A program made the position numbers and the translations under genes. Source: Kosakonia cowanii JCM 10956 = DSM 18146 (GTDB lineage Bacteria; Pseudomonadota; Gammaproteobacteria; Enterobacterales; Enterobacteriaceae). Taken from it: a DNA stretch of 64,000 bases. The notes under the pieces are model-generated. The model was not told where the DNA came from, did not search any database, and saw nothing but the letters and a program-made list of their open reading frames with translations. This document shows positions 1 to 64,000 of this stretch, piece after piece. How positions within the stretch are numbered: the first letter of the stretch is position 1; the number at the start of each line of letters is the position of its first letter. The stretch lies in assembly GCF_001975225.1 (NCBI RefSeq), contig NZ_CP019445.1:2356001-2420000 (forward strand), given 5' to 3'.

Positions 1-843
1 TACGCCGCCCCACAGCGCGCCGATAATCGTCGCCACCAGCCCTAAGCTTTTATTCACCATCCCGACATCGCCGGGGTCGAAACCGACACCACGTATAAGG
101 AAGAGAGTGGTCAGGCTCATGGCAAACGCGTCACCGAGCTTATAAAGGACAATCAGCAGCAGGATCAGCCAGGCGTTGTTGCGCCCGAAGAAATCGCGCA
201 GCGGCGCAACCACCGCTTCTTCAAGAGATCGCGGCGCAGGAATGGTGCCCACCGGCTCCGGCGCGCGCAGCGTGGCAATAATGCAGGGGATCATCAGTGC
301 CGCCATCAGCCAGTACATCCCTTGCCAGCCCAGCCAGCGATCCGCCAGCCATAGCGCCAGACCGCCGGAAATCAGCATTGCCAGGCGGTAACCGAGCACG
401 CTTATCGCCGCGCCCGCGCCGCGCTCTTCGGCTGAGAGCACATCCGTTTTCCAGGCATCAAAAACAATGTCCTGCGACGCCGAGCAGAAGGCGATAACCA
501 CCGCCAGCGCCGCCATCCAGCGCAGATCGCTGGCAGGCTGTAAAAAGCCCATCGCGGCAATGGCGATCAGGAGCGCAACCTGCGTTAGCAGCAGCCAACC
601 GCGGCGGCGTCCTAAAAAGGAGGGGGTATAGCGATCCATCGCCGGTGACCAGAGAAACTTAAAGACGTAGGCCTGGCCGACCAGCGAGAAGAAACCAATG
701 GTTTTGACATCAACGCCTGCGACGGTTATCCACGCCTGTAACGTGCCGCTGGTGAGGGCGAGAGGTAAACCGGAGGCAAAGCCGAGCATCAGCAAAATCG
801 CTGATTTAGGCTGCGTGAAAATGCGTAAGTAGTGACTGGACAT
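1..843 (-). CDS. ampG: AmpG muropeptide permease, N-terminal 281 residues (cut by window edge)
   Basis: AmpG is an inner-membrane major-facilitator permease that imports GlcNAc-anhydroMurNAc peptides released during cell-wall turnover, feeding peptidoglycan recycling and AmpC induction signalling. The reading frame opens at the ATG at 843 and stays open to the window edge, so the C-terminal part (the K-12 protein has 491 residues) is missing. The start MSSHYLRIFTQP and the segments GFASGLPLALTSGTLQAW and FLWSPAMDRY match E. coli AmpG almost exactly. Hydrophobic segments alternate with short basic loops, as expected for the first transmembrane half. It lies 43 bases downstream of yajG on the same strand, so the two are probably co-transcribed. 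Confidence 0.95.
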   Translation of the reverse strand, partial: MSSHYLRIFTQPKSAILLMLGFASGLPLALTSGTLQAWITVAGVDVKTIGFFSLVGQAYVFKFLWSPAMDRYTPSFLGRRRGWLLLTQVALLIAIAAMGFLQPASDLRWMAALAVVIAFCSASQDIVFDAWKTDVLSAEERGAGAAISVLGYRLAMLISGGLALWLADRWLGWQGMYWLMAALMIPCIIATLRAPEPVGTIPAPRSLEEAVVAPLRDFFGRNNAWLILLLIVLYKLGDAFAMSLTTLFLIRGVGFDPGDVGMVNKSLGLVATIIGALWGGV

Positions 844-886
844 GGCAGCTCAGCTGGCCCGGCGGAACCGGGCCAGTGCAGAGAGA

Positions 887-1465
887 TTAACGGGCGTTCT
901 GCTTGATGAAATCGTGGATGGTGGTGTCCTGAGACATATCCGCGATGGTGTCGGTCAACACGCTGTTAACCGCATTGGTGATCTTTTCGTTGGTCGCCTG
1001 GAAAGCGCCTTCCACGTTATAGCTGGCGCGGTAGTTTTTCGTCAGCTTGTTGCCATTGGCAGCGGTGGCAATGATCGCGATATCTGCTTTGGTGGCGATG
1101 TTGTAACGCACGTTGCCCTGAGAGACGTCAGCATAGAGCTGGTTAACGATGATCTGCAGGTTAACCGCGCCGTTCGGCCCAATCATATAACCGCGTGCGG
1201 TCATCTGCTTCTCCAGCACTTCCTGCAGCAGGAAGCGCAGATCGCGCGATGCTGTCAGGGTTACCAGTTGGTTATCACGGGTGACTTTCGCCAGCGCCTG
1301 ATCCGGACGCTGATCGGCACCGTTAATGCTGACCGTTACGCCCATCAGGCTCGGATCTTGTTGCGGAAGGGTAATTTTCGGTGTGACGTCAAGGGTGGTC
1401 GGCGGAGTTGCGCAGCCAGCCAGCATAAATAAAGCAACCAACGGGAAGAGGAGTTTCTTAATCAT
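887..1465 (-). CDS. yajG: YajG family lipoprotein
   Basis: This is a 192-residue predicted lipoprotein of the YajG family, whose molecular role is not established. The N-terminus MIKKLLFPLVALFMLAGC is a lipoprotein signal peptide with lipobox LAGC, so Cys18 should be acylated. The following residues (ATPP) lack an Asp at +2, which favours outer-membrane sorting. The rest is a soluble alpha/beta domain without recognisable catalytic motifs. It is upstream of ampG on the same strand and divergent from bolA. That order is the same as in E. coli and suggests a link with the cell envelope, but this is inference only. Confidence 0.93.
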   Translation of the reverse strand: MIKKLLFPLVALFMLAGCATPPTTLDVTPKITLPQQDPSLMGVTVSINGADQRPDQALAKVTRDNQLVTLTASRDLRFLLQEVLEKQMTARGYMIGPNGAVNLQIIVNQLYADVSQGNVRYNIATKADIAIIATAANGNKLTKNYRASYNVEGAFQATNEKITNAVNSVLTDTIADMSQDTTIHDFIKQNAR

Positions 1466-1689
1466 GTTCAGGCTCTCAAGGCTCTAAGCTTCTGGGAAAA
1501 ATTGTCGCCATCATAACATTGCCGTTGTTAAGAGGAAGTCCTCAACGCATGTAAATTCATCGTGTTGTGTTTTTTTTCAGCGCCCGTAACATCTTCAAAC
1601 GCGATCCCGGCCCCAAATGTCCAGGTTTTCCCTGAAGATTATGCCGTTGGACGCAAAAGCGCGACAAAGGCTAAATTTTTGTTGTCTTA

Positions 1690-1718
1690 TTGTAACGGAG
1701 ACGGTAAAAGCGGCTAAC
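1690..1718 (+). promoter_or_regulatory. bolA: bolA gearbox-type promoter
   Basis: TTGTAA at 1690-1695 and CGGCTAAC at 1711-1718, 15 bases apart, resemble the gearbox consensus (CTGCAA and CGGCAAGT). They sit about 45 bases upstream of the bolA start, where the growth-phase-regulated bolA1p promoter lies in E. coli. The flanking sequence is also strongly conserved with K-12. Assignment is by similarity. Confidence 0.6.
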
Positions 1719-1762
1719 ATTTAAAGGGATAGCTGGTATCTCAGCGTTGTCGGAGGCGTACC

Positions 1763-2080
1763 ATGATGATGCGTGATCAAATAGAATCAAAACTGAAGGC
1801 GGCATTTGAGCCTGTTTTCCTCGACGTTGTGGATGAAAGTTACCGTCACAACGTTCCCGCGGGTTCGGAAAGCCATTTCAAAGTGGTGCTGGTGAGCGAC
1901 TGCTTCACCGGTGAACGTTTCCTCAACCGCCACCGCATGATTTACGGTACCCTGGCAGATGAGCTGGCGACGAAAATTCATGCGCTCGCGCTGCATACCT
2001 ACACCCTGAAAGAGTGGGAGGGGCTACAGGATACCCTGTTGACCTCGCCAGCCTGCCGCGGCGCAGGGACTCTCGCCTAG
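1763..2080 (+). CDS. bolA: BolA family iron-sulfur/transcription regulator
   Basis: BolA is a small stationary-phase and stress-induced protein. It partners with monothiol glutaredoxin GrxD in iron-sulfur metabolism and also acts as a morphology-related transcription regulator. The product has 105 residues, the same as E. coli BolA. It carries the hallmark block [19 protein letters not shown], the invariant HALALHTYT segment and the tail SPACRGAG. Three ATG codons occur in tandem at 1763-1771. The first is chosen because it gives the family length and lies 7 bases after the Shine-Dalgarno sequence GGAGG (1752-1755). It is monocistronic, with its own promoter and terminator, and diverges from yajG. 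Confidence 0.96.
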
Positions 2081-2135
2081 AAAACCGGGTTGCAACGCGC
2101 TGAACTTTTCCAGTATGTTGCATGCAGTTAATGTG

Positions 2136-2163
2136 AAAACGGCCTGCGGGCCGTTTTGTTTTG
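2136..2163 (+). terminator. Rho-independent terminator after bolA
   Basis: AAAACGGCC (2136-2144) pairs with GGCCGTTTT (2149-2157) around a TGCG loop and is followed by a T-rich tail. The remaining stretch up to tig at 2430 holds no ORF of note. It presumably contains the tig promoter and 5' leader. Confidence 0.85.
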
Positions 2164-2420
2164 TCTGAAATTTGAGCGAGAAGCGCCCCTTTGTGAGCAA
2201 AATTGCTTCAGAAGTGTGAAAAATGACGCACCGTTGCGCTATTACCGTTCTCGACTCATATCTGCGATGCCGCTATAATGCGGCGTCTTATTTTTCGGAA
2301 TGTCTTCGGGGTGATTCTGACGACAGGGAATGTATATCTGATTTGAGAGAGCATCCCGGTTCTGCAAAGCGAGAGGTTTGCTGCGCAGGGTAGAGTTGAC
2401 CGAGCACTGTGATTTTTTGA

Positions 2421-3728
<1,308 letters not shown>

Positions 3729-3755
3729 TCGTTTTCTGCGATAGCTAAAAGTAAT

Positions 3756-3793
3756 AAGCCCGTCACCTGCTTGCTGGTGGCGGGCTTTTTTTA
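3756..3793 (+). terminator. Rho-independent terminator after tig
   Basis: AAGCCCGTCACC (3756-3767) pairs with GGTGGCGGGCTT (3776-3787), with one G-U pair, and is followed by a run of T. Confidence 0.9.
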
Positions 3794-3864
3794 TCGTATT
3801 GGCTTTATCAGAACTGTGCTAAAAGCGTGTTTCAGGGTTAGCGTAACAGCAAAAGATTGTTATG

Positions 3865-3894
3865 CTTGAAAACATGCGTGGTCATCCCCACTAA
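3865..3894 (+). promoter_or_regulatory. clpP: Candidate sigma-32 heat-shock promoter for clpP
   Basis: CTTGAAA at 3865-3871 matches the sigma-32 -35 element. CCCCACTAA at 3886-3894, 14 bases further on, resembles its -10 element (CCCCATnT). It lies about 120 bases upstream of clpP, a known heat-shock gene in E. coli. Assignment is by motif only. Confidence 0.55.
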
Positions 3895-4013
3895 AGAGGG
3901 TGGCAGGAAAGACTCTGGCTGATAATCCGTCCGTGAGGGGTCGTAGTCAGACCTCTTTCACTCAAGTACAATCAGTGCAGCAAGTTTGTTAATTTTTTAT
4001 CCAGGAGACGGAA

Positions 4014-4637
4014 ATGTCATACAGCGGCGAACGAGACAACTTTGCACCCCATATGGCCCTGGTGCCAATGGTTATTGAACAGACCTCCCGCGGTGAGCGC
4101 TCTTTCGATATTTACTCCCGTCTTCTCAAGGAACGCGTAATTTTCCTGACCGGTCAGGTCGAAGACCATATGGCCAACCTGATCGTGGCGCAAATGCTGT
4201 TTCTCGAAGCAGAGAACCCGGAAAAAGATATCTATCTCTACATTAACTCTCCGGGCGGCGTGATCACGGCAGGTATGTCTATTTATGACACCATGCAATT
4301 TATTAAACCGGACGTCAGCACCATCTGTATGGGCCAGGCCGCGTCAATGGGCGCATTCCTGCTGACGGCTGGCGCAAAAGGCAAGCGCTTCTGCCTGCCG
4401 AATTCACGCGTGATGATCCATCAGCCGCTGGGCGGCTATCAGGGTCAGGCGACGGATATCGAAATCCACGCGCGTGAGATCCTGAAAGTGAAAGGGCGCA
4501 TGAATGAACTTATGGCGCATCACACGGGTCAATCCTTAGAACAAATTGAGCGTGATACCGAGCGTGACCGCTTCCTTGCCGCGCAAGAAGCAGTTGATTA
4601 CGGGCTGGTTGACTCAATTTTGACCCATCGTAACTAA
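4014..4637 (+). CDS. clpP: ATP-dependent Clp protease proteolytic subunit ClpP
   Basis: ClpP forms the barrel-shaped 14-mer serine peptidase that degrades substrates unfolded by ClpX or ClpA. The 207-residue precursor has the same length as in E. coli, where a 14-residue propeptide is removed autocatalytically ([14 protein letters not shown], then ALVPMVIEQ). Catalytic residues are visible: Ser111 in GQAASMGAF, His136 in MIHQPLGG and Asp185 near the C-terminus. The start is supported by the Shine-Dalgarno sequence CAGGAGACGGAA. clpX follows 124 bases downstream on the same strand, so the protease and its unfoldase are made together. Confidence 0.98.
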
Positions 4638-4761
4638 TGCTCAGTCCGCATTGGCCGCTATACTTTCCAGTGCAAGCGGCGTAATGCCTGAGTAACGTTT
4701 TGCGCCTGGAATGGCATTTGCGTCGTCGTGTGGCGCAAAGAACAGAAAAGAGGTTTTACTC

Positions 4762-6036
4762 ATGACAGATAAACGCAAAGATGGTTCGGGCAAACTGTTG
4801 TACTGCTCTTTTTGCGGCAAAAGCCAGCATGAAGTGCGTAAACTGATCGCCGGACCGTCCGTGTATATCTGCGACGAATGTGTGGATCTGTGTAACGACA
4901 TTATTCGCGAAGAGATTAAAGAAGTTGCGCCGCACCGCGAGCGCAGCGCACTGCCGACGCCGCATGAAATCCGCCACCATCTCGATGACTATGTTATCGG
5001 TCAGGAGCAGGCGAAAAAGGTGCTGGCGGTGGCGGTTTACAACCACTACAAACGCCTGCGCAACGGCGACACCAGCAACGGTGTTGAACTGGGCAAAAGT
5101 AACATTCTGCTGATCGGGCCGACCGGTTCCGGTAAAACGCTGCTGGCGGAAACGCTGGCGCGCCTGCTTGATGTACCGTTCACCATGGCGGATGCCACCA
5201 CGCTTACTGAAGCGGGCTACGTTGGTGAAGATGTGGAAAACATCATTCAGAAGCTGCTGCAGAAGTGTGACTACGATGTGCAGAAAGCCCAGCGCGGCAT
5301 CGTCTACATTGATGAGATCGATAAGATCTCCCGTAAGTCAGACAACCCGTCAATCACCCGTGACGTATCGGGCGAAGGCGTACAGCAGGCGCTGCTGAAG
5401 CTGATCGAAGGTACCGTTGCTGCGGTTCCGCCGCAGGGCGGTCGTAAGCATCCGCAGCAGGAGTTTTTGCAGGTTGATACCTCCAAAATCCTCTTTATCT
5501 GCGGTGGTGCTTTCGCCGGCCTCGATAAGGTGATCTCTCACCGTGTGGAAACCGGCTCCGGCATCGGTTTTGGCGCAACGGTGAAAGGAAAATCCGAAAA
5601 AGCGAAAGAGGGCGAGCTGCTGGCGCAGGTTGAACCGGAAGATTTGATCAAGTTTGGTCTGATCCCGGAGTTCATCGGTCGTCTGCCGGTTGTCGCTACG
5701 CTGAACGAGCTGAGCGAAGAAGCGCTGATCCAGATCCTTAAAGAGCCTAAAAACGCCCTGACTAAGCAGTATCAGGCGCTGTTTAATCTGGAAGGCGTCG
5801 ATCTGGAGTTCCGCGACGAAGCGCTGAACGCTATCGCCAAGAAAGCGATGAGCCGCAAAACCGGCGCCCGTGGTCTGCGCTCTATCGTAGAAGCCGCGCT
5901 GCTCGACACCATGTACGATCTGCCGTCTCTGGAAGACGTCGAGAAAGTGGTGATTGATGAGTCGGTAATCGAAGGGCAAACCAAGCCGCTGCTGATTTAC
6001 GGCAAGCCGGAAGCGCAGCAGGCATCTGGCGAATAA
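4762..6036 (+). CDS. clpX: ClpX, ATPase and unfoldase subunit of ClpXP
   Basis: ClpX is the AAA+ hexamer that recognises degrons, such as ssrA tags, unfolds the substrate and feeds it to ClpP. The frame is open upstream, but the start at 4762 ([11 protein letters not shown]) gives the family length of 424 residues and follows AGAGGTTTTACTC. The N-terminal zinc-binding domain has Cys15, Cys18, Cys37 and Cys40. Walker A (GPTGSGKT) is near residue 120, followed by the pore loop GYVG, Walker B (IVYIDEIDK) and the IGF loop (GSGIGFGA) that docks on ClpP. It is almost identical to the E. coli protein. Confidence 0.98.
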
Positions 6037-6064
6037 TTCGTCAATTCATACAGTCAGTTAATCA

Positions 6065-6097
6065 AAAAGGGGGGATTTTATCTCCCCTTTTATTTTT
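6065..6097 (+). terminator. Rho-independent terminator after clpX
   Basis: AAAAGGGGGGA (6065-6075) pairs with TCTCCCCTTTT (6081-6091), followed by a T-rich tail, in the clpX-lon gap. Confidence 0.88.
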
Positions 6098-6106
6098 CCG
6101 ACTTCC

Positions 6107-6140
6107 CGGCGTTGAATGTGTGGGAAACATCCCCATATAC
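6107..6140 (+). promoter_or_regulatory. lon: lon sigma-32 heat-shock promoter
   Basis: The -35 region CGGCGTTGAA (6107-6116) and -10 region CCCCATATAC (6131-6140) are separated by 14 bases and agree closely with the well-known E. coli lon heat-shock promoter. The leader up to the lon start is also conserved. Confidence 0.85.
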
Positions 6141-6220
6141 TCCATTACATGTTAATGGTGCGTGTGGCACAGTCACGTCACCTTGATTACCTGGCGGACT
6201 TTAAACTAAGAGAGAGCTCT

Positions 6221-8575
6221 ATGAATCCTGAGCGTTCTGAACGCATTGAAATCCCCGTATTGCCGTTGCGCGATGTGGTGGTTTATCCGCACATGGTCAT
6301 CCCGTTATTTGTGGGGCGGGAAAAATCAATCCGTTGTCTTGAAGCAGCCATGGATCATGATAAAAAAATCATGCTGGTTGCGCAGAAAGAAGCGTCAACG
6401 GATGAGCCGGGTGTAAACGATCTTTTCACCGTCGGGACCGTGGCGTCTATTCTGCAAATGTTGAAACTGCCTGATGGCACTGTAAAAGTGCTGGTCGAGG
6501 GGCTTCAGCGCGCGCGCATTACTTCGCTTGCCGATAACGGCGAGCACTTCTCTGCGAAAGCGGAGTACCTGGACTCGCCGGCCATTGATGAGCGCGAGCA
6601 GGAAGTGCTGGTACGTACCGCGATCAGCCAGTTCGAAGGCTATATCAAGCTCAACAAAAAAATTCCGCCGGAAGTGCTGACGTCGCTGAACAGCATCGAC
6701 GATCCTGCACGTCTGGCTGACACCATTGCTGCGCATATGCCGCTGAAGCTGGCTGACAAGCAGTCGGTGCTGGAGATGTCCGACATCAACGAACGTCTTG
6801 AGTATCTGATGGCGATGATGGAGTCGGAGATCGATCTGCTGCAGGTTGAGAAACGCATTCGCAACCGCGTGAAAAAGCAGATGGAGAAATCCCAGCGCGA
6901 GTACTATCTGAATGAGCAGATGAAGGCCATCCAGAAAGAGCTCGGCGAGATGGATGACGCGCCGGACGAAAACGAAGCGCTGAAGCGTAAAATCGACGCG
7001 GCGAAAATGCCGAAAGAGGCCAAAGAGAAGGCCGAGTCCGAGCTGCAGAAGCTGAAAATGATGTCGCCGATGTCTGCGGAAGCAACCGTGGTACGCGGCT
7101 ATATCGAGTGGATGGTGCAGGTTCCGTGGAATGCGCGCAGCAAGGTCAAAAAAGATCTTCGCCAGGCGCAGGAAGTGCTGGATACCGACCACTACGGCTT
7201 AGAGCGCGTCAAAGACCGCATCCTTGAGTATCTTGCGGTTCAAAGCCGTATGAACAAACTCAAAGGGCCGATTCTCTGCCTGGTCGGGCCGCCGGGGGTA
7301 GGTAAAACCTCGCTCGGTCAATCCATCGCGAAAGCGACCGGCCGTAAATATATCCGTATGGCGCTGGGCGGCGTGCGTGATGAAGCAGAAATCCGTGGTC
7401 ACCGCCGCACTTACATCGGTTCTATGCCGGGTAAACTGATCCAGAAAATGGCAAAAGTTGGCGTTAAAAACCCGCTTTTCCTGCTGGATGAGATCGACAA
7501 AATGTCTTCCGACATGCGTGGCGATCCCGCTTCTGCGCTGCTGGAAGTGCTCGATCCTGAGCAGAACGTGGCGTTCAGCGATCACTACCTGGAAGTGGAT
7601 TACGATCTGAGCGACGTGATGTTTGTCGCCACGTCTAACTCCATGAACATTCCGGCACCGCTGCTGGACCGTATGGAAGTGATTCGCCTCTCCGGTTACA
7701 CCGAAGATGAGAAGCTGAACATTGCCAAACGCCACCTGCTGACCAAGCAGATTGAGCGTAACGCGCTGAAACCGAACGAACTGACGGTTGATGACAGTGC
7801 GATCGTCGGTATTATTCGCTACTACACTCGCGAAGCGGGCGTGCGTGGCCTGGAGCGTGAAATCTCGAAACTGTGCCGCAAGGCGGTGAAACAGCTGCTG
7901 CTGGATCCGTCCCTGAAGCATATCGAGATCAATGGCGATAACCTGAATGACTATCTCGGCGTTCAGCGCTACGACTACGGTCGTGCGGATGATGAAAACC
8001 GTGTAGGCCAGGTAACCGGTCTGGCGTGGACTGAAGTGGGCGGCGATCTGCTGACCATCGAAACCGCCTGCGTGCCGGGTAAAGGCAAGCTCACTTACAC
8101 CGGTTCGCTGGGTGAAGTGATGCAGGAGTCTATCCAGGCTGCATTGACCGTGGTGCGCGCGCGCGCAGAGAAGCTGGGTATCAACGGCGACTTCTACGAA
8201 AAACGCGACATCCACGTGCACGTGCCGGAAGGTGCGACGCCGAAAGATGGTCCGAGCGCCGGTATCGCCATGTGCACCGCGCTGGTCTCCTGCCTGACCG
8301 GTAACCCGGTTCGCGCCGACGTTGCGATGACGGGTGAGATCACCCTGCGCGGCCAGGTACTGCCGATTGGCGGTCTGAAAGAGAAACTGCTGGCAGCGCA
8401 TCGCGGCGGCATCAAAACCGTGCTGATTCCTTACGAAAATAAACGCGATTTGGAAGAAATTCCGGAAAACGTCATTGCCGATCTGGATATCCATCCGGTG
8501 AAACGTATTGAAGAAGTGCTGACGCTTGCCTTGCAGAATGCGCCGTTTGGCATGCAGGTCGCCACTGCAAAATAG
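6221..8575 (+). CDS. lon: Lon ATP-dependent protease
   Basis: Lon is a homo-oligomeric AAA+ serine protease that removes misfolded proteins and short-lived regulators such as SulA and RcsA. The start at 6221 ([12 protein letters not shown]), preceded by AAGAGAGAGC, gives 784 residues, the E. coli length. The N-terminal substrate-binding domain is followed by Walker A (GPPGVGKTS, about 356-364), Walker B (FLLDEIDKM) and the C-terminal peptidase domain. The peptidase has the Ser679-Lys722 dyad, in [11 protein letters not shown] and [10 protein letters not shown]. An ATG further upstream is in frame at 6116 but has no support from homologues. The gene has its own heat-shock promoter and terminator. 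Confidence 0.98.
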
Positions 8576-8605
8576 TGACCTCGCGCAAAGTGCGTAGAGA
8601 AATAT

Positions 8606-8644
8606 AAGGCTGGTGAGTGATTTCGCACTTGCCAGTCTTTTTTT
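8606..8644 (+). terminator. Rho-independent terminator after lon
   Basis: AAGGCTGGTGAGTG (8606-8619) pairs with CACTTGCCAGTCTT (8626-8639), with G-U pairs, followed by a T run. Confidence 0.85.
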
Positions 8645-8784
8645 GTATAGCTAATTTAGATTGCTGGTCGGCTATGTCATCATCAACTGATGTTGTAAGG
8701 GCATGACAGGCCTGTTATAACTGCTGCGCGGTCGCACTGCGAAGGATGTGGTGCGATATAAAATATAAAGAGAGGAAGAGAAGA

Positions 8785-9057
8785 GTGAATAAATCTCAAC
8801 TGATAGACAAGATTGCCGCTGGCGCTGACATTTCTAAAGCTGCCGCCGGACGCGCGTTAGATGCGTTAATTGCTTCTGTTACTGAATCTTTGCAATCCGG
8901 GGACGACGTAGCACTGGTTGGTTTCGGTACTTTTGCGGTTAAAGAGCGCGCTGCCCGTACTGGCCGCAACCCGCAAACCGGCAAAGAGATTACTATTGCT
9001 GCTGCCAAAGTCCCTGGCTTCCGCGCAGGTAAAGCGCTGAAAGACGCCGTGAACTAA
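8785..9057 (+). CDS. hupB: DNA-binding protein HU-beta
   Basis: HU-beta is a nucleoid-associated protein that forms HU heterodimers with HupA and bends DNA without sequence specificity. The true start is the GTG at 8785 (read as Met: [17 protein letters not shown]), as in E. coli. It follows the purine-rich AGAGGAAGAGAAGA and gives exactly 90 residues. The conserved DNA-binding arm contains [10 protein letters not shown], and GFGTF is present. It is located between lon and ppiD as in K-12, with terminators on both sides, so it is a single-gene unit. Confidence 0.97.
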
Positions 9058-9091
9058 GGACTTTCCCCACGCGGGGAGGGTGGCAACATAC

Positions 9092-9121
9092 AAGGGCACA
9101 TCGCGAGGTGTGCCTTTTTTA
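9092..9121 (+). terminator. Rho-independent terminator after hupB
   Basis: GGCACATC and GGTGTGCC pair around GCGA (about 9095-9114) and are followed by six T. Confidence 0.85.
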
Positions 9122-9266
9122 TTTTCGCAAAATCAATTTCTGCGAGTTTATGCGCGATGCGGGCTAACAATTGCACCGTTTTCTTGTCAAAATACGCGCT
9201 TACATGCAGCGGGCCTCGTGCGCTGCCTGAGATCTACAGTCACCTACAGCGGAGTGTTGTTACACC

Positions 9267-11141
9267 ATGATGGACAATTTACGCGCGGCGGCGAATCACG
9301 TCGTGCTCAAGATCATTCTGGGTTTGATTATCGTGTCATTCATTTTGACTGGCGTGGGTAACTACCTGATTGGCGGTAACAATAATTACGCCGCAAAAGT
9401 TAATGGCCAGGAAATTGGCCGTGCGCAGTTTGAAAATGCGGTAACCAGCGAACGCAACCGTATGGCGGAGAAGCTGGGTGACCAGTTCTCGGAGCTGGCC
9501 GCAAACGAAAACTACATGAAATCCGTACGCCAGCAGGTGCTCAATCGCATGATTGATGAAGCTTTGCTGGATCAATACGCGAAGAAGCTTGGCCTCGATA
9601 TCAGCGATGAGCAGGTCAAAAACGCTATCTTCTCTACCGATGCTTTCAAGTCTGACGGCAAGTTCGATAATAACCGCTTCAACGCCCTCGTTAACCGTAT
9701 GGGCATGAGCGCCGATCAATACGCGCAGGCGCTGCGCAACCAGCTTATCTCTCAGCAACTGATCAACGCCGTTGCCGGCACCGATTTTATGCTCAAAGGC
9801 GAGACCGACGAGCTGGCGGCGCTGGTATCCCAGCAGCGCGTCGTGCGCCAGGCGGTGATTGATGTGAACGCGCTGGCAGCAAAACAGACGGTCAGCGATG
9901 ACGAGATCGCCAGCTATTACGACCAGAACAAGAGCCGTTTTATTGCGCCGGAGCAGTTCCGCGTAAGCTACATCAAGCTTGATGCGGCAGCGATGCAGGA
10001 AAACGCCACCGACGCACAGATTCAGGCTTACTACGACGAGCATAAGGATCAGTTCACTCAGCCGCAGCGTAATCGTTACAGCGTCATCCAGACCAAAACG
10101 GAAGATGAAGCGAAAGCGGTGATCGACGAGCTGAAAAAAGGCGCTGACTTTGCTGCCCTGGCGAAGGCGAAATCCGCCGACATCATCTCTGCCCGTAACG
10201 GCGGTGACATGGGCTGGCTGGAAGAGTCCACCACCCCGGACGAACTGAAAAACGCCGGTCTGAAAGAGAAAGGCCAGCTCTCAGGCCCGATTAAATCCTC
10301 CGTTGGCTACCTGGTGGCGCGTCTGGATGATATTCAGCCTGCCGTTGTCAAACCGCTGAACGAAGTACGCGATGAACTGGCGGCGAAAGTGAAGCATGAA
10401 AATGCGCTGGATGCCTGGTTCGCGCTGCAGCGTAAAGTGAGCGAAGCGGCAACTAACGATAACGAATCTCTGGCCGGTGCTGAACAGGTTTCAGGTACCA
10501 AAGCGGTGCAGACCGAGTGGTTTACCCGCGACAACCTGCCGGAAGAGCTGAACTTCAAACCGGTGAGCGATGCGATTTTCAACGGCGGTCTGGTAGGTCA
10601 GAACGGCTCGCCTGGCAACAACTCCGATATCATCACCGTTGATGGCGATCGCGCGTTCGTATTGCGTGTTACCGACCATAAAGCGGAAGCGATTAAGCCG
10701 CTGGCGGAAGTGAAAGCGCAGGTCACGGATATCGTTAAGCATGATAAAGCTGAGCAGCAGGCGAAGCTGGATGCCGACAAACTGGTTGAAGCGCTGAAAG
10801 CGGGCAAAGGCGACGACGCGATGAAAGCCGCTGGTCTGAGCTTCGGCGAAGCGAAAACTCTGGCGCGCCTCGGACAGGATCCGGTTGCAACCGCCGCCTT
10901 TAACCTGCCACTGCCGGCGAAGGATAAACCCTCCTACGGCAGCACCACCGATCAGCAGCGTAATGTTGTGATCATAGCGCTGGACGAAGTGAAAGCAGGC
11001 GAAATGCCGGAAGCGCAGAAGAAAGCGATGATGCAGGGCGTGACGCAGAATAACGCGCAAATCGCCTTTGAAGCGCTGATGAGCAACCTGCGTAAAGAAG
11101 CCAAAATCAAACTGGGCGATACCTCAGAACAGCAGCAGTAA
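9267..11141 (+). CDS. ppiD: PpiD, membrane-anchored periplasmic chaperone
   Basis: PpiD sits in the inner membrane with its bulk in the periplasm, next to the SecYEG translocon, and assists proteins as they emerge. The 624-residue product (K-12: 623) has one N-terminal membrane anchor, about residues 14-33 (VVLKIILGLIIVSFILTGVG). A SurA-like chaperone region follows (FENAVTSERNRM to GKFDNNRF), then a parvulin-like domain at about 265-355 (RYSVIQTKTEDEA, NGGDMGWLEES). The family has little or no isomerase activity. The start ATG at 9267 matches MMDNLRAAANHVVLK in homologues. Confidence 0.97.
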   Translation: MMDNLRAAANHVVLKIILGLIIVSFILTGVGNYLIGGNNNYAAKVNGQEIGRAQFENAVTSERNRMAEKLGDQFSELAANENYMKSVRQQVLNRMIDEALLDQYAKKLGLDISDEQVKNAIFSTDAFKSDGKFDNNRFNALVNRMGMSADQYAQALRNQLISQQLINAVAGTDFMLKGETDELAALVSQQRVVRQAVIDVNALAAKQTVSDDEIASYYDQNKSRFIAPEQFRVSYIKLDAAAMQENATDAQIQAYYDEHKDQFTQPQRNRYSVIQTKTEDEAKAVIDELKKGADFAALAKAKSADIISARNGGDMGWLEESTTPDELKNAGLKEKGQLSGPIKSSVGYLVARLDDIQPAVVKPLNEVRDELAAKVKHENALDAWFALQRKVSEAATNDNESLAGAEQVSGTKAVQTEWFTRDNLPEELNFKPVSDAIFNGGLVGQNGSPGNNSDIITVDGDRAFVLRVTDHKAEAIKPLAEVKAQVTDIVKHDKAEQQAKLDADKLVEALKAGKGDDAMKAAGLSFGEAKTLARLGQDPVATAAFNLPLPAKDKPSYGSTTDQQRNVVIIALDEVKAGEMPEAQKKAMMQGVTQNNAQIAFEALMSNLRKEAKIKLGDTSEQQQ

Positions 11142-11183
11142 CGGGAAGCTTCTCCCAAAAAAAGGTAACGCTCTGCAATACAT

Positions 11184-11207
11184 AAAGGCCGCTTTCGCGG
11201 CCTTTTC
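11184..11207 (+). terminator. Rho-independent terminator after ppiD
   Basis: AAAGGCCGC (11184-11192) pairs with GCGGCCTTT (11197-11205) around a TTTC loop. The T tail is short. Confidence 0.8.
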
Positions 11208-11269
11208 CATTTCTGCTGTTTGCCCTTTGTAGACATTTTCTGCCCTGGTTATGCTCCGCTGCGAGTTAA

Positions 11270-11662
<393 letters not shown>

Positions 11663-11757
11663 GCTGCTTGCGTAGTCGCTAATTTTTGCCAGAATTAGGA
11701 GGTCATACCAGTATGACCTCTGTCTCTATAACTATAAACAGTAAAGGTTAACGCGCT

Positions 11758-12165
11758 ATGCAGACCCAAATAAAAGTTCGTGGATTCCACCTTGATGTCT
11801 ACCAGCATGTAAACAACGCCCGCTATCTCGAATTTCTTGAGGAAGCGCGCTGGGATGGGCTGGAGCATCACGAGAGTTTTCAATGGATGACCGTCCACAA
11901 CATCGCTTTTGTGGTGGTTAACATCAATATCAACTATCGCCGTCCGGCGGTGCTCGGCGACCTGCTGACGGTCACCAGCCATGTCCAGCAGATTAATGGC
12001 AAAAGCGGCGTGTTAAGTCAGGTGGTGACATTAGAGCCGGAAGGGCAGGTTGTTGCCGATGCGCTGGTGACTTTTGTCTGCATCGATCTGAAAACCCAGA
12101 AAGCGCTGGCGCTGGAGGGGGAGTTGCGGGAGAAGCTGGAGATAATGATCGGGGAGCGGGATTAG
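11758..12165 (+). CDS. fadM: Long-chain acyl-CoA thioesterase FadM (YbaW)
   Basis: FadM is thioesterase III, a hotdog-fold enzyme that hydrolyses long-chain acyl-CoA by-products of beta-oxidation. It is known in E. coli to be under FadR control. The 135-residue product (K-12: 132) has the 4-hydroxybenzoyl-CoA thioesterase signature HLDVYQHVNNARYLEFLEEA, in which Asp14 is the likely catalytic residue, and the strand IAFVVVNININYRRP. It ends three residues later than the K-12 protein (IGERD). It is followed by a REP-rich gap. Confidence 0.95.
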   Translation: MQTQIKVRGFHLDVYQHVNNARYLEFLEEARWDGLEHHESFQWMTVHNIAFVVVNININYRRPAVLGDLLTVTSHVQQINGKSGVLSQVVTLEPEGQVVADALVTFVCIDLKTQKALALEGELREKLEIMIGERD

Positions 12166-12189
12166 GTGCGCTGGAATCGCTGAAACCGC

Positions 12190-12222
12190 GTAGGCCGGAT
12201 AAGCATTTATGCGCCATCCGGC
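12190..12222. repeat. REP/BIME palindromic unit 1
   Basis: GTAGGCCGGATAAG and GCCATCCGGC form an imperfect palindrome typical of enterobacterial REP (palindromic unit) sequences. It lies 24 bases after fadM. It is followed by a second unit in the same orientation. Confidence 0.85.
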
Positions 12223-12255
12223 ATGTTTCACGGTGCCCATGCCGAATTGTCAGGC

Positions 12256-12287
12256 GTAGGCCGGATAAGGCGGAGCCGCCATCCGGC
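12256..12287. repeat. REP/BIME palindromic unit 2
   Basis: GTAGGCCGGATAAGGCGGAG followed by CCGCCATCCGGC, a near-perfect copy of the REP consensus. It is in the same orientation as units 1 and 3. Confidence 0.88.
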
Positions 12288-12299
12288 AATGGCGTTTGC

Positions 12300-12656
12300 A
12301 TGTGGCTTTGGTGGTATTGTTCCGTTCACCATGCGTTCGGGAGTTTCATTAATCTCTTATGCGGTGAACGGGACAAGGGGAGCGGCCGCGCTCCCCTTGT
12401 CAATCCCCGCGGCCCCGCGAGGAAATCGGTGCTGCGCACTGCGCTCACCTCCCGCGTGCCTGACTGCGGCCGGCTCGACTCGACTTACTCGTTCCATTCT
12501 GGAACTCGTCCATGTCTCGGTTCGCCTCTGTCCGCCATCCATGGCGTCCAGACCTTGTCATTCACGCTTCGGTTCGCCGATTTCAGCGGGGACACAACCC
12601 CCTCGCTGTCATATTGCACATAAAAGCAAAGACGGTATCGCTGGAACTACGTTTTG
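12300..12656. other. Non-coding structured segment between REP units
   Basis: About 350 bases without a convincing gene lie between the second and third REP units. At the left end, GTTCCGTTCACC (12319-12330) is nearly complementary to GGTGAACGGGAC (12363-12374), so the two can form a long stem. The stem is followed at once by the perfect hairpin AAGGGGAGCG-GCCG-CGCTCCCCTT (12376-12399). The rest is C-rich on the plus strand and has short ORFs in several frames, none with a ribosome binding site or recognisable protein. It is likely a dispersed intergenic repeat or an undescribed RNA. I cannot tell which. Confidence 0.45.
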
Positions 12657-12688
12657 GTAGGCCGGATAAGGCGAAGCCGCCATCCGGC
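12657..12688. repeat. REP/BIME palindromic unit 3
   Basis: GTAGGCCGGATAAGGCGAAG followed by CCGCCATCCGGC. It differs from unit 2 by one base and has the same orientation. Confidence 0.88.
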
Positions 12689-12708
12689 AATGGTGCCGCG
12701 GTGATAAC

Positions 12709-12740
12709 GCCGGATGGCGCGTACCGCTTATCCGGCCTAC
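12709..12740. repeat. REP/BIME palindromic unit 4, inverted
   Basis: GCCGGATGGCGCGTACCGC followed by TTATCCGGCCTAC is a REP unit in the opposite orientation to unit 3. The pair makes a BIME motif just downstream of the queC stop codon, where it can cap the convergent transcripts. Confidence 0.87.
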
Positions 12741-12768
12741 TGGATTGGTGCGGGTTTATTGGCCCGGC

Positions 12769-13464
12769 TTATTTCAATCCGGTTTTTGCTTTCATTGAGC
12801 TCATAACTGAGGCTTTATCGGCAAGGTACTGCTGCAACCCGTTGGCGCGTAAATGACACGCCGCGCAGTGGCCGCAACCATCCCCTTTGATGCCGTTGTA
12901 GCAGGTCAGGGTTTCGCTGCGCACCATATCGAGCGCGCCCCAGTAATCCGCCAGCGCCCAGGTTTGGGCTTTATCGATCCACATTAGCGGTGTTTCAAAA
13001 AGAATATCCTTCGCCAGACCGAGGCTAACCGCGTGGTTAAGCGCCTTCACAAACTCGTCGCGGCAGTCCGGGTAGCCGGAGAAATCGGTCTCACACACGC
13101 CGGTAATCACCGCTTCTGCCTGCACCTGGTAAGCGTATACCGCCGCCAGCGTCAGAAAGAGGATATTGCGCCCGGGAACAAAGGTGTTCGGAATACCGTC
13201 CGCGTTCTCTTCATAATCCGGCACCGGAATGCTGTCGCGCGTCAGGCTGCTCACGGCCAGTTCGTTAAGCAGCGTCACATCCAGCACTTTATGCGCCCGT
13301 GCGCCCAGCTTTTGCGCCAGTTCGCGTGCGACGTCGATCTCAGCGCGATGGCGCTGCCCATAATCAAACGTCACGCAATGGACTTCATCATACTGCTGTA
13401 ACGCCTGCACCAGGCAGGTCGTGGAGTCTTGTCCGCCACTGAAGACGACAACGGCACGTTTCAT
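12769..13464 (-). CDS. queC: 7-cyano-7-deazaguanine synthase QueC
   Basis: QueC converts 7-carboxy-7-deazaguanine to preQ0 with ATP and ammonia, a step in making the tRNA nucleoside queuosine. The start at 13464 ([17 protein letters not shown]) follows AGGAATAATT and gives 231 residues, the K-12 length. A start five codons upstream is possible but unlikely. The ATP-pyrophosphatase loop SGGQDS is at residues 9-14. The zinc-binding cysteine cluster is near the C-terminus ([16 protein letters not shown]). It is convergent with fadM across the REP-rich gap and downstream of ybaE on the same strand. Confidence 0.97.
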
Positions 13465-13529
13465 AATTATTCCTGACATTTACACAAAAAAGGTATGGTA
13501 GCGCGTGAGCCAGGCAGCGACCAGCTTCT

Positions 13530-15227
13530 TCACGGCGACGGGGCCGGAAGCCACGCCTCGGTAAACTCAAACCAGCCGCGGCGATTGACCTCGATCCCCT
13601 CAACGCCCGGCGGCGCGCTAATGCGGTAGTGGTAATTAAAGAGCGGCGTCAGCAGCGCCTCGTCCATCAACCTGTCAAAGAGCGCTTTTAACGCCGCAAT
13701 ACGCGCCCGCTCGTCGGCCTGGCGCTGCACCGCATCCAGCGTCGCCTGCAGATGCGCGAACGGCGCGCTGCCGAGCAGGTTCGGCCACAGCGGATCGCAG
13801 CGCAGCCACTGCTCAAGGGTGTACTCCGGCGCTTCGCCAATCAGCCTGTCGCCCATCACCAGATCCGCCGCCGCCAGTTCGCGACACCCTTCCCAGCGTT
13901 TACCGTCGTGAAAAATTACCGTCAGCTCGCAGCCGAGCATGCCCAGAGAGGCTTTCAGCTGCTGCGCCATGGTGTGCAACTCCACCGGCAGGTGGTAGAT
14001 AAGCGTTAGTTTCGCCGGCAAGGCGACGTTTTCTTCAGGCCAGCCGGGAATATGCCAGCCGGGCAGTAACTCCCGGCTCGGGGTAATCAGCCCCTCATCC
14101 AGCGGCAGCGTCTGCAAAAGCGAGGTGTGATGAATAATCTGCACCAGACGGCGCGCCTGCGCCGGGCTTAGCCGCGCGCCGGGGCGCAGGGCGAGATAGC
14201 AAAAACCGAGGCTGATGCTGTTACTCACCGGTTGCAAGTGGCGCAACTCCTCCGGCTCGCCGATGGCAATCTGCACCGGATGGCGGCAGCTGGTGCCTAA
14301 ATCCTCATCAAAAAGCTGCGGCGCAATCCAGTACTCAACCGCTTTCAGCAGCGGGTGGCCTAAATGGTAGTGGTCGTGGCTCTCAAGGCGCACCAGTTCA
14401 TCGCTGAAGGCGACAAGGCGAAACGGCCCGGTGCCAATCTGCGGATGAGCGGGGTGCGCGAGGCGGCTGCCGTAGCTCGCCAGCCGGTGCGCCAGCCAGT
14501 AATCGGGACGATGCAACTGAAAGGTAATGCACCACGGATGGGTGAGCGTAATGCGCTCAACGCTGGCGAAAAGCGTCCGTAGCGCCGGCAACTCAAGCAG
14601 GGCGACAAGCTGCTGATGCAACTGCGTGGCGGTGACCGTATCGCCATTGTGCCAGTGCAGGGTAGCGTGAAGGTGAAAACGCCAGCACAGGCCATCCTCG
14701 CTGCTCTCCCAGTGGTGCGCCAGGTCGCTCTGCGGCAACGCGCTGCGGCTGATAAAGCGTGTCAGCCCGCTAAAGATCTGCCCGGCAAGGTGCTGCTCCG
14801 CGCGGCCAGCGAGAAAGCCTGGCGCCAGCGGCTCCAGCGGGCGGTAGTAAGGAATGCGCAGCGTCGGCGTCTCGTTCTGCCACAGCCCGCCGAGATAGGG
14901 GTTGAGCAGCGCACGCAGATCCGCAGGATCAAGTTCAGCGAGCGCCAGCGCATTGTGCTGCTGCCCGGCCGTCAGTGCCTGCTCCAGCATCTCGCGCCGC
15001 AGTCGCTCCGGCGTGACGCAGAAATGCAGCGCGCCGCGTTTACCGCGCCCGGACTGCGCCTGCCACGTTAACCAACCGGCGGCCTGCATCTGGCGCAGCA
15101 GGGTGCGCATATGGCGTTCGCTGCAGTAGCAGCGCAGAGCCAGCTCGCTAATGCTTACCGCCTGATCCTCACCGGCAGAGGGTGACCAGAGGCGCTGAAA
15201 TTGGTTAAGGCGGTTAAGTAATCTCAT
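13530..15227 (-). CDS. ybaE: YbaE, SgrR-like regulator with solute-binding domain
   Basis: This 565-residue protein has the SgrR architecture. An N-terminal winged helix-turn-helix DNA-binding domain (about 1-115; ALRCYCSERHMRTLLRQMQAAG) is followed by a family-5 periplasmic-type solute-binding domain (about 150-565; LRIPYYRPLEPL, GTGPFRLVAF, HWHNGDTVTA). There is no signal peptide, so it is cytoplasmic. SgrR itself senses glucose-phosphate stress; the ligand of YbaE is not known. The ATG at 15227 (MRLLNRLNQFQRLW) matches K-12. A TTG four codons upstream is in frame but unnecessary. Confidence 0.93.
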   Translation of the reverse strand: MRLLNRLNQFQRLWSPSAGEDQAVSISELALRCYCSERHMRTLLRQMQAAGWLTWQAQSGRGKRGALHFCVTPERLRREMLEQALTAGQQHNALALAELDPADLRALLNPYLGGLWQNETPTLRIPYYRPLEPLAPGFLAGRAEQHLAGQIFSGLTRFISRSALPQSDLAHHWESSEDGLCWRFHLHATLHWHNGDTVTATQLHQQLVALLELPALRTLFASVERITLTHPWCITFQLHRPDYWLAHRLASYGSRLAHPAHPQIGTGPFRLVAFSDELVRLESHDHYHLGHPLLKAVEYWIAPQLFDEDLGTSCRHPVQIAIGEPEELRHLQPVSNSISLGFCYLALRPGARLSPAQARRLVQIIHHTSLLQTLPLDEGLITPSRELLPGWHIPGWPEENVALPAKLTLIYHLPVELHTMAQQLKASLGMLGCELTVIFHDGKRWEGCRELAAADLVMGDRLIGEAPEYTLEQWLRCDPLWPNLLGSAPFAHLQATLDAVQRQADERARIAALKALFDRLMDEALLTPLFNYHYRISAPPGVEGIEVNRRGWFEFTEAWLPAPSP

Positions 15228-15325
15228 AACCCGGAACAATAATTCCTATCTATTCACTATTACTTCCGTATATCTCACGCAATACTGAAACACAACCTAA
15301 CGGCATCAGAACTGGAGAGTAGATC

Positions 15326-16144
15326 ATGGCGCGTCTGGCCGCTTTTGATATGGACGGCACCCTGCTTATGCCCGACCATCGTTTGGGCGATCAAACGCTG
15401 GCGGCGCTACGACGTTTACATGAACGGGAAATTACGCTGGCCTTCGCCACCGGTCGGCACGCGCTGGAGATGCAGCGCGTTGTGCAGCATATCGGGCTGG
15501 ATGCTTTTCTCATCACCGGCAACGGCACGCGCATCCACTCCATAGAGGGCGAGCTACTCCATCGCCAGGATCTCTCCCCGCAGGTGGTCGAGCGCGTGCT
15601 GCACGGCCGCTGGGAGACCGATGCTTCGCTGCATGTGTTTAATGATTCCGGCTGGCTCACGGACAAGCCGATGCCGGAGGCGCTGCAGGCGCATCTCTTC
15701 AGCGACTTTAGCTATCAGATCACCGATCTTAAACGCCTGCCCGCCTGTGACGTTGCCAAGATCAGTTTTGTCGGCGATCACGACGATCTCTGCCGCTTGC
15801 AACAGCAACTTGATGAGCAGATTGGCGCGCAGGCGCATATCTGCTTTGCGGCGATGGACTGTCTTGAGGTTCTGCCGGTCGGCTGCAACAAAGGCGCCGC
15901 GCTGGAAGTACTCAGCGCCTCGTTAGGATTGACGCTGCAAGAGTGTATGGCGTTTGGCGATGCGATGAATGACAGAGAGATGTTAGAGAGCGTCGGCTAC
16001 GGCATGATCATGGGCAACGCCATGCCGCAACTGCGCGCGGCGCTGCCGCATTTACCGGTTATCGGGCACTGCCGTAATCAGGCGGTGTCGCACTTTTTGA
16101 CACACTGGCTGGACACTCCACATCTTCCTTATTCCCCCGAATGA
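15326..16144 (+). CDS. cof: HAD-family phosphatase Cof
   Basis: Cof is a cytoplasmic HAD-superfamily hydrolase (Cof subfamily, C2B cap). In E. coli it hydrolyses the thiamin precursor HMP-PP and some sugar phosphates and confers resistance to a pyrimidine antimetabolite when overproduced. The product has 272 residues, as in K-12. Motif I is DMDGTLL (nucleophile Asp8, acid/base Asp10), motif II is ITGNGTR, the lysine is in GCNKGAAL and motif IV is [10 protein letters not shown]. The start at 15326 has the Shine-Dalgarno sequence TGGAGAG. It diverges from ybaE and is convergent with cdsH, with a strong shared terminator. Confidence 0.96.
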
Positions 16145-16158
16145 AAAGATATTGCCAG

Positions 16159-16195
16159 CAAGCCGGGTTTTATTAATAAAACCCGGCTTTTTTTT
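16159..16195. terminator. Bidirectional terminator between cof and cdsH
   Basis: AGCCGGGTTTTATT and AATAAAACCCGGCT (16161-16188) form a perfect stem. A T8 run follows on the plus strand and an A-rich flank lies on the other side, so it should serve both convergent genes. Confidence 0.92.
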
Positions 16196-16217
16196 GCCCG
16201 TCGCTATTGCCTTCGCG

Positions 16218-17270
16218 CTATTGCGGTGAGGTAAGCAGGGCGATCTGCGCTTTCCACGGTTCGATATCGCCGAGATTCGCCGCCACCCATTGCGGGTTGT
16301 AGTAGGTTTCAAGATAGCGCTCGCCGCTGTCGCACAGCAGGGTAACGATTGAGCCATGGCGCCCTTCGTTGCGCATCTGCGCCGCAAGCTGTAACGCGCC
16401 CCACATATTGGTACCGGTAGACGCGCCCACTTTGCGGCCAAGCTGCGTCTCCAGCCACTGGGCGGTGGCAACGCTGGCGGCATCCGGCACGCGCAGCATC
16501 TCATCGACCACATCGGCAATAAAAGACGGCTCAACGCGCGGGCGGCCAATGCCTTCGATTTTGCTGCCGATCGGGCTGCGCAGCGTGCTGTCGCGCTGCT
16601 GCCAGTAATCAAAAAAGACGGAGTTCTCCGGGTCAACCACCACCAGGCGCGTGTCATAACCCTGGCAGCGAATATAGCGGCCAATGGTTGCCGAGGTGCC
16701 GCCCGTTCCGGCGCTCATCACAATCGCTTCCGGCACCGGATGCGGCTCATTTTTCATCTGGCGGAAAATGCTGTCGGCAATGTTGTTATTGCCGCGCCAG
16801 TCCGTTGCGCGCTCGGCGAAGGTGAACTGATCCATATAGTGGCCGTTCAGCTCTTTCGCCAGCCGCTCGGATTCGGCGTAGATCTCGCAGGCGCTGTCGA
16901 CAAAGTGGCAGCGGCCGCCGTAAAACTCGATCTGCTCCACTTTGCGTTTCGCCGTGCAGTAAGGCATCACGGCGATAAAGGGTAGCCCGAGCAGGCGCGC
17001 AAACCACGCCTCTGAGATGGCGGTCGAACCGGACGAGGCTTCAATAATCGTGGTGCCTTCCTTGATCCAGCCATTGCACAAGCCGTAGAGAAACAGCGAG
17101 CGCGCAAGGCGGTGCTTCAGGCTGCCGGTGGGGTGCGTGCTTTCATCTTTTAAATAGAGGTTGATACCCGGAAAACCCGTCAGCGTCAGGCGGATAAGGT
17201 GGGTATCCGCAGAGCGCTGCGCGTCGGCATTGATTTCATTAATCGCGTATTTGACCCAGCTGTTGTTCAT
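16218..17270 (-). CDS. cdsH: PLP-dependent cysteine desulfhydrase of the CdsH/CcdA type
   Basis: This 350-residue enzyme is of the cysteine synthase-like PLP fold. The PLP lysine should be Lys52 ([12 protein letters not shown]). The substrate loop is [10 protein letters not shown] and the phosphate-binding glycine loop is [12 protein letters not shown]. In Salmonella and Pantoea the protein in this position, next to the DecR/YbaO regulator, is a cysteine desulfhydrase that degrades excess cysteine to pyruvate, ammonia and sulfide. K-12 lacks it at this locus. Start ATG at 17270. The divergent neighbour decR strongly supports the cysteine-detoxification role. Assignment to CdsH rests on context and family resemblance. 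Confidence 0.82.
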
Positions 17271-17354
17271 GATGCTGTTCCGTTTGTCATTTTGTGCCCA
17301 GTCTAGCGAAAGGTGAAGAAAAAAAGGTTGCCATTTCGCCTTTTCGATAGACTA

Positions 17355-17374
17355 TTTAGAGAAAAATTTTCTAA
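17355..17374. promoter_or_regulatory. Candidate DecR operator in the cdsH-decR gap
   Basis: AGAAAA-A-TTTTCT (17360-17372) is a perfect interrupted palindrome within TTTAG...CTAA. It lies in the 115-base divergent gap, 11 bases before the decR start. Lrp-family proteins favour such AT-rich palindromes. Binding is inference. Confidence 0.4.
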
Positions 17375-17385
17375 CGGAGTAGGGG

Positions 17386-17844
17386 ATGTTAGATAAAATT
17401 GACCGTAAGCTGCTCGCACTGTTGCAGCAGGATTGTTCGCTCTCTTTGCAGGCGCTGGCTGATGCCGTTAATCTGACCACCACTCCATGCTGGAAACGGC
17501 TGAAAAAACTGGAAGATGACGGTATCTTACTGCGCCGCGTGGCGGTGCTGGATGCGGAAAAGCTCGGGCTGGGGCTGACGGCATTTGTGCTGATCAAAAC
17601 CCAGCATCACAGCAGCGACTGGTATAACCGCTTCGTTAGCGAAGTGACACAGCTCCCGGAAGTGCTAGGCTTTTGGCGTATGGCTGGCGAGTACGATTAC
17701 CTGCTGCGCGTCCAGGTGGCGGATATGAAACGCTACGATGACTTCTATAAGAAGCTGGTCAACAGCGTGCCGGGGCTTTCGGATGTCACCTCCAGCTTCG
17801 CCATGGAACAGATAAAATACACCACGGCTTTGCCCATTGAATAA
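17386..17844 (+). CDS. decR: Lrp/AsnC family cysteine-responsive regulator DecR (YbaO)
   Basis: DecR is a 152-residue Lrp-family transcription factor. In E. coli it activates the cyuPA cysteine-detoxification operon, and its orthologues in Salmonella and Pantoea activate the adjacent desulfhydrase gene. The N-terminal helix-turn-helix is [36 protein letters not shown]-terminal RAM ligand-binding domain follows ([20 protein letters not shown]). The ATG at 17386 follows CGGAGTAGGGG. The divergent arrangement with cdsH suggests it controls both itself and the enzyme. Confidence 0.93.
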
Positions 17845-17896
17845 CCCTTCCGGCGGTTAACCGACCGTCGGCAATTCACGTTCAGGATGTAACCGC

Positions 17897-19660
17897 GTGC
17901 GATTATTTGCTCAGTTAGGCTGGTATTTTCGTCGGGAGTGGCAGCGCTACCTCGGCGCCGTCGCCTTACTTATCATTATTGCTATCTTGCAGCTGGTCTC
18001 GCCAAAAGTGGTGGGGATTGTGGTGGATGGCGTCACCCAGAAGCAGTTTACCCATCAGCAGGTGTGGATGTGGGTAGCAGCGCTGGTGGCGATTGCCGTC
18101 GTCACCTATCTGCTGCGCTATGTCTGGCGCGTCTGGCTCTTCGGAGCCTCCTATCAGCTCGCCGTTGAACTGCGCGAGGATTTCTACCGCCAGCTCAGCC
18201 GCCAGCACCCGGAATTTTATCTGCGCCACCGCACCGGCGATTTAATGGCGCGCGCCACCAATGATGTGGATCGCGTGGTGTTTGCCGCCGGGGAAGGGGT
18301 GTTAACGCTGGTCGACTCGCTGGTGATGGGCTGCGTGGTACTGATTGTGATGGCAACCCAGATCAGCTGGCAGCTAACCCTGCTGTCGTTATTGCCGATG
18401 CCGATTATGGCGCTGGTGATCAAGCGCTACGGCGATCAGCTGCACAGCCGCTTTAAAGCCGCGCAGGCGGCCTTCTCTGCGTTAAACGATCGCACCCAGG
18501 AGAGCATGACCAGCATCCGCATGATCAAAGCCTTTGGCCTGGAAGATCGCCAGTCGGCGCTCTTTGGCAGCGAGGCGGCGGATACCGGCGCGAAAAACAT
18601 GCGCGTGGCGCGCGTCGATGCGCGCTTTGATCCAACTATCTATATCGCCATCGGCATGGCAAACATGCTGGCGATTGGCGGCGGCAGCTGGATGGTGGTG
18701 CATGGTTCGCTGACCCTCGGCGAGCTGACCAGTTTTGCCATGTATCTTGGGCTGATGATCTGGCCAATGCTGGCGCTGGCGTGGATGTTTAACATCGTCG
18801 AGCGCGGCAGCGCGGCCTATAGCCGCATCCGCGATATGCTGGCGGAAGCGCCGGTGGTGAACGACGGCACGGAAACCGTGCCCGCCGAGCGCGGCACCTT
18901 AACGCTCTCCATCAAAGCGTTTCACTATCCGCAAACCGACAGCGCGGCGCTGACCAACGTCAGCGCGACCCTTGAGCCGGGCCAGATGCTCGGCATCTGC
19001 GGCCCGACCGGCGCGGGGAAAAGTACGCTGCTGGCGTTGATTCAGCGCCATTTTGATGTCGACGCGGGCGATATTCGCTTCCACGATATGCCGCTGACGC
19101 AGCTGAAACTGGACAGCTGGCGCAGCCGCCTTGCTGTCGTCAACCAGACGCCGTTTCTCTTCTCCGACACCATCGGCCATAACATTGCCCTTGGCAGGCC
19201 CGGTGCGACGCAGGAGGAGATTGAGCATGTGGCGAAGCTTGCCAGCGTCCATGACGACATTCTGCGCCTGCCGCAGGGCTACGACACCGAAGTGGGCGAG
19301 CGCGGCGTGATGCTCTCCGGCGGGCAGAAACAGCGTATCTCCATCGCCCGTGCGCTGCTGCTGAATGCCGAAATCCTTATTCTTGATGACGCCCTCTCCG
19401 CGGTGGATGGGCGCACCGAACACCAGATTTTGCACAACCTGCGCCAGTGGGGCGAAGGGCGCACCGTAATTATCAGCGCGCATCGCCTGTCGGCGCTGAC
19501 GGAAGCCAGTGAGATTATCGTTATGCAACATGGCCATATCGCCCAGCGCGGCCAACATGAGCAGCTCGCGCGCCAGCCTGGCTGGTATCGCGACATGTAC
19601 CGGTATCAGCAACTGGAAGCGGCGCTGGACGACCATCCGCAGGAGGCCGGGGATGCGTAA
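17897..19660 (+). CDS. mdlA: ABC half-transporter MdlA
   Basis: This 587-residue ABC exporter half has an N-terminal six-helix transmembrane domain (about 1-320) and a C-terminal ATPase domain. The ATPase domain has Walker [10 protein letters not shown], signature LSGGQKQR, Walker [14 protein letters not shown] and the switch histidine in SAHRLSAL. It resembles multidrug-resistance-like exporters and should work as a heterodimer with MdlB. The substrate is not established. The start is GTG at 17897 (read [15 protein letters not shown]), as K-12 homology requires. It ends overlapping mdlB by 8 bases, so the two are translationally coupled. Confidence 0.95.
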
Positions 19661-21431
19661 CTTCTCTCGTCAGTGGCCAACGCTGAAACGTCTGCTGGTC
19701 TACGGTAAACCGTGGCGCAAGCCGCTCAGTAAAGCAGTGCTGATGCTGTGGGTGGCGGCAATTGCCGAAGTCTCCGGCCCGGCGCTGATCAGCTACTTTA
19801 TCGATAATATGGTGGCGAAAAGTTATCTTCCGCTTGCGCTGATCGCCGGGCTGGCGGCGGCTTATGTTGGCCTGCAACTGCTGGCGGCAGGGCTGCACTA
19901 TGCCCAGGCGCTGCTCTTTAACCAGGCGGCGGTCGGCGTGGTGCAACAGCTGCGCACCGATGTAATGGATGCCGCGCTGCGCCAGCCGCTCAGCGCCTTC
20001 GACACCCAGCCGGTAGGGCAGATTATCTCGCGCGTGACCAACGACACCGAAGTGATCCGCGATCTCTACGTAACGGTGGTCGCCACCGTGTTGCGCAGCG
20101 CGGCGCTAATTGGCGCGATGCTGGTGGCGATGTTCAGCCTCGACTGGCGTATGGCGCTGGTAGCGATGGGCATCTTCCCGGCGGTGATTATCGTGATGCT
20201 GATCTATCAGCGTTTCAGCACGCCGATTGTGCGGCGCATGCGCGCCTACCTTGCCGATATCAACGATGGCTTTAACGAAATCATCAACGGCATGAGCGTG
20301 ATCCAGCAGTTCCGCCAGCAGGCGCGCTTCGGCGAGCGCATGAGCGAAGCGAGCCGCTCGCACTACTTCGCACGGATGCAAACCCTGCGCCTCGATGGCT
20401 TCCTGCTGCGCCCGCTGCTTAGCCTCTTTTCCGCGCTGGTGCTCTGCGGCCTGCTGATGCTGTTTGGCTTCTCAACCGTCGGCACGGTGGAGGTTGGGGT
20501 GCTTTACGCCTTTATCAGCTACCTTGGCCGCCTTAACGAGCCGCTGATCGAGCTGACGACCCAGCAGTCGATGCTGCAACAGGCGGTGGTCGCCGGTGAG
20601 CGCGTCTTCGAACTGATGGATCGACCGCGCCAGAACTACGGCGATGACGAGACGCCGCTGCACAGCGGGGCGATCGACATTGAAAACCTCTCCTTCGCCT
20701 ACCGCGAAGATCAACTGGTATTGCAGGATATCTCCCTGCATGTTGAGCCGCGCAGCTTTGTCGCGCTGGTCGGCCATACCGGCAGCGGTAAAAGTACGCT
20801 TGCCAGCCTGCTGATGGGCTACTACCCGTTAACCAAAGGGGAGATCCGCCTCGACGGTCGCCCGCTTGCCACGCTAGGCCACAGCGCGCTGCGCAAAGGC
20901 GTCGCGATGGTGCAGCAGGATCCGGTGGTGCTGGCCGACAGCTTCTTCGCCAACGTCACTCTTGGGCGGGATATCAGCGAAGAGCGCGTCTGGAAAGCGC
21001 TTGAGATTGTCCAGCTTGCCGACCTGGCACGCACCCTGAGTGAAGGCATCTACACCCGCCTTGGCGAGCAGGGGAATAATCTCTCCGTCGGGCAGAAACA
21101 GCTGCTGGCGCTGGCGCGCGTGCTGGTTGATGCCCCGCAGATCCTGATCCTGGATGAAGCGACGGCGAATATTGACTCCGGCACCGAGCAGGCGATCCAG
21201 CAGGCGCTGGCGGCGATCCGCGAGAAGACCACGCTGGTGGTGATTGCCCACCGCTTATCGACCATTGTCGAAGCGGAAACCATCCTGGTGCTGCACCGCG
21301 GACAGGCGGTTGAGCGCGGTACCCATCAGCAGCTGCTGGCGGCGAAAGGGCGCTACTACCAGATGTACCAGCTGCAGTTAGCGGGTGAAGAGCTGGCGGC
21401 CAGCACGCGGGAAGAGTCGCTCAGCGCCTGA
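19653..21431 (+). CDS. mdlB: ABC half-transporter MdlB
   Basis: This is the partner of MdlA, with 593 residues as in K-12. The frame is open for 48 codons upstream inside mdlA, but the start at 19653 ([18 protein letters not shown]) matches homologues and gives an ATGCGTAA overlap with the mdlA stop. It has an N-terminal membrane domain and a C-terminal ATPase with Walker [11 protein letters not shown], the slightly divergent signature LSVGQKQ and Walker [13 protein letters not shown]. The paired LSGGQ in MdlA and LSVGQ here fit an asymmetric heterodimer. A strong terminator follows before glnK. Confidence 0.95.
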
Positions 21432-21448
21432 TGCACCAAAATTAAGCA
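21432..21448 (+). promoter_or_regulatory. Candidate NtrC binding site upstream of glnK
   Basis: TGCACCAAAATTAAGCA matches the NtrC consensus (TGCACTAAAATGGTGCA type) perfectly in its left half and partly in its right half. It lies about 170 bases upstream of the glnK sigma-54 promoter, a usual enhancer distance. A further half site, TGGTGCA, is at 21471-21477. Confidence 0.5.
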
Positions 21449-21485
21449 CCCTGCGCGCATCAGCGCCTGGTGGTGCAAAAATGTA

Positions 21486-21522
21486 ACGCACCATGCACTG
21501 TCATGGTGCGTTTTTCTTTTTT
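21486..21522 (+). terminator. Rho-independent terminator after mdlB
   Basis: AACGCACCATG and CATGGTGCGTT pair around CACTGT (21486-21512), followed by TTTTTCTTTTTT. It separates mdlAB from the nitrogen-regulated glnK operon. Confidence 0.88.
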
Positions 21523-21615
21523 CCGCCGCTTCTGCATCATCAGTGCGCTTGCGCCGCCCATCACCGCTTCTGGCTTTGTCTCTTTATTGCGCGAAAACGC
21601 GCGCCTTCACATTTC

Positions 21616-21631
21616 TGGCACACCCCTTGCA
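21616..21631 (+). promoter_or_regulatory. Sigma-54 promoter of glnK-amtB
   Basis: TGGCAC (21616-21621), five bases, then TTGCA (21627-21631) is a perfect match to the -24/-12 sigma-54 consensus, 55 bases before the glnK start. The operon should be activated by NtrC under nitrogen limitation. Confidence 0.92.
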
Positions 21632-21685
21632 ATACCTTCCTCATGTTGGCTGCGTCCATTTGCGAATGTCGAGTGAGGGGAATCT

Positions 21686-22024
21686 ATGAAGCTGGTAACC
21701 GTGGTGATTAAGCCATTCAAACTTGAAGATGTGCGTGAAGCGCTCTCTTCGATTGGTATTCAGGGGCTGACCGTGACGGAAGTAAAAGGGTTTGGCCGTC
21801 AGAAGGGGCATGCCGAGCTTTACCGCGGTGCGGAATACAGCGTCAACTTCCTGCCAAAAGTAAAAATCGACGTGGCGATCGCCGACGATCAGCTTGATGA
21901 GGTGATCGATATCATCAGTAAAGCGGCCTACACCGGAAAAATTGGCGACGGCAAAATTTTCGTTGCCGAACTCGAACGCGTGATCCGTATTCGTACCGGC
22001 GAAGCCGACGAAGCGGCGCTGTAA
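21686..22024 (+). CDS. glnK: PII nitrogen signalling protein GlnK
   Basis: GlnK is the inducible PII trimer that is uridylylated at Tyr51 when nitrogen is scarce. In its deuridylylated form it plugs the AmtB ammonium channel. The 112-residue product contains the T-loop (GFGRQKGHAELYRGAEY, Tyr51 last) and the C-terminal signature region KIGDGKIFVAELERVIRIRT. The start at 21686 follows GAGGGGAATCT. The partner channel gene follows 31 bases downstream, as in nearly all bacteria. Confidence 0.98.
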   Translation: MKLVTVVIKPFKLEDVREALSSIGIQGLTVTEVKGFGRQKGHAELYRGAEYSVNFLPKVKIDVAIADDQLDEVIDIISKAAYTGKIGDGKIFVAELERVIRIRTGEADEAAL

Positions 22025-22055
22025 TAGCTGACACACAGTGATAGGGATCGGAAAA

Positions 22056-23342
22056 ATGAGAATGAAAACAGTAAAAGCTACCCTTGCCTCGCTGGCTTTG
22101 CTGCCGGGCCTGGCGCTTGCCGCGCCGGCCGTTGCGGATAAAGCCGATAACGGTTTTATGATGATTTGCACCGCGCTGGTGCTGTTTATGTCCATTCCGG
22201 GCATCGCGCTCTTTTACGGCGGCCTGATCCGTGGCAAAAACGTGCTCTCAATGCTGACCCAGGTGGCGGTTACCTTCGCGCTGGTCTGCATTCTCTGGGT
22301 GGTCTACGGCTACTCGCTCGCCTTCAGCGAAGGCAACAGCTTCTTCGGCAGCTTCAACTGGGTGATGCTGAAAAATATTGCCCTCACTGATGTGATGGGC
22401 AGCATCTATCAATACATCCATGTCGCTTTCCAGGGCTCCTTCGCCTGCATCACCGTGGGGCTTATCGTCGGCGCGCTCGCCGAGCGTATTCGCTTCTCTG
22501 CGGTGCTGATATTTGTGGTGGTGTGGATGACGCTCTCCTATGTGCCGATTGCGCACATGGTATGGGGTGGCGGTCTGCTGGCAACCCACGGCGCGCTCGA
22601 CTTTGCCGGCGGTACGGTGGTGCACATCAACGCCGCGATTGCAGGCCTGGTGGGTGCGTACCTGATTGGCAAACGCGTCGGCTTCGGCAAAGAGGCGTTT
22701 AAACCGCACAACCTGCCGATGGTCTTTATCGGTACTGCGATCCTCTATGTTGGCTGGTTTGGCTTCAACGCCGGTTCGGCGAGCAGCGCCAACGAAATCG
22801 CCGCGCTGGCCTTTGTGAACACCGTGGTCGCCACTGCTGCCGCGATCCTCTCCTGGGTGTTTGGCGAGTGGGCAATGCGCGGCAAGCCTTCGCTGCTCGG
22901 TGCCTGCTCCGGTGCGATTGCTGGCCTGGTGGGTATCACCCCGGCGTGTGGTTATGTCGGTGTCGGCGGCGCGCTGATTGTCGGTCTGGTGTGCGGTCTG
23001 GCGGGTCTGTGGGGCGTGACGGCGCTGAAACGTATGCTGCGCGTCGATGATCCGTGTGATGTCTTCGGCGTTCACGGCGTGTGCGGCATTATCGGCTGTA
23101 TCCTGACGGGCATCTTCGCCTCCACCTCCCTCGGCGGCGTAGGCTTCGCCTCCGGCGTCACCATGGGCCATCAGGTGCTGGTGCAGCTGGAGAGCGTGGG
23201 CATCACCATCGTCTGGTCTGCGGTCGTCGCCTTTATCGGCTACAAACTGGCGGATATGACGGTTGGCCTGCGCGTACCGGAAGAGCAAGAGCGTGAAGGG
23301 CTGGACGTCAACAGCCACGGCGAAAACGCCTACAACGCCTGA
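22056..23342 (+). CDS. amtB: Ammonium transporter AmtB
   Basis: AmtB is a trimeric inner-membrane ammonium channel. The start at 22056 (MRMKTVKATLASLALL) gives 428 residues, the K-12 length, and follows AGGGATCGG. A cleavable signal peptide of 22 residues (ending GLALA) precedes APAVADKADNGF, the mature N-terminus. Eleven membrane segments follow. The twin histidines lie in GGTVVHINAAI and DVFGVHGVCG. The phenylalanine gate is near YIHVAFQGSF. The C-terminal tail (VPEEQEREGLDVNSHGENAY) is the GlnK-contact region. Expression is with glnK from the sigma-54 promoter. Confidence 0.97.
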   Translation: MRMKTVKATLASLALLPGLALAAPAVADKADNGFMMICTALVLFMSIPGIALFYGGLIRGKNVLSMLTQVAVTFALVCILWVVYGYSLAFSEGNSFFGSFNWVMLKNIALTDVMGSIYQYIHVAFQGSFACITVGLIVGALAERIRFSAVLIFVVVWMTLSYVPIAHMVWGGGLLATHGALDFAGGTVVHINAAIAGLVGAYLIGKRVGFGKEAFKPHNLPMVFIGTAILYVGWFGFNAGSASSANEIAALAFVNTVVATAAAILSWVFGEWAMRGKPSLLGACSGAIAGLVGITPACGYVGVGGALIVGLVCGLAGLWGVTALKRMLRVDDPCDVFGVHGVCGIIGCILTGIFASTSLGGVGFASGVTMGHQVLVQLESVGITIVWSAVVAFIGYKLADMTVGLRVPEEQEREGLDVNSHGENAYNA

Positions 23343-23365
23343 TAAGTTGAGTATCTCCTGAGCAT

Positions 23366-23398
23366 AAAAAAGCCTCCGCGTACGGAGGCTTTTCTTTT
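23366..23398. terminator. Bidirectional terminator between amtB and tesB
   Basis: AAAAGCCTCCG and CGGAGGCTTTT pair around CGTA. Flanking A and T runs on either side serve the two convergent genes. Confidence 0.9.
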
Positions 23399-23416
23399 GG
23401 CGGTAACACAACCGGC

Positions 23417-24277
23417 TTAGTTGCGGTTACGCATTACCCCTTCCTGCACGCTGGAGGCCACCAGCACGCCATCCTGGGTATAGAATTCGCCGCGCACAAA
23501 GCCGCGGGCGCTGGAGGCGGAGGTGCTCTCCACGCTGTAGAGCAGCCAGTCGTTCATATTGAACGGGCGATGGAACCACATTGAGTGGTCGATAGTTGCC
23601 ACCTGCATGCCGCGCTCAAGGAAGCCAACGCCGTGAGGCTGCAGCGCCACCGGCAGGAAGTTAAAGTCCGAGGCGTAGCCAAGCAGATATTGGTGGATGC
23701 GGAAATCTTCATCCAGCACGCCGTTGGCGCGGATCCACACCTGACGCACCGGATCGGCCACATGGCCCTTCAGCGGGTTATGGAACTCGACCGGGCGGAT
23801 CTCCAGCGGCTTGTCGCTGAGGAACTTCTCTTTCACGCCGGGCGGCAGCAAGTGCGAGAGATCGCGGGCGATCTCCGTTTCCGATTTGAGCGAGTCCGGC
23901 GCGGGCGCGGCGGGCATCGTTTTTTGATGCTCATAGCCCGGCTCCGGTGCCTGGAAGGAGGCGGTCATATAGAAAATCGGTTTGCCGTTCTGCACCGCTG
24001 CCACGCGGCGAGCGCTAAAGCTGTTGCCGTCGCGCAGCACTTCCACGTCATAAACAATCGGTTTTTGGCTATCGCCGGGGCGCAAAAAGTAGCTGTGGAA
24101 AGAGTGCACCAGGCGGTCTGCCGGAACGGTCTCTTTCGCCGCATAGAGCGCCTGCCCAACCACCTGGCCGCCAAAGACCTGGCGCAGACCTAAATCTTCG
24201 CTCTGCCCACGGAACAGCCCCTCTTCAATTTTTTCCAGATTCAATAATGCCAGCAGATTAGATAGCGCCTGACTCAT
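23417..24277 (-). CDS. tesB: Acyl-CoA thioesterase II TesB
   Basis: TesB hydrolyses a broad range of acyl-CoA esters and has a double-hotdog fold. The start at 24277 ([20 protein letters not shown]) gives 286 residues as in K-12. An upstream in-frame extension of 45 codons has no homology. Conserved segments include [34 protein letters not shown] (catalytic Asp of the Asp-Gln-Thr set) and the C-terminal [12 protein letters not shown]. Its location between amtB and ybaY matches K-12. Confidence 0.96.
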
Positions 24278-24492
24278 ACAATTCCTCAAATAAATAGCGG
24301 CTGACGTAGCATATATTGCCTGAGTATAACCTGGAAAATGGAGTGGTCCGATGGGTGCAATAATCTGAATGAATTGGTGTTTACAGGAATATATCGGGTA
24401 TATGTGCCACACTTGTTCAGGTTACGAAGGTTTAGCCACACACATCTGGCAGGCGCTGCGCCTGCAGGTGCATTGAAGATAAGGAGAGATCA

Positions 24493-25062
24493 ATGAAACT
24501 CGTGCCCATGTTAAGTGGTTTAGCAGTCGCAGTCGCGTTATCGGCGTGCGCCCAAAAAGGCGGCGATATTCCAACGCCGGCACCTAATCCCAATGCGCCG
24601 TCCGCAACCCATAAAGCGGCGATTGCTCAGCCAAGCGTGACCGGTACGGTCTGGATCCGTCAGAAAGTGGCGCTGCCGCCGGATGCGGTGTTAACCGTTA
24701 CCGTTTCTGATGCCACCCAGGCCAACGCGCCGTCGAAAGTGCTGGCGCAGAAAGCAGTGCGAACCGATGGCAAACAGCCGCCGTACAGCTATGTCCTGCC
24801 GTTTAACCCGGCCGACATCCAGCCAAACGCGCGTATCCTGCTGAGTGCAGCGATCACCGTTGATAACAAGATGGTGTTTATCACCGACTCGGTTAAGCCG
24901 GTTATCAACCAGGGCGGCACCAAAGTCGACCTGACGCTGGTTCCGGTTCAGCAGACCGCGGTTCCGCTGCAGCAGAGCGGTGGTACGCCGAACACCGTAC
25001 CGTCGACATCACCAACGCAGGTCACCCCGTCTAACGCCACTCCGGCGCCGACCCAGTACTAA
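24493..25062 (+). CDS. ybaY: YbaY lipoprotein
   Basis: This 189-residue lipoprotein has the signal sequence MKLVPMLSGLAVAVALSAC with lipobox LSAC; the acylated residue is Cys19. Gln at +3 and Ala at +2 favour the outer membrane. The middle portion (about 45-150) is a beta-rich domain of the YbaY/META-like type (VTGTVWIRQKVALPPDAVLTVTV). It is followed by a low-complexity Pro/Thr/Gln tail. Function is unknown. The Shine-Dalgarno sequence AAGGAGAGATCA is strong. Divergent from tesB. Confidence 0.92.
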   Translation: MKLVPMLSGLAVAVALSACAQKGGDIPTPAPNPNAPSATHKAAIAQPSVTGTVWIRQKVALPPDAVLTVTVSDATQANAPSKVLAQKAVRTDGKQPPYSYVLPFNPADIQPNARILLSAAITVDNKMVFITDSVKPVINQGGTKVDLTLVPVQQTAVPLQQSGGTPNTVPSTSPTQVTPSNATPAPTQY

Positions 25063-25077
25063 TCTGCGTGCGTTTTG

Positions 25078-25101
25078 CTCCTCTCCTGCGGGGGAGGAGC
25101 T
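25078..25101. terminator. Stem-loop between convergent ybaY and atl
   Basis: GCTCCTCTCC and GGGGAGGAGC pair around TGCG with one G-U pair. There is no long T run. It overlaps the last bases of atl, so it may terminate both transcripts. Confidence 0.6.
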
Positions 25102-25414
25102 ACTCATAGCGCCAGCGATACTTGTTCAAATCAATCTCCCCACTTCCCGACACCACCACGCCCTCTGCCAGCAGTGCCTGACGCTGCCTTTGTAGATCCG
25201 GCCCGCTCAGCGAAATAGCCCCATAGCGATTCACCACCCGATGCCACGGCAGCGTGCTGCCCTCCGGTAAGCGCTTTAACACACCGCCGACCTGGCGTGC
25301 CGCGCGCGGCGAACCGGCCAGTTTCGCCACCTCGCCATAGGTAGTGACATAACCCTCCGGAATGGCGGCGACAATTTGCCATACCCGGCGGGGAAAAGAG
25401 TCTTGCGTATCCAT
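25100..25414 (-). CDS. atl: Alkyltransferase-like protein Atl (YbaZ)
   Basis: Atl proteins resemble O6-alkylguanine-DNA alkyltransferases but replace the catalytic cysteine with tryptophan. They bind bulky O6-alkylguanine lesions and hand them to nucleotide excision repair. Here the active-site motif reads LPWHRVVN in place of PCHR. The helix-turn-helix (EGYVTTYGEVAKLAGSPRAARQVGGVL) is intact. The ATG at 25414 (MDTQDSFPRRVW), six bases after AGGAG, gives 104 residues. The longer N-terminus annotated in K-12 is not in this frame, which suggests the short form is the real one. Confidence 0.92.
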   Translation of the reverse strand: MDTQDSFPRRVWQIVAAIPEGYVTTYGEVAKLAGSPRAARQVGGVLKRLPEGSTLPWHRVVNRYGAISLSGPDLQRQRQALLAEGVVVSGSGEIDLNKYRWRYE

Positions 25415-25576
25415 CACATGCTCCTGAGCAGAGAAGGGGGCAGAATAAACAGCGATTTACCCGCTGTGAAGGGGCGATTGCGCAAGAAACCAGCATCCGT
25501 CAGCCTATGGGTTGCAATTGCCCTGCCGGATGGGGATAATGCGCCAGCGCGTTGGTTATCAACCTTCGCTCTCAAT

Positions 25577-25690
25577 GGGGGCCCTGTTGGTTCTCCCGCA
25601 ATGCTACTTTGTTCACCAGGTCAGGTCCGGAAGGAAGCAGCCAGGGCAAAGGACGTGTGTGCCGGGATGTAGCTGGCAGGGCCCCCACCC
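25577..25690 (+). ncRNA. ffs: 4.5S RNA, signal recognition particle RNA
   Basis: The 114-base sequence is nearly identical to E. coli ffs. The ends GGGGGCCCTG and CAGGGCCCCC pair. The SRP domain has the tetraloop GGAA and the asymmetric internal loop region (CAGGTCAGGTCCGGAAGGAA, AGCAGCCA) that binds Ffh M domain. With Ffh it targets ribosomes making membrane proteins to FtsY. It marks the border between the conserved left block and the variable region. Confidence 0.97.
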
Positions 25691-25720
25691 ATTTCAGCCG
25701 CTGTTACGCAGCGCGCCGCA

Positions 25721-28470
25721 CTACTCCACTTTCAGCAACTTCCACTCACGCGCCTGGTTTACCGCCTGCATCCGGCTGCTGACCTGCAACTTCTCATACA
25801 TCTGTTTTAAGTGCCATTTGACCGTCTCCGCCGAAATCCCCAGCACGCGGGCAATCTCTTTGTTCGAGTGACCGCTGGCGATAAGCTCAAGCGTCTGCTG
25901 CTCACGCTCGGTGAGATAGCGCGTCTCTTCCGCCTCATCGTGCCGTTTCGGCGGTAAACCAAACCGTTCGACCGCCTGCTGTCGCAGGGTTGCAGCCTGT
26001 TGCCGGAGCGCCTCCGGCGTTGCCTGGCGGGCAAGCAGTTCGTCCAGCAGCCCTACTAATACCGCACCGAGATCGAGCAGGCTGCGCAGTAAACCTCGCT
26101 CAAGCGCCTGTTGCAGCGGTGAGGTGAAAACCATACCCGCCTGTTGATACGCCCCGGCATGCCAGAGGGCGGCGGCCTGCGCCAGACGTAAGCGCAGGGC
26201 AGAGCGCGCTTCGCCCCGCTGCTGCTGCTCGTCGGCCAGCACTGCAAAGGCAGCGGCGGCCTGATGGGCATGGCCCTCGGCAAGGGCGATGCGGCTTTCA
26301 CTGACCCGCCGATAAAAGCCGATCGCTCCGTTTTCAGCATGTTCACTGTGCAACTGCCGGAGCGCGTCCAGCGTCTCCAGGGCCGGGGAGAGCGACTCAT
26401 CACGCAGATGCAGTTCAACCGTTTCCGCCAGCAGCGCCGCCTGCGCGCGCAGCCACTGGCGCTGGCGCGTCAGCTCGCCGCCATAGGTGAGAAGCCGTTT
26501 CGCCTCCGCAAGCTGGCCGTTGAGCGCCGCCTGGCGTGAGAGAACGATAAAGCAGCGGCTCAGCCCCTCCGGCGGGCAAAAGGTCTCGATCATCTCAAGG
26601 CGCAGCGCCAGCAGCGCGTCGATATCCTGCCGCTCCTCGCGCTCCCAGGCGACCTCCGCCAGAATCGGTGCCAGCGTTGCGCCGCTGCTGGAGTTGCTGC
26701 CGGTTTGCGCCTCGGCGGCTTGTAGCGTCTGCGCCGCCACCCGTTTTGCGTCAGCCAGATTGCCCTGACGTAAATGGGCCTGGGCGATGACAAAAGCGCG
26801 CCAGACATCAACAAACAGATTGCGGTTTGCCACTTTCAGCTCCGGCAACCTGCTCTGCACCGCCAGCGCCTGCCCCGGCCGGCATTAACGAGGTGGCAGT
26901 AGCTGAGAATGTTGCACACCAGCCCATCCACCCAGCGATCACCGCAGGGGATCTCCGCCAGCAGCGGCTCCACCAGTGCCACGCTGAGTTCAATGTTCTC
27001 GGCGAAGGCTTCACAAATCGCCCGCACCACCCGCAGCTTGACCCGCACACTGTGCGTCAGCGCGGCGTCATGCGTCATCGCATCAATGCCGTCGAGGAGT
27101 TCGCGCGAAGCCTGGAAGCGGAAGTGGTGCGCCAGCGCCCAGGCGAGATTGAGCTGCAAATCAATGCGCGACGGATCGGGCGTCAGCGGCAGAAAGTGCA
27201 TCCAGCGCACCAGCGTGTCGATATCCCCCTCTTCGGCGAGGGACTGCGCGCTGGCTTCGGCATGCCGTGCGCCGCTTTTCCCTGCCGCCAGCGCGTGGCG
27301 CACCGCCTCGGCCCAGAGTTGCTGCCCGGCAAACCAGTTGCTGGCGCGCTCATGCAGCTGCCGCATGCGCGCCGGTTCGCTCTGCTGCAAGCGGGCCAGC
27401 AGCGCGTCGCGCATCAGGTGGTGGTAGCGAAACCAGCCGCCGTGCTCATCCAGCGCGGTGATAAAGAGATTATGCTGCTGGATCCAGCCGAGCATCGCTT
27501 CGCCGTCCTCGCGTCCGGTCAGCGCATCGCACAGCGCCGGGGTGAGGCGGTTGAGAATCGCGGTTTGCAGCAGAAAATCGACCACCGCCTCCGGCAGCGG
27601 GGTAAAGATCACCTCATCGAGATAGCGCGCCAGGGTGCGTGAACCGGAAGGAATAGGCGCCAGAAAGCGCTGCGGATCGTGGTGCCAGTCCGGTGCCAGC
27701 GCGGCGATCTTGATCCCGGCCACCCAGCCCTCTGTGGCCAGCATCAGCCGCTGAACATCCTGCGCGACGGGGATCGCCGTACGCGCGGCGTCGCTGAGGT
27801 AGTCCTGCGCTTCGGCGAGAGTGAAACGCAGATCCTCGTCGTGCAGTTCCTTGAGCGCATCCTGTAGCGCCAGGCGGCTCAGCGCCAGCGGCGGGCGAAA
27901 ACGGCTGCCAATGATCAGGTGTAGCGAATCGGGCGCGTGATTGATAAGCCAGCTTATGCCCTCGTGCAGCGCGGGGTGGGTCAGGGCGTGGTAATCATCA
28001 AGGATCAGCCACACCGGGTGCGGGCAGCGGTGCAGCTGGTTGGTCAGCTCCGCCAGCAGCACCGAGAGATCCGGCGTCATATCGCCCTGCAAAAAGGGGG
28101 CGAGCGCCTCGCCCCAGCCGCTGTAGAGCGGCTTCAGGGCGGTGACCAGGTAGCGAGCAAACTGCGCCGGATCGTTCTCATCCTCTTCAAGGCTCAGCCA
28201 GCCGATGGCGTCACCTTGCTCCTGGCGACGGCGATACCACTGCGCCAGCAACGTTGTTTTCCCGGAACCGGCCGCGGCGCAGATAAGCGTCAGCGCACCA
28301 TCGGCGGCTTCATCCAGCCTGGCCAGCAGGCGGTCACGCTCAAGCAGCACGCCCGGCGAGCGGGGCGGGGTTAATTTGGTGAGGATCAGCGGCAGCCGGC
28401 GCGTGAAGCGGAAAGGTTCCTCGCGATAGCTGGCCGCAAGCAGAGAGTCTGTTGAGGTCAACGATTTCAT
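25721..28470 (-). pseudogene. acoK: AcoK-like MalT-family (LuxR-type) activator, interrupted by a frameshift
   Basis: This is a large ATP-binding LuxR-type activator of the MalT family, probably the activator of the divergent acetoin genes, as AcoK is in Klebsiella. The N-terminal part starts at 28470 (MKSLTSTDSLLAA) with Walker A CAAAGSGKTTLL and STAND-type motifs (LILDDYHAL), and runs to a stop near 26836. The C-terminal part, in another frame, carries helical repeats and the LuxR helix-turn-helix (LTEREQQTLELIASGHSNKE), ending at 25721. The frame is lost at a run of four C on the plus strand (26873-26876). One extra base there would restore a continuous 916-residue protein. The cause is either a real inactivating deletion or a sequencing error. 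Confidence 0.85.
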
Positions 28471-28582
28471 ACGAGCCTGCCCCTGTTCACAAAAGTCGCT
28501 GCTAAGTGTAAGTAACTGACACCCGCCTGTAACCTGCCAGAACTTGACCCTTATCGCATTTATCTCTTTTAGTCCCGCTCTC

Positions 28583-28608
28583 CCCCCCAATTGGGGGGTT
28601 ATCCCCCC
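28583..28608. promoter_or_regulatory. Overlapping C6/G6 palindromes upstream of acoA, candidate activator site
   Basis: CCCCCC-AATT-GGGGGG (28583-28598) is a perfect 16-base palindrome. The G6 block forms a second palindrome with a following C6 block, GGGGGG-TTAT-CCCCCC (28593-28608). A -10-like TATAGA lies at 28621-28626. MalT-family regulators bind G-rich boxes (GGGGAKGAGG) near -37, so this is a plausible AcoK target. Binding is inference. Confidence 0.45.
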
Positions 28609-28698
28609 TTAAGACCCGCTTATAGAGTAACCCCACTTCCGCAACCCCTGCCGGTCGCCGTGCTGGCGCTCGCGGGTATACAACCTGAGGACGGAGCT

Positions 28699-29661
28699 AT
28701 GGAGCTGAACACACAACAGCTGTTAAAGGCTTATCGCAAAATGCGTGAAATACGTGAATTCGAGGAGCGCCTGCACACTGAAAACACCAGCGGTGACATT
28801 CCCGGATTCATCCACCTGTATACCGGCGAGGAGGCTATCGCCGTCGGTGTCTGCGAGAACTTACAGCAGACGGATTACATCGGCTCCACCCACCGCGGGC
28901 ACGGCCACTGCATCGCCAAAGGGTGCGATATCCACGCGATGATGGCGGAGATTTTCGGCAAAGATGCCGGTCTGTGCCGTGGCAAGGGCGGCTCGATGCA
29001 CATTGCCGATCTCTCGAAAGGGATGCTCGGCGCGAACGCCATTGTCGGCGGCGCGCCGCCGCTGGTGATTGGCGCGGCGCTGACCGCGAAAACCCGTAAT
29101 AACGGCGGCGTTGCCGTCTCATTTACCGGTGACGGCGGCTCCAACCAGGGGCTGGTGTTTGAAGCCATCAACATGGCGGTGGTGCTGCAACTGCCCGCCA
29201 TCTTCGTCTTTGAAAACAACGGTTACGGTGAAGCGACCGGGCATAACTACGCCGTTGGCGGCCGCGATATCGCCGGGCGCGCCGCCGGGTTTGGCCTGCC
29301 TGCCGTCACTGTAGATGGCACCGATTTCTTTGCCGTTTACGAAGCGACGGCTGAAGCCGTGAAGCGCGCCCGTGAAGGCGGCGGGCCGAGCGTGATTGAG
29401 GCGAAAGCGTTCCGCTGGCATGGCCACTTTGAGGGCGATCCGGGGCTTTACCGTGGGGAAGGGGAGATTGAGCGCCTGCGCGCCGATCACGATCCGCTGA
29501 AAATCTTCACCAGCAAAACGGCAGAAAAGCTCACGCGCGAGGCGCTGGAGGCGATTGACGCCGAAGTGAAAGCCCAGGTCGACGATGCGGTGATCAAAGC
29601 CCGCGCCGCCGGCTACCCGGTGGCGGAAAGCCTGCTGACCGACGTTTACGTCTCTTACTGA
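28699..29661 (+). CDS. acoA: Acetoin dehydrogenase E1 component, alpha subunit
   Basis: AcoA and AcoB form the thiamine diphosphate-dependent E1 that cleaves acetoin into acetaldehyde and an acetyl group passed to the lipoyl E2. The start at 28699 (MELNTQQLLKAYRKM) follows GGACGGAG and yields 320 residues. A longer frame upstream lacks homology. The TPP motif starts with FTGDGGSNQG and ends with FVFENNGYG. Phosphorylation-loop-like and E1-alpha features (HRGHGHCIAKG, GGSMHIAD) are present. It is first in acoA-acoB-acoC-acoL, spaced 10 bases from acoB. Pyruvate E1-alpha is the nearest alternative, but gene context favours acetoin. Confidence 0.9.
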   Translation: MELNTQQLLKAYRKMREIREFEERLHTENTSGDIPGFIHLYTGEEAIAVGVCENLQQTDYIGSTHRGHGHCIAKGCDIHAMMAEIFGKDAGLCRGKGGSMHIADLSKGMLGANAIVGGAPPLVIGAALTAKTRNNGGVAVSFTGDGGSNQGLVFEAINMAVVLQLPAIFVFENNGYGEATGHNYAVGGRDIAGRAAGFGLPAVTVDGTDFFAVYEATAEAVKRAREGGGPSVIEAKAFRWHGHFEGDPGLYRGEGEIERLRADHDPLKIFTSKTAEKLTREALEAIDAEVKAQVDDAVIKARAAGYPVAESLLTDVYVSY

Positions 29662-29671
29662 GGAGCCCGTC

Positions 29672-30691
29672 ATGACAATCAAAACTTACCGCGAAGCGAT
29701 CCGCGACGCGCTGGCGCAAGAGATGGCGCGCGACGAAAGCGTGGTGCTGATCGGTGAAGATCTGCGCGGCGGCCACGGCGGCAACGCGCCGGAAGAGGCG
29801 AAAGTGGAGGCCTTCGGCGGCGTGCTCGGCGTTACTAAAGGGCTGTGGACCCAGTTTGGCTCGCAACGGGTGATCGATACGCCAATCACTGAATCAGCGA
29901 TTATCGGCATGGCTGCTGGCGCGGCGGTCACCGGCTTACGCCCGGTGGCGGAGCTGATGTTTATGGATTTCTTCGGCGTCAGCCACGATGCGCTCTACAA
30001 CCAGGCGGCGAAATTCCGCTATATGTTCGGCGGCAAGGCGAAAGCGCCGCTGGTGGTGCGCGGCATGATCGGAGCCGGTTTTTCGGCTGCCGCCCAGCAT
30101 TCCCAGTCACCCTACAACATTTTCGCCACCACGCCGGGGCTGAAAGTGGTAGTGCCCTCATCGCCCTATGACGCCAAAGGGCTGCTGATCCAGTCGATTC
30201 GCGACGACGATCCGGTGGTCTTCTGCGAACACAAGATGCTCTACGACATGAAAGGCGAGGTGCCGGACGAGAGCTATACCGTGCCGTTGGGCCAGGCCAA
30301 TTACACCCGCGAAGGGGAGGATGTCACCATTATTGCCCTCTCGGCGATGGTGCATAAAGCCAACCAGGTGGCGGACAAACTGCTGAAAGAGGGTATCTCC
30401 GTTGAGGTGGTCGATCCGCGCACCGTGTCGCCGCTGGATGAGGAGGGCATTCTCGAATCCGTTGCTTCTACTGGGCGGGTGGTGATTGTCGATGAGTCCG
30501 CCGCGCGCTTCGGCTTCGCCCATGATGTGGCGGCGCTGATCGCCTCGCAGGCGTTCCACTTCCTGAAAGCGCCGATCGTGTTAATTACCCCGCCGCACAC
30601 CCCGGTTCCCTTCTCGCCCGCGCTGGAAAAACTCTGGATCCCTGATGTGGATCGCATTGAGGCCGCCGTTCGACAACTGATGGAGGCGTAA
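29672..30691 (+). CDS. acoB: Acetoin dehydrogenase E1 component, beta subunit
   Basis: This 339-residue transketolase-like E1 beta subunit has the features of pyruvate/acetoin dehydrogenase beta chains. These include the N-terminal MTIKTYREAIRDALAQEM, the segment VVLIGEDLRGGHGG, the structural ESAIIGMAAGAAVTGLRPV and the C-terminal domain EVVDPRTVSPLDEEGI. It completes the TPP site with AcoA. The ATG at 29672 follows GAGGAGCCCGTC. Two bases separate its stop codon from acoC. Confidence 0.92.
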   Translation: MTIKTYREAIRDALAQEMARDESVVLIGEDLRGGHGGNAPEEAKVEAFGGVLGVTKGLWTQFGSQRVIDTPITESAIIGMAAGAAVTGLRPVAELMFMDFFGVSHDALYNQAAKFRYMFGGKAKAPLVVRGMIGAGFSAAAQHSQSPYNIFATTPGLKVVVPSSPYDAKGLLIQSIRDDDPVVFCEHKMLYDMKGEVPDESYTVPLGQANYTREGEDVTIIALSAMVHKANQVADKLLKEGISVEVVDPRTVSPLDEEGILESVASTGRVVIVDESAARFGFAHDVAALIASQAFHFLKAPIVLITPPHTPVPFSPALEKLWIPDVDRIEAAVRQLMEA

Positions 30692-30693
30692 CC

Positions 30694-32220
30694 ATGAGCA
30701 CAATCCGCACGCTGGAGATCCCCAAATGGGGGCTCTCGATGGAAGAGGGGACGCTGGCTCAGTGGCTGATTAAAGAGGGTAGCGCCTTCAGCCAGGGGCA
30801 GGATATTTGTGAAATTGAAACCAGCAAGATAACCAACGTGCTGGAAGCGCCGTGGGACGGCGTACTGCGCCGGGTGCTGGCTCAGCCGGGCGATACGCTG
30901 CCGGTTGGCGCGGTGCTGGCACTGGTGGCCGATGAAGCTGTGAGCGAGAGCGAACTCGACGCTTTTGCCGCCAGCCTCAACAGCGGTGCGCCGCAACCAG
31001 CGGCAGAAACCGCGCCGTCGACACCCGCACCAGCAGCGACAACCTCATCTGAACCTTCAGCCCCTGCACCGGCAAAACCCGCCGCGCAGGATGCGATCCC
31101 GGCGGCGCTGCGTGGTGAAACTGATGAGACGCAGGTGAATGCCACATCGCATGCCCTGCGTCTGGCGAAAAAGCAGGGTATCGACCTGAGTAAGGTGAGC
31201 GGCTCTGGTCGCGACGGGCGTATCTCCGTCGCCGATCTGCAGGCAGCCATTACCGCAGGCGGCAGCAGCGCCGAGTTGCAGCCGCGCGCGGCGGTAAAAG
31301 CAAAGCCGCGCCACACCACCCAGGATGATAGCCAGATCCCGGCAACACCTATCGCGCGCCGTCTGGCAAGCCAGCTGGGGATCAACCTGCACGACTGCCG
31401 CCGCTCAGGATCGGCCGGGCGCGTCAGCCGCGCCGATGTGGAAGCGTTAGCCGCGCTGCGCGGCAGCGGTGAGAAGAGCGTTGCACGAACAGCAGAAGCG
31501 GTTGAGGAGCGCGCGACCTACGACAGCCAGCCGCTCTCGGCGATGCGGCGCACTATCGCCAGCCGTTTGCAGGAGTCCAAACGCAACGCGCCCCACTTTC
31601 GCCTCGTCAGCGAGGTCGATCTGACGCGTATTCAGGCGCTGCGCCGGGAAGTGAACAGCGCGCTGCCGTCGCTCAAAGTGACGCTCAACGATCTGCTGGT
31701 GAAAGCCTGCGCCCAGGCGCTGATGAGCGTGCCGGAGATGAACGTGCAGTATGACGAGGCATCGCAGACCATTCGCCGTTTTCACACCGCCGATATTGCC
31801 ATCGCCGTGGCGCTGCCCGGTGGGCTCTATACGCCGATTCTGCGCGAAGCGAACCGCAAAACAGTCGGTGCCATCTCCCGGCAACTGCATGAGCTGGTGA
31901 CGCGCACCAAAGCGGGTACGCTGAAAGCGGAGGATTTTCAGGGCGGCACCTTCTGCATTTCCAATCTCGGCATGTTCGGCATCCGCCAGTTCGACGCCAT
32001 TATCAACCCGCCCCAGTGCGCGATTCTGGCGGTGGGGGCGGCGGAATCCCGCGCGGTGGTGCATGAAGGGCAGATCGTGGCGCGCGAGCGGCTGACGCTC
32101 TCGCTGTCGTGCGATCACCGGGTGATTGATGGCGCGGTCGGCGCGACCTTTATGCAGCATCTGCAACGCGCTATCGAAACGCCTTCTTTGATGCTGGTTG
32201 AGGAGGCGCGCGGTGAATAA
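30694..32220 (+). CDS. acoC: Acetoin dehydrogenase E2, dihydrolipoamide acetyltransferase
   Basis: AcoC carries the acetyl group from E1 on a swinging lipoyl arm to coenzyme A. The 508-residue protein has an N-terminal lipoyl domain (about 1-80, with lipoylated Lys45 in EIETSKITN) and an Ala/Pro linker. Two peripheral-subunit-binding domains follow, at about 151-187 (ALRLAKKQGIDLSKVSGSGR) and 217-253 (ARRLASQLGINLHDCRRSGS). The C-terminal acetyltransferase domain has the catalytic motif DHRVIDG (His475). Most E2 chains have one binding domain; the tandem pair here is noteworthy. It overlaps acoL by 8 bases. Confidence 0.92.
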   Translation: MSTIRTLEIPKWGLSMEEGTLAQWLIKEGSAFSQGQDICEIETSKITNVLEAPWDGVLRRVLAQPGDTLPVGAVLALVADEAVSESELDAFAASLNSGAPQPAAETAPSTPAPAATTSSEPSAPAPAKPAAQDAIPAALRGETDETQVNATSHALRLAKKQGIDLSKVSGSGRDGRISVADLQAAITAGGSSAELQPRAAVKAKPRHTTQDDSQIPATPIARRLASQLGINLHDCRRSGSAGRVSRADVEALAALRGSGEKSVARTAEAVEERATYDSQPLSAMRRTIASRLQESKRNAPHFRLVSEVDLTRIQALRREVNSALPSLKVTLNDLLVKACAQALMSVPEMNVQYDEASQTIRRFHTADIAIAVALPGGLYTPILREANRKTVGAISRQLHELVTRTKAGTLKAEDFQGGTFCISNLGMFGIRQFDAIINPPQCAILAVGAAESRAVVHEGQIVARERLTLSLSCDHRVIDGAVGATFMQHLQRAIETPSLMLVEEARGE

Positions 32221-33610
32221 CAGCTTTGATGTGCTGATAATCGGCGGCGGGCCGGGCGGCTACGTCGCCGCCATCCGCGCCGGGCAGTTAGGCTTGCGCA
32301 CCGCGCTGGTGGAGAAGACACACCTTGGCGGCATCTGCCTTAACTGGGGCTGCATCCCGACCAAAGCGATGCTGCACGGCGCTGAGGTCGGGCATGCCAT
32401 GCGCCATGCCGATCAACTGGGGTTTAGCGTCGGCGAGATCGCTTTTGAGATCCGCCGTCTGGTGGAGTACAGCCGCTCGGTGTCGCAGCGGCTGACCGAC
32501 GGCGTCGCCTTCCTGCTGAAAAAGCACAACGTCACGGTGATCAACGGCGAAGGCCGCCTGCTGGAGAAGGGGCGGGTGGCGGTGCGCAGTATCGACGGCG
32601 GCGAGCAGGAGTACCGCGCGGATCACATCATTCTGGCGACCGGTGCGCGTCCGCGCGCGCTAGCGGGTATTGAACCGGATAAAAGCCATATCTGGACCTA
32701 CTTCGAGGCGCTCAACCCCGCCGCGCTGCCGCGCTCGCTGCTGGTGATCGGCTCCGGTGCCATCGGCGCGGAGTTCGCCAGTCTCTATAACGATCTCGGC
32801 TGTGACGTGACGCTGGTGGAGCTGGCGGATCAGATCCTGCCGCTGGAGGATCGCGATGTCTCGGCACAGGTGCAGCAGCAGTTTACGAAGCGCGGAATGC
32901 AGATCTTCACCGGGGCGCAGATCCGCTCGGCGAAGGTCAATGGCGATCGCGTCAGTTGCCTGCTGAAAACTGCCGACGGCGAGCAGACGCTGGAGGTCGA
33001 TCGCGTGCTCTGCGCCGCCGGTATTCAGCCCAATATCGAAAACCTTGGTCTTGAGGCGCTCGGCGTTGAGATGGCGCGCGGCTTTATTCATGTCGACGAT
33101 CGCGGTCGCACCAACGTCTTCGGCCTCTACGCCATCGGTGATGTCGCGGGCGCACCGTGCCTTGCGCACAAAGCGAGCTATGAGGGTGTGCGCTGCGTCG
33201 AGGCACTCGCCGGGCTACCCGTCGCGGCACCCGTCAGCCCTGATTTTATCCCCCGCTGTACCTACACCCGGCCGCAGGTGGCCAGCCTCGGTTTAACCGA
33301 AGCACGCGCGCGTGCCAGCGGGCGGGAAATCCGCGTCGGCGTTTTCCCCTATCAGGCCAACGGCAAAGCGCTGGCGCTTGGCGAACCGCAGGGCTTTGTC
33401 AAAACCCTGTTTGATGCGCAGAGCGGCGAGTTGCTCGGCGCGCATATGGTGGGCAGCGATGTGACGGAGCAGATTCAGGGATTTGGCATTGCCCATACGC
33501 TGGAGGCGACGGAAGAGAGCCTGCACGAGGTGATCTTTGCCCATCCAACCCTTTCTGAAGCGATGCATGAAGCGATCCTCGCTGCCGACGGGCGCGCGCT
33601 GCACCAATGA
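32213..33610 (+). CDS. acoL: Dihydrolipoamide dehydrogenase of the acetoin complex (E3)
   Basis: This flavoprotein reoxidises the dihydrolipoyl arm of AcoC with NAD. The start is taken as GTG at 32213 (MNNSFDVLIIGGGPGGY), 7 bases after GAGGAGGCG, overlapping the acoC stop codon. It gives 465 residues. The FAD-binding GGGPGGYVAA is at 11-20, the redox-active disulfide is Cys42-Cys47 (GGICLNWGCIPTK), the NAD-binding loop is VIGSGAIGAEF and the dimer-interface active site is HAHPTLSE-like (FAHPTLSEAMHEA). This operon-specific E3 is distinct from the general lpd of the pyruvate complex. Confidence 0.92.
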   Translation: MNNSFDVLIIGGGPGGYVAAIRAGQLGLRTALVEKTHLGGICLNWGCIPTKAMLHGAEVGHAMRHADQLGFSVGEIAFEIRRLVEYSRSVSQRLTDGVAFLLKKHNVTVINGEGRLLEKGRVAVRSIDGGEQEYRADHIILATGARPRALAGIEPDKSHIWTYFEALNPAALPRSLLVIGSGAIGAEFASLYNDLGCDVTLVELADQILPLEDRDVSAQVQQQFTKRGMQIFTGAQIRSAKVNGDRVSCLLKTADGEQTLEVDRVLCAAGIQPNIENLGLEALGVEMARGFIHVDDRGRTNVFGLYAIGDVAGAPCLAHKASYEGVRCVEALAGLPVAAPVSPDFIPRCTYTRPQVASLGLTEARARASGREIRVGVFPYQANGKALALGEPQGFVKTLFDAQSGELLGAHMVGSDVTEQIQGFGIAHTLEATEESLHEVIFAHPTLSEAMHEAILAADGRALHQ

Positions 33611-33679
33611 ATAGGTAGTGAAGTTTGCCGCGACAGTCTGTTGCGGCGCAGTTGTAACTCAAACCATAAGAGAGAAAGC

Positions 33680-34459
33680 ATGACAATTGATAATAAAGTG
33701 GCGCTGGTAACCGGCGCAGGCCAGGGAATTGGACGTGGGATTGCGCTTCGCCTTGCGAAAGAGGGGGCGTCGCTGATGCTGGTGGATATGAACGCCGCCA
33801 ACCTTGAAGCCGTGGCGAAAGAGGTGCAGGCGCTGGGTCGTAAAGTGGCGACTTTTGTCGCTGATATTTCGCAGCGCGACCAGGTCTATGCGGCGATCGA
33901 TCACGCGGAAGAGGCGCTGGGCGGCTTTGACATTATCGTCAATAACGCCGGTATCGCGCAGGTGCAGCCGCTTGCCGATGTCACCCCGGAAGAGGTGGAT
34001 CGCATTATGCGCATCAACGTGCAGGGGACATTGTGGGGCATCCAGGCGGCGGCGAAGAAATTTATCGACCGTCAGCAGAAGGGGAAGATCATCAACGCCT
34101 GCTCGATTGCCGGACATGATGGCTTCGCGCTGCTGGGCGTCTACTCGGCGACCAAATTCGCCGTTCGCGCCTTAACCCAGACGGCGGCAAAAGAGTATGC
34201 CAGCCGCGGCATCACCGTTAACGCTTACTGCCCGGGCATTGTCGGCACCGGCATGTGGGAGGAGATTGACCGCCGTTTCTCCGATATCACCGGCGCGCCG
34301 CTGGGTGAAACCTACAAGAAATATGTTGAGGGTATTGCGCTGGGTCGTGCGGAGACGCCGGAAGATGTGGCCGGGCTGGTGGCCTATCTCGCCGGGCCGG
34401 ATTCCGACTACGTAACCGGTCAGGCGATCCTGATTGATGGCGGGCTGGTCTACCGTTAA
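33680..34459 (+). CDS. Acetoin/diacetyl reductase, 2,3-butanediol dehydrogenase (SDR family)
   Basis: This 259-residue short-chain dehydrogenase resembles Klebsiella BudC, meso-2,3-butanediol dehydrogenase, over its full length. The start at 33680 ([18 protein letters not shown]) follows AAGAGAGAAAG. It has the nucleotide-binding TGAGQGIG, the structural NNAG motif and catalytic Ser in ACSIAG. Tyr and Lys lie in VYSATKFAV. It interconverts acetoin and butanediol (or reduces diacetyl) with NAD(H). It lies 69 bases after acoL on the same strand, so it would supply or drain acetoin for the dehydrogenase complex. Confidence 0.87.
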
Positions 34460-34470
34460 GGCCAGGCGAG

Positions 34471-34500
34471 TGACGCTTTCGTCTGACGAAGGCGTCATTT
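34471..34500. terminator. Stem-loop between the acetoin cluster and treR
   Basis: TGACGCTTTCG (34471-34481) and CGAAGGCGTCA (34487-34497) pair around a five-base loop with one G-U pair and a short T tail. It sits between convergent genes. Confidence 0.75.
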
Positions 34501-34510
34501 CCGTTGGGCG

Positions 34511-35458
34511 TTACTGGAAGGTGCAGGGGATAACAATATGCTCTTGCGTACGCGTTCCGTGCAGCATCTCCAGCAGCAGCTGCGAGGCTTTCAGCCCCGC
34601 CTGCTGATAGCCCATTTTGACGCTCAGCACATCGGGCTGTAGGAAGGTCATCAGCGGCGTGCTGCCAATGCTGCCGACTTTAATCTTCCACCCCTGCTGC
34701 TGAATGTATTTAATCGCGCCCATGGCGATGGTGTCAGAGGCGCAAATCAGCGCGCCGCTCTCGGCTGTGAGTAGCCCTTTCGCCAGGTCGTAACCGCTCT
34801 GATAGCTCAGATCGCCGAGCGCCGCGTGCGGCGTCATGCCAAACGCTGCACATCGCTCAAGGTAGGTTTGGTAACGGATATTCCCGGTAGTGGGATCGTT
34901 AGTGGTGACACCGATATAGGAGACGCTGCGGTGGCCCGCGTCGCGCATCTTCTCCATCAGCACATTGACTGCGCCGACGTTATCGTAGACCACCGACGCC
35001 ACCTCCGGCAGGGCGCTGGAGATGAGCACCAGCTTATCTTTCCACCCTTTTACCAGGCTCTTATCGACGCCGGAAAAGCCGAACAGAATCACCCCTTCGA
35101 CATTGCGCTGCGCCAGCACGTTAAGGTGCGCGGCAAGCAGGGTGGGATCGAGGAGGCTCTCCATTAAAATCGCATCGTACTCATGCTGGTATATCTGTGG
35201 AAGGATGGCGCGAATGGCCTGATTTTCCGAAGCGGAATCAAGACGTGTGACGATCACGCCGATGATCTTTTCCCGCTGCGAGCGCAGCGCCTGGGCGGCT
35301 TTCGATGGCGTGTAACCCTGCTCTTTGATAATCGCTTCAACGCGTTCACGGGTCGCTTTCTTCACTTTATCGCTGTTGTTAATTACCAGCGAGACCGTGG
35401 ACTTTCCGACGCCGCACAGTTTGGCGATGTCGTTTAACGTTAGCTTTTTATCACTCAT
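34511..35458 (-). CDS. treR: TreR-type LacI-family repressor
   Basis: This LacI-family repressor is closest to TreR, the trehalose-6-phosphate-responsive repressor of treBC. The start at 35458 (MSDKKLTLNDIAKLCGVGKSTVSLV) gives 315 residues, the length of K-12 TreR. Upstream codons in the frame have no homology. The helix-turn-helix is at residues 7-27. The sugar-binding domain contains the TreR-like blocks IIGVIVTRLDSASENQA, GVILFGFSGV and CASDTIAMGA. Divergent from treB across a perfect operator-like palindrome. The general K-12 treR is elsewhere, so this may be a relocated or second copy. Confidence 0.85.
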   Translation of the reverse strand: MSDKKLTLNDIAKLCGVGKSTVSLVINNSDKVKKATRERVEAIIKEQGYTPSKAAQALRSQREKIIGVIVTRLDSASENQAIRAILPQIYQHEYDAILMESLLDPTLLAAHLNVLAQRNVEGVILFGFSGVDKSLVKGWKDKLVLISSALPEVASVVYDNVGAVNVLMEKMRDAGHRSVSYIGVTTNDPTTGNIRYQTYLERCAAFGMTPHAALGDLSYQSGYDLAKGLLTAESGALICASDTIAMGAIKYIQQQGWKIKVGSIGSTPLMTFLQPDVLSVKMGYQQAGLKASQLLLEMLHGTRTQEHIVIPCTFQ

Positions 35459-35572
35459 TCCCGCACGGGCCTCCTGAAGATCGGACCCGGCGATACTAGC
35501 ATTAATGAATCCCCTAAGGCACCTCTCTGTGCCGCTGCGCTTCACCGTTTATTTTGTGATCGCCTGCTAAAA

Positions 35573-35586
35573 TTGGAACGTTCCAA
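35573..35586. promoter_or_regulatory. LacI-type operator, likely TreR site
   Basis: TTGGAACGTTCCAA is a perfect 14-base palindrome with the central CG step typical of LacI-family operators. It lies midway in the treR-treB divergent gap, 117 bases before treB. A partial CRP-like half site (TGTGATCGCC) is just upstream at about 35555. Confidence 0.75.
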
Positions 35587-35702
35587 CTAGGCGGAAGTAT
35601 AGGTTGCCGCTATGGTCTCTATCGCTCGGTTCAGAGTAAGAGTTTTTACGAAAAGCTGTAATAACAACAGCTCACTCATCAAAACCTGCTGGAAGAGAAA
35701 AG

Positions 35703-37124
35703 ATGGCGATAAAAAGTAACCCCCAGGATATTGATAAACTTATTGAATTGGTCGGCGGCAAAGAGAACGTCGCTACCGTCAGTCACTGTATTACCCGTTT
35801 ACGTTTTGTGCTTAACGATCCGAAAAAAGCCAAACCCGCCGAGATTGAAAAACTGCCGATGGTGAAGGGCTGCTTTACCAACGCCGGGCAGTTTCAGGTG
35901 GTGATTGGCACCGATGTCGGCGACTGGTATCAACTGCTGTTGCAACATACGCAGGTGAGCGGCACCGACAAAGAGAGCGCCAAGCGCGTGGCGCGGCAAA
36001 ATATGAAGTGGCATGAGAGCCTCATCTCGCACTTTGCGGAGATCTTCTTTCCGCTGCTGCCGGCGCTGATCAGCGGCGGTCTGATCCTCGGTTTCCGCAA
36101 CCTGATTGGCGATTTGCCACTGTTCAACGACGCGCCGCTCACCGAAGCGTCGCCGGTGTGGAAAAGCATCTACGACTTCTTATGGCTGATTGGCGAGGCG
36201 ATCTTCTTCTACATTCCGGTGGGTATCTGCTGGTCGGTGGTGAAGAAGATGGGCGGCACGCCGATCCTCGGCATCGTGCTGGGGATTACGCTGGTCTCTC
36301 CGCAGCTGATGAACGCCTATCTGCTCGGGCAGCAGACGCCGGAAGTGTGGAACTTTGGCTGGTTCTCCATCGATAAAGTGGGCTACCAGTCGCAGGTTAT
36401 TCCGTCGATTCTGGCTGGCCTGACGCTGGCGTGGATTGAGCTGAAGCTTAAACGCATCGTGCCGGATTACCTGACGCTGGTGGTGGTGCCGGTGCTCTCG
36501 CTGCTGATTGCGGTGTTCCTCGCGCATACCATCATCGGGCCGTTCGGCCGTGTGGTCGGTAACGGCATCGCCTGGGGCGTCAGCCACCTGATGACCGGGC
36601 CGTTTGCGCCGATTGGCTCCGCGCTGTTTGGCTTCCTCTATGCGCCGCTGGTGATCACCGGTGTGCACCAGACTACGCTGGCGGTCGACCTGCAGCTGAT
36701 TCAGAACCTTGGCGGCACGCCGGTCTGGCCGATTATCGCCCTCTCCAACATTGCACAGGGTTCCGCAGTGGTTGGCATTATCCTGGTGAGCAAGAAGGTT
36801 AATGAACGGGAGATCTCAGTGCCTGCCGCCATCTCGGCTTATCTCGGCGTGACGGAACCGGCGATGTACGGCATCAATATGAAGTATCGCTTCCCGATGC
36901 TCTGCGGCATGGTCGGCGGTGCCTGCGCCGGGCTGATTTGCGGGCTAACCGGCGTGATGGCGAACGGTATTGGCGTCGGCGGCTTACCGGCGATCCTCTC
37001 GGTGAAAACCCAGTACTGGTCGATTTATGGTCTGGCGATGCTGGTGGCGATTGTGATCCCGCTCGTGCTGACCACGGTTATCTATAAACGCAAGCAGGCA
37101 GCGGGCAAGCTGCTGGTGGTGTGA
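35703..37124 (+). CDS. treB: Trehalose PTS permease, EIIBC
   Basis: TreB imports trehalose and phosphorylates it to trehalose 6-phosphate, using the phosphoryl group from EIIA-Glc. The 473-residue product has K-12 TreB length. The EIIB domain comes first, with phosphorylated Cys29 in VSHCITRLRF and the signature KGCFTNAGQFQVVIG. The EIIC membrane domain follows, including the conserved GVHQTTLAVD and LGVTEPAMYG. There is no EIIA domain. The ATG at 35703 follows GGAAGAGAAAAG. treC follows 16 bases downstream. Confidence 0.93.
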   Translation: MAIKSNPQDIDKLIELVGGKENVATVSHCITRLRFVLNDPKKAKPAEIEKLPMVKGCFTNAGQFQVVIGTDVGDWYQLLLQHTQVSGTDKESAKRVARQNMKWHESLISHFAEIFFPLLPALISGGLILGFRNLIGDLPLFNDAPLTEASPVWKSIYDFLWLIGEAIFFYIPVGICWSVVKKMGGTPILGIVLGITLVSPQLMNAYLLGQQTPEVWNFGWFSIDKVGYQSQVIPSILAGLTLAWIELKLKRIVPDYLTLVVVPVLSLLIAVFLAHTIIGPFGRVVGNGIAWGVSHLMTGPFAPIGSALFGFLYAPLVITGVHQTTLAVDLQLIQNLGGTPVWPIIALSNIAQGSAVVGIILVSKKVNEREISVPAAISAYLGVTEPAMYGINMKYRFPMLCGMVGGACAGLICGLTGVMANGIGVGGLPAILSVKTQYWSIYGLAMLVAIVIPLVLTTVIYKRKQAAGKLLVV

Positions 37125-37140
37125 AAAAGGGATCGACGCA

Positions 37141-38808
37141 ATGAGCAAACGTAATGTTCCGTGGTGGCAAAACGGCGTGATTTACCAGATCTACCCGCGC
37201 AGTTTTCAGGACAGTACCGGCAATGGCCTCGGCGATCTTCAGGGCATTGTGCGTCGCCTTGATTACCTCCAGTGGCTCGGCGTAAGCGCCATCTGGCTGA
37301 CGCCGGTTTACCTCTCGCCGCAGGTGGATAACGGCTATGACGTGGCGGATTACTACGCCATCGATCCGCTGTTTGGCACCATGGCGGATTTTGAGGCGCT
37401 GGTCGACGCCGCCCATCAGCGCGGCATCAAGGTGGTGATGGATATGGTGTTTAACCATACCTCCACGGAGCATGCGTGGTTCAAAGCCGCCGCCAGCGAC
37501 CGTAACAGCCCGTGGCGCAACTTCTATATCTGGCGCGACGGCAAAGAGGGGCGGCTGCCCAATAACTGGCACTCCAAGTTTGGCGGCAGCGCCTGGTGCT
37601 GGCATGAGGAGACGCAGCAGTACTATCTGCACTCCTTCTCTGCCCAGCAGGCGGATCTCAACTGGGAGAACCCGGAAGTGCGCAACGCCCTGAAAGCGGT
37701 CTGCCACTTCTGGGCGGATAAGGGTGTGGACGGGCTGCGGCTCGATGTCATCAACCTGGTCTCCAAGCACCCCGATTTGCCGGATGACGATGAGGGTGAT
37801 GGCCGCCGTTTCTACACCGATGGCCCGGCGATTCACGACTTTCTCGAAGAGATGAGCCGGGATGTCTTTCAGCCGCGCGGGTTGATGACGGTGGGCGAAA
37901 TGTCATCCACCCGGCTTGAGCACTGCCAGCGCTATGCGCGGCTGGATGGCAAAGAGCTGTCGATGACCTTTAACTTCCACCACCTGAAAATCGACTATCC
38001 GCAGGGTGAGAAGTGGCGGCTTGCGCCGCCGGATCGGGTGGCACTAAAGCGCATCTTCGCCGAATGGCAGCGCGGGATGCACAACCTGGCGTGGAACGCG
38101 CTCTTCTGGTGTAACCACGATCAGCCGCGCATCGTTTCCCGGCTGGGGGATGATGGGGCGCTGCGCACCGTCTCGGCGAAAATGCTGGCGATGGTGCTGC
38201 ACGGTATGCAGGGGACGCCCTATATCTACCAGGGTGAAGAGATTGGCATGACCAATCCGCACTTCAGCCGCATCGATCAATACCGCGATGTCGAAAGCCT
38301 GAATATGTTCAAAATCCTGCGCCTGCATCAGGATGAAAAGGATGTGCTGGCGGTGCTGGCGCACAAATCCCGCGATAACGGCAGAACGCCGGTGCAGTGG
38401 GATGACAGCGAGAACGCCGGTTTTACCGACGGCGAAAGCTGGATTGACGTGGCGGATAACTACCGGCAGATCAACGTGGTCAGTGAGATGGCGGATAGCG
38501 ATTCGGTGCTGCACACCTACCGGGAACTGATCGCGCTGCGCAAAAAACTGCCGGTGCTCACCTTTGGCGACTATCAGGATCTCGACCCCGATTCGCCCGC
38601 ATGCTGGTGCTACCAGCGGGACGATGAGGCGCAAACCCTGCGGGTGATTGCCAACCTCAGCGGCGAGTCGCTGGCGCTGAATGAGGCGTGTCTGCCCGTG
38701 AGGCGGGCTGGCGTCTGCTCTATGGCAACTACGCGGATGGCGCGCAACTGCTTACCACCGGCACGCTCAGACCTTATGAGTGCGGCTGGTGGCTGCGGGA
38801 GTAGGTAA
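37141..38808 (+). CDS. treC: Trehalose-6-phosphate hydrolase TreC with frameshifted C-terminus
   Basis: TreC is a GH13 enzyme that splits trehalose 6-phosphate into glucose and glucose 6-phosphate. Conserved blocks are WWQNGVIYQIYPRSFQD, the nucleophile region GVDGLRLDVIN, the acid region TVGEMSST and FWCNHDQPRIVSR. The frame is normal to about residue 519 (CLP, ending 38697), after which the last 36 residues are unrelated to the family. The true C-terminus (GWRLLYGNY to LRPYECGWWLRE, stop at 38802-38804) lies in another frame. One extra base in the CCC run at 38695-38697 would restore a 554-residue protein. The enzyme may still work, since only the terminal beta domain is altered. Confidence 0.85.
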   Translation: MSKRNVPWWQNGVIYQIYPRSFQDSTGNGLGDLQGIVRRLDYLQWLGVSAIWLTPVYLSPQVDNGYDVADYYAIDPLFGTMADFEALVDAAHQRGIKVVMDMVFNHTSTEHAWFKAAASDRNSPWRNFYIWRDGKEGRLPNNWHSKFGGSAWCWHEETQQYYLHSFSAQQADLNWENPEVRNALKAVCHFWADKGVDGLRLDVINLVSKHPDLPDDDEGDGRRFYTDGPAIHDFLEEMSRDVFQPRGLMTVGEMSSTRLEHCQRYARLDGKELSMTFNFHHLKIDYPQGEKWRLAPPDRVALKRIFAEWQRGMHNLAWNALFWCNHDQPRIVSRLGDDGALRTVSAKMLAMVLHGMQGTPYIYQGEEIGMTNPHFSRIDQYRDVESLNMFKILRLHQDEKDVLAVLAHKSRDNGRTPVQWDDSENAGFTDGESWIDVADNYRQINVVSEMADSDSVLHTYRELIALRKKLPVLTFGDYQDLDPDSPACWCYQRDDEAQTLRVIANLSGESLALNEACLPVRRAGVCSMATTRMARNCLPPARSDLMSAAGGCGSR

Positions 38809-38814
38809 GCCGCT

Positions 38815-39234
38815 TCACTTCCCGGCGGGGGTGTAGCGCAGATACCCGGCAACGCCGCTGTTATCGCCCCCGTCTGACGGGTGATTCACCCCTTCGGAGA
38901 CCGGGATTTCGGCGAAATCGAACGGCGATACGCCTTCAATGCAGGCCGCGTTAACGCCATATTGATCGGGGTTAGAGCGGCGCTGATGGAAGGTGTATAT
39001 GCCGCACACCGAGCAGAAGAAGTGGACGGCGAACCCTGTGTTAAAGCGGTACTCCGTAAGCTTCTCTCTGCCCTGAAGAATATCAATGCCTGACAGCGGC
39101 GCGGTGACCGCCACCGCGCCGCGCATCCGGCAGTAGGAACAGTTGCAGCGCCGCGCGTTGTTAAAGCCGTCGAGCAGCGTCACGTTAAACACCACCGCAC
39201 CGCAGTGGCACTGCGCCCGTTTTTTCTCACTCAT
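38815..39234 (-). CDS. GFA-family (glutathione-dependent formaldehyde-activating-like) zinc protein
   Basis: This 139-residue cytoplasmic protein is of the GFA/CENP-V fold. The start at 39234 (MSEKKRAQCHCGAVVFNV) is chosen because the conserved domain begins there; the upstream frame is not conserved. Zinc ligands are visible as CHCGAV, CNCSYCRMRG and FFCSVCGIYTFH. Family members bind glutathione adducts, but most have no proven substrate. It is convergent with treC, from which it is separated by only 6 bases, and divergent from the next gene. Confidence 0.8.
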   Translation of the reverse strand: MSEKKRAQCHCGAVVFNVTLLDGFNNARRCNCSYCRMRGAVAVTAPLSGIDILQGREKLTEYRFNTGFAVHFFCSVCGIYTFHQRRSNPDQYGVNAACIEGVSPFDFAEIPVSEGVNHPSDGGDNSGVAGYLRYTPAGK

Positions 39235-39346
39235 CTCACTTCTCCAGCCTGGAACGATACTCTCAACCATAGCCTTTTTTGGTGATACCGGGAGGGGCGC
39301 GCAAGCGTGTAGAATCGCTGCACTTATCGCCCTGAGGCTCAGTACT

Positions 39347-39940
39347 ATGCGTAAATCATTAATTTTACTAACACTCCTTGTTTCCACATCCGGTATGGCT
39401 GCCACGCTGCACTCCGGCATCTATGAAGCGCTGCAGCTTGCGGTCTCGCCGCAGGGCAAGATCAGCGGTTACTACAGCGAAACCCTCGGTGTCGGCGTGA
39501 CGCGCACCTGCGCCTTTTCGCTGGCGGGGGAGGTGTCGGCAAAGGGCGATGCAACGATCACCTCCTGGTCAACTGCCGTGCTGCCGGGGCACCTTGCGGC
39601 AACAGCCGACGGCGTGACGCTCACCGTGCCCGGCGGGCAGTCCCATGACGGCTGCGTCAATGCCATGCTGCCGCTGATCAATGATGGTCTGGGATTGAGT
39701 AAAACCCGCGATACCGACTGGCAGTCGATGGCGCAGGTGCGCGCCGAGCGGCTCTACTTCTATCGCCAGCCTGAAGAGAAGACGAGGCGAAAAGCGTTTG
39801 TCGTGCAGGATGATGTGGTCGGCGTGCTGCAAGCTCAGGGCGAGTGGACGCAGGTCGAGTATGTGAGTGACGAGGGTAAAAGCACCACTGGTTGGGTGAA
39901 AAGCGAGGCGCTCGCCCCGCTGACGCCGCCCGCTTCCTGA
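39347..39940 (+). CDS. Exported protein of unknown function with SH3-like C-terminus
   Basis: A 197-residue protein. The start at 39347 (MRKSLILLTLLVSTSGMAA) gives a clear signal peptide cleaved after GMAA. The mature N-terminal half is rich in Gly, Ser and Thr with two cysteines (RTCAFSL, HDGCVNAM) that could form a disulfide. The C-terminal 60 residues (ERLYFYRQPEEKTRRKAFVVQ, GEWTQVEYVSDEGKSTTGWV) look like a bacterial SH3 domain of the type that contacts cell-wall peptides. I do not recognise the family. It is likely periplasmic. It ends 3 bases from the convergent yczR stop codon. Confidence 0.75.
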   Translation: MRKSLILLTLLVSTSGMAATLHSGIYEALQLAVSPQGKISGYYSETLGVGVTRTCAFSLAGEVSAKGDATITSWSTAVLPGHLAATADGVTLTVPGGQSHDGCVNAMLPLINDGLGLSKTRDTDWQSMAQVRAERLYFYRQPEEKTRRKAFVVQDDVVGVLQAQGEWTQVEYVSDEGKSTTGWVKSEALAPLTPPAS

Positions 39941-39943
39941 TGC

Positions 39944-41365
39944 TTACACTACGCTGCGCTTAAACGACGGGGCCGCCGGATTGAGCGCGTGCCACAGCGG
40001 TTTTATGCGCAGCAGCGCATCCTCAAGCACCGTTGACTCCAGCGCGAAGGGGATGCGCAGATTGCGCTCGAACGCGCCGTCGAGGCCGAAACGCGTGCCG
40101 GCACCGAGATGAATGCCCTCGGTTTCCGCGCGCGCGGCAAAAGCCGTCGCCAGCCGGTCGGGCAGCTCGACCCAGTAAGACAACCCGCCCTCCGGCGGCT
40201 GAAAATGCCACGCGGGGAAGAGATCCGCCATGAGTTCGCCGCAGCGGTCGCGGCGCGCTTGCAGCATCGCCCTGCGCGCTGGCAGAAAGTCGTTTTCATT
40301 CGCCATCAGCCACTGCGTTGCCAGCTGTTCCAGCAGCGGTGTTCCCAGCTCCAGCGAGTCGCGCGTCTGCGCCAGGTGGGCGATAGTGCGCGCCGAGGCG
40401 CGAACCCACCCCAGCCGTAAACCGCCCCAGAAGGTTTTCCCCGCCGAACCGAGTGTAATAACCGTATCGCTTTTATCAAACGCGGCAAGCGGCGGCGGGG
40501 GCGCGTTTTCGTACCAGAGATCAACCATCGTCTCATCCACCACCAGCGTAGTACGCGTGCGGGCGGCAATGGCGGCGATCGCTTCCCGCGTCGCGCTGTC
40601 CATGCAGCGCCCGGTCGGATTGTGATAATCGGGCATCAGGTAGGCAAGGCGTGGCGCGGTCTGCGCCAGCGTGGCGGCAAAACCGTCGGTGTCCCAGCCG
40701 CGCTGTGGCAGCGAGACGCCAACCGGCCTGCACGACGCCCCCTGAATCGCCGCAATCGCCAGCGGGTAGGTAGGGTGATCGACCACCACGCGATCGCCAG
40801 GCCCGGTCAGCATTCGCAACACCAGCGCCAGCCCGCTCAACGCGCCATTCACCACCATCACTTCATCGACATGGGTCGGTAAACCGCGCGCGGTATAGCG
40901 TGCGGCAATCGCTTCGCGCAGCGCCAGCACGCCGAGCTGACCATACCCGGTACGCGTAAGATAGGGAGCGATTGCCGTTAAGGCGTGGCTATAGGCCTGG
41001 TGAATTTCCGGCCCGGCGCTGAGCGCGGCGGTGGAGAGATCGAGCGCCGCGCCAGCAGTGCTGCGCGTCGGTATGGCGCGGTTATCGGGCAGGATCACCC
41101 GCGAGCCGCTGCCGTGACGGCTCTCCAGATAGCCCTCCTCGCGCAGGTGCGCCAGCGCGCTGGCAATCGTCGTGCGGCTCACCGAGAGCGTGGTCGCCAG
41201 CTCCCGCTCGCCGGGCAGACGGGTATCCAGCGCCAGCCTGCCGTCGAGGATCAACAAGCGCAGCGCATCGGCAAGCTGACGCCAGAGCGGTGTGCGGGAA
41301 GACGATTGTTGCCAGTGGCCTAATAGGCGCAGCAACGACTGGCTACCAAAACGACGGGATGACAT
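39944..41365 (-). CDS. yczR: MocR-family regulator YczR
   Basis: This 473-residue GntR/MocR fusion regulator has an N-terminal winged helix (LPGERELATTLSVSRTTIASALAHLREEGYLESRHGSG) joined to an aminotransferase fold. That fold has a likely PLP lysine in LGSAGKTFWGGLRLGW and conserved YLMPDYHNPTGR. MocR proteins next to a YczE membrane protein form the YczR group and control yczE. Two starts are possible. 41365 (MSSRRFGSQSLLRL) is preferred to 41401 because GTCCA repeats, likely operators, cover 41371-41435. Divergent from yczE by 84 bases. Confidence 0.83.
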   Translation of the reverse strand: MSSRRFGSQSLLRLLGHWQQSSSRTPLWRQLADALRLLILDGRLALDTRLPGERELATTLSVSRTTIASALAHLREEGYLESRHGSGSRVILPDNRAIPTRSTAGAALDLSTAALSAGPEIHQAYSHALTAIAPYLTRTGYGQLGVLALREAIAARYTARGLPTHVDEVMVVNGALSGLALVLRMLTGPGDRVVVDHPTYPLAIAAIQGASCRPVGVSLPQRGWDTDGFAATLAQTAPRLAYLMPDYHNPTGRCMDSATREAIAAIAARTRTTLVVDETMVDLWYENAPPPPLAAFDKSDTVITLGSAGKTFWGGLRLGWVRASARTIAHLAQTRDSLELGTPLLEQLATQWLMANENDFLPARRAMLQARRDRCGELMADLFPAWHFQPPEGGLSYWVELPDRLATAFAARAETEGIHLGAGTRFGLDGAFERNLRIPFALESTVLEDALLRIKPLWHALNPAAPSFKRSVV

Positions 41366-41370
41366 AAGCA

Positions 41371-41435
41371 GTCCACTATCTGAAAACTGGACATTAATCA
41401 TAAGTCCATTTACGGGGAAGATGGAAGCCTGTCCA
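41371..41435. promoter_or_regulatory. GTCCA repeats in the yczR-yczE gap, candidate YczR boxes
   Basis: GTCCA occurs at 41371-41375, 41404-41408 and 41431-41435, with the inverse TGGAC at 41388-41392. Combined direct and inverted repeats are typical of MocR operators, for example PdxR. Binding is inferred from position and repetition. Confidence 0.5.
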
Positions 41436-41449
41436 AACGGAGAAGATCT

Positions 41450-42061
41450 ATGCTGCGTCGATTACTGCAACTCTATTTCGGGTTATCCCTTTACGGCCTC
41501 TCTACCGCCATGTTTGTGCGCGCCGATCTCGGTGCCGACCCGTGGAATGTCTTTCACCTTGGCGTGGCGAAACTGCTGGCGCTGGATATCGGCACGGTGA
41601 TGATCGCCACCGGCGCGCTGGTGCTGCTGCTGTGGATCCCGCTGCGCCAGCGCCCTGGGCTTGGCACCATCAGTAATGTGGTGGTGTTAGGCCTGGCAGC
41701 CGATGCCGCGCTTTCCGTCATCCCGACGCTGAGTGACATACTGCCGCGCAGCGGGCTGCTGGCGGGCGCCATCGTGGTTAATGCGATTGCCACGGCGATG
41801 TATATCGGTGCCGGGTTTGGCTCCGGCCCGCGTGATGGGCTGATGACCGGGGTACATGCGCGCACCGGCTGGTCGGTGCGCAGCATCCGTACCGTGATTG
41901 AGCTGTCGGTGCTGCTGATTGGCTGGCTGCTGGGCGGCACGCTAGGCGTCGGCACGGTGCTCTATGCGCTGACCATCGGCCCGCTGATCCAGCTCTGCCT
42001 GCCGTGGTTTCGCTTCGCACCGCGTCCTGTTCCCGTCGCAGAAGTAAAACCTGCCGCTTAG
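41450..42061 (+). CDS. yczE: YczE family integral membrane protein
   Basis: This 203-residue membrane protein has about five hydrophobic segments and the family blocks FVRADLGADPWNVFHLGVAKL and GAGFGSGPRDGLMTGV. In Bacillus, YczE affects surfactin production by an unknown mechanism; in enteric bacteria nothing is established. The ATG at 41450 follows CGGAGAAGATCT. The divergent MocR gene upstream is its expected regulator. Confidence 0.85.
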   Translation: MLRRLLQLYFGLSLYGLSTAMFVRADLGADPWNVFHLGVAKLLALDIGTVMIATGALVLLLWIPLRQRPGLGTISNVVVLGLAADAALSVIPTLSDILPRSGLLAGAIVVNAIATAMYIGAGFGSGPRDGLMTGVHARTGWSVRSIRTVIELSVLLIGWLLGGTLGVGTVLYALTIGPLIQLCLPWFRFAPRPVPVAEVKPAA

Positions 42062-42148
42062 CCATTTTTGTCAGGTTTACAGGCAGATGAAGTTAAGGGA
42101 TGCTGAGTTATCACAGGCCGACGCTTTCGGCCTGAAGGGAGAGAGCCT

Positions 42149-42694
42149 ATGACCACACCCATTCTGGAGACCGAAAGATTACGCCTGCTACCGCTGGTAT
42201 CTGCCGATGCTGAGCAGATCCAGCGCGTTTTTCCGCGCTGGGAGATCGTGCGTTACCTGATTGCCAGCGTGCCGTGGCCCTACCCGGAAGGTGCCGCGCA
42301 GCACTATGTTGATAACGTCGCGCTGGCGGCGAGCCGCGCCGGTGAAGGCTGGTTCTGGACGCTGCGTCGTAAAGAGGATGAGCGCGAGTTAATGGGCGTT
42401 ATCTGCCTGATGAGCACGCCGGATAACAACCGTGGTTTCTGGCTGGCGCCGGAGTGGCAGGGGAAAGGCTATATGCGCGAAGCGTGCCACGCAGTGACCG
42501 ATTACTGGTTCAATGGCCTGAAGCGCGAGGTGCTGCGCGCGCCAAAAGCGGTGGCTAACGAGCGGTCGAGAAAGATTTCGCACAGCAGCGGTATGCGGCT
42601 GGTTCGCCGCCAGCCAGGCCACTATGTGGCGGGCGAGTTAGAGACCGAGTTGTGGGAGATCACCCGCGATGACTGGAACCGCCTGTACGGCTGA
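42149..42694 (+). CDS. GNAT family N-acetyltransferase (RimJ/RimL-like)
   Basis: A 181-residue acetyltransferase. The start MTTPILETERLRLLPL is characteristic of the RimJ/RimL subgroup. The acetyl-CoA pyrophosphate loop appears as PEWQGKGYMREA, preceded by the beta-4 strand LMGVICLM. Members acetylate N-termini of ribosomal proteins, amino acids or toxic compounds; the substrate here cannot be assigned. The ATG at 42149 follows GGGAGAG. An AT-rich stretch begins right after its end. Confidence 0.82.
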   Translation: MTTPILETERLRLLPLVSADAEQIQRVFPRWEIVRYLIASVPWPYPEGAAQHYVDNVALAASRAGEGWFWTLRRKEDERELMGVICLMSTPDNNRGFWLAPEWQGKGYMREACHAVTDYWFNGLKREVLRAPKAVANERSRKISHSSGMRLVRRQPGHYVAGELETELWEITRDDWNRLYG

Positions 42695-42930
42695 TGCCCG
42701 CGCCGACAGCCCACCCGGGCTGTCAATTATTTATCTCTTCTAAGTAATTTCTCACCCATATATTAAAATTGTCATAATAATGAAATATTAATTTAATATT
42801 TATGTCATCTTTCTCGTGCAAATTATTTATGGGGTATTTCGGCTTGTTATATTTCTGAAATATATTTGTGGATCGGCTACCTAAGTTCGTGTATTAATTA
42901 GCGTGTTTATTCACACCAGAAGGGATAATC

Positions 42931-43182
42931 ATGACCAGCGCTGTATTAAACGTAAGAATTGATGAAGCGTTAAAAGAGAAACTTCGCCATTATGCTGAAG
43001 TCAACAATGAGAATTTAGGCTCGGCAACGCAAAAGCTTCTGCTGCTGGCGTTTGAGGCGGTGGAAGAGGAGAGCGTATCAGAGGAAGAGGTCGACAGCCA
43101 GCACACGGAAGAAGAGAGCGCAACGCCACTTACAACCAAAGAAATCAAAGCACTACGCAAACTTCTGAAGAAGAGAAAATGA
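42931..43182 (+). CDS. Small ribbon-helix-helix-like protein, first gene of a two-gene module
   Basis: An 83-residue protein. Residues 1-45 (VLNVRIDEALKEKLRHYAEV, LGSATQKLLLLAF) fit a ribbon-helix-helix DNA-binding fold: a short basic strand and two helices. A very acidic linker follows (about 47-65), then a strongly basic tail (EIKALRKLLKKRK). I do not recognise the family beyond the fold. The ATG follows AGGGATAATC. The 210 bases upstream are conspicuously AT-rich compared with the rest of the window, which suggests acquired DNA. It overlaps the next gene by ATGA. Antitoxin-like or regulator-like organisation is inference. Confidence 0.7.
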   Translation: MTSAVLNVRIDEALKEKLRHYAEVNNENLGSATQKLLLLAFEAVEEESVSEEEVDSQHTEEESATPLTTKEIKALRKLLKKRK

Positions 43183-43397
43183 ACCAACAACTGCTTTCCA
43201 TCGCCCACAGTTACCGTGAAGCGTGCGAGCTGCTGCGCTCAGGGTTCGTCAAACAAGTTCGTCTGGACTGGAATATTGGCACAGATGAGTTCTTTCGCAT
43301 TGCATCGGACTGGTGTGACGCTGGTGCGAAAATAAAAAAAGAAGGGAACAGCTTTATTATTTCACTGAAAGGATTCCCTATTCCCCGCCAGCAGTAA
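43179..43397 (+). CDS. 72-residue protein of unknown function, partner of the ribbon-helix-helix gene
   Basis: This gene starts inside the stop codon of the preceding gene (ATGA overlap), so it is translationally coupled. The protein (MNQQLLSIAHSYREACELL, VRLDWNIGTDEFFRIASDW, IKKEGNSFIISLKGFP) has an N-terminal helix and a small alpha/beta body with two cysteines. It has no signal peptide or membrane segment. I recognise no family. A DNA-binding protein followed by a small coupled partner is the layout of toxin-antitoxin modules, but no toxin fold is visible and the role is open. Confidence 0.65.
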   Translation: MNQQLLSIAHSYREACELLRSGFVKQVRLDWNIGTDEFFRIASDWCDAGAKIKKEGNSFIISLKGFPIPRQQ

Positions 43398-43498
43398 CAC
43401 ACTTGTCATGAAACCATCATTTTAATTGCAAATAAAAGTGTGATGATGGTTAAAATAATAACAGCAACCATCTCAATAAAGCATTAAGGATGATGTTT

Positions 43499-43536
43499 AC
43501 GGCGAGCCGTTTGTGGCTCGTCGTTATTTCTTTTTG
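43499..43536 (+). terminator. Rho-independent terminator before lacI
   Basis: ACGGCGAGCC and GGCTCGTCGT pair around GTTTGT (43499-43524), followed by TATTTCTTTTT. Upstream, AACCATCAT (43412-43420) and ATGATGGTT (43443-43451) form another stem that may also end the two-gene module. Confidence 0.82.
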
Positions 43537-43611
43537 CTTCCCGTAACCGCGCGCAGGCAACGGGCGATGAAGCGGGTATACTGCCTAAAATTCGCAGTGG
43601 CCCGGAAGCTT

Positions 43612-44691
43612 ATGAAAACCATCACTCTCTATGATGTCGCCCGCCATGCCGGCGTCTCTTACCAGACCGTCTCCCGCGTAATCAACGATGCGGCCCATGT
43701 CTCTGCGCGCACCCGTGAAAAGGTGCAGGCGGCGATGGCGGCGCTGCACTATGTGCCCAACCGCGGCGCGCAGCAGCTGGCGGGCAAACGCAGCAAAACC
43801 CTTGGCTTAGTGACCACCGATCTGGCGCTGCATGCACCGTCGCAAATTGCCTCGGCGGTCAAGAGCCGCGCCGGGCAGGCGGGAGCCAGCGTGATGATTT
43901 CGATGGTTGAACAGCACGATGAGCAGAGCTGCGCGGCGGCGCTGCAGGAATTGCTGGCGCAGAGGGTGGAGGGGGTGCTGATTAACGTCCCGCTCGACGA
44001 TGCGCTGGCGCAGCAGCTGGCGGCGCAGGCCGCACCGGTGCCGGTGCTGTTTCTCGATGTCAGCGACACGGCGACGGTCAACAGCCTGGTGTTTGATGCC
44101 GCTCAGGGCGCGCGCCTTGGGGTTGAGCACCTGCGGGCGTTGGGGCACCAGCGCATTGCGCTGCTCGGCGGGCCGGAGAGCTCGGTTTCGGCACGCGCAC
44201 GCTTTAGCGGCTGGCTGGCGGCGCTGGAGGAAGCAAAGCTGTCTCCCTTCGCCTGCACGCACGGTGACTGGAGCGCGGCCTCCGGGTTTGAAAAAGCGCA
44301 GCGCTTACTCGCCGGGCCGCAGCTGCCGCAGGCGGTGCTGGTGGCAAACGATCAGATGGCGCTTGGCGTACTGCGCGCCTGCGCGGCAAAAGGCATTGCC
44401 GTCCCGGAGCAGATCTCGGTGGTTGGTTATGACGATACCGACGACAGTGCCTGGTTTTCGCCACCGCTCACCACCGTGCGCCAGGCGTTCAAAGAGGCGG
44501 GCACGCGTAGCGTTGACTGGCTACTGGATAACCAGGCGCAGGGCGACGGCTTTTGCCAGATACGCCTGCCGGTCACTCTGGTCGGGCGCTACTCCAGCGC
44601 ACCGCTGTCGCAGCAAAAAGAGAGCGGTGAAGCGCTGGCCCGGCGTCTGCAACAGCTGGCGGAGCAGGTGGCTTTACTCAATCGCCGCTAA
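43612..44691 (+). CDS. lacI: Lac repressor LacI
   Basis: The start at 43612 (MKTITLYDVARHAGVSYQTVSRV) gives 359 residues, like E. coli LacI (360). The upstream frame has no homology. The helix-turn-helix recognition region VSYQTVSRVINDAAHVSA is nearly the same as in E. coli. The hinge is PNRGAQQLAGKRS, the inducer-binding region includes ALHAPSQIASAVKSRA and GYDDTDDSAWF, and the C-terminal leucine-rich tetramerisation tail is present (LARRLQQLAEQVALL). It lies directly upstream of lacZ on the same strand, as in the classical lac locus. Confidence 0.94.
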   Translation: MKTITLYDVARHAGVSYQTVSRVINDAAHVSARTREKVQAAMAALHYVPNRGAQQLAGKRSKTLGLVTTDLALHAPSQIASAVKSRAGQAGASVMISMVEQHDEQSCAAALQELLAQRVEGVLINVPLDDALAQQLAAQAAPVPVLFLDVSDTATVNSLVFDAAQGARLGVEHLRALGHQRIALLGGPESSVSARARFSGWLAALEEAKLSPFACTHGDWSAASGFEKAQRLLAGPQLPQAVLVANDQMALGVLRACAAKGIAVPEQISVVGYDDTDDSAWFSPPLTTVRQAFKEAGTRSVDWLLDNQAQGDGFCQIRLPVTLVGRYSSAPLSQQKESGEALARRLQQLAEQVALLNRR

Positions 44692-44701
44692 GCTTTTGTG
44701 A

Positions 44702-47866
<3,165 letters not shown>

Positions 47867-47971
47867 ACGCCGGTTCCGCGCCGGGCATGTTGTTCCCGCA
47901 CGACATCGGGTATCTTTACCGGTCTGTGGCTATAACATGCGCCGGTGGCGGTTCGCGTTGGGAAGGGGTGG

Positions 47972-48688
47972 ATGAAGAAAAAAGAGTTCGTCACGCAGGA
48001 TCTGCTCAGCAAAATTTACCAGAACAGTGCGCCAGGCCCGCGCAAACTCCCCCCGGAGCGGCAGCTGGCGCAGGAGTATGGCGTGTCGCGCTTCACCATC
48101 CGCCAGGCGCTGGAGAAGCTTGCCAGCATTGGTGTGGTCCGCATTGTGCAGGGATCCGGCATCTGGATTAATGAGCAGGCGCGCAACAACCCGCTGGTCT
48201 ACAACTCAATCACCGAGAAGCGTTTCGATCAGATCCGCTTTCGCATGGTAAGCCTGCATAAGAAGCGGCCGAACCGCGATGAGCAGCAGATCTTTGGCCT
48301 GAGCGATGAGAGCTTTATCTGGCAGTTTTGCCGCCTGCGCTTTGTCGATGAGCAGGCGGTGCAGATTGAGATTTCCCGTATGCCGGTGGAGGGGTTTGCC
48401 GATCTCAATCAGCAGGTGATTGAGCGCTCACTGCAGCAGTATGTATTAAGCAAGGGGTATCAAATTTCCCATCTGCTCACCACCTACCGCGCGGTGAACG
48501 TCAGCCGCGAGCAGGCCGCGCTGCTCGGCTGTAAAAAGGGCAGCCCGGCGATGCACATCAGCAACCGCGGCATTCTTGAGGGCGGCCAGGTCTACGAGAT
48601 CAGCGACATTATCGATATCAACTACAGCTGTACCTATGTCATCCCGCATAACCGCGAAAACCTGACCTTCCGCCAGGGCGGCGGCTGA
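47972..48688 (+). CDS. GntR/HutC-family regulator with UTRA domain
   Basis: A 238-residue regulator. The start at 47972 (MKKKEFVTQDLLSKIYQ) follows GGAAGGGGTGG. The N-terminal winged helix is LPPERQLAQEYGVSRFTIRQALEKLASIGVV. The C-terminal UTRA ligand domain (about 80-238) includes FIWQFCRLRFVDEQAVQIEI and SDIIDINYSCTYVI. UTRA regulators commonly sense phosphorylated sugars or amino-sugar derivatives. It is convergent with the dehydratase gene (1 base apart). Together with the nearby PTS permease it probably forms a sugar-specific control unit. Confidence 0.85.
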   Translation: MKKKEFVTQDLLSKIYQNSAPGPRKLPPERQLAQEYGVSRFTIRQALEKLASIGVVRIVQGSGIWINEQARNNPLVYNSITEKRFDQIRFRMVSLHKKRPNRDEQQIFGLSDESFIWQFCRLRFVDEQAVQIEISRMPVEGFADLNQQVIERSLQQYVLSKGYQISHLLTTYRAVNVSREQAALLGCKKGSPAMHISNRGILEGGQVYEISDIIDINYSCTYVIPHNRENLTFRQGGG

Positions 48689-48689
48689 A

Positions 48690-49889
48690 TTACGGCGTGT
48701 GCATGGTGCCGTCGGTGAGGCGGCTCTGCGTCCACTCATGGGGGCGGTAAGTGACGGGCCAGGCGCGCGCCTCCTCTTCATTAAACCCAACGCCGATGCC
48801 CGGTTTTTCCGGCGCATAGACAAAGCCTGCTTTCACCTGCGGCGCGCCGGGGAAAACCGCATCCGTGGTGGCGGAGCGCGGGATATACTCCTGAATCGCG
48901 GCGTTATGCAGATGGATATTGAGATGGGTATTGACCGCTACCGCGATGGGCGTCATATCGCCCGGGCCGTGCCAGGCCAGGCGCACGCCGAAGGCCTGAC
49001 AGAGCACCGCCAGCTTCAGCGCCGGGGTGATGCCGCCAAGCTGCGAGATATGGCAGCGGATAAAGTCGATGCGGCGGTTCACAATCAGATCGTGCCACTC
49101 CGCCGGGTTGTTAAACAGCTCACCCATCGCCAGCGGCGCGCTGCTGTGCTGGCGCACCTGATCGAGCCAGCCGCTCTGCGCGGGCGGCAGAATATCTTCA
49201 ATAAAGTAGGGCTGCCAGGATTCCAGCTGCTTCGCCAGTTGCACCGCCTGCTGTGGGAAGAGGCGCTCATGCACGTCATGCAGAATATGCAGGCTGTCGC
49301 CATACTTCTCGCGCAGCGCTTTAAACATGGAGACGGTGTTGCGCATATACTCCTGCTGGTCAAAATAGGCGCCCGGCGTCGGGTTGTCCGGCGTTTGCAG
49401 CTGCGAAGGCGTACCGCCGTAAAAACCGAGCTGACAGCGCACATGGCGATACCCCTGCGCCACAAGCTTATCGACCGAGACGAAGAGTTCGTCGAGGGTT
49501 TCACCGCTGGCGTGGCTGTAGGCGGCGATGGCATCGCGGGACTTCCCACCCAACAGCTGATAGAGCGGCATTCCGGCGAGCTGGCCTTTGATATCCCACA
49601 GTGCCATATCAACACCGGAGATGGCGTTGTTAAGGATCGGGCCGTTACGCCAGTAGGCGTTGACGCTCATCATCTGCCACAGATCTTCAATGTTATTGGC
49701 ATCGCGACCAATCAGCAGCGGCTTCAGGTACTCATCCACCACCGTTTTGACCGCCAGCGGGCGCTGCTGAAAGGTCGCACAGCCGTGGCCGATGACACCT
49801 TTATCGGTTGTTACCCGCACGACGACCAGGTTATGCCTGTCGGGACGGGTAATAAAACAGTCGATATTCTGGATAAGCGTTGGCGTCAC
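48690..49889 (-). CDS. Enolase-superfamily dehydratase, ManD/RspA-like
   Basis: This 399-residue enolase-superfamily enzyme is of the mannonate dehydratase/RspA subgroup. Metal ligands are probably Asp205 (HDVHERL), Glu231 (IEDIL) and Glu257 (MGELFN). Other active-site residues include His207 and His307 ([10 protein letters not shown]). Members dehydrate D-mannonate or D-gluconate, often slowly, so the true substrate is uncertain. The start is GTG at 49889, 6 bases after AAGGAG. It is divergent from a PTS permease and next to a GntR regulator. That context suggests processing of an imported sugar acid or sugar phosphate derivative. Confidence 0.83.
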
Positions 49890-50166
49890 GGGAACTCCTT
49901 TACAGCGAAATATAAGCGGGGAATGGCCACTATCTTCACCCTAATTTCGCCGCGAGGTAAATGCTTTTTTCGAATAAATATTTTGGTCAGCTTTCCCCTC
50001 TTAATGTAATTAAAAACCAGACCAATTTGCGCTTTGTTGCGTTAATGAATGCTTGATAGCAGCAAAGTGTGACGGATTTCATATTTTATTGGTTTGTTTT
50101 GCTTCCGGCATTTCTCTACCCTTGGTAGCAACGACGAAAACAACAACGCATCCGGCAGGAGTTTTT

Positions 50167-51537
50167 ATGGGCACGCAAGAAGCCATCACCAATATTATTC
50201 GCCTGGTGGGCGGGCGGGATAATATTCATAACGTCTGGCACTGTATGACGCGCCTGCGCTTCTCGCTGGTGGATGACAATAAAGTGGAGCAGGCGGAGAT
50301 TAAAAAAGTGCCCGGCGTGCTGGGCGCGCAGTTGCAAAGCGACCAGTTCCAGATCGTGATTGGCCCGCAGGTCAACAGCTGGTACGAGCAACTTCTCGCC
50401 GCCCTCGGCAACGCGCCGGCAGCACCGGCTGCGAAAGAGAAGGGGCGCAAAAGTCTGGTGTCGCTGTTTATGGATACGGTCTCCGGCGTCTTTGGGCCGA
50501 TTGTGCCCGCCATTGCCGGGGCGGGGATGATCAAAGGGCTGTTGGCCGGGCTGATTGCCCTCAACGTCATCTCGGCGAAAAGCGATACGGTGATCGTCAT
50601 CGATCTGATTGCCAGCGGCGTCTTCTACTTCCTGCCCTTTTTCCTCGCGGTCTCGGCGGCAAAAATATTCAAGACCAATGAATATTTGGCGGCAGCGGTC
50701 GCAGCCTGCCTGATGTACCCCTCGCTTATCGAGGCGGCGAAAGCGCTGGCGGCGCATCAGGAGGGGGCAGTCAGCGCCTTCTGGCTGCTTAACGCCATCC
50801 CGGTTTCCGTCTTTAACTACTCGGCAAGCGTGATCCCGGTGATCTTCTCGGTGCTGGCGCTCAGCTATATCCATCGCTGGGTGGACAGCATTATGCCGGA
50901 GGTGCTGAAGACCGTCTTTACGCCAACATTGACGCTGTTCCTCGGTGCGCTGGCAGCGCTGGTGGTGATTGGCCCCATCGGCATCTGGCTCGGCAAAGGG
51001 CTGGCGCTGTTTATTGAAGGGCTGTTCAGTATTTCGGCAAGTTTCGCCGGGCTGGTGGTGGGGGCGATTCGCCCGGTGGCGATCCTCACCGGCATGCACC
51101 ACGCCATGACGCCGATTGCGTTGCAAAACTTCAGCGATCGCGGGTATGACATGCTGATGCCGATGATGTTTATGGCCAATATGGCAATTGCCGGTTCAAC
51201 CTTTGCCATCTGGCGCTTGAGTAAAGATCGCCAGGAGAAGAGCGTCAGCTTGTCGGCGGCCATTTCAGCGCTGCTCGGCATTACCGAACCGGCCTTGTTT
51301 GGTGTCTTAACGCGCTACAAAAAAGCCTTTATTGCCGCCACCGTTGCCAGCTCGCTGGCCTCGGCGTTTATCGCCTTCTTCGGCGTGCGGCTCTACGGCT
51401 ATATTTTGTCGAGCATCTTCAGCCTGCCAGCCTACATTGGCCCCTACTTTATCTTTGCGCTCTCCGGCGTGGCGATTGCGCTGGTGCTCTCCTTTGCGCT
51501 CACCACGCTGCTGCTGGCGAAAGAGGCGAAACAGTAG
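50167..51537 (+). CDS. PTS sugar permease, EIIBC (glucoside/sucrose family)
   Basis: A 456-residue PTS permease. The start at 50167 (MGTQEAITNIIRLVGG) follows CAGGAGTTTTT. The EIIB domain has phosphorylated Cys26 (NVWHCMTRLRF). The EIIC domain follows (VSGVFGPIVPAIAGAGMIKG, ILTGMHHAMTPIALQNF, LLGITEPALFGVLTRY) with about ten membrane segments. No EIIA domain is attached, so EIIA-Glc is the likely donor. It is of the beta-glucoside, sucrose and MurNAc family; the sugar is unknown. The divergent gap to the dehydratase (277 bases) contains repeated TTGGT/ACCAA motifs that may be GntR-family operators. Confidence 0.87.
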   Translation: MGTQEAITNIIRLVGGRDNIHNVWHCMTRLRFSLVDDNKVEQAEIKKVPGVLGAQLQSDQFQIVIGPQVNSWYEQLLAALGNAPAAPAAKEKGRKSLVSLFMDTVSGVFGPIVPAIAGAGMIKGLLAGLIALNVISAKSDTVIVIDLIASGVFYFLPFFLAVSAAKIFKTNEYLAAAVAACLMYPSLIEAAKALAAHQEGAVSAFWLLNAIPVSVFNYSASVIPVIFSVLALSYIHRWVDSIMPEVLKTVFTPTLTLFLGALAALVVIGPIGIWLGKGLALFIEGLFSISASFAGLVVGAIRPVAILTGMHHAMTPIALQNFSDRGYDMLMPMMFMANMAIAGSTFAIWRLSKDRQEKSVSLSAAISALLGITEPALFGVLTRYKKAFIAATVASSLASAFIAFFGVRLYGYILSSIFSLPAYIGPYFIFALSGVAIALVLSFALTTLLLAKEAKQ

Positions 51538-51538
51538 C

Positions 51539-52210
51539 TTAACGTCGGTGCGCCAGGCGGCGCACCAGCCTCTCTCCTGCCATCTGCACGCCCTGCACCA
51601 GCACCACCAGAATCACCACCGTCCCGACCATCACCTGGTCGTTAAAGCGTTGATAACCATAACGGATAGCAAGATCGCCCAACCCGCCGCCGCCAATAAC
51701 TCCTGCCATCGATGAGAAACCAATCAGCATCACCACCGTCAGCGTAATGCTCGCCAGCAGCGAGGGGAGCGCTTCGGACAGCAGCGCTTTGCCAATCACA
51801 TGCCACAGATTGCCGCCCATCGAGAGGATCGCTTCGATACGGCCATACTCCACCTCATCAAGGGCGTTTTCCGTTAAGCGCGCAAAGAAGGGAAAGGCAC
51901 CAATGGTGATTGGCACAATCGCCGCCGTGCTGCCTAGCGTGGTGCCAATCAACAGGCGGGTGAAGGGGATCAGCGCAATCAGCAGCACAATAAAGGGCAG
52001 CGAGCGGCCGACATTGACGATGCTGCCGAGTACGGCATTCAGCGTCGGCATCGGTGCCAGGCCATTGCGGCGGGAGATAAATAACAGCACGCCAAGCGGC
52101 AGGCCAATCAGCACCGTAAAGAGCGCCGCCAGCCCGACCATATAGAGCGTCTCTAGCGTGCCGTTCACTAGCAGCGGCCAGAGTTCGTCCCAACTCATGC
52201 CACCACGCAT
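51539..52210 (-). CDS. MetI-like ABC transporter permease
   Basis: A 223-residue permease with five to six membrane segments. It is similar to MetI along its length ([48 protein letters not shown]). The EAA-type coupling loop is [27 protein letters not shown]. The start at 52210 is preferred because GGGAGGCC lies 5 bases upstream. A start at 52198, forming an ATGA overlap with the ATPase gene, is also possible. It is last in the oxygenase-MetQ-MetN-MetI operon. The substrate is probably a methionine-like or other sulfur-containing amino acid, by family only. Confidence 0.87.
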
Positions 52211-52986
52211 AATGGCCTCCCGTTAAAACCGTGGCGGGCAAGAAACGCCTGCTCGCTTTGCGGATCGTGTAACAGCGACTGGCGCAGTTTCGACCGTGGT
52301 GTCATCAGCAGATCGGCGATTTTGCCATCCTCAACCAGCTCGCCATCCTCCAGCAGCGCCGCGTGATCGCAGAGGGTTTTCACCACCTCCAGCTCATGGG
52401 TGATCAGCACAATCGTCAGATTGAGCTTCTGGTTGATATCCGCCAGCAGCGACAGCACCGAGGCGGTGGTTTGCGGATCGAGGGCGCTGGTCGCTTCATC
52501 GCACAGCAGCACCTGCGGCCGGGTAGCCAGCGCGCGGGCGATGCCGACGCGCTGTTTCTGCCCGCCGGAAAGCTGCGAGGGGTAAGCGTGCGCTTTATCG
52601 CTCAACCCCACCAGCCACAGCAGTTCCTCAATGCGTGACTGGCGCTGCGTTTTCGGCACGCCGGCAATCTCCAGCGGCACGGCGATGTTTTGCGCCACCG
52701 TGCGGGCATGAAGAAGGTTGAAGTGCTGGAAAATCATGCCGGTACGCAGGCGGTGCGCGCGCAGCCCGGCGTTATCAAGCCGGGTGATGTCGCAGCCGTC
52801 GACGATAATGCGGCCCGCCGTGGGCCGCTCCAGCAGATTAAGGCAGCGGATCAGCGTGCTTTTTCCCGCACCGCTGCGCCCAAGGATGCCGTAGATCGCC
52901 CCCTTCGGTACGTGCAGCGAGAGATCCTTTAATGCCGGTCGGCCTGTTCCGGCATAGATTTTACTCAGCCCTTCGATGGCAATCAT
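52195..52986 (-). CDS. MetN-like ABC transporter ATPase without the NIL domain
   Basis: A 263-residue ABC ATPase. It has Walker [17 protein letters not shown]-loop MIFQHFNLL, signature [16 protein letters not shown], Walker [13 protein letters not shown] and switch His in LITHELEVV. It matches MetN but stops after the ATPase domain, where canonical MetN (343 residues in E. coli) adds a NIL/ACT-like domain that binds methionine and shuts the transporter. Its loss implies the importer is not inhibited by internal methionine. It overlaps the upstream binding-protein gene (ATGA) and the downstream permease gene. Confidence 0.88.
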
Positions 52987-53789
52987 GACTGCGGCGCGAC
53001 CGGGATCACCGAACCGTGATAACGCTTGCGAATAAACTCGGCCACCTGCGGTGAGGTGAGATCTTTCGCCAGCGCGTTGATGCGCGGATCGTTGGCAAGC
53101 TGTGGCGTGGTGACCAGAATATTGGCGTAGGGGTTATGATCCGCACTCTCCAGCCCCAGCGCATCTTTTGCCGGCGTTAGCCCCGCTTCCAGCGCATAGT
53201 TGCCGTTGATCACTGCCAAATCGACATCATCCAGCGAGCGCGGGATCTGCGGTGATTCGATCTCAAGGATCTTCAGGTGCTTCGGGTTTTCAGCGATGTT
53301 TTTCGGCGTCGCCTGGGTGGTGGCCGGATCGGTAAATTTAGCGTCGAGTTTTATCAACCCCTGGCTTTGCAGCAGAAACAGCGCACGGCTGAGGTTGGTG
53401 GGGTTATTGGGCACGGCAACGGTGGCGTTATCCGGCAGCGAGGTAAAGTTTTTGTATTTGCGCGAGTAGATGCCCAGCGGCTCAATATGCACCGTTGCCG
53501 CCACGGCAAACGGCTTGCCAAGTACCTTCTCCTGATCTTTCAGGTAGGGCAGGTGCTGGAAGTAGTTGGCGTCGACGTCGCCATTTGCCAGCAGTTCGTT
53601 GGCATTCGCGCCGTTGCTCAGCTCCACCACTTGCAGATCGAGTTTCGGATCGAGGGTTTTGATGTAGTTAAGGATCTCGGCGTGCGGTACCGGGTCGGCG
53701 GCGACACGTAAGGGCGTGGCCTGGGCGGCGAAGCCCGCCAGCGAGAGAGACAGCGCGGCACCTGCCAGCGTCAATGCGACATATTTCAT
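52983..53789 (-). CDS. MetQ/NlpA-family periplasmic substrate-binding protein
   Basis: A 268-residue binding protein with a standard signal peptide (residues 1-25, cleavage after QATP-type AQA). There is no lipobox cysteine, so unlike E. coli MetQ it should be soluble in the periplasm. Family blocks include [27 protein letters not shown] and [15 protein letters not shown]. The last is the region contacting the bound amino acid in MetQ. It lies between the oxygenase gene (22 bases upstream) and the ATPase gene. The ligand is probably methionine, its sulfoxide or another sulfur compound; this is inference. Confidence 0.87.
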
Positions 53790-53811
53790 GGTCTTTTCCT
53801 TGTAGTTAGCG

Positions 53812-54840
53812 TCAGGCGATCAGCTGTTCTGTGCGGCTGCGCAGCACATCGCGGTAGTAGCGTTCCGCCACGTCCGGGTGGGATCGCAGGCGGCCTTTCA
53901 GGTAGTTCCAGCCCACATCACGCAGAAGCGGGTTGAGCGGATCGCTCTCCGGCCCGCGCGCCTCCTCTGCCAGATGAGGGGGAAGGGTATAGAGCGGCAC
54001 ATTGGCTTCCAGCTGCGCGCCGAGGAAAAAGGCGATGGAGAGGCGCTCGCGATCCGCTGGAGGGGAAACCACCCGGTGCACGGTAGCGCGCAGATAGCCG
54101 TTGGTCGCCAGCTCCAGCAGTTCGCCGATATTGACCACAAAACTGCCCGCCCGCGGCGCTGCGTCGATCCAGCGATCGGGTGCGACCTCGACCTGTAACC
54201 CTTTTTGCTCATCCTGCAGCAGGAAACTGAGGAAACCGGAATCTTTATGCGCCCCGACGCCCTGCGCGCTCTGTGTGGCGTGCTGGCCGGGATAGCGGAT
54301 CAGTTTGATGTGCTCGTTAGGCTTGCTGCCATACAGCGCGTCGAACGCATCGGCGGGAAGTTGTAGCGCTTCGGCAAAGGCGCGCAGCAGGCGCAGCGCC
54401 ATCGATGTCATGGCGCGTTGCCAGTCGAGCAGGGCCGGCTTCAGCGTCGGTAAGGCGTCTGGCCATAAATTTGGCCCCTGTAACCGCCGCCAGCGCGGAT
54501 CGCTGTCGCTCAGTAACAGCGCCGGGCGCTCGGCGCCGATATCGAACTGTTCACGCCAGTCTGGCTGGCCGCGTGTGATCTCCGATGCGGCGCGGTTATA
54601 GCCGCGAAAGTGGGGCGAGTGGATCATCGCTACCTGCTCTTTTTGCGCCTCGGTGAGGGCGAAAAAGCGGCGCGCTTCACGCTGCACGGCATTCTGTAAA
54701 GCGTCATCGACGCCGTGGTTAATCAGGTAGAAAAAGCCGATGTCGCGCGCGGCGTGGCGCAGGTCGGCGAGGAAGGCATCGCGTTCAGCGCTGCTGGTAT
54801 AACGGGCGAGATCGAGAACCGGTAAGGTGGCTGCGTTCAC
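53812..54840 (-). CDS. 2-oxoglutarate/Fe(II)-type oxygenase of the isopenicillin N synthase family
   Basis: A 342-residue non-heme iron oxygenase. The iron-binding facial triad is His198-Asp200 (GVGAHKDSG) and His255 (RATVHRVVS). The co-substrate-binding RxS motif is Arg266-Ser268 (RERLS). The DIGFFYLINHGV block marks the N-terminal DIOX_N region. The start is GTG at 54840, after GCGGAGAAAACA. It heads an operon with a MetQNI-like importer, so it probably oxidises the imported sulfur compound, perhaps to release sulfur. Its first codons overlap, in another frame, a cysteine-rich short ORF that may regulate the operon. Confidence 0.87.
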   Translation of the reverse strand: MNAATLPVLDLARYTSSAERDAFLADLRHAARDIGFFYLINHGVDDALQNAVQREARRFFALTEAQKEQVAMIHSPHFRGYNRAASEITRGQPDWREQFDIGAERPALLLSDSDPRWRRLQGPNLWPDALPTLKPALLDWQRAMTSMALRLLRAFAEALQLPADAFDALYGSKPNEHIKLIRYPGQHATQSAQGVGAHKDSGFLSFLLQDEQKGLQVEVAPDRWIDAAPRAGSFVVNIGELLELATNGYLRATVHRVVSPPADRERLSIAFFLGAQLEANVPLYTLPPHLAEEARGPESDPLNPLLRDVGWNYLKGRLRSHPDVAERYYRDVLRSRTEQLIA

Positions 54841-54910
54841 TGTTTTCTCCGCAAATAGTCGATAAAGGGGGATGTGTCAGGTTCAGGGTTGGGCGGCAAC
54901 AACAACGCAT
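54785..54910 (-). CDS. Putative cysteine-rich leader peptide upstream of the oxygenase-transporter operon
   Basis: A 41-codon ORF begins with ATG at 54910, six bases after a perfect AGGAG. It reads Met-Arg-Cys-Cys-Cys-Arg-Pro-Thr-Leu-Asn-Leu, with codons TGT TGT TGC at positions 3-5, and one further Cys before the end. It runs into the oxygenase gene, overlapping its GTG start (54840) out of frame and stopping at 54785-54787. A strong ribosome binding site, early cysteine run and overlap with a sulfur-related operon suggest a regulatory leader. Ribosome pausing at Cys codons under cysteine shortage would alter downstream expression. Polycysteine leader ORFs acting this way are known in mycobacteria. 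Confidence 0.6.
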   Translation of the reverse strand: MRCCCRPTLNLTHPPLSTICGENSERSHLTGSRSRPLYQQR

Positions 54911-55066
54911 GATCGTCTCCTGTTAGCGGGTTTAACTCAGCTTGCCTCAGGCGAGAAAAATGAACCAATAACCTTCTTTTCTAATTTATGACCGCGCAGG
55001 ATCATGTGCTTTTGCGAAAAACGCATAACGCGCGCTGCTTGAAATGGCGACACATCTCCGATAGAC

Positions 55067-55087
55067 TTTTGTTATGTTATAACAAAA
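55067..55087. promoter_or_regulatory. Zur box upstream of rpmE2-rpmJ2
   Basis: TTTTGTTAT, GT, then TATAACAAAA form a near-perfect palindrome around GTTATGTTATAAC, matching the enterobacterial Zur consensus (GTTATANTATAAC). It lies 15 bases before rpmE2. Zur with zinc should repress the pair when zinc is plentiful. Confidence 0.85.
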
Positions 55088-55101
55088 CAGATGAGTAAAT
55101 T

Positions 55102-55362
55102 ATGCGACCTGATATCCATCCCCATTACCGCACCGTGGTGTTTCACGACACCAGCGCCAACGAATACTTCAAAGTGGGTTCGACCATCCGAACGGATCGG
55201 GAAATTGAGCTTGAAGGGGTGAAATATCCCTATATCACCATTGAGGTCTCGTCTGCGTCGCACCCTTACTACACCGGTAAGCAGAAAGTGATCTCCAGTG
55301 AAGGCAGCGCGGCGCGGTTCCAGCAGCGCTATGGCCGGTTCTTTAACGATAAGAAGGCGTAA
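55102..55362 (+). CDS. rpmE2: Type B (zinc-free) 50S ribosomal protein L31
   Basis: An 86-residue L31 paralogue ([20 protein letters not shown]) that lacks the zinc-binding CxxC pairs of ordinary L31. Under zinc starvation it replaces the zinc-containing L31 on the ribosome so that zinc can be recovered. Conserved blocks are [14 protein letters not shown] and [11 protein letters not shown]. The ATG at 55102 gives the family length. It is followed after 3 bases by rpmJ2 and preceded by a Zur box. Confidence 0.96.
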
Positions 55363-55365
55363 ACT

Positions 55366-55506
55366 ATGCAGGTACTCAATTCATTGCGCAGCGCAAAACA
55401 ACGCCACCCTGACTGCCAGATTGTCCGGCGCAAGGGGCGTATCTATGTGATTTGCAAATCGAACCCGCGCTTTAAAGCGGTGCAGGGTAAGAAGAAGAGA
55501 CGTTAA
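55366..55506 (+). CDS. rpmJ2: Type B (zinc-free) 50S ribosomal protein L36
   Basis: A 46-residue L36 paralogue ([34 protein letters not shown]). Like its K-12 homologue YkgO it has 46 residues and lacks the full zinc ribbon of ordinary L36. It starts 3 bases after the rpmE2 stop codon, so the two are one Zur-controlled operon. The last bases overlap the stop codon of the convergent acetyltransferase gene. Confidence 0.95.
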
Positions 55507-56204
55507 GCGCGAAGCGATGCCAGCGAAGCGCGCTGCTTGCCGTCGGGAGTAAAGTTATCGGCGGCAAGCCAGCGTTGCAGCGCCTGGTCAACGGCGGGCC
55601 ACTCGCCATCAATAATCGAAAACCAGTCCGTATCGCGGTTATGCCCTTTACGCACCATCGCCTGGCGAAAGCGCCCCTCAAACTGAAAACCTAACCGCAG
55701 TGCCGCCTGGCGTGACGGTTCATTCAGGCTGTGGCACTTCCACTCATAGCGGCGATAGCCGAGCGTGCTAAAGGCATAACGCATTAACAGCCAGTGCGCT
55801 TCCGTCGACGCAGGCGTGCGGCTGAGCAGCGGCGAAAAATGCACGTGTCCTACCTCCATCACCCCATTCTCCGTATCAATACGCATCAGCGCCAGGCTGC
55901 CGACTGGTTTGCCGGTGCGCAGATCGATCACCGCAAAATGGATGGGATCGCGCAGCGCACAGTTGCTCTCAACCCAGTGAAGATACTCCGCTTCGTTTTG
56001 TTCCGGCTCGCGGGTGAGCCAGGTCCAGCTTCGGTTATCCGGCGCCTGCTGGTGCGCCTGAAACAGCGCGGCAGCATGATCGACGTTAAGCGGTTCAAGG
56101 CGGCAGAAACGGCCTTCAAAAGTGAGACGTTGCGGAAAAGGGCGGGGCTGCCAGTCGGGCAGGGCCTCGCCGACAGGTTGTTGATATTGATTCAGCTGAG
56201 TCAT
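55503..56204 (-). CDS. GNAT family N-acetyltransferase
   Basis: A 233-residue RimJ/RimL-like acetyltransferase with an N-terminal extension ([18 protein letters not shown]) before the domain ([18 protein letters not shown]). The core includes [40 protein letters not shown] and [20 protein letters not shown]. The substrate is unknown. The ATG at 56204 follows AAGGAGAAACG. The stop codon overlaps the convergent rpmJ2 stop by 4 bases, so the transcripts overlap. Confidence 0.87.
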
Positions 56205-56330
56205 CGTTTCTCCTTGAGAAGGCGGGTGGCGGTCGGTTTTTATCAGACCACAAATCGCAAAGGAGAGATATTCCTGAAAAAGAGGGAGGAAAGGAGCGTG
56301 CCGCGCTGTTACGCGCGGCAGCGTGCCTGC

Positions 56331-56834
56331 TTAACCGGCAGAGTGCTGAGCCACAGACGCAGTGGGTTGCGCAGAGGCCGGGCGGGTGAGGGTATAAATG
56401 TCATAAAACGACAGCTCGCCCTTACGCGTAATCATCTTTTCCAGCTGGGATTTCTCTTCAGCGCTGACTTTCGGCGACTGCATAATGGCGTCGATCAGGC
56501 TTTGCGGCACAAAGCGGGTGTTATACCACTCGCCGTTGTAGCAGACGCGGAAGTCGAGCACGTCGATATCTTCAAAGCGATAACGCGGATAAACATCAAA
56601 GAAGAAGAAACCGTTCAGGACGATGAAAAGCACCACCAGCAGCCAGACGGAGCCGATAAGGGTGTCGGACAGCAGCATCACCGCCAGGGTCGCAAAGAAG
56701 GCGAGATACATGCCGATAAACAGACCCGGATGGTTGCGAATAAAACTGATGCTGAAGCGCGGTCGGTTGTCCCGTTTCTCGCGCTGGTTGATCTCTTCAA
56801 TCGTTTCGGTGAGCAGCCGCTGTATTTCTGTCAT
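56331..56834 (-). CDS. ylaC: YlaC inner-membrane protein
   Basis: A 167-residue protein, 11 residues longer than K-12 YlaC at its C-terminus (tail [14 protein letters not shown]). Two adjacent membrane segments lie at about 37-76 ([18 protein letters not shown] and [19 protein letters not shown]). A cytoplasmic domain follows ([20 protein letters not shown]). Function is unknown. It marks the return to K-12 gene order after the variable region. Confidence 0.93.
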
Positions 56835-56937
56835 CTTGGGCCTTTATTGATACTGATTTGCAGGTGGACACGCTATTTTAAGTTGCCGTCCAGTGTGAAA
56901 AAAGTAACAGTTTTGCCACAAAAAAAGATAACAGTTA

Positions 56938-57504
56938 CTAAACGGTTGCTTCGGTCAGATGTTTGATAATACGTGCCGGGTTGCCGCCGACGACCACATT
57001 GGCAGGTACATCTTTCACCACCACCGCGCCGGAGGCAATCACTGCATTATCGCCGATGGTAACGCCCGGATTAATCACCGCGCGTCCGCCAATCCACACA
57101 TTGTGACCAATCGTGACCGGCTTACCATATTCCACGCCGCTGTTTCGCTCGACAGCATCAAGCGGGTGCGTCGCCGTATAGATATGAACGCCCGGGGCCA
57201 GCATGCAGTTATCGCCAATATGAATCGGGCAGACATCCAGCATTACGCAATCGAAATTAGCGTAAAAGCTTTCGCCAAGAAAAATATTGTAACCGTAGTC
57301 GCAGCGGAAAGTGGGCTCGATATAAGCCCCTTCGCTCTGCCCGAGCAGATCGGCAAGAATCGCTTTACGTTCTGCTTTTTCATCGGGGCTGGAGTGATTG
57401 TAACGGTGCAGCAGCTGCCGCGCGCGCAGCCGATCGGCGCGCAGAGTGTCGTCGCCCGCCCGGTAGGGAAGACCGGCGATCATTTTCTGTTTTTCATCAT
57501 TCAT
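56938..57504 (-). CDS. maa: Maltose O-acetyltransferase
   Basis: A 188-residue left-handed beta-helix acetyltransferase that acetylates maltose and some other sugars with acetyl-CoA. Conserved regions are [31 protein letters not shown] (catalytic His) and hexapeptide repeats ([20 protein letters not shown]). The start at 57504 ([15 protein letters not shown]) matches the K-12 enzyme, five residues shorter. Located between ylaC and hha as in K-12. Confidence 0.94.
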
Positions 57505-57579
57505 TTTTTAGAGTGTACCTGGTACGGAGGTTGAACGATTGACTGTGGCAGAAATAACATCTCTTAACATTGAGAAGAA

Positions 57580-57798
57580 TTAGCGAACAAATTTCCACAC
57601 CGACGAGGGGATTTTGTCATAAAGCTTATTCATGGTCAGTTCAGCCAGACGATGATCGGCCGCTGAATAAAACACCGTAAGCTCATCGTCGGTCAGTTCG
57701 TATTTATTTTTTTCAATAACGCGTTCGAGCGTATCAATTGATTGGCAGCGCCTTAAACGCATCAAATAATCAATTTTTGTTAATGGTTTTTCGGACAT
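57580..57798 (-). CDS. hha: Haemolysin expression modulator Hha
   Basis: A 72-residue nucleoid-associated modulator that binds H-NS and StpA and helps silence acquired genes. It is nearly identical to E. coli Hha ([33 protein letters not shown]). tomB lies 23 bases upstream on the same strand. The pair forms a toxin-antitoxin-like unit in E. coli. Confidence 0.97.
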
Positions 57799-57821
57799 GT
57801 CTTCACCTTAGTGTTGAAAAA

Positions 57822-58196
57822 TTAACAAGAGTGACTTACTGGATTAGCCTTGCTTACATTGTCGAAACTGCGAAACAGCTTACCGCCTGTTTTACGCCAT
57901 TTCTGTAAGTCGTGTGTATTAATACCGTAACTGCTGAACAACATAAACGTGTCATCAAGGTATTCGTCGATCAATTCAATCAGTTTATTATCTTTGTCGT
58001 GCTTAATTTTATAATTCAGCGCGAAGGTTGCAATATGCTCAATCAGCTCATTTAACTGCAGGTTGATGGCTGATGTGGGATCGTTAACCCATCCATGATG
58101 GCTCTCTTCCAGATTGGCGAGGCACTCCTGGTGCAACGATTCGCAGAGAAATTTAAGCTGCGCAATATCATGCCTTTTCGGCGAGTATTCGTCCAT
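57822..58196 (-). CDS. tomB: Hha antidote and biofilm modulator TomB
   Basis: A 124-residue protein matching E. coli TomB (YbaJ): MDEYSPKRHDIAQLKFLCES, WVNDPTSAINLQLNELIEHI, DLQKWRKTGGKLFRSF. TomB counters Hha toxicity and affects biofilm and conjugation. The ATG at 58196 has only a weak upstream purine stretch (GGGGATGCGTT). It is followed by hha. Confidence 0.96.
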   Translation of the reverse strand: MDEYSPKRHDIAQLKFLCESLHQECLANLEESHHGWVNDPTSAINLQLNELIEHIATFALNYKIKHDKDNKLIELIDEYLDDTFMLFSSYGINTHDLQKWRKTGGKLFRSFDNVSKANPVSHSC

Positions 58197-58675
58197 AACG
58201 CATCCCCTTCTGAGTGGTAATTTTTTTACTAACCAAAGGCTGATTCAGGATGGGAACTTCTGCTCTGACCAGAGACATATGCTGATTTATGTTCGTTGAT
58301 ATAACTATAAGCCACTATGAATAGGATTTCATTGAGCTATCACGAAAAATTACAAATAATATCTTTTCCTGCGGAAAAAGCGGCGCGGCACAGAGAAAAG
58401 TAGCGATGCGAATCGTCTCATCAGGCTAAGTAAGTCAGCGGACTGCCTTACAATTCATTAAGTTAGCATGAGTCCGATTATTCCGCTTATAAGAATATTT
58501 TTCTGCCAGGATTTTTCTGACTTAAAGTAATATTAAGAGAAATTAAGATTATTACTGGAAAATATAGCACATTCGCAAATACACAGTGATTATATGCCTT
58601 AATGCTAACGCATAAATTAATCAGTTAAACAATAACGTATTTAATGATCCGATGAGTTGGAAAGCACAACGATGT
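58197..58675. other. AT-rich intergenic region between tomB and acrB
   Basis: About 480 bases hold no ORF with homology or a good ribosome binding site. It must contain the tomB-hha promoter. The sequence is visibly AT-richer than the flanking genes. K-12 has a gap of similar size here. I see no RNA gene that I can name. Confidence 0.6.
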
Positions 58676-58712
58676 AAAAAAGAAAAAGGCCGCTATGCGC
58701 GGCCTTTTCTTA
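58676..58712 (-). terminator. Rho-independent terminator after acrB
   Basis: AAAAGGCCGC and GCGGCCTTTT (58684-58708) pair around a five-base loop. On the minus strand the stem is followed by TTCTTTTTT, 20 bases after the acrB stop codon. Confidence 0.9.
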
Positions 58713-58727
58713 TATCAGCAGAGAGGA

Positions 58728-61700
58728 TCAGTGCTGTTCAACCTTGTGGCTGTGTTCAACATCGTCGTTGCGGCGGCTGAAGCGGCGGCGAACCACCACA
58801 AAGAATACCGGAACAAAGAAGATGGCCAGCACGGTCGCGGTGATCATCCCGCCCATTACGCCGGTACCGACGGCGTTCTGCGCGCCGGAGCCCGCACCGG
58901 TACTGATAACCAGCGGCAGTACCCCAAGGATAAACGCCAGCGAGGTCATCAGAATCGGACGCAGACGCATACGGACCGCCTCAAGCGTCGCTTCAATCAG
59001 CCCTTTGCCCTCTTTATCCATCAGATCTTTGGCGAATTCGACGATAAGTATCGCGTTCTTCGCCGACAAGCCAATGGTTGTCAGCAGGCCCACCTGGAAG
59101 TAAACGTCGTTGCCAAGACCGCGGAACGTCGCCGCGAGCAGGGCACCGATAACGCCAAGCGGAACCACCAGCATCACCGAGAACGGAATCGACCAGCTCT
59201 CATAGAGCGCCGCCAGACAGAGGAAGACGACGATAAGCGAAATGGCGTACAGCGCCGGTGCCTGGTTGCCGGAGAGGCGTTCCTGATAGGACATGCCGGT
59301 CCAGTCAAACCCGATGCCGGTTGGCAATTTACTTGCCAGCTGCTCCATCAGATCCATCGCTTCACCGGTACTGCGGCCCGGTGCAGCCTGGCCCAGCAGT
59401 TCCATTGACGGCAGACCGTTGTAACGCTCCAGACGCGGTGAGCCATACTCCCAGTGAGTAGTGGAGAACGCGGAGAAGGGCACCATCTGACCATCCGTTG
59501 CGCGCACATACCAGTTGCCAATATCGTTTGGCAGCATGCGGTATTGCGCCTGCGACATAACGTAAACCTTCTTCACACGACCGCGGTCGATAAAGTCGTT
59601 CACGTAGCTGCCGCCCCAGGCTGCGCCCAGCGTGGTGTTGATGTCGCTAATCGACACGCCCAGCGCCTGCGCTTTCTCCTGATCGATATCGATCTTGAAC
59701 TGCGGCGTATCTTCCAGACCGTTCGGACGCACACCCACCAGCAGATCCGGATGCTGCGCAATCTCGCCAAACAGCTGGTTACGCGCCTGCGTTAACTTAT
59801 CGTGACCGAGGTTAGCCTGGTCAATCAGCTGGAAGTCGAAGCCGGTCGCGGTACCCAGTTCAACAATTGCCGGCAGGTTAAAGGCGAAGACCATCGCATC
59901 TTTAATCTGCGAGAAGTGCGCGCTGGCACGACCTGCAATCGCCGGCACTTTGTTCTCCTCACCCGCACGCTCATCCCAGTTTTTCAGGGAGACGAACGCC
60001 AGGCCGGTGTTCTGCCCGCGGCCCGAGAAGCCGAAGCCGTTAACGGTAAAGACCGAGTTAACGTTGGCTTTCTCATTCTCCAGGTAGTATTTCGTCACTT
60101 CGTCCAGCACCTTCTGCGTACGCTCTTGCGTCGCGCCGGCAGGCAACTGGGCCATGGTCAGAAACACGCCCTGGTCTTCATCAGGCAGGAACGAACTCGG
60201 CAGACGGACAAACAGCACCGCCATGCCTGCAACGATAACAATATAGAGCAGCAGATAACGACCGGTGCTGCGCAGGATATTGCCCACGCTGTCGGTGTAG
60301 TGGTGCGTGCTCTTATCGAACATGCGGTTAAACCAGCCGAAGAAGCCTTTTTTATGCTCGCCGTGATCGCCTTTGGCGACCGGTTTCAGCATGGTGGCAC
60401 AGAGTGCCGGCGTCAGGATCAACGCTACAATCACCGACAGCACCATCGCGGAAACAATGGTAATGGAGAACTGACGATAGATTGCGCCGGTAGAGCCGCC
60501 GAAGAAGGCCATCGGAATAAATACCGCCGACAGCACCAGCGCAATACCGACCAGCGCGCCCTGAATCTGATCCATCGAACGCCGGGTTGCCTCTTTTGGC
60601 GGCAGACCCTCTTCCATCATCACACGTTCGACGTTCTCCACCACCACGATGGCATCATCCACCAACAGGCCTATCGCCAGCACCATACCAAACATGGTGA
60701 GGGTGTTTATCGAGTAGCCGAAGGCGTTAAGAATGGCGAAGGTACCCAGCAGCACCACCGGCACCGCAATGGTCGGGATCAGCGTCGCGCGGAAGTTCTG
60801 TAGGAACAGATACATGACCAGGAAGACCAGTACGATCGCTTCAACCAGCGTTTTAACCACTTCGTTAATGGAGATCTTAACGAACGGGGTGGTGTCGTAC
60901 GGGTAAACCACTTTCAGGCCGTGCGGGAAGAAAGGTTCGAGACCGGCAATGGTCGCGCGTACCGCTTCTGCGGTATCCAGTGCGTTAGCACCGGTCGCCA
61001 GTTTAATGCCCAGACCCGCCGCCGGTTGACCGTTGTAGCGTGCGACAACGTCGTAGCTTTCGCCGCCCAGTTCAATCTTCGCTACGTCGCGCAGGCGAAC
61101 CTGCGAACCATCGCTGTTCACTTTCAGCAGAATTTTGCCAAACTCGTCGGTCGAGGTGAGACGGGTCTGCGCGATGATCGAGGCGTTCAGCTGCTGCCCT
61201 TTCACCGGCGGCGTACCGCCCAACTGCCCGGCCGCGACCTGGGCGTTCTGCGCTTTAATAGCCGTGATCACGTCGACTGGCGTCAGCTGGAAGTTATTGA
61301 GCTTGTTCGGATCCATCCAGATACGCATCGCATACTGCGCACCGAACAGCTGAACGTCACCCACGCCGGTGGTACGGCTGACCGGATCTTTAATGGTCGC
61401 GCCCACATAGTCGGCAATATCTTCCTGCTTCATTGAGCCGTCGGTACTGATCATACCGAGCACCATCAGGAAGCTACTGGAAGATTTCTCAACGCTCACG
61501 CCCTGTTGCTGCACTTCCTGCGGCAGAAGCGGCATCGCCAGCTGCAGTTTGTTCTGCACCTGAACCTGCGCGATATCCGCATCAGTACCGGAATCAAAGG
61601 TGATGGTGATCTGGACCGTACCAGAGGAGTCACTGGTGGAGGACATATAAAGGAGGTTATCGATACCGTTCATGTTCTGTTCGATAACCTGCGTTACGGT

Positions 61701-61877
61701 GTCCTGCACCGTTTTCGCATCAGCACCTGGATAAGAAGCGGTGATCTGAACCGCAGGTGGCGCAATCGTTGGATACTGCGCCACCGGCAATTTGAGGATC
61801 GATAGCGCCCCCGCCAGCATGATGATAATCGCGATAACCCACGCAAATATGGGGCGATCGATAAAAAACTTAGCCAT
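58728..61877 (-). CDS. acrB: AcrB RND multidrug efflux pump
   Basis: AcrB is the proton-driven inner-membrane trimer of the AcrAB-TolC pump, exporting antibiotics, dyes, bile salts and detergents. At 1049 residues it matches the E. coli length. The proton-relay aspartates lie in [17 protein letters not shown] (Asp407, Asp408), and the Lys940 region is in [17 protein letters not shown]. The phenylalanine-rich binding pocket and switch loop ([13 protein letters not shown]) are present. It starts 22 bases after acrA. The C-terminus is His-rich (EHSHKVEQH), as in K-12. Confidence 0.98.
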
Positions 61878-61899
61878 GTCTTAACGGCTCCTGTTTAAG

Positions 61900-63099
61900 T
61901 TAAGACTTCGGTTGCTCTGACTGGCCGTTGGCCTGGGCTTGCTCTTTCTTGTCAGATGTCACTTCCTGGGCCTTGACCTGCACGCCAGGTTTGACTTTTT
62001 GTAACCCTTCGATGATCACGCGATCGCCGCTTTTCAGGCCATCGGTAACCAGCCACTTGTCGCCAATGGCCTGGGTCGCGGTGATATTGCGGATTTCAAC
62101 TTTGTCGCCTTCACCTACCACCATCGCCGTTGCGTCACCGCGCGGCGTACGGGTCACACCCTGTTGCGGAACCAGCAGGGCGTTCGGGTTAACCCCTTCT
62201 TCCAGCTTGGCGCGCACGAACATGCCCGGCAGCAGCGTGTGGTCCGGGTTCGGGAACACGGCGCGCAGGGTGATTGAACCGGTGGTCTGATCGACGGTTA
62301 CGCCAGAGAACTCAAGGGTACCGGACTGGTCATACTTCATGCCGTCGTTGGTCACCAGCTCCACTTTCGCTTTGCCGTTATCCTGCTTCAGCGAACCGTT
62401 AGCCATTTCCTGCTTGAGGCGCAGGAAATCGTTGCTGGACTGGGTGACATCGACGTAGATCGGGTCAAGCTGCTGCACGGTGGTCAGCGCAGTGGTCTGC
62501 CCGCTCTGCACCAGCGCACCTTCGGTAACGGTAGAGGTACCGGTGCGGCCGCTAATTGGGGAGGTAACTTTGGTGTAAGCCAGGTTGATGCGCGCATTCT
62601 CGACCGCAGCTTTCGCGGCGATAACCGAGGCGTTTGCCTGCTGCGCGTCTGCCTGCGCCGTATCATAATCCTGTTGGCTGATGTACCTGGTGCCCAACAG
62701 TTTCTTATAACGGTTCAGGGTCATCTGCGCGATATTCGCCGCTGCCTGCGCTTTGGCTAAATCACCTTTCGCACTGTCGTAGGCGGCCTGATAGGTCGCC
62801 GGATCAATTTGATAGAGCGAGACACCCGCTTCGACGTCACTGCCTTCGGTAAAGTTGCGCTTCAAAATAATGCCGCTAACCTGCGGACGGACTTCAGCAA
62901 TGCGATATGCAGTGGTGCGACCCGGCAGCTCGGTGGTGATCTGCAGAGGTGCCGCTTTCACTGTTACCACGCCGACTTCCGGCGCCTGGCCGGCTCCCTG
63001 CTGCTGCTGCGCAGGTTTATCGTCACATCCTGTAAGCGCTAAGCTGCCCGAAAGCATCAGAACGACCGCCAGAGGCGTTAGCCCTCTGTTTATGTTCAT
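61900..63099 (-). CDS. acrA: AcrA periplasmic adaptor lipoprotein
   Basis: AcrA bridges AcrB and TolC. The start at 63099 (MNINRGLTPLAVVLMLSGSLALTGC) follows GAGGTTTACTT and gives 399 residues. The upstream frame is not conserved. Lipobox LTGC places the acylated residue at Cys25. Then come the barrel-sandwich (lipoyl) domain, the coiled-coil hairpin (about 100-170; YDSAKGDLAKAQAAANIAQM), the beta-barrel and the membrane-proximal domain. It is first in the acrAB operon, divergent from acrR. Confidence 0.97.
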   Translation of the reverse strand: MNINRGLTPLAVVLMLSGSLALTGCDDKPAQQQQGAGQAPEVGVVTVKAAPLQITTELPGRTTAYRIAEVRPQVSGIILKRNFTEGSDVEAGVSLYQIDPATYQAAYDSAKGDLAKAQAAANIAQMTLNRYKKLLGTRYISQQDYDTAQADAQQANASVIAAKAAVENARINLAYTKVTSPISGRTGTSTVTEGALVQSGQTTALTTVQQLDPIYVDVTQSSNDFLRLKQEMANGSLKQDNGKAKVELVTNDGMKYDQSGTLEFSGVTVDQTTGSITLRAVFPNPDHTLLPGMFVRAKLEEGVNPNALLVPQQGVTRTPRGDATAMVVGEGDKVEIRNITATQAIGDKWLVTDGLKSGDRVIIEGLQKVKPGVQVKAQEVTSDKKEQAQANGQSEQPKS

Positions 63100-63189
63100 A
63101 AGTAAACCTCGAGTGTCCGATTTCAAATTGATCAATGGATCAAAGGCCCAAAAACCCATTGCTGCGTTTATATTATGGTCGTGCTATGG

Positions 63190-63213
63190 TACAAACATTC
63201 ACAAATGTATGTA
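63190..63213. promoter_or_regulatory. AcrR operator in the acrA-acrR gap
   Basis: The 24-base inverted repeat consists of TACAAACATTCA followed by CAAATGTATGTA. It differs by one base from the IR24 operator bound by AcrR in E. coli. It lies 29 bases before acrR and controls both acrR and acrAB. Confidence 0.88.
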
Positions 63214-63241
63214 AATCTGACTCCTGTAAATTCACCGACAT

Positions 63242-63895
63242 ATGGCACGAAAAACCAAACAACAGGCGCTTGAGACGCGACAACACATTCTTGATGTCGC
63301 CATGCGGCTGTTTTCCCGGCAGGGCGTTTCATCAACTTCGCTGGCTGAAATTGCGCAGGCGGCAGGAGTAACTCGCGGCGCGATTTACTGGCATTTCAAA
63401 AACAAGTCAGATTTGTTTAGTGAAATTTGGGAACTGTCGGAATCCAGTATTGGAGATCTTGAAACTGAGTATCGGGCAAAATTCCCTGGCGATCCACTCT
63501 CAGTATTAAGAGAAATATTGGTTTATATCCTTGAAGCCACCGTTGTTGAAGAGCGGCGTCGGCTGATGATGGAGATCATCTTCCATAAATGCGAGTTTGT
63601 TGGCGAAATGGCGGTGGTGCAGGAGGCGCAGCGCGATTTATGTCTGGAAAGTTATGACCGCATCGAAACGACGCTCACCGAATGCATTCAGGCGAAATTA
63701 TTGCCCGCCAATCTTTTAACCCGCCGTGTTGCGGTGCTGATGCGCGCCTATGTCTCCGGAATTATGGAAAACTGGCTATTTGCGCCGCAATCTTTCGATC
63801 TGAAAAAAGAGGCGCGCGCTTACGTCGCCATCCTGCTGGAGATGTGCCAGTTCTGCCCGACGCTGCGCGACGACACGCCGGCTCTCAAGGCATAA
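63242..63895 (+). CDS. acrR: TetR-family repressor AcrR
   Basis: AcrR is the local repressor of acrAB and of itself, released by pump substrates. The 217-residue product (K-12: 215) has the TetR helix-turn-helix at about 10-55 ([40 protein letters not shown]). The helical ligand domain follows ([20 protein letters not shown]). It is full length with no visible lesion, so the pump should be normally regulated. The gene expected next in K-12 order, mscK, would begin beyond the window. Confidence 0.97.
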
Positions 63896-64000
63896 GCAGG
63901 CCGCCAGGATTTCTCCTGGAGGCCGCTCACTCTTCTAGGTAGTTGTCTGCACGCGTGATATTCTTCGCGCGTGGCCACTCCGGCCGCTTTCCCGAACAGA
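63896..64000. other. Non-coding tail after acrR
   Basis: No gene is visible. GCCAGGA-TTTC-TCCTGGAGGC (63904-63926) can form a stem-loop without a T run. It may be a weak terminator or a leader structure for the next gene outside the window. Confidence 0.4.

Follow-up and report, generated by a model that had tools for sequence, protein, structure and literature searches.

Does the short cysteine-rich open reading frame (ORF) that lies across the start of an iron oxygenase gene in Kosakonia cowanii JCM 10956 = DSM 18146 control that gene, and if so in response to what signal? The window, by which we mean the whole stretch of 64,000 nucleotides that was analysed (contig NZ_CP019445.1, positions 2,356,001 to 2,420,000), carries this ORF on its minus strand at 54785..54910. 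It comprises 41 codons, begins MRCCCRPTLNL and ends with TGA; its full translation is MRCCCRPTLNLTHPPLSTICGENSERSHLTGSRSRPLYQQR. A Shine-Dalgarno sequence, AGGAG (54917..54921, minus strand), is located six bases 5' of the ATG, and codons 3-5 (54896..54904, minus strand), the proposed stall site, read TGT TGT TGC. The ORF overlaps the oxygenase GTG (54840) in a different frame, and the last base of its stop codon is base 56 of the oxygenase gene. An earlier note on this DNA had described both the minus-strand ORF, with its ribosome-binding site and Cys codons, and the out-of-frame overlap, and all of these were confirmed on the sequence. When the window's own upstream region (-150 to +60) was dinucleotide-shuffled 20,000 times, three consecutive Cys codons within the first 8 codons of an ATG arose 5 times, and never in combination with a four-base Shine-Dalgarno motif. 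The peptide matches no family in Pfam or NCBIfam, a protein search with the leader of one relative (L061) returned a single unnamed predicted protein, and the segment 54600-55150 gave no Rfam match near the gathering score.

The overlapped gene (53812..54840, minus strand) is the first of its operon and encodes a 2OG-Fe(II) oxygenase with the domains PF14226 and PF03171 (DIOX_N and 2OG-FeII_Oxy). Its best PDB relative by sequence is 9ovh (E 2.8e-53), a 2-oxoglutarate-dependent ethylene/succinate-forming enzyme, and the nearest named locus, also from Kosakonia cowanii, has an oxygenase that is 97% identical. Downstream on the same strand follow genes for a MetQ/NlpA-like substrate-binding protein (52983..53789, PF03180), a MetN-like ABC ATPase (52195..52986; best NCBIfam model TIGR02314, under its cut-off) and a MetI-like ABC permease (51539..52210; NF008049, just under its cut-off). 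The oxygenase does head a MetQNI-like operon, as had been claimed. The further label of a sulfur-type oxygenase was apt as regards the iron oxygenase domains and looser as regards sulfur, since the protein has no match in NCBIfam. In 72 of the 80 named loci, and in L079 as well, metQNI follows the oxygenase. The Sodalis copy (L107), which has a leader, is adjoined by a convergent gene of the cystathionine gamma-synthase/lyase family, and the Serratia copy (L118), which has a different mini ORF considered below, by a convergent gene of the cystathionine beta-synthase type; both matches fall below curated cut-offs. Circumstantially, an organosulfur compound suggests itself as the substrate of oxygenase and importer. 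The divergent neighbours in the window (55102-55506, plus strand) encode the type B ribosomal proteins L31 and L36, and genes of this type are usually zinc-responsive.

To compare upstream regions, relatives were collected by means of the oxygenase. The search was positive in 30 of 97 relatives (E 1e-60) and in 113 of 392 genomes of the family (E 1e-80); the gene was also found in 333 stretches of named genomes, from which 80 loci were retained. With 16 oxygenase places in family genomes left out and the window included, this gave 190 loci and 147 non-identical upstream regions. By blastn the oxygenase gene had no match in 5,426 E. coli genomes, which may explain why the leader has escaped notice. 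A leader was called when an ATG outside the oxygenase frame was followed by C.C or CC within the first 12 codons, and where several ATGs fitted, the one with the best Shine-Dalgarno motif was taken. This rule demands a non-oxygenase frame and early cysteines, so part of the conserved features reported below is built in. L259, a chance CPC with its start within the oxygenase region, was taken out of the leader count, and L029 is included by its motif and not by the rule.

On this basis the 147 regions divide into 95 with a polycysteine leader, 11 with another mini ORF (M-[LF][IV][IL]-RLY) at this position and 41 with neither. Leaders were found in Kosakonia, Klebsiella, Raoultella, Phytobacter, Trabulsiella, Kluyvera, Buttiauxella, Cedecea, Brenneria and Sodalis, among other genera. 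Their presence tracks the oxygenase tree (FastTree, 146 oxygenases), with 8 changes compared with 42.8 in shuffles, and in the core clade of this tree a leader accompanies 76 of 80 rows. The pattern that the earlier note had proposed to look for, in which the start codon, Shine-Dalgarno sequence and Cys codons are kept while the rest drifts, was found in these 95 regions and 76 rows. In the four leaderless members of the core clade (L067, L068, L088, L090) the oxygenase ATG lies directly 3' of a Shine-Dalgarno sequence. They look like regions from which the leader was excised, with the upstream box described below kept, exactly in three and in changed form in L088, and they appear as if they were natural leader losses. 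Since 52 of the 147 regions, these four among them, are without a leader, it must be dispensable.

The second mini ORF (M[LF][IV][IL]RLY...), likewise out of frame with the oxygenase, occurs in Serratia and another lineage (L118, L119, L123, L018, L182, L185, L187, L251, L023, L247 and L249). Two regions, L248 and L250, in which the peptide reads MFVIRLYCCP, link it to the polycysteine leaders, and it is possibly a leader with another signal. In L053 an insertion, presumably an ERIC/IRU element, separates the leader from the oxygenase Shine-Dalgarno sequence (about -145 to -20), and the leader ends at 19 aa.

What has been kept within the leaders? They carry 2-5 Cys codons shortly after the start, the first of them at codon 3-7 (90 leaders). 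A run of three Cys codons is present at -140 to -35 in 69 of the 147 regions and is in frame with the leader ATG in 67 of these. The exceptions are L029, which also begins MRCCC but precedes a shifted gene start, and L095, in which the run is out of frame and the leader has two in-frame Cys codons. Frame 0, omitted by the rule, was checked separately and held only L029 and one chance-like ORF (L264). The agreement between run and ATG, together with the emptiness of frame 0, provides a check that is independent of the leader rule. An overwhelming majority of leaders (88 of 94) lie in frame 2 relative to the oxygenase and extend past its start, as do 27 of 31 sequence clusters, and in 84 of 90 the leader ends 29-62 nt beyond the first aligned oxygenase codon. 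Six (L053, L103, L109, L176, L177, L191) stop before or at the oxygenase start. That start is RTGA in 89 of 90 cases, so that frame 1 would tend to bring the end of a leader onto it and to couple the two; no more than 3 of 94 leaders use this frame, and an exact end at the oxygenase ATGA was seen once (L191). The spacing is also narrow: a distance of 58-67 nt separates the first Cys codon from the oxygenase start in 84 of 94 leaders. TGT accounts for 235 of the 284 leader Cys codons (TGC for 49), compared with 70 of 287 in metQNI (TGC for 217). A motif resembling a Shine-Dalgarno sequence (at least GAG, GGA or AGG) precedes 93 of 94 leaders and has at least four bases in 81 of 94. Past the Cys run the peptide drifts, and it may be as short as 13 aa (L177), as against 41 in the window. 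Cysteines spaced as C..C occur within the first 15 residues of 17 leaders; the other 77 of the 94, the window leader included, have none there. At the level of sequence, the comparison raises the polycysteine leader well above chance, and its conservation matches that which would be expected of a switch responding to cysteine shortage.

In the minimum-energy fold of the window a hairpin is predicted, in which a 5' arm (54893..54909, minus strand) made up of the leader start, the Cys codons and the next bases pairs with a 3' arm (54832..54852, minus strand) that contains the oxygenase Shine-Dalgarno sequence (GGAG, 54850-54847) and GTG start. Statistics on this structure leave out L053 and, because the sequences are related, their P values overstate the independent evidence: the unpaired value for the oxygenase Shine-Dalgarno sequence and start was 0.40 as against 0.49 in shuffles (P 5e-7, n = 89 of 90), it rose to 0.55 as against 0.53 when the Cys segment was covered (P 3e-8 for the difference, n = 89), and pairing with the 15 nt 3' of the Cys codons was 0.21 as against 0.06 (n = 89); among 31 cluster representatives, arms paired at -14.1 kcal/mol with their own partners and at -12.8 with permuted arms of other clusters (P 0.0018), and a swap test gave P values of 0.021 and 0.069 in two paired tests and 0.046 for the post-Cys arm alone. 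In the window itself, covering raised the unpaired value from 0.48 to 0.63 (0.51 to 0.54 in shuffles). Covering the Cys segment opened the start by at least 0.10 in 58 of 93 leaders and closed it instead in 7. Four leader groups were defined by peptide pattern, covering at most 80 of the 93 leaders; the mean opening was large for the Kosakonia/Klebsiella/Raoultella type (0.36 to 0.59, n = 34), whereas leaders from Cedecea and Buttiauxella showed no effect (0.50 to 0.52, n = 21). RNAalifold predicted zero pairs on the 82-sequence MAFFT alignment A1, from which 8 leaders were left out; we think this is because the pairing register drifts between clades. The whole-fold energy was not unusual, with z = +1.04 for the window and only L078 of the 7 regions below -3. 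Regions without a leader were slightly more open at the oxygenase start (0.49, computed for 34 of 37, compared with 0.40; P 0.013). As modelled, the hairpin is supported for leaders of the Kosakonia/Klebsiella type and not for those of Cedecea and Buttiauxella.

Upstream of the leader, at 54965..54984 on the minus strand, lies a box, TTAGAA-N8-TATTGG, that is conserved in relatives and is a possible promoter or activator site. Boxes of this form (N7-9) are present in 84 of the 147 regions, namely in 69 of the 94 that carry a leader and 15 of the 53 that do not. The Kosakonia genome holds no second exact copy, and the box was rejected as a regulon signal, as the one other match with a single mismatch (control 15) is at a place without the look of a promoter. 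An activator of the operon may bind there. Searches of 54700-55110 found no sigma-70 promoter on the minus strand and no terminator-like site, and the latter result makes transcriptional attenuation of the trp type unlikely. A pattern of Shine-Dalgarno sequence, ATG and two adjacent Cys codons had 38 matches in the same genome, against 7 in the reversed control; 30 were checked by script and 8 by their matched letters, two of these also in context. With a wider pattern of three Cys codons, 58 relatives were searched and the context of 11 candidates was examined among the matches listed. Among the matches examined in this genome and the 58 relatives, no other sulfur gene was preceded by such a leader; the patterns covered only Shine-Dalgarno sequences of the AGGA type, and this result is therefore no proof of absence. 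One candidate, L242 (MLCCCFFD), which is followed by a gene that we take to be malP, was put down to chance.

These findings lead us to propose, with a probability of roughly 0.75, that the ORF is a cysteine-responsive translational attenuator of the oxygenase-metQNI operon. With ample Cys-tRNA, ribosomes would traverse the Cys codons and continue, in a frame other than that of the oxygenase, across its Shine-Dalgarno sequence and start; in the gaps between ribosomes the Cys-codon segment would, in many lineages, pair with this same region. Traffic and pairing would both hold the start closed. When charged Cys-tRNA becomes scarce, a ribosome would stall at codons 3-5 and occupy the 5' arm of the hairpin. 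A stalled ribosome covers about 15 nt ahead, so with the spacing given above about 40 nt would be left free, which is room for a second ribosome to start on the oxygenase. The opened start would then permit more uptake and breakdown of a sulfur compound. The sign of this response, on at low cysteine, is taken from the type of operon, the Sodalis and Serratia neighbours and the mycobacterial precedent. A stall site and out-of-frame traffic that are so widely kept fit a translational switch, to which the hairpin would add in part of the lineages. The suggestion of the earlier note that stalling alters access to the oxygenase start agrees with frame, overlap and spacing and with the predicted pairing in Kosakonia/Klebsiella-type leaders; in Cedecea and Buttiauxella the hairpin is not supported. 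More tentatively, and at somewhat less than even odds, the leader may be a family-wide, independently evolved Cys-tRNA sensor of the Enterobacteriaceae and their kin, with two redundant translational means, out-of-frame ribosomes crossing the following start and Cys codons that base-pair with it, and with Serratia-like lineages having turned to the MLIIRLYG... leader.

The hairpin might be unneeded, if ribosomes translating the leader block the oxygenase start by themselves and an upstream stall lifts the block. Overlap and frame (88 of 94) are indeed more widely kept than the hairpin, and Cedecea/Buttiauxella-type leaders overlap yet show no opening. Nevertheless, pairing of a leader's own arms exceeds that of permuted arms (P 0.0018) and of shuffles, and the six leaders that stop before or at the start do not fit. 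Four of these six also have lower fold energies than the 85 others (P 0.005), a weak point because L103 and L109 at least are longer sequences and their starts are no less open (unpaired 0.32-0.55). We regard occlusion without a hairpin as a serious, if unlikely, account. A role of the opposite sign can also be imagined, in which reading of the leader melts the hairpin and raises oxygenase expression, so that cysteine shortage would lower it. Overlapping ORFs often couple, and L191 ends exactly at the oxygenase ATGA. However, just 3 of 94 leaders have the frame ending at the RTGA start, 84 of 90 end 29-62 nt beyond the first aligned codon and a sulfur-scavenging operon would call for the opposite sign, which makes coupling improbable.

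Three further explanations bear on the cysteines themselves. They might sense metal or thiol redox and not Cys-tRNA, and the usually zinc-responsive L31/L36 genes alongside, as well as the C..C spacing in 17 of 94 leaders, could be read in this way. There is also a model for it in the uORF CruR, which detects copper through a CXXC motif (PMC9426467). But 77 of 94 leaders, the window's included, lack C..C, none of the 94 has RAPP, the residues are among the first of the peptide and have not yet left the ribosome, and the importer downstream is MetQNI-like; we consider such sensing quite improbable. The TGT run could instead be kept only as a hairpin arm, its reading frame being incidental, and the preference for TGT over TGC in the leader (235 to 49), not seen in metQNI (70 to 217), is compatible with this; the run is in frame with the ATG in 67 of 69 regions, though, even in clades where the hairpin is not supported, and the idea is highly improbable. 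Finally, that the ORF encodes a functional small Cys-rich protein is scarcely credible, despite the conserved N-terminal RCCC: the remainder drifts, the whole peptide measures 13-20 aa in L109, L176, L177 and L053 (41 aa in the window), the C-terminal half is dictated by the overlap, and the database searches with the window and L061 leaders brought up nothing beyond the unnamed protein. The translational attenuator remains the reading that we prefer.

If it is correct, a translational cysteine leader extending from Klebsiella to Brenneria would act as a second layer beneath whatever transcriptional control of sulfur there is, and would suggest that an uncharacterised oxygenase has a role connected with sulfur. 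The textbook amino-acid leaders of enteric bacteria are transcriptional attenuators, and to our knowledge cysteine is absent from their list. Among open-licence papers we found no report of a cysteine leader in Enterobacteriaceae, and in that respect the novelty claimed in the earlier note stands; it is narrowed by the Cys-codon leaders of mycobacteria, other actinobacteria and alphaproteobacteria.

Several known systems share single traits with this leader. CruR is a Cys-containing copper uORF that heads an operon with an uptake gene and is marked by DUF2946, CXXC, RAPP and Rho dependence (PMC9426467). The leader described here likewise contains cysteines and heads an operon with an uptake gene, but of the CruR features the Pfam match, C..C in the window leader and RAPP (0 of 94 leaders) are all wanting. 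In toiL-topAI of E. coli, a ribosome stalled in a uORF is proposed to release a ribosome-binding site that is otherwise sequestered (PMC12121999). The same release is proposed here, also in Enterobacteriaceae, although toiL is described there as sensing ribosome-targeting antibiotics and our leader would sense an amino acid. The uORFC-8-2 motif 5' of cysS in Rhodobacterales is a uORF whose tandem Cys codons lie within a paired stem (PMC8632094). It too is a Cys-codon uORF in Proteobacteria, with a stem of the sort predicted here in part of the lineages; it is presented there, however, as a predicted transcriptional attenuator with an intrinsic terminator, and 54700-55110 yielded none.

A close likeness is to mycobacteria, where, reportedly (Canestrari et al. 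2020), a structure sequesters the downstream ribosome-binding site and a stalled ribosome opens it. Here such a predicted structure finds support against shuffles and swaps, none in Cedecea and Buttiauxella, and no alifold consensus. Cys-codon leaders are described in mycobacteria (PMC9094748, PMC4633059, PMC9031893) and predicted in actinobacteria (PMC1262725), and two of these papers depict mycobacterial polycysteine short ORFs as contiguous Cys codons 5' of other genes, in which elongation speed reports cysteine (PMC9094748, PMC9031893). The resemblance lies in a run of Cys codons in a short upstream ORF with proposed control of the gene that follows. A sulfur-gene context, as expected of cysteine attenuators, may be indicated by the MetQNI-like importer (72 of 80 loci plus L079) and, below curated cut-offs, by the cystathionine synthase-type neighbours of L107 and L118. 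The mycobacterial ORFs are reportedly leaderless and several per genome, whereas the present leader has a Shine-Dalgarno sequence (a motif of three or more bases in 93 of 94 leaders), was found at one operon, has its Cys codons near the start and usually overlaps the next gene out of frame. Read from its sequence, the putative leader would work like the mycobacterial attenuators, yet with a start that is not leaderless and in another phylum.
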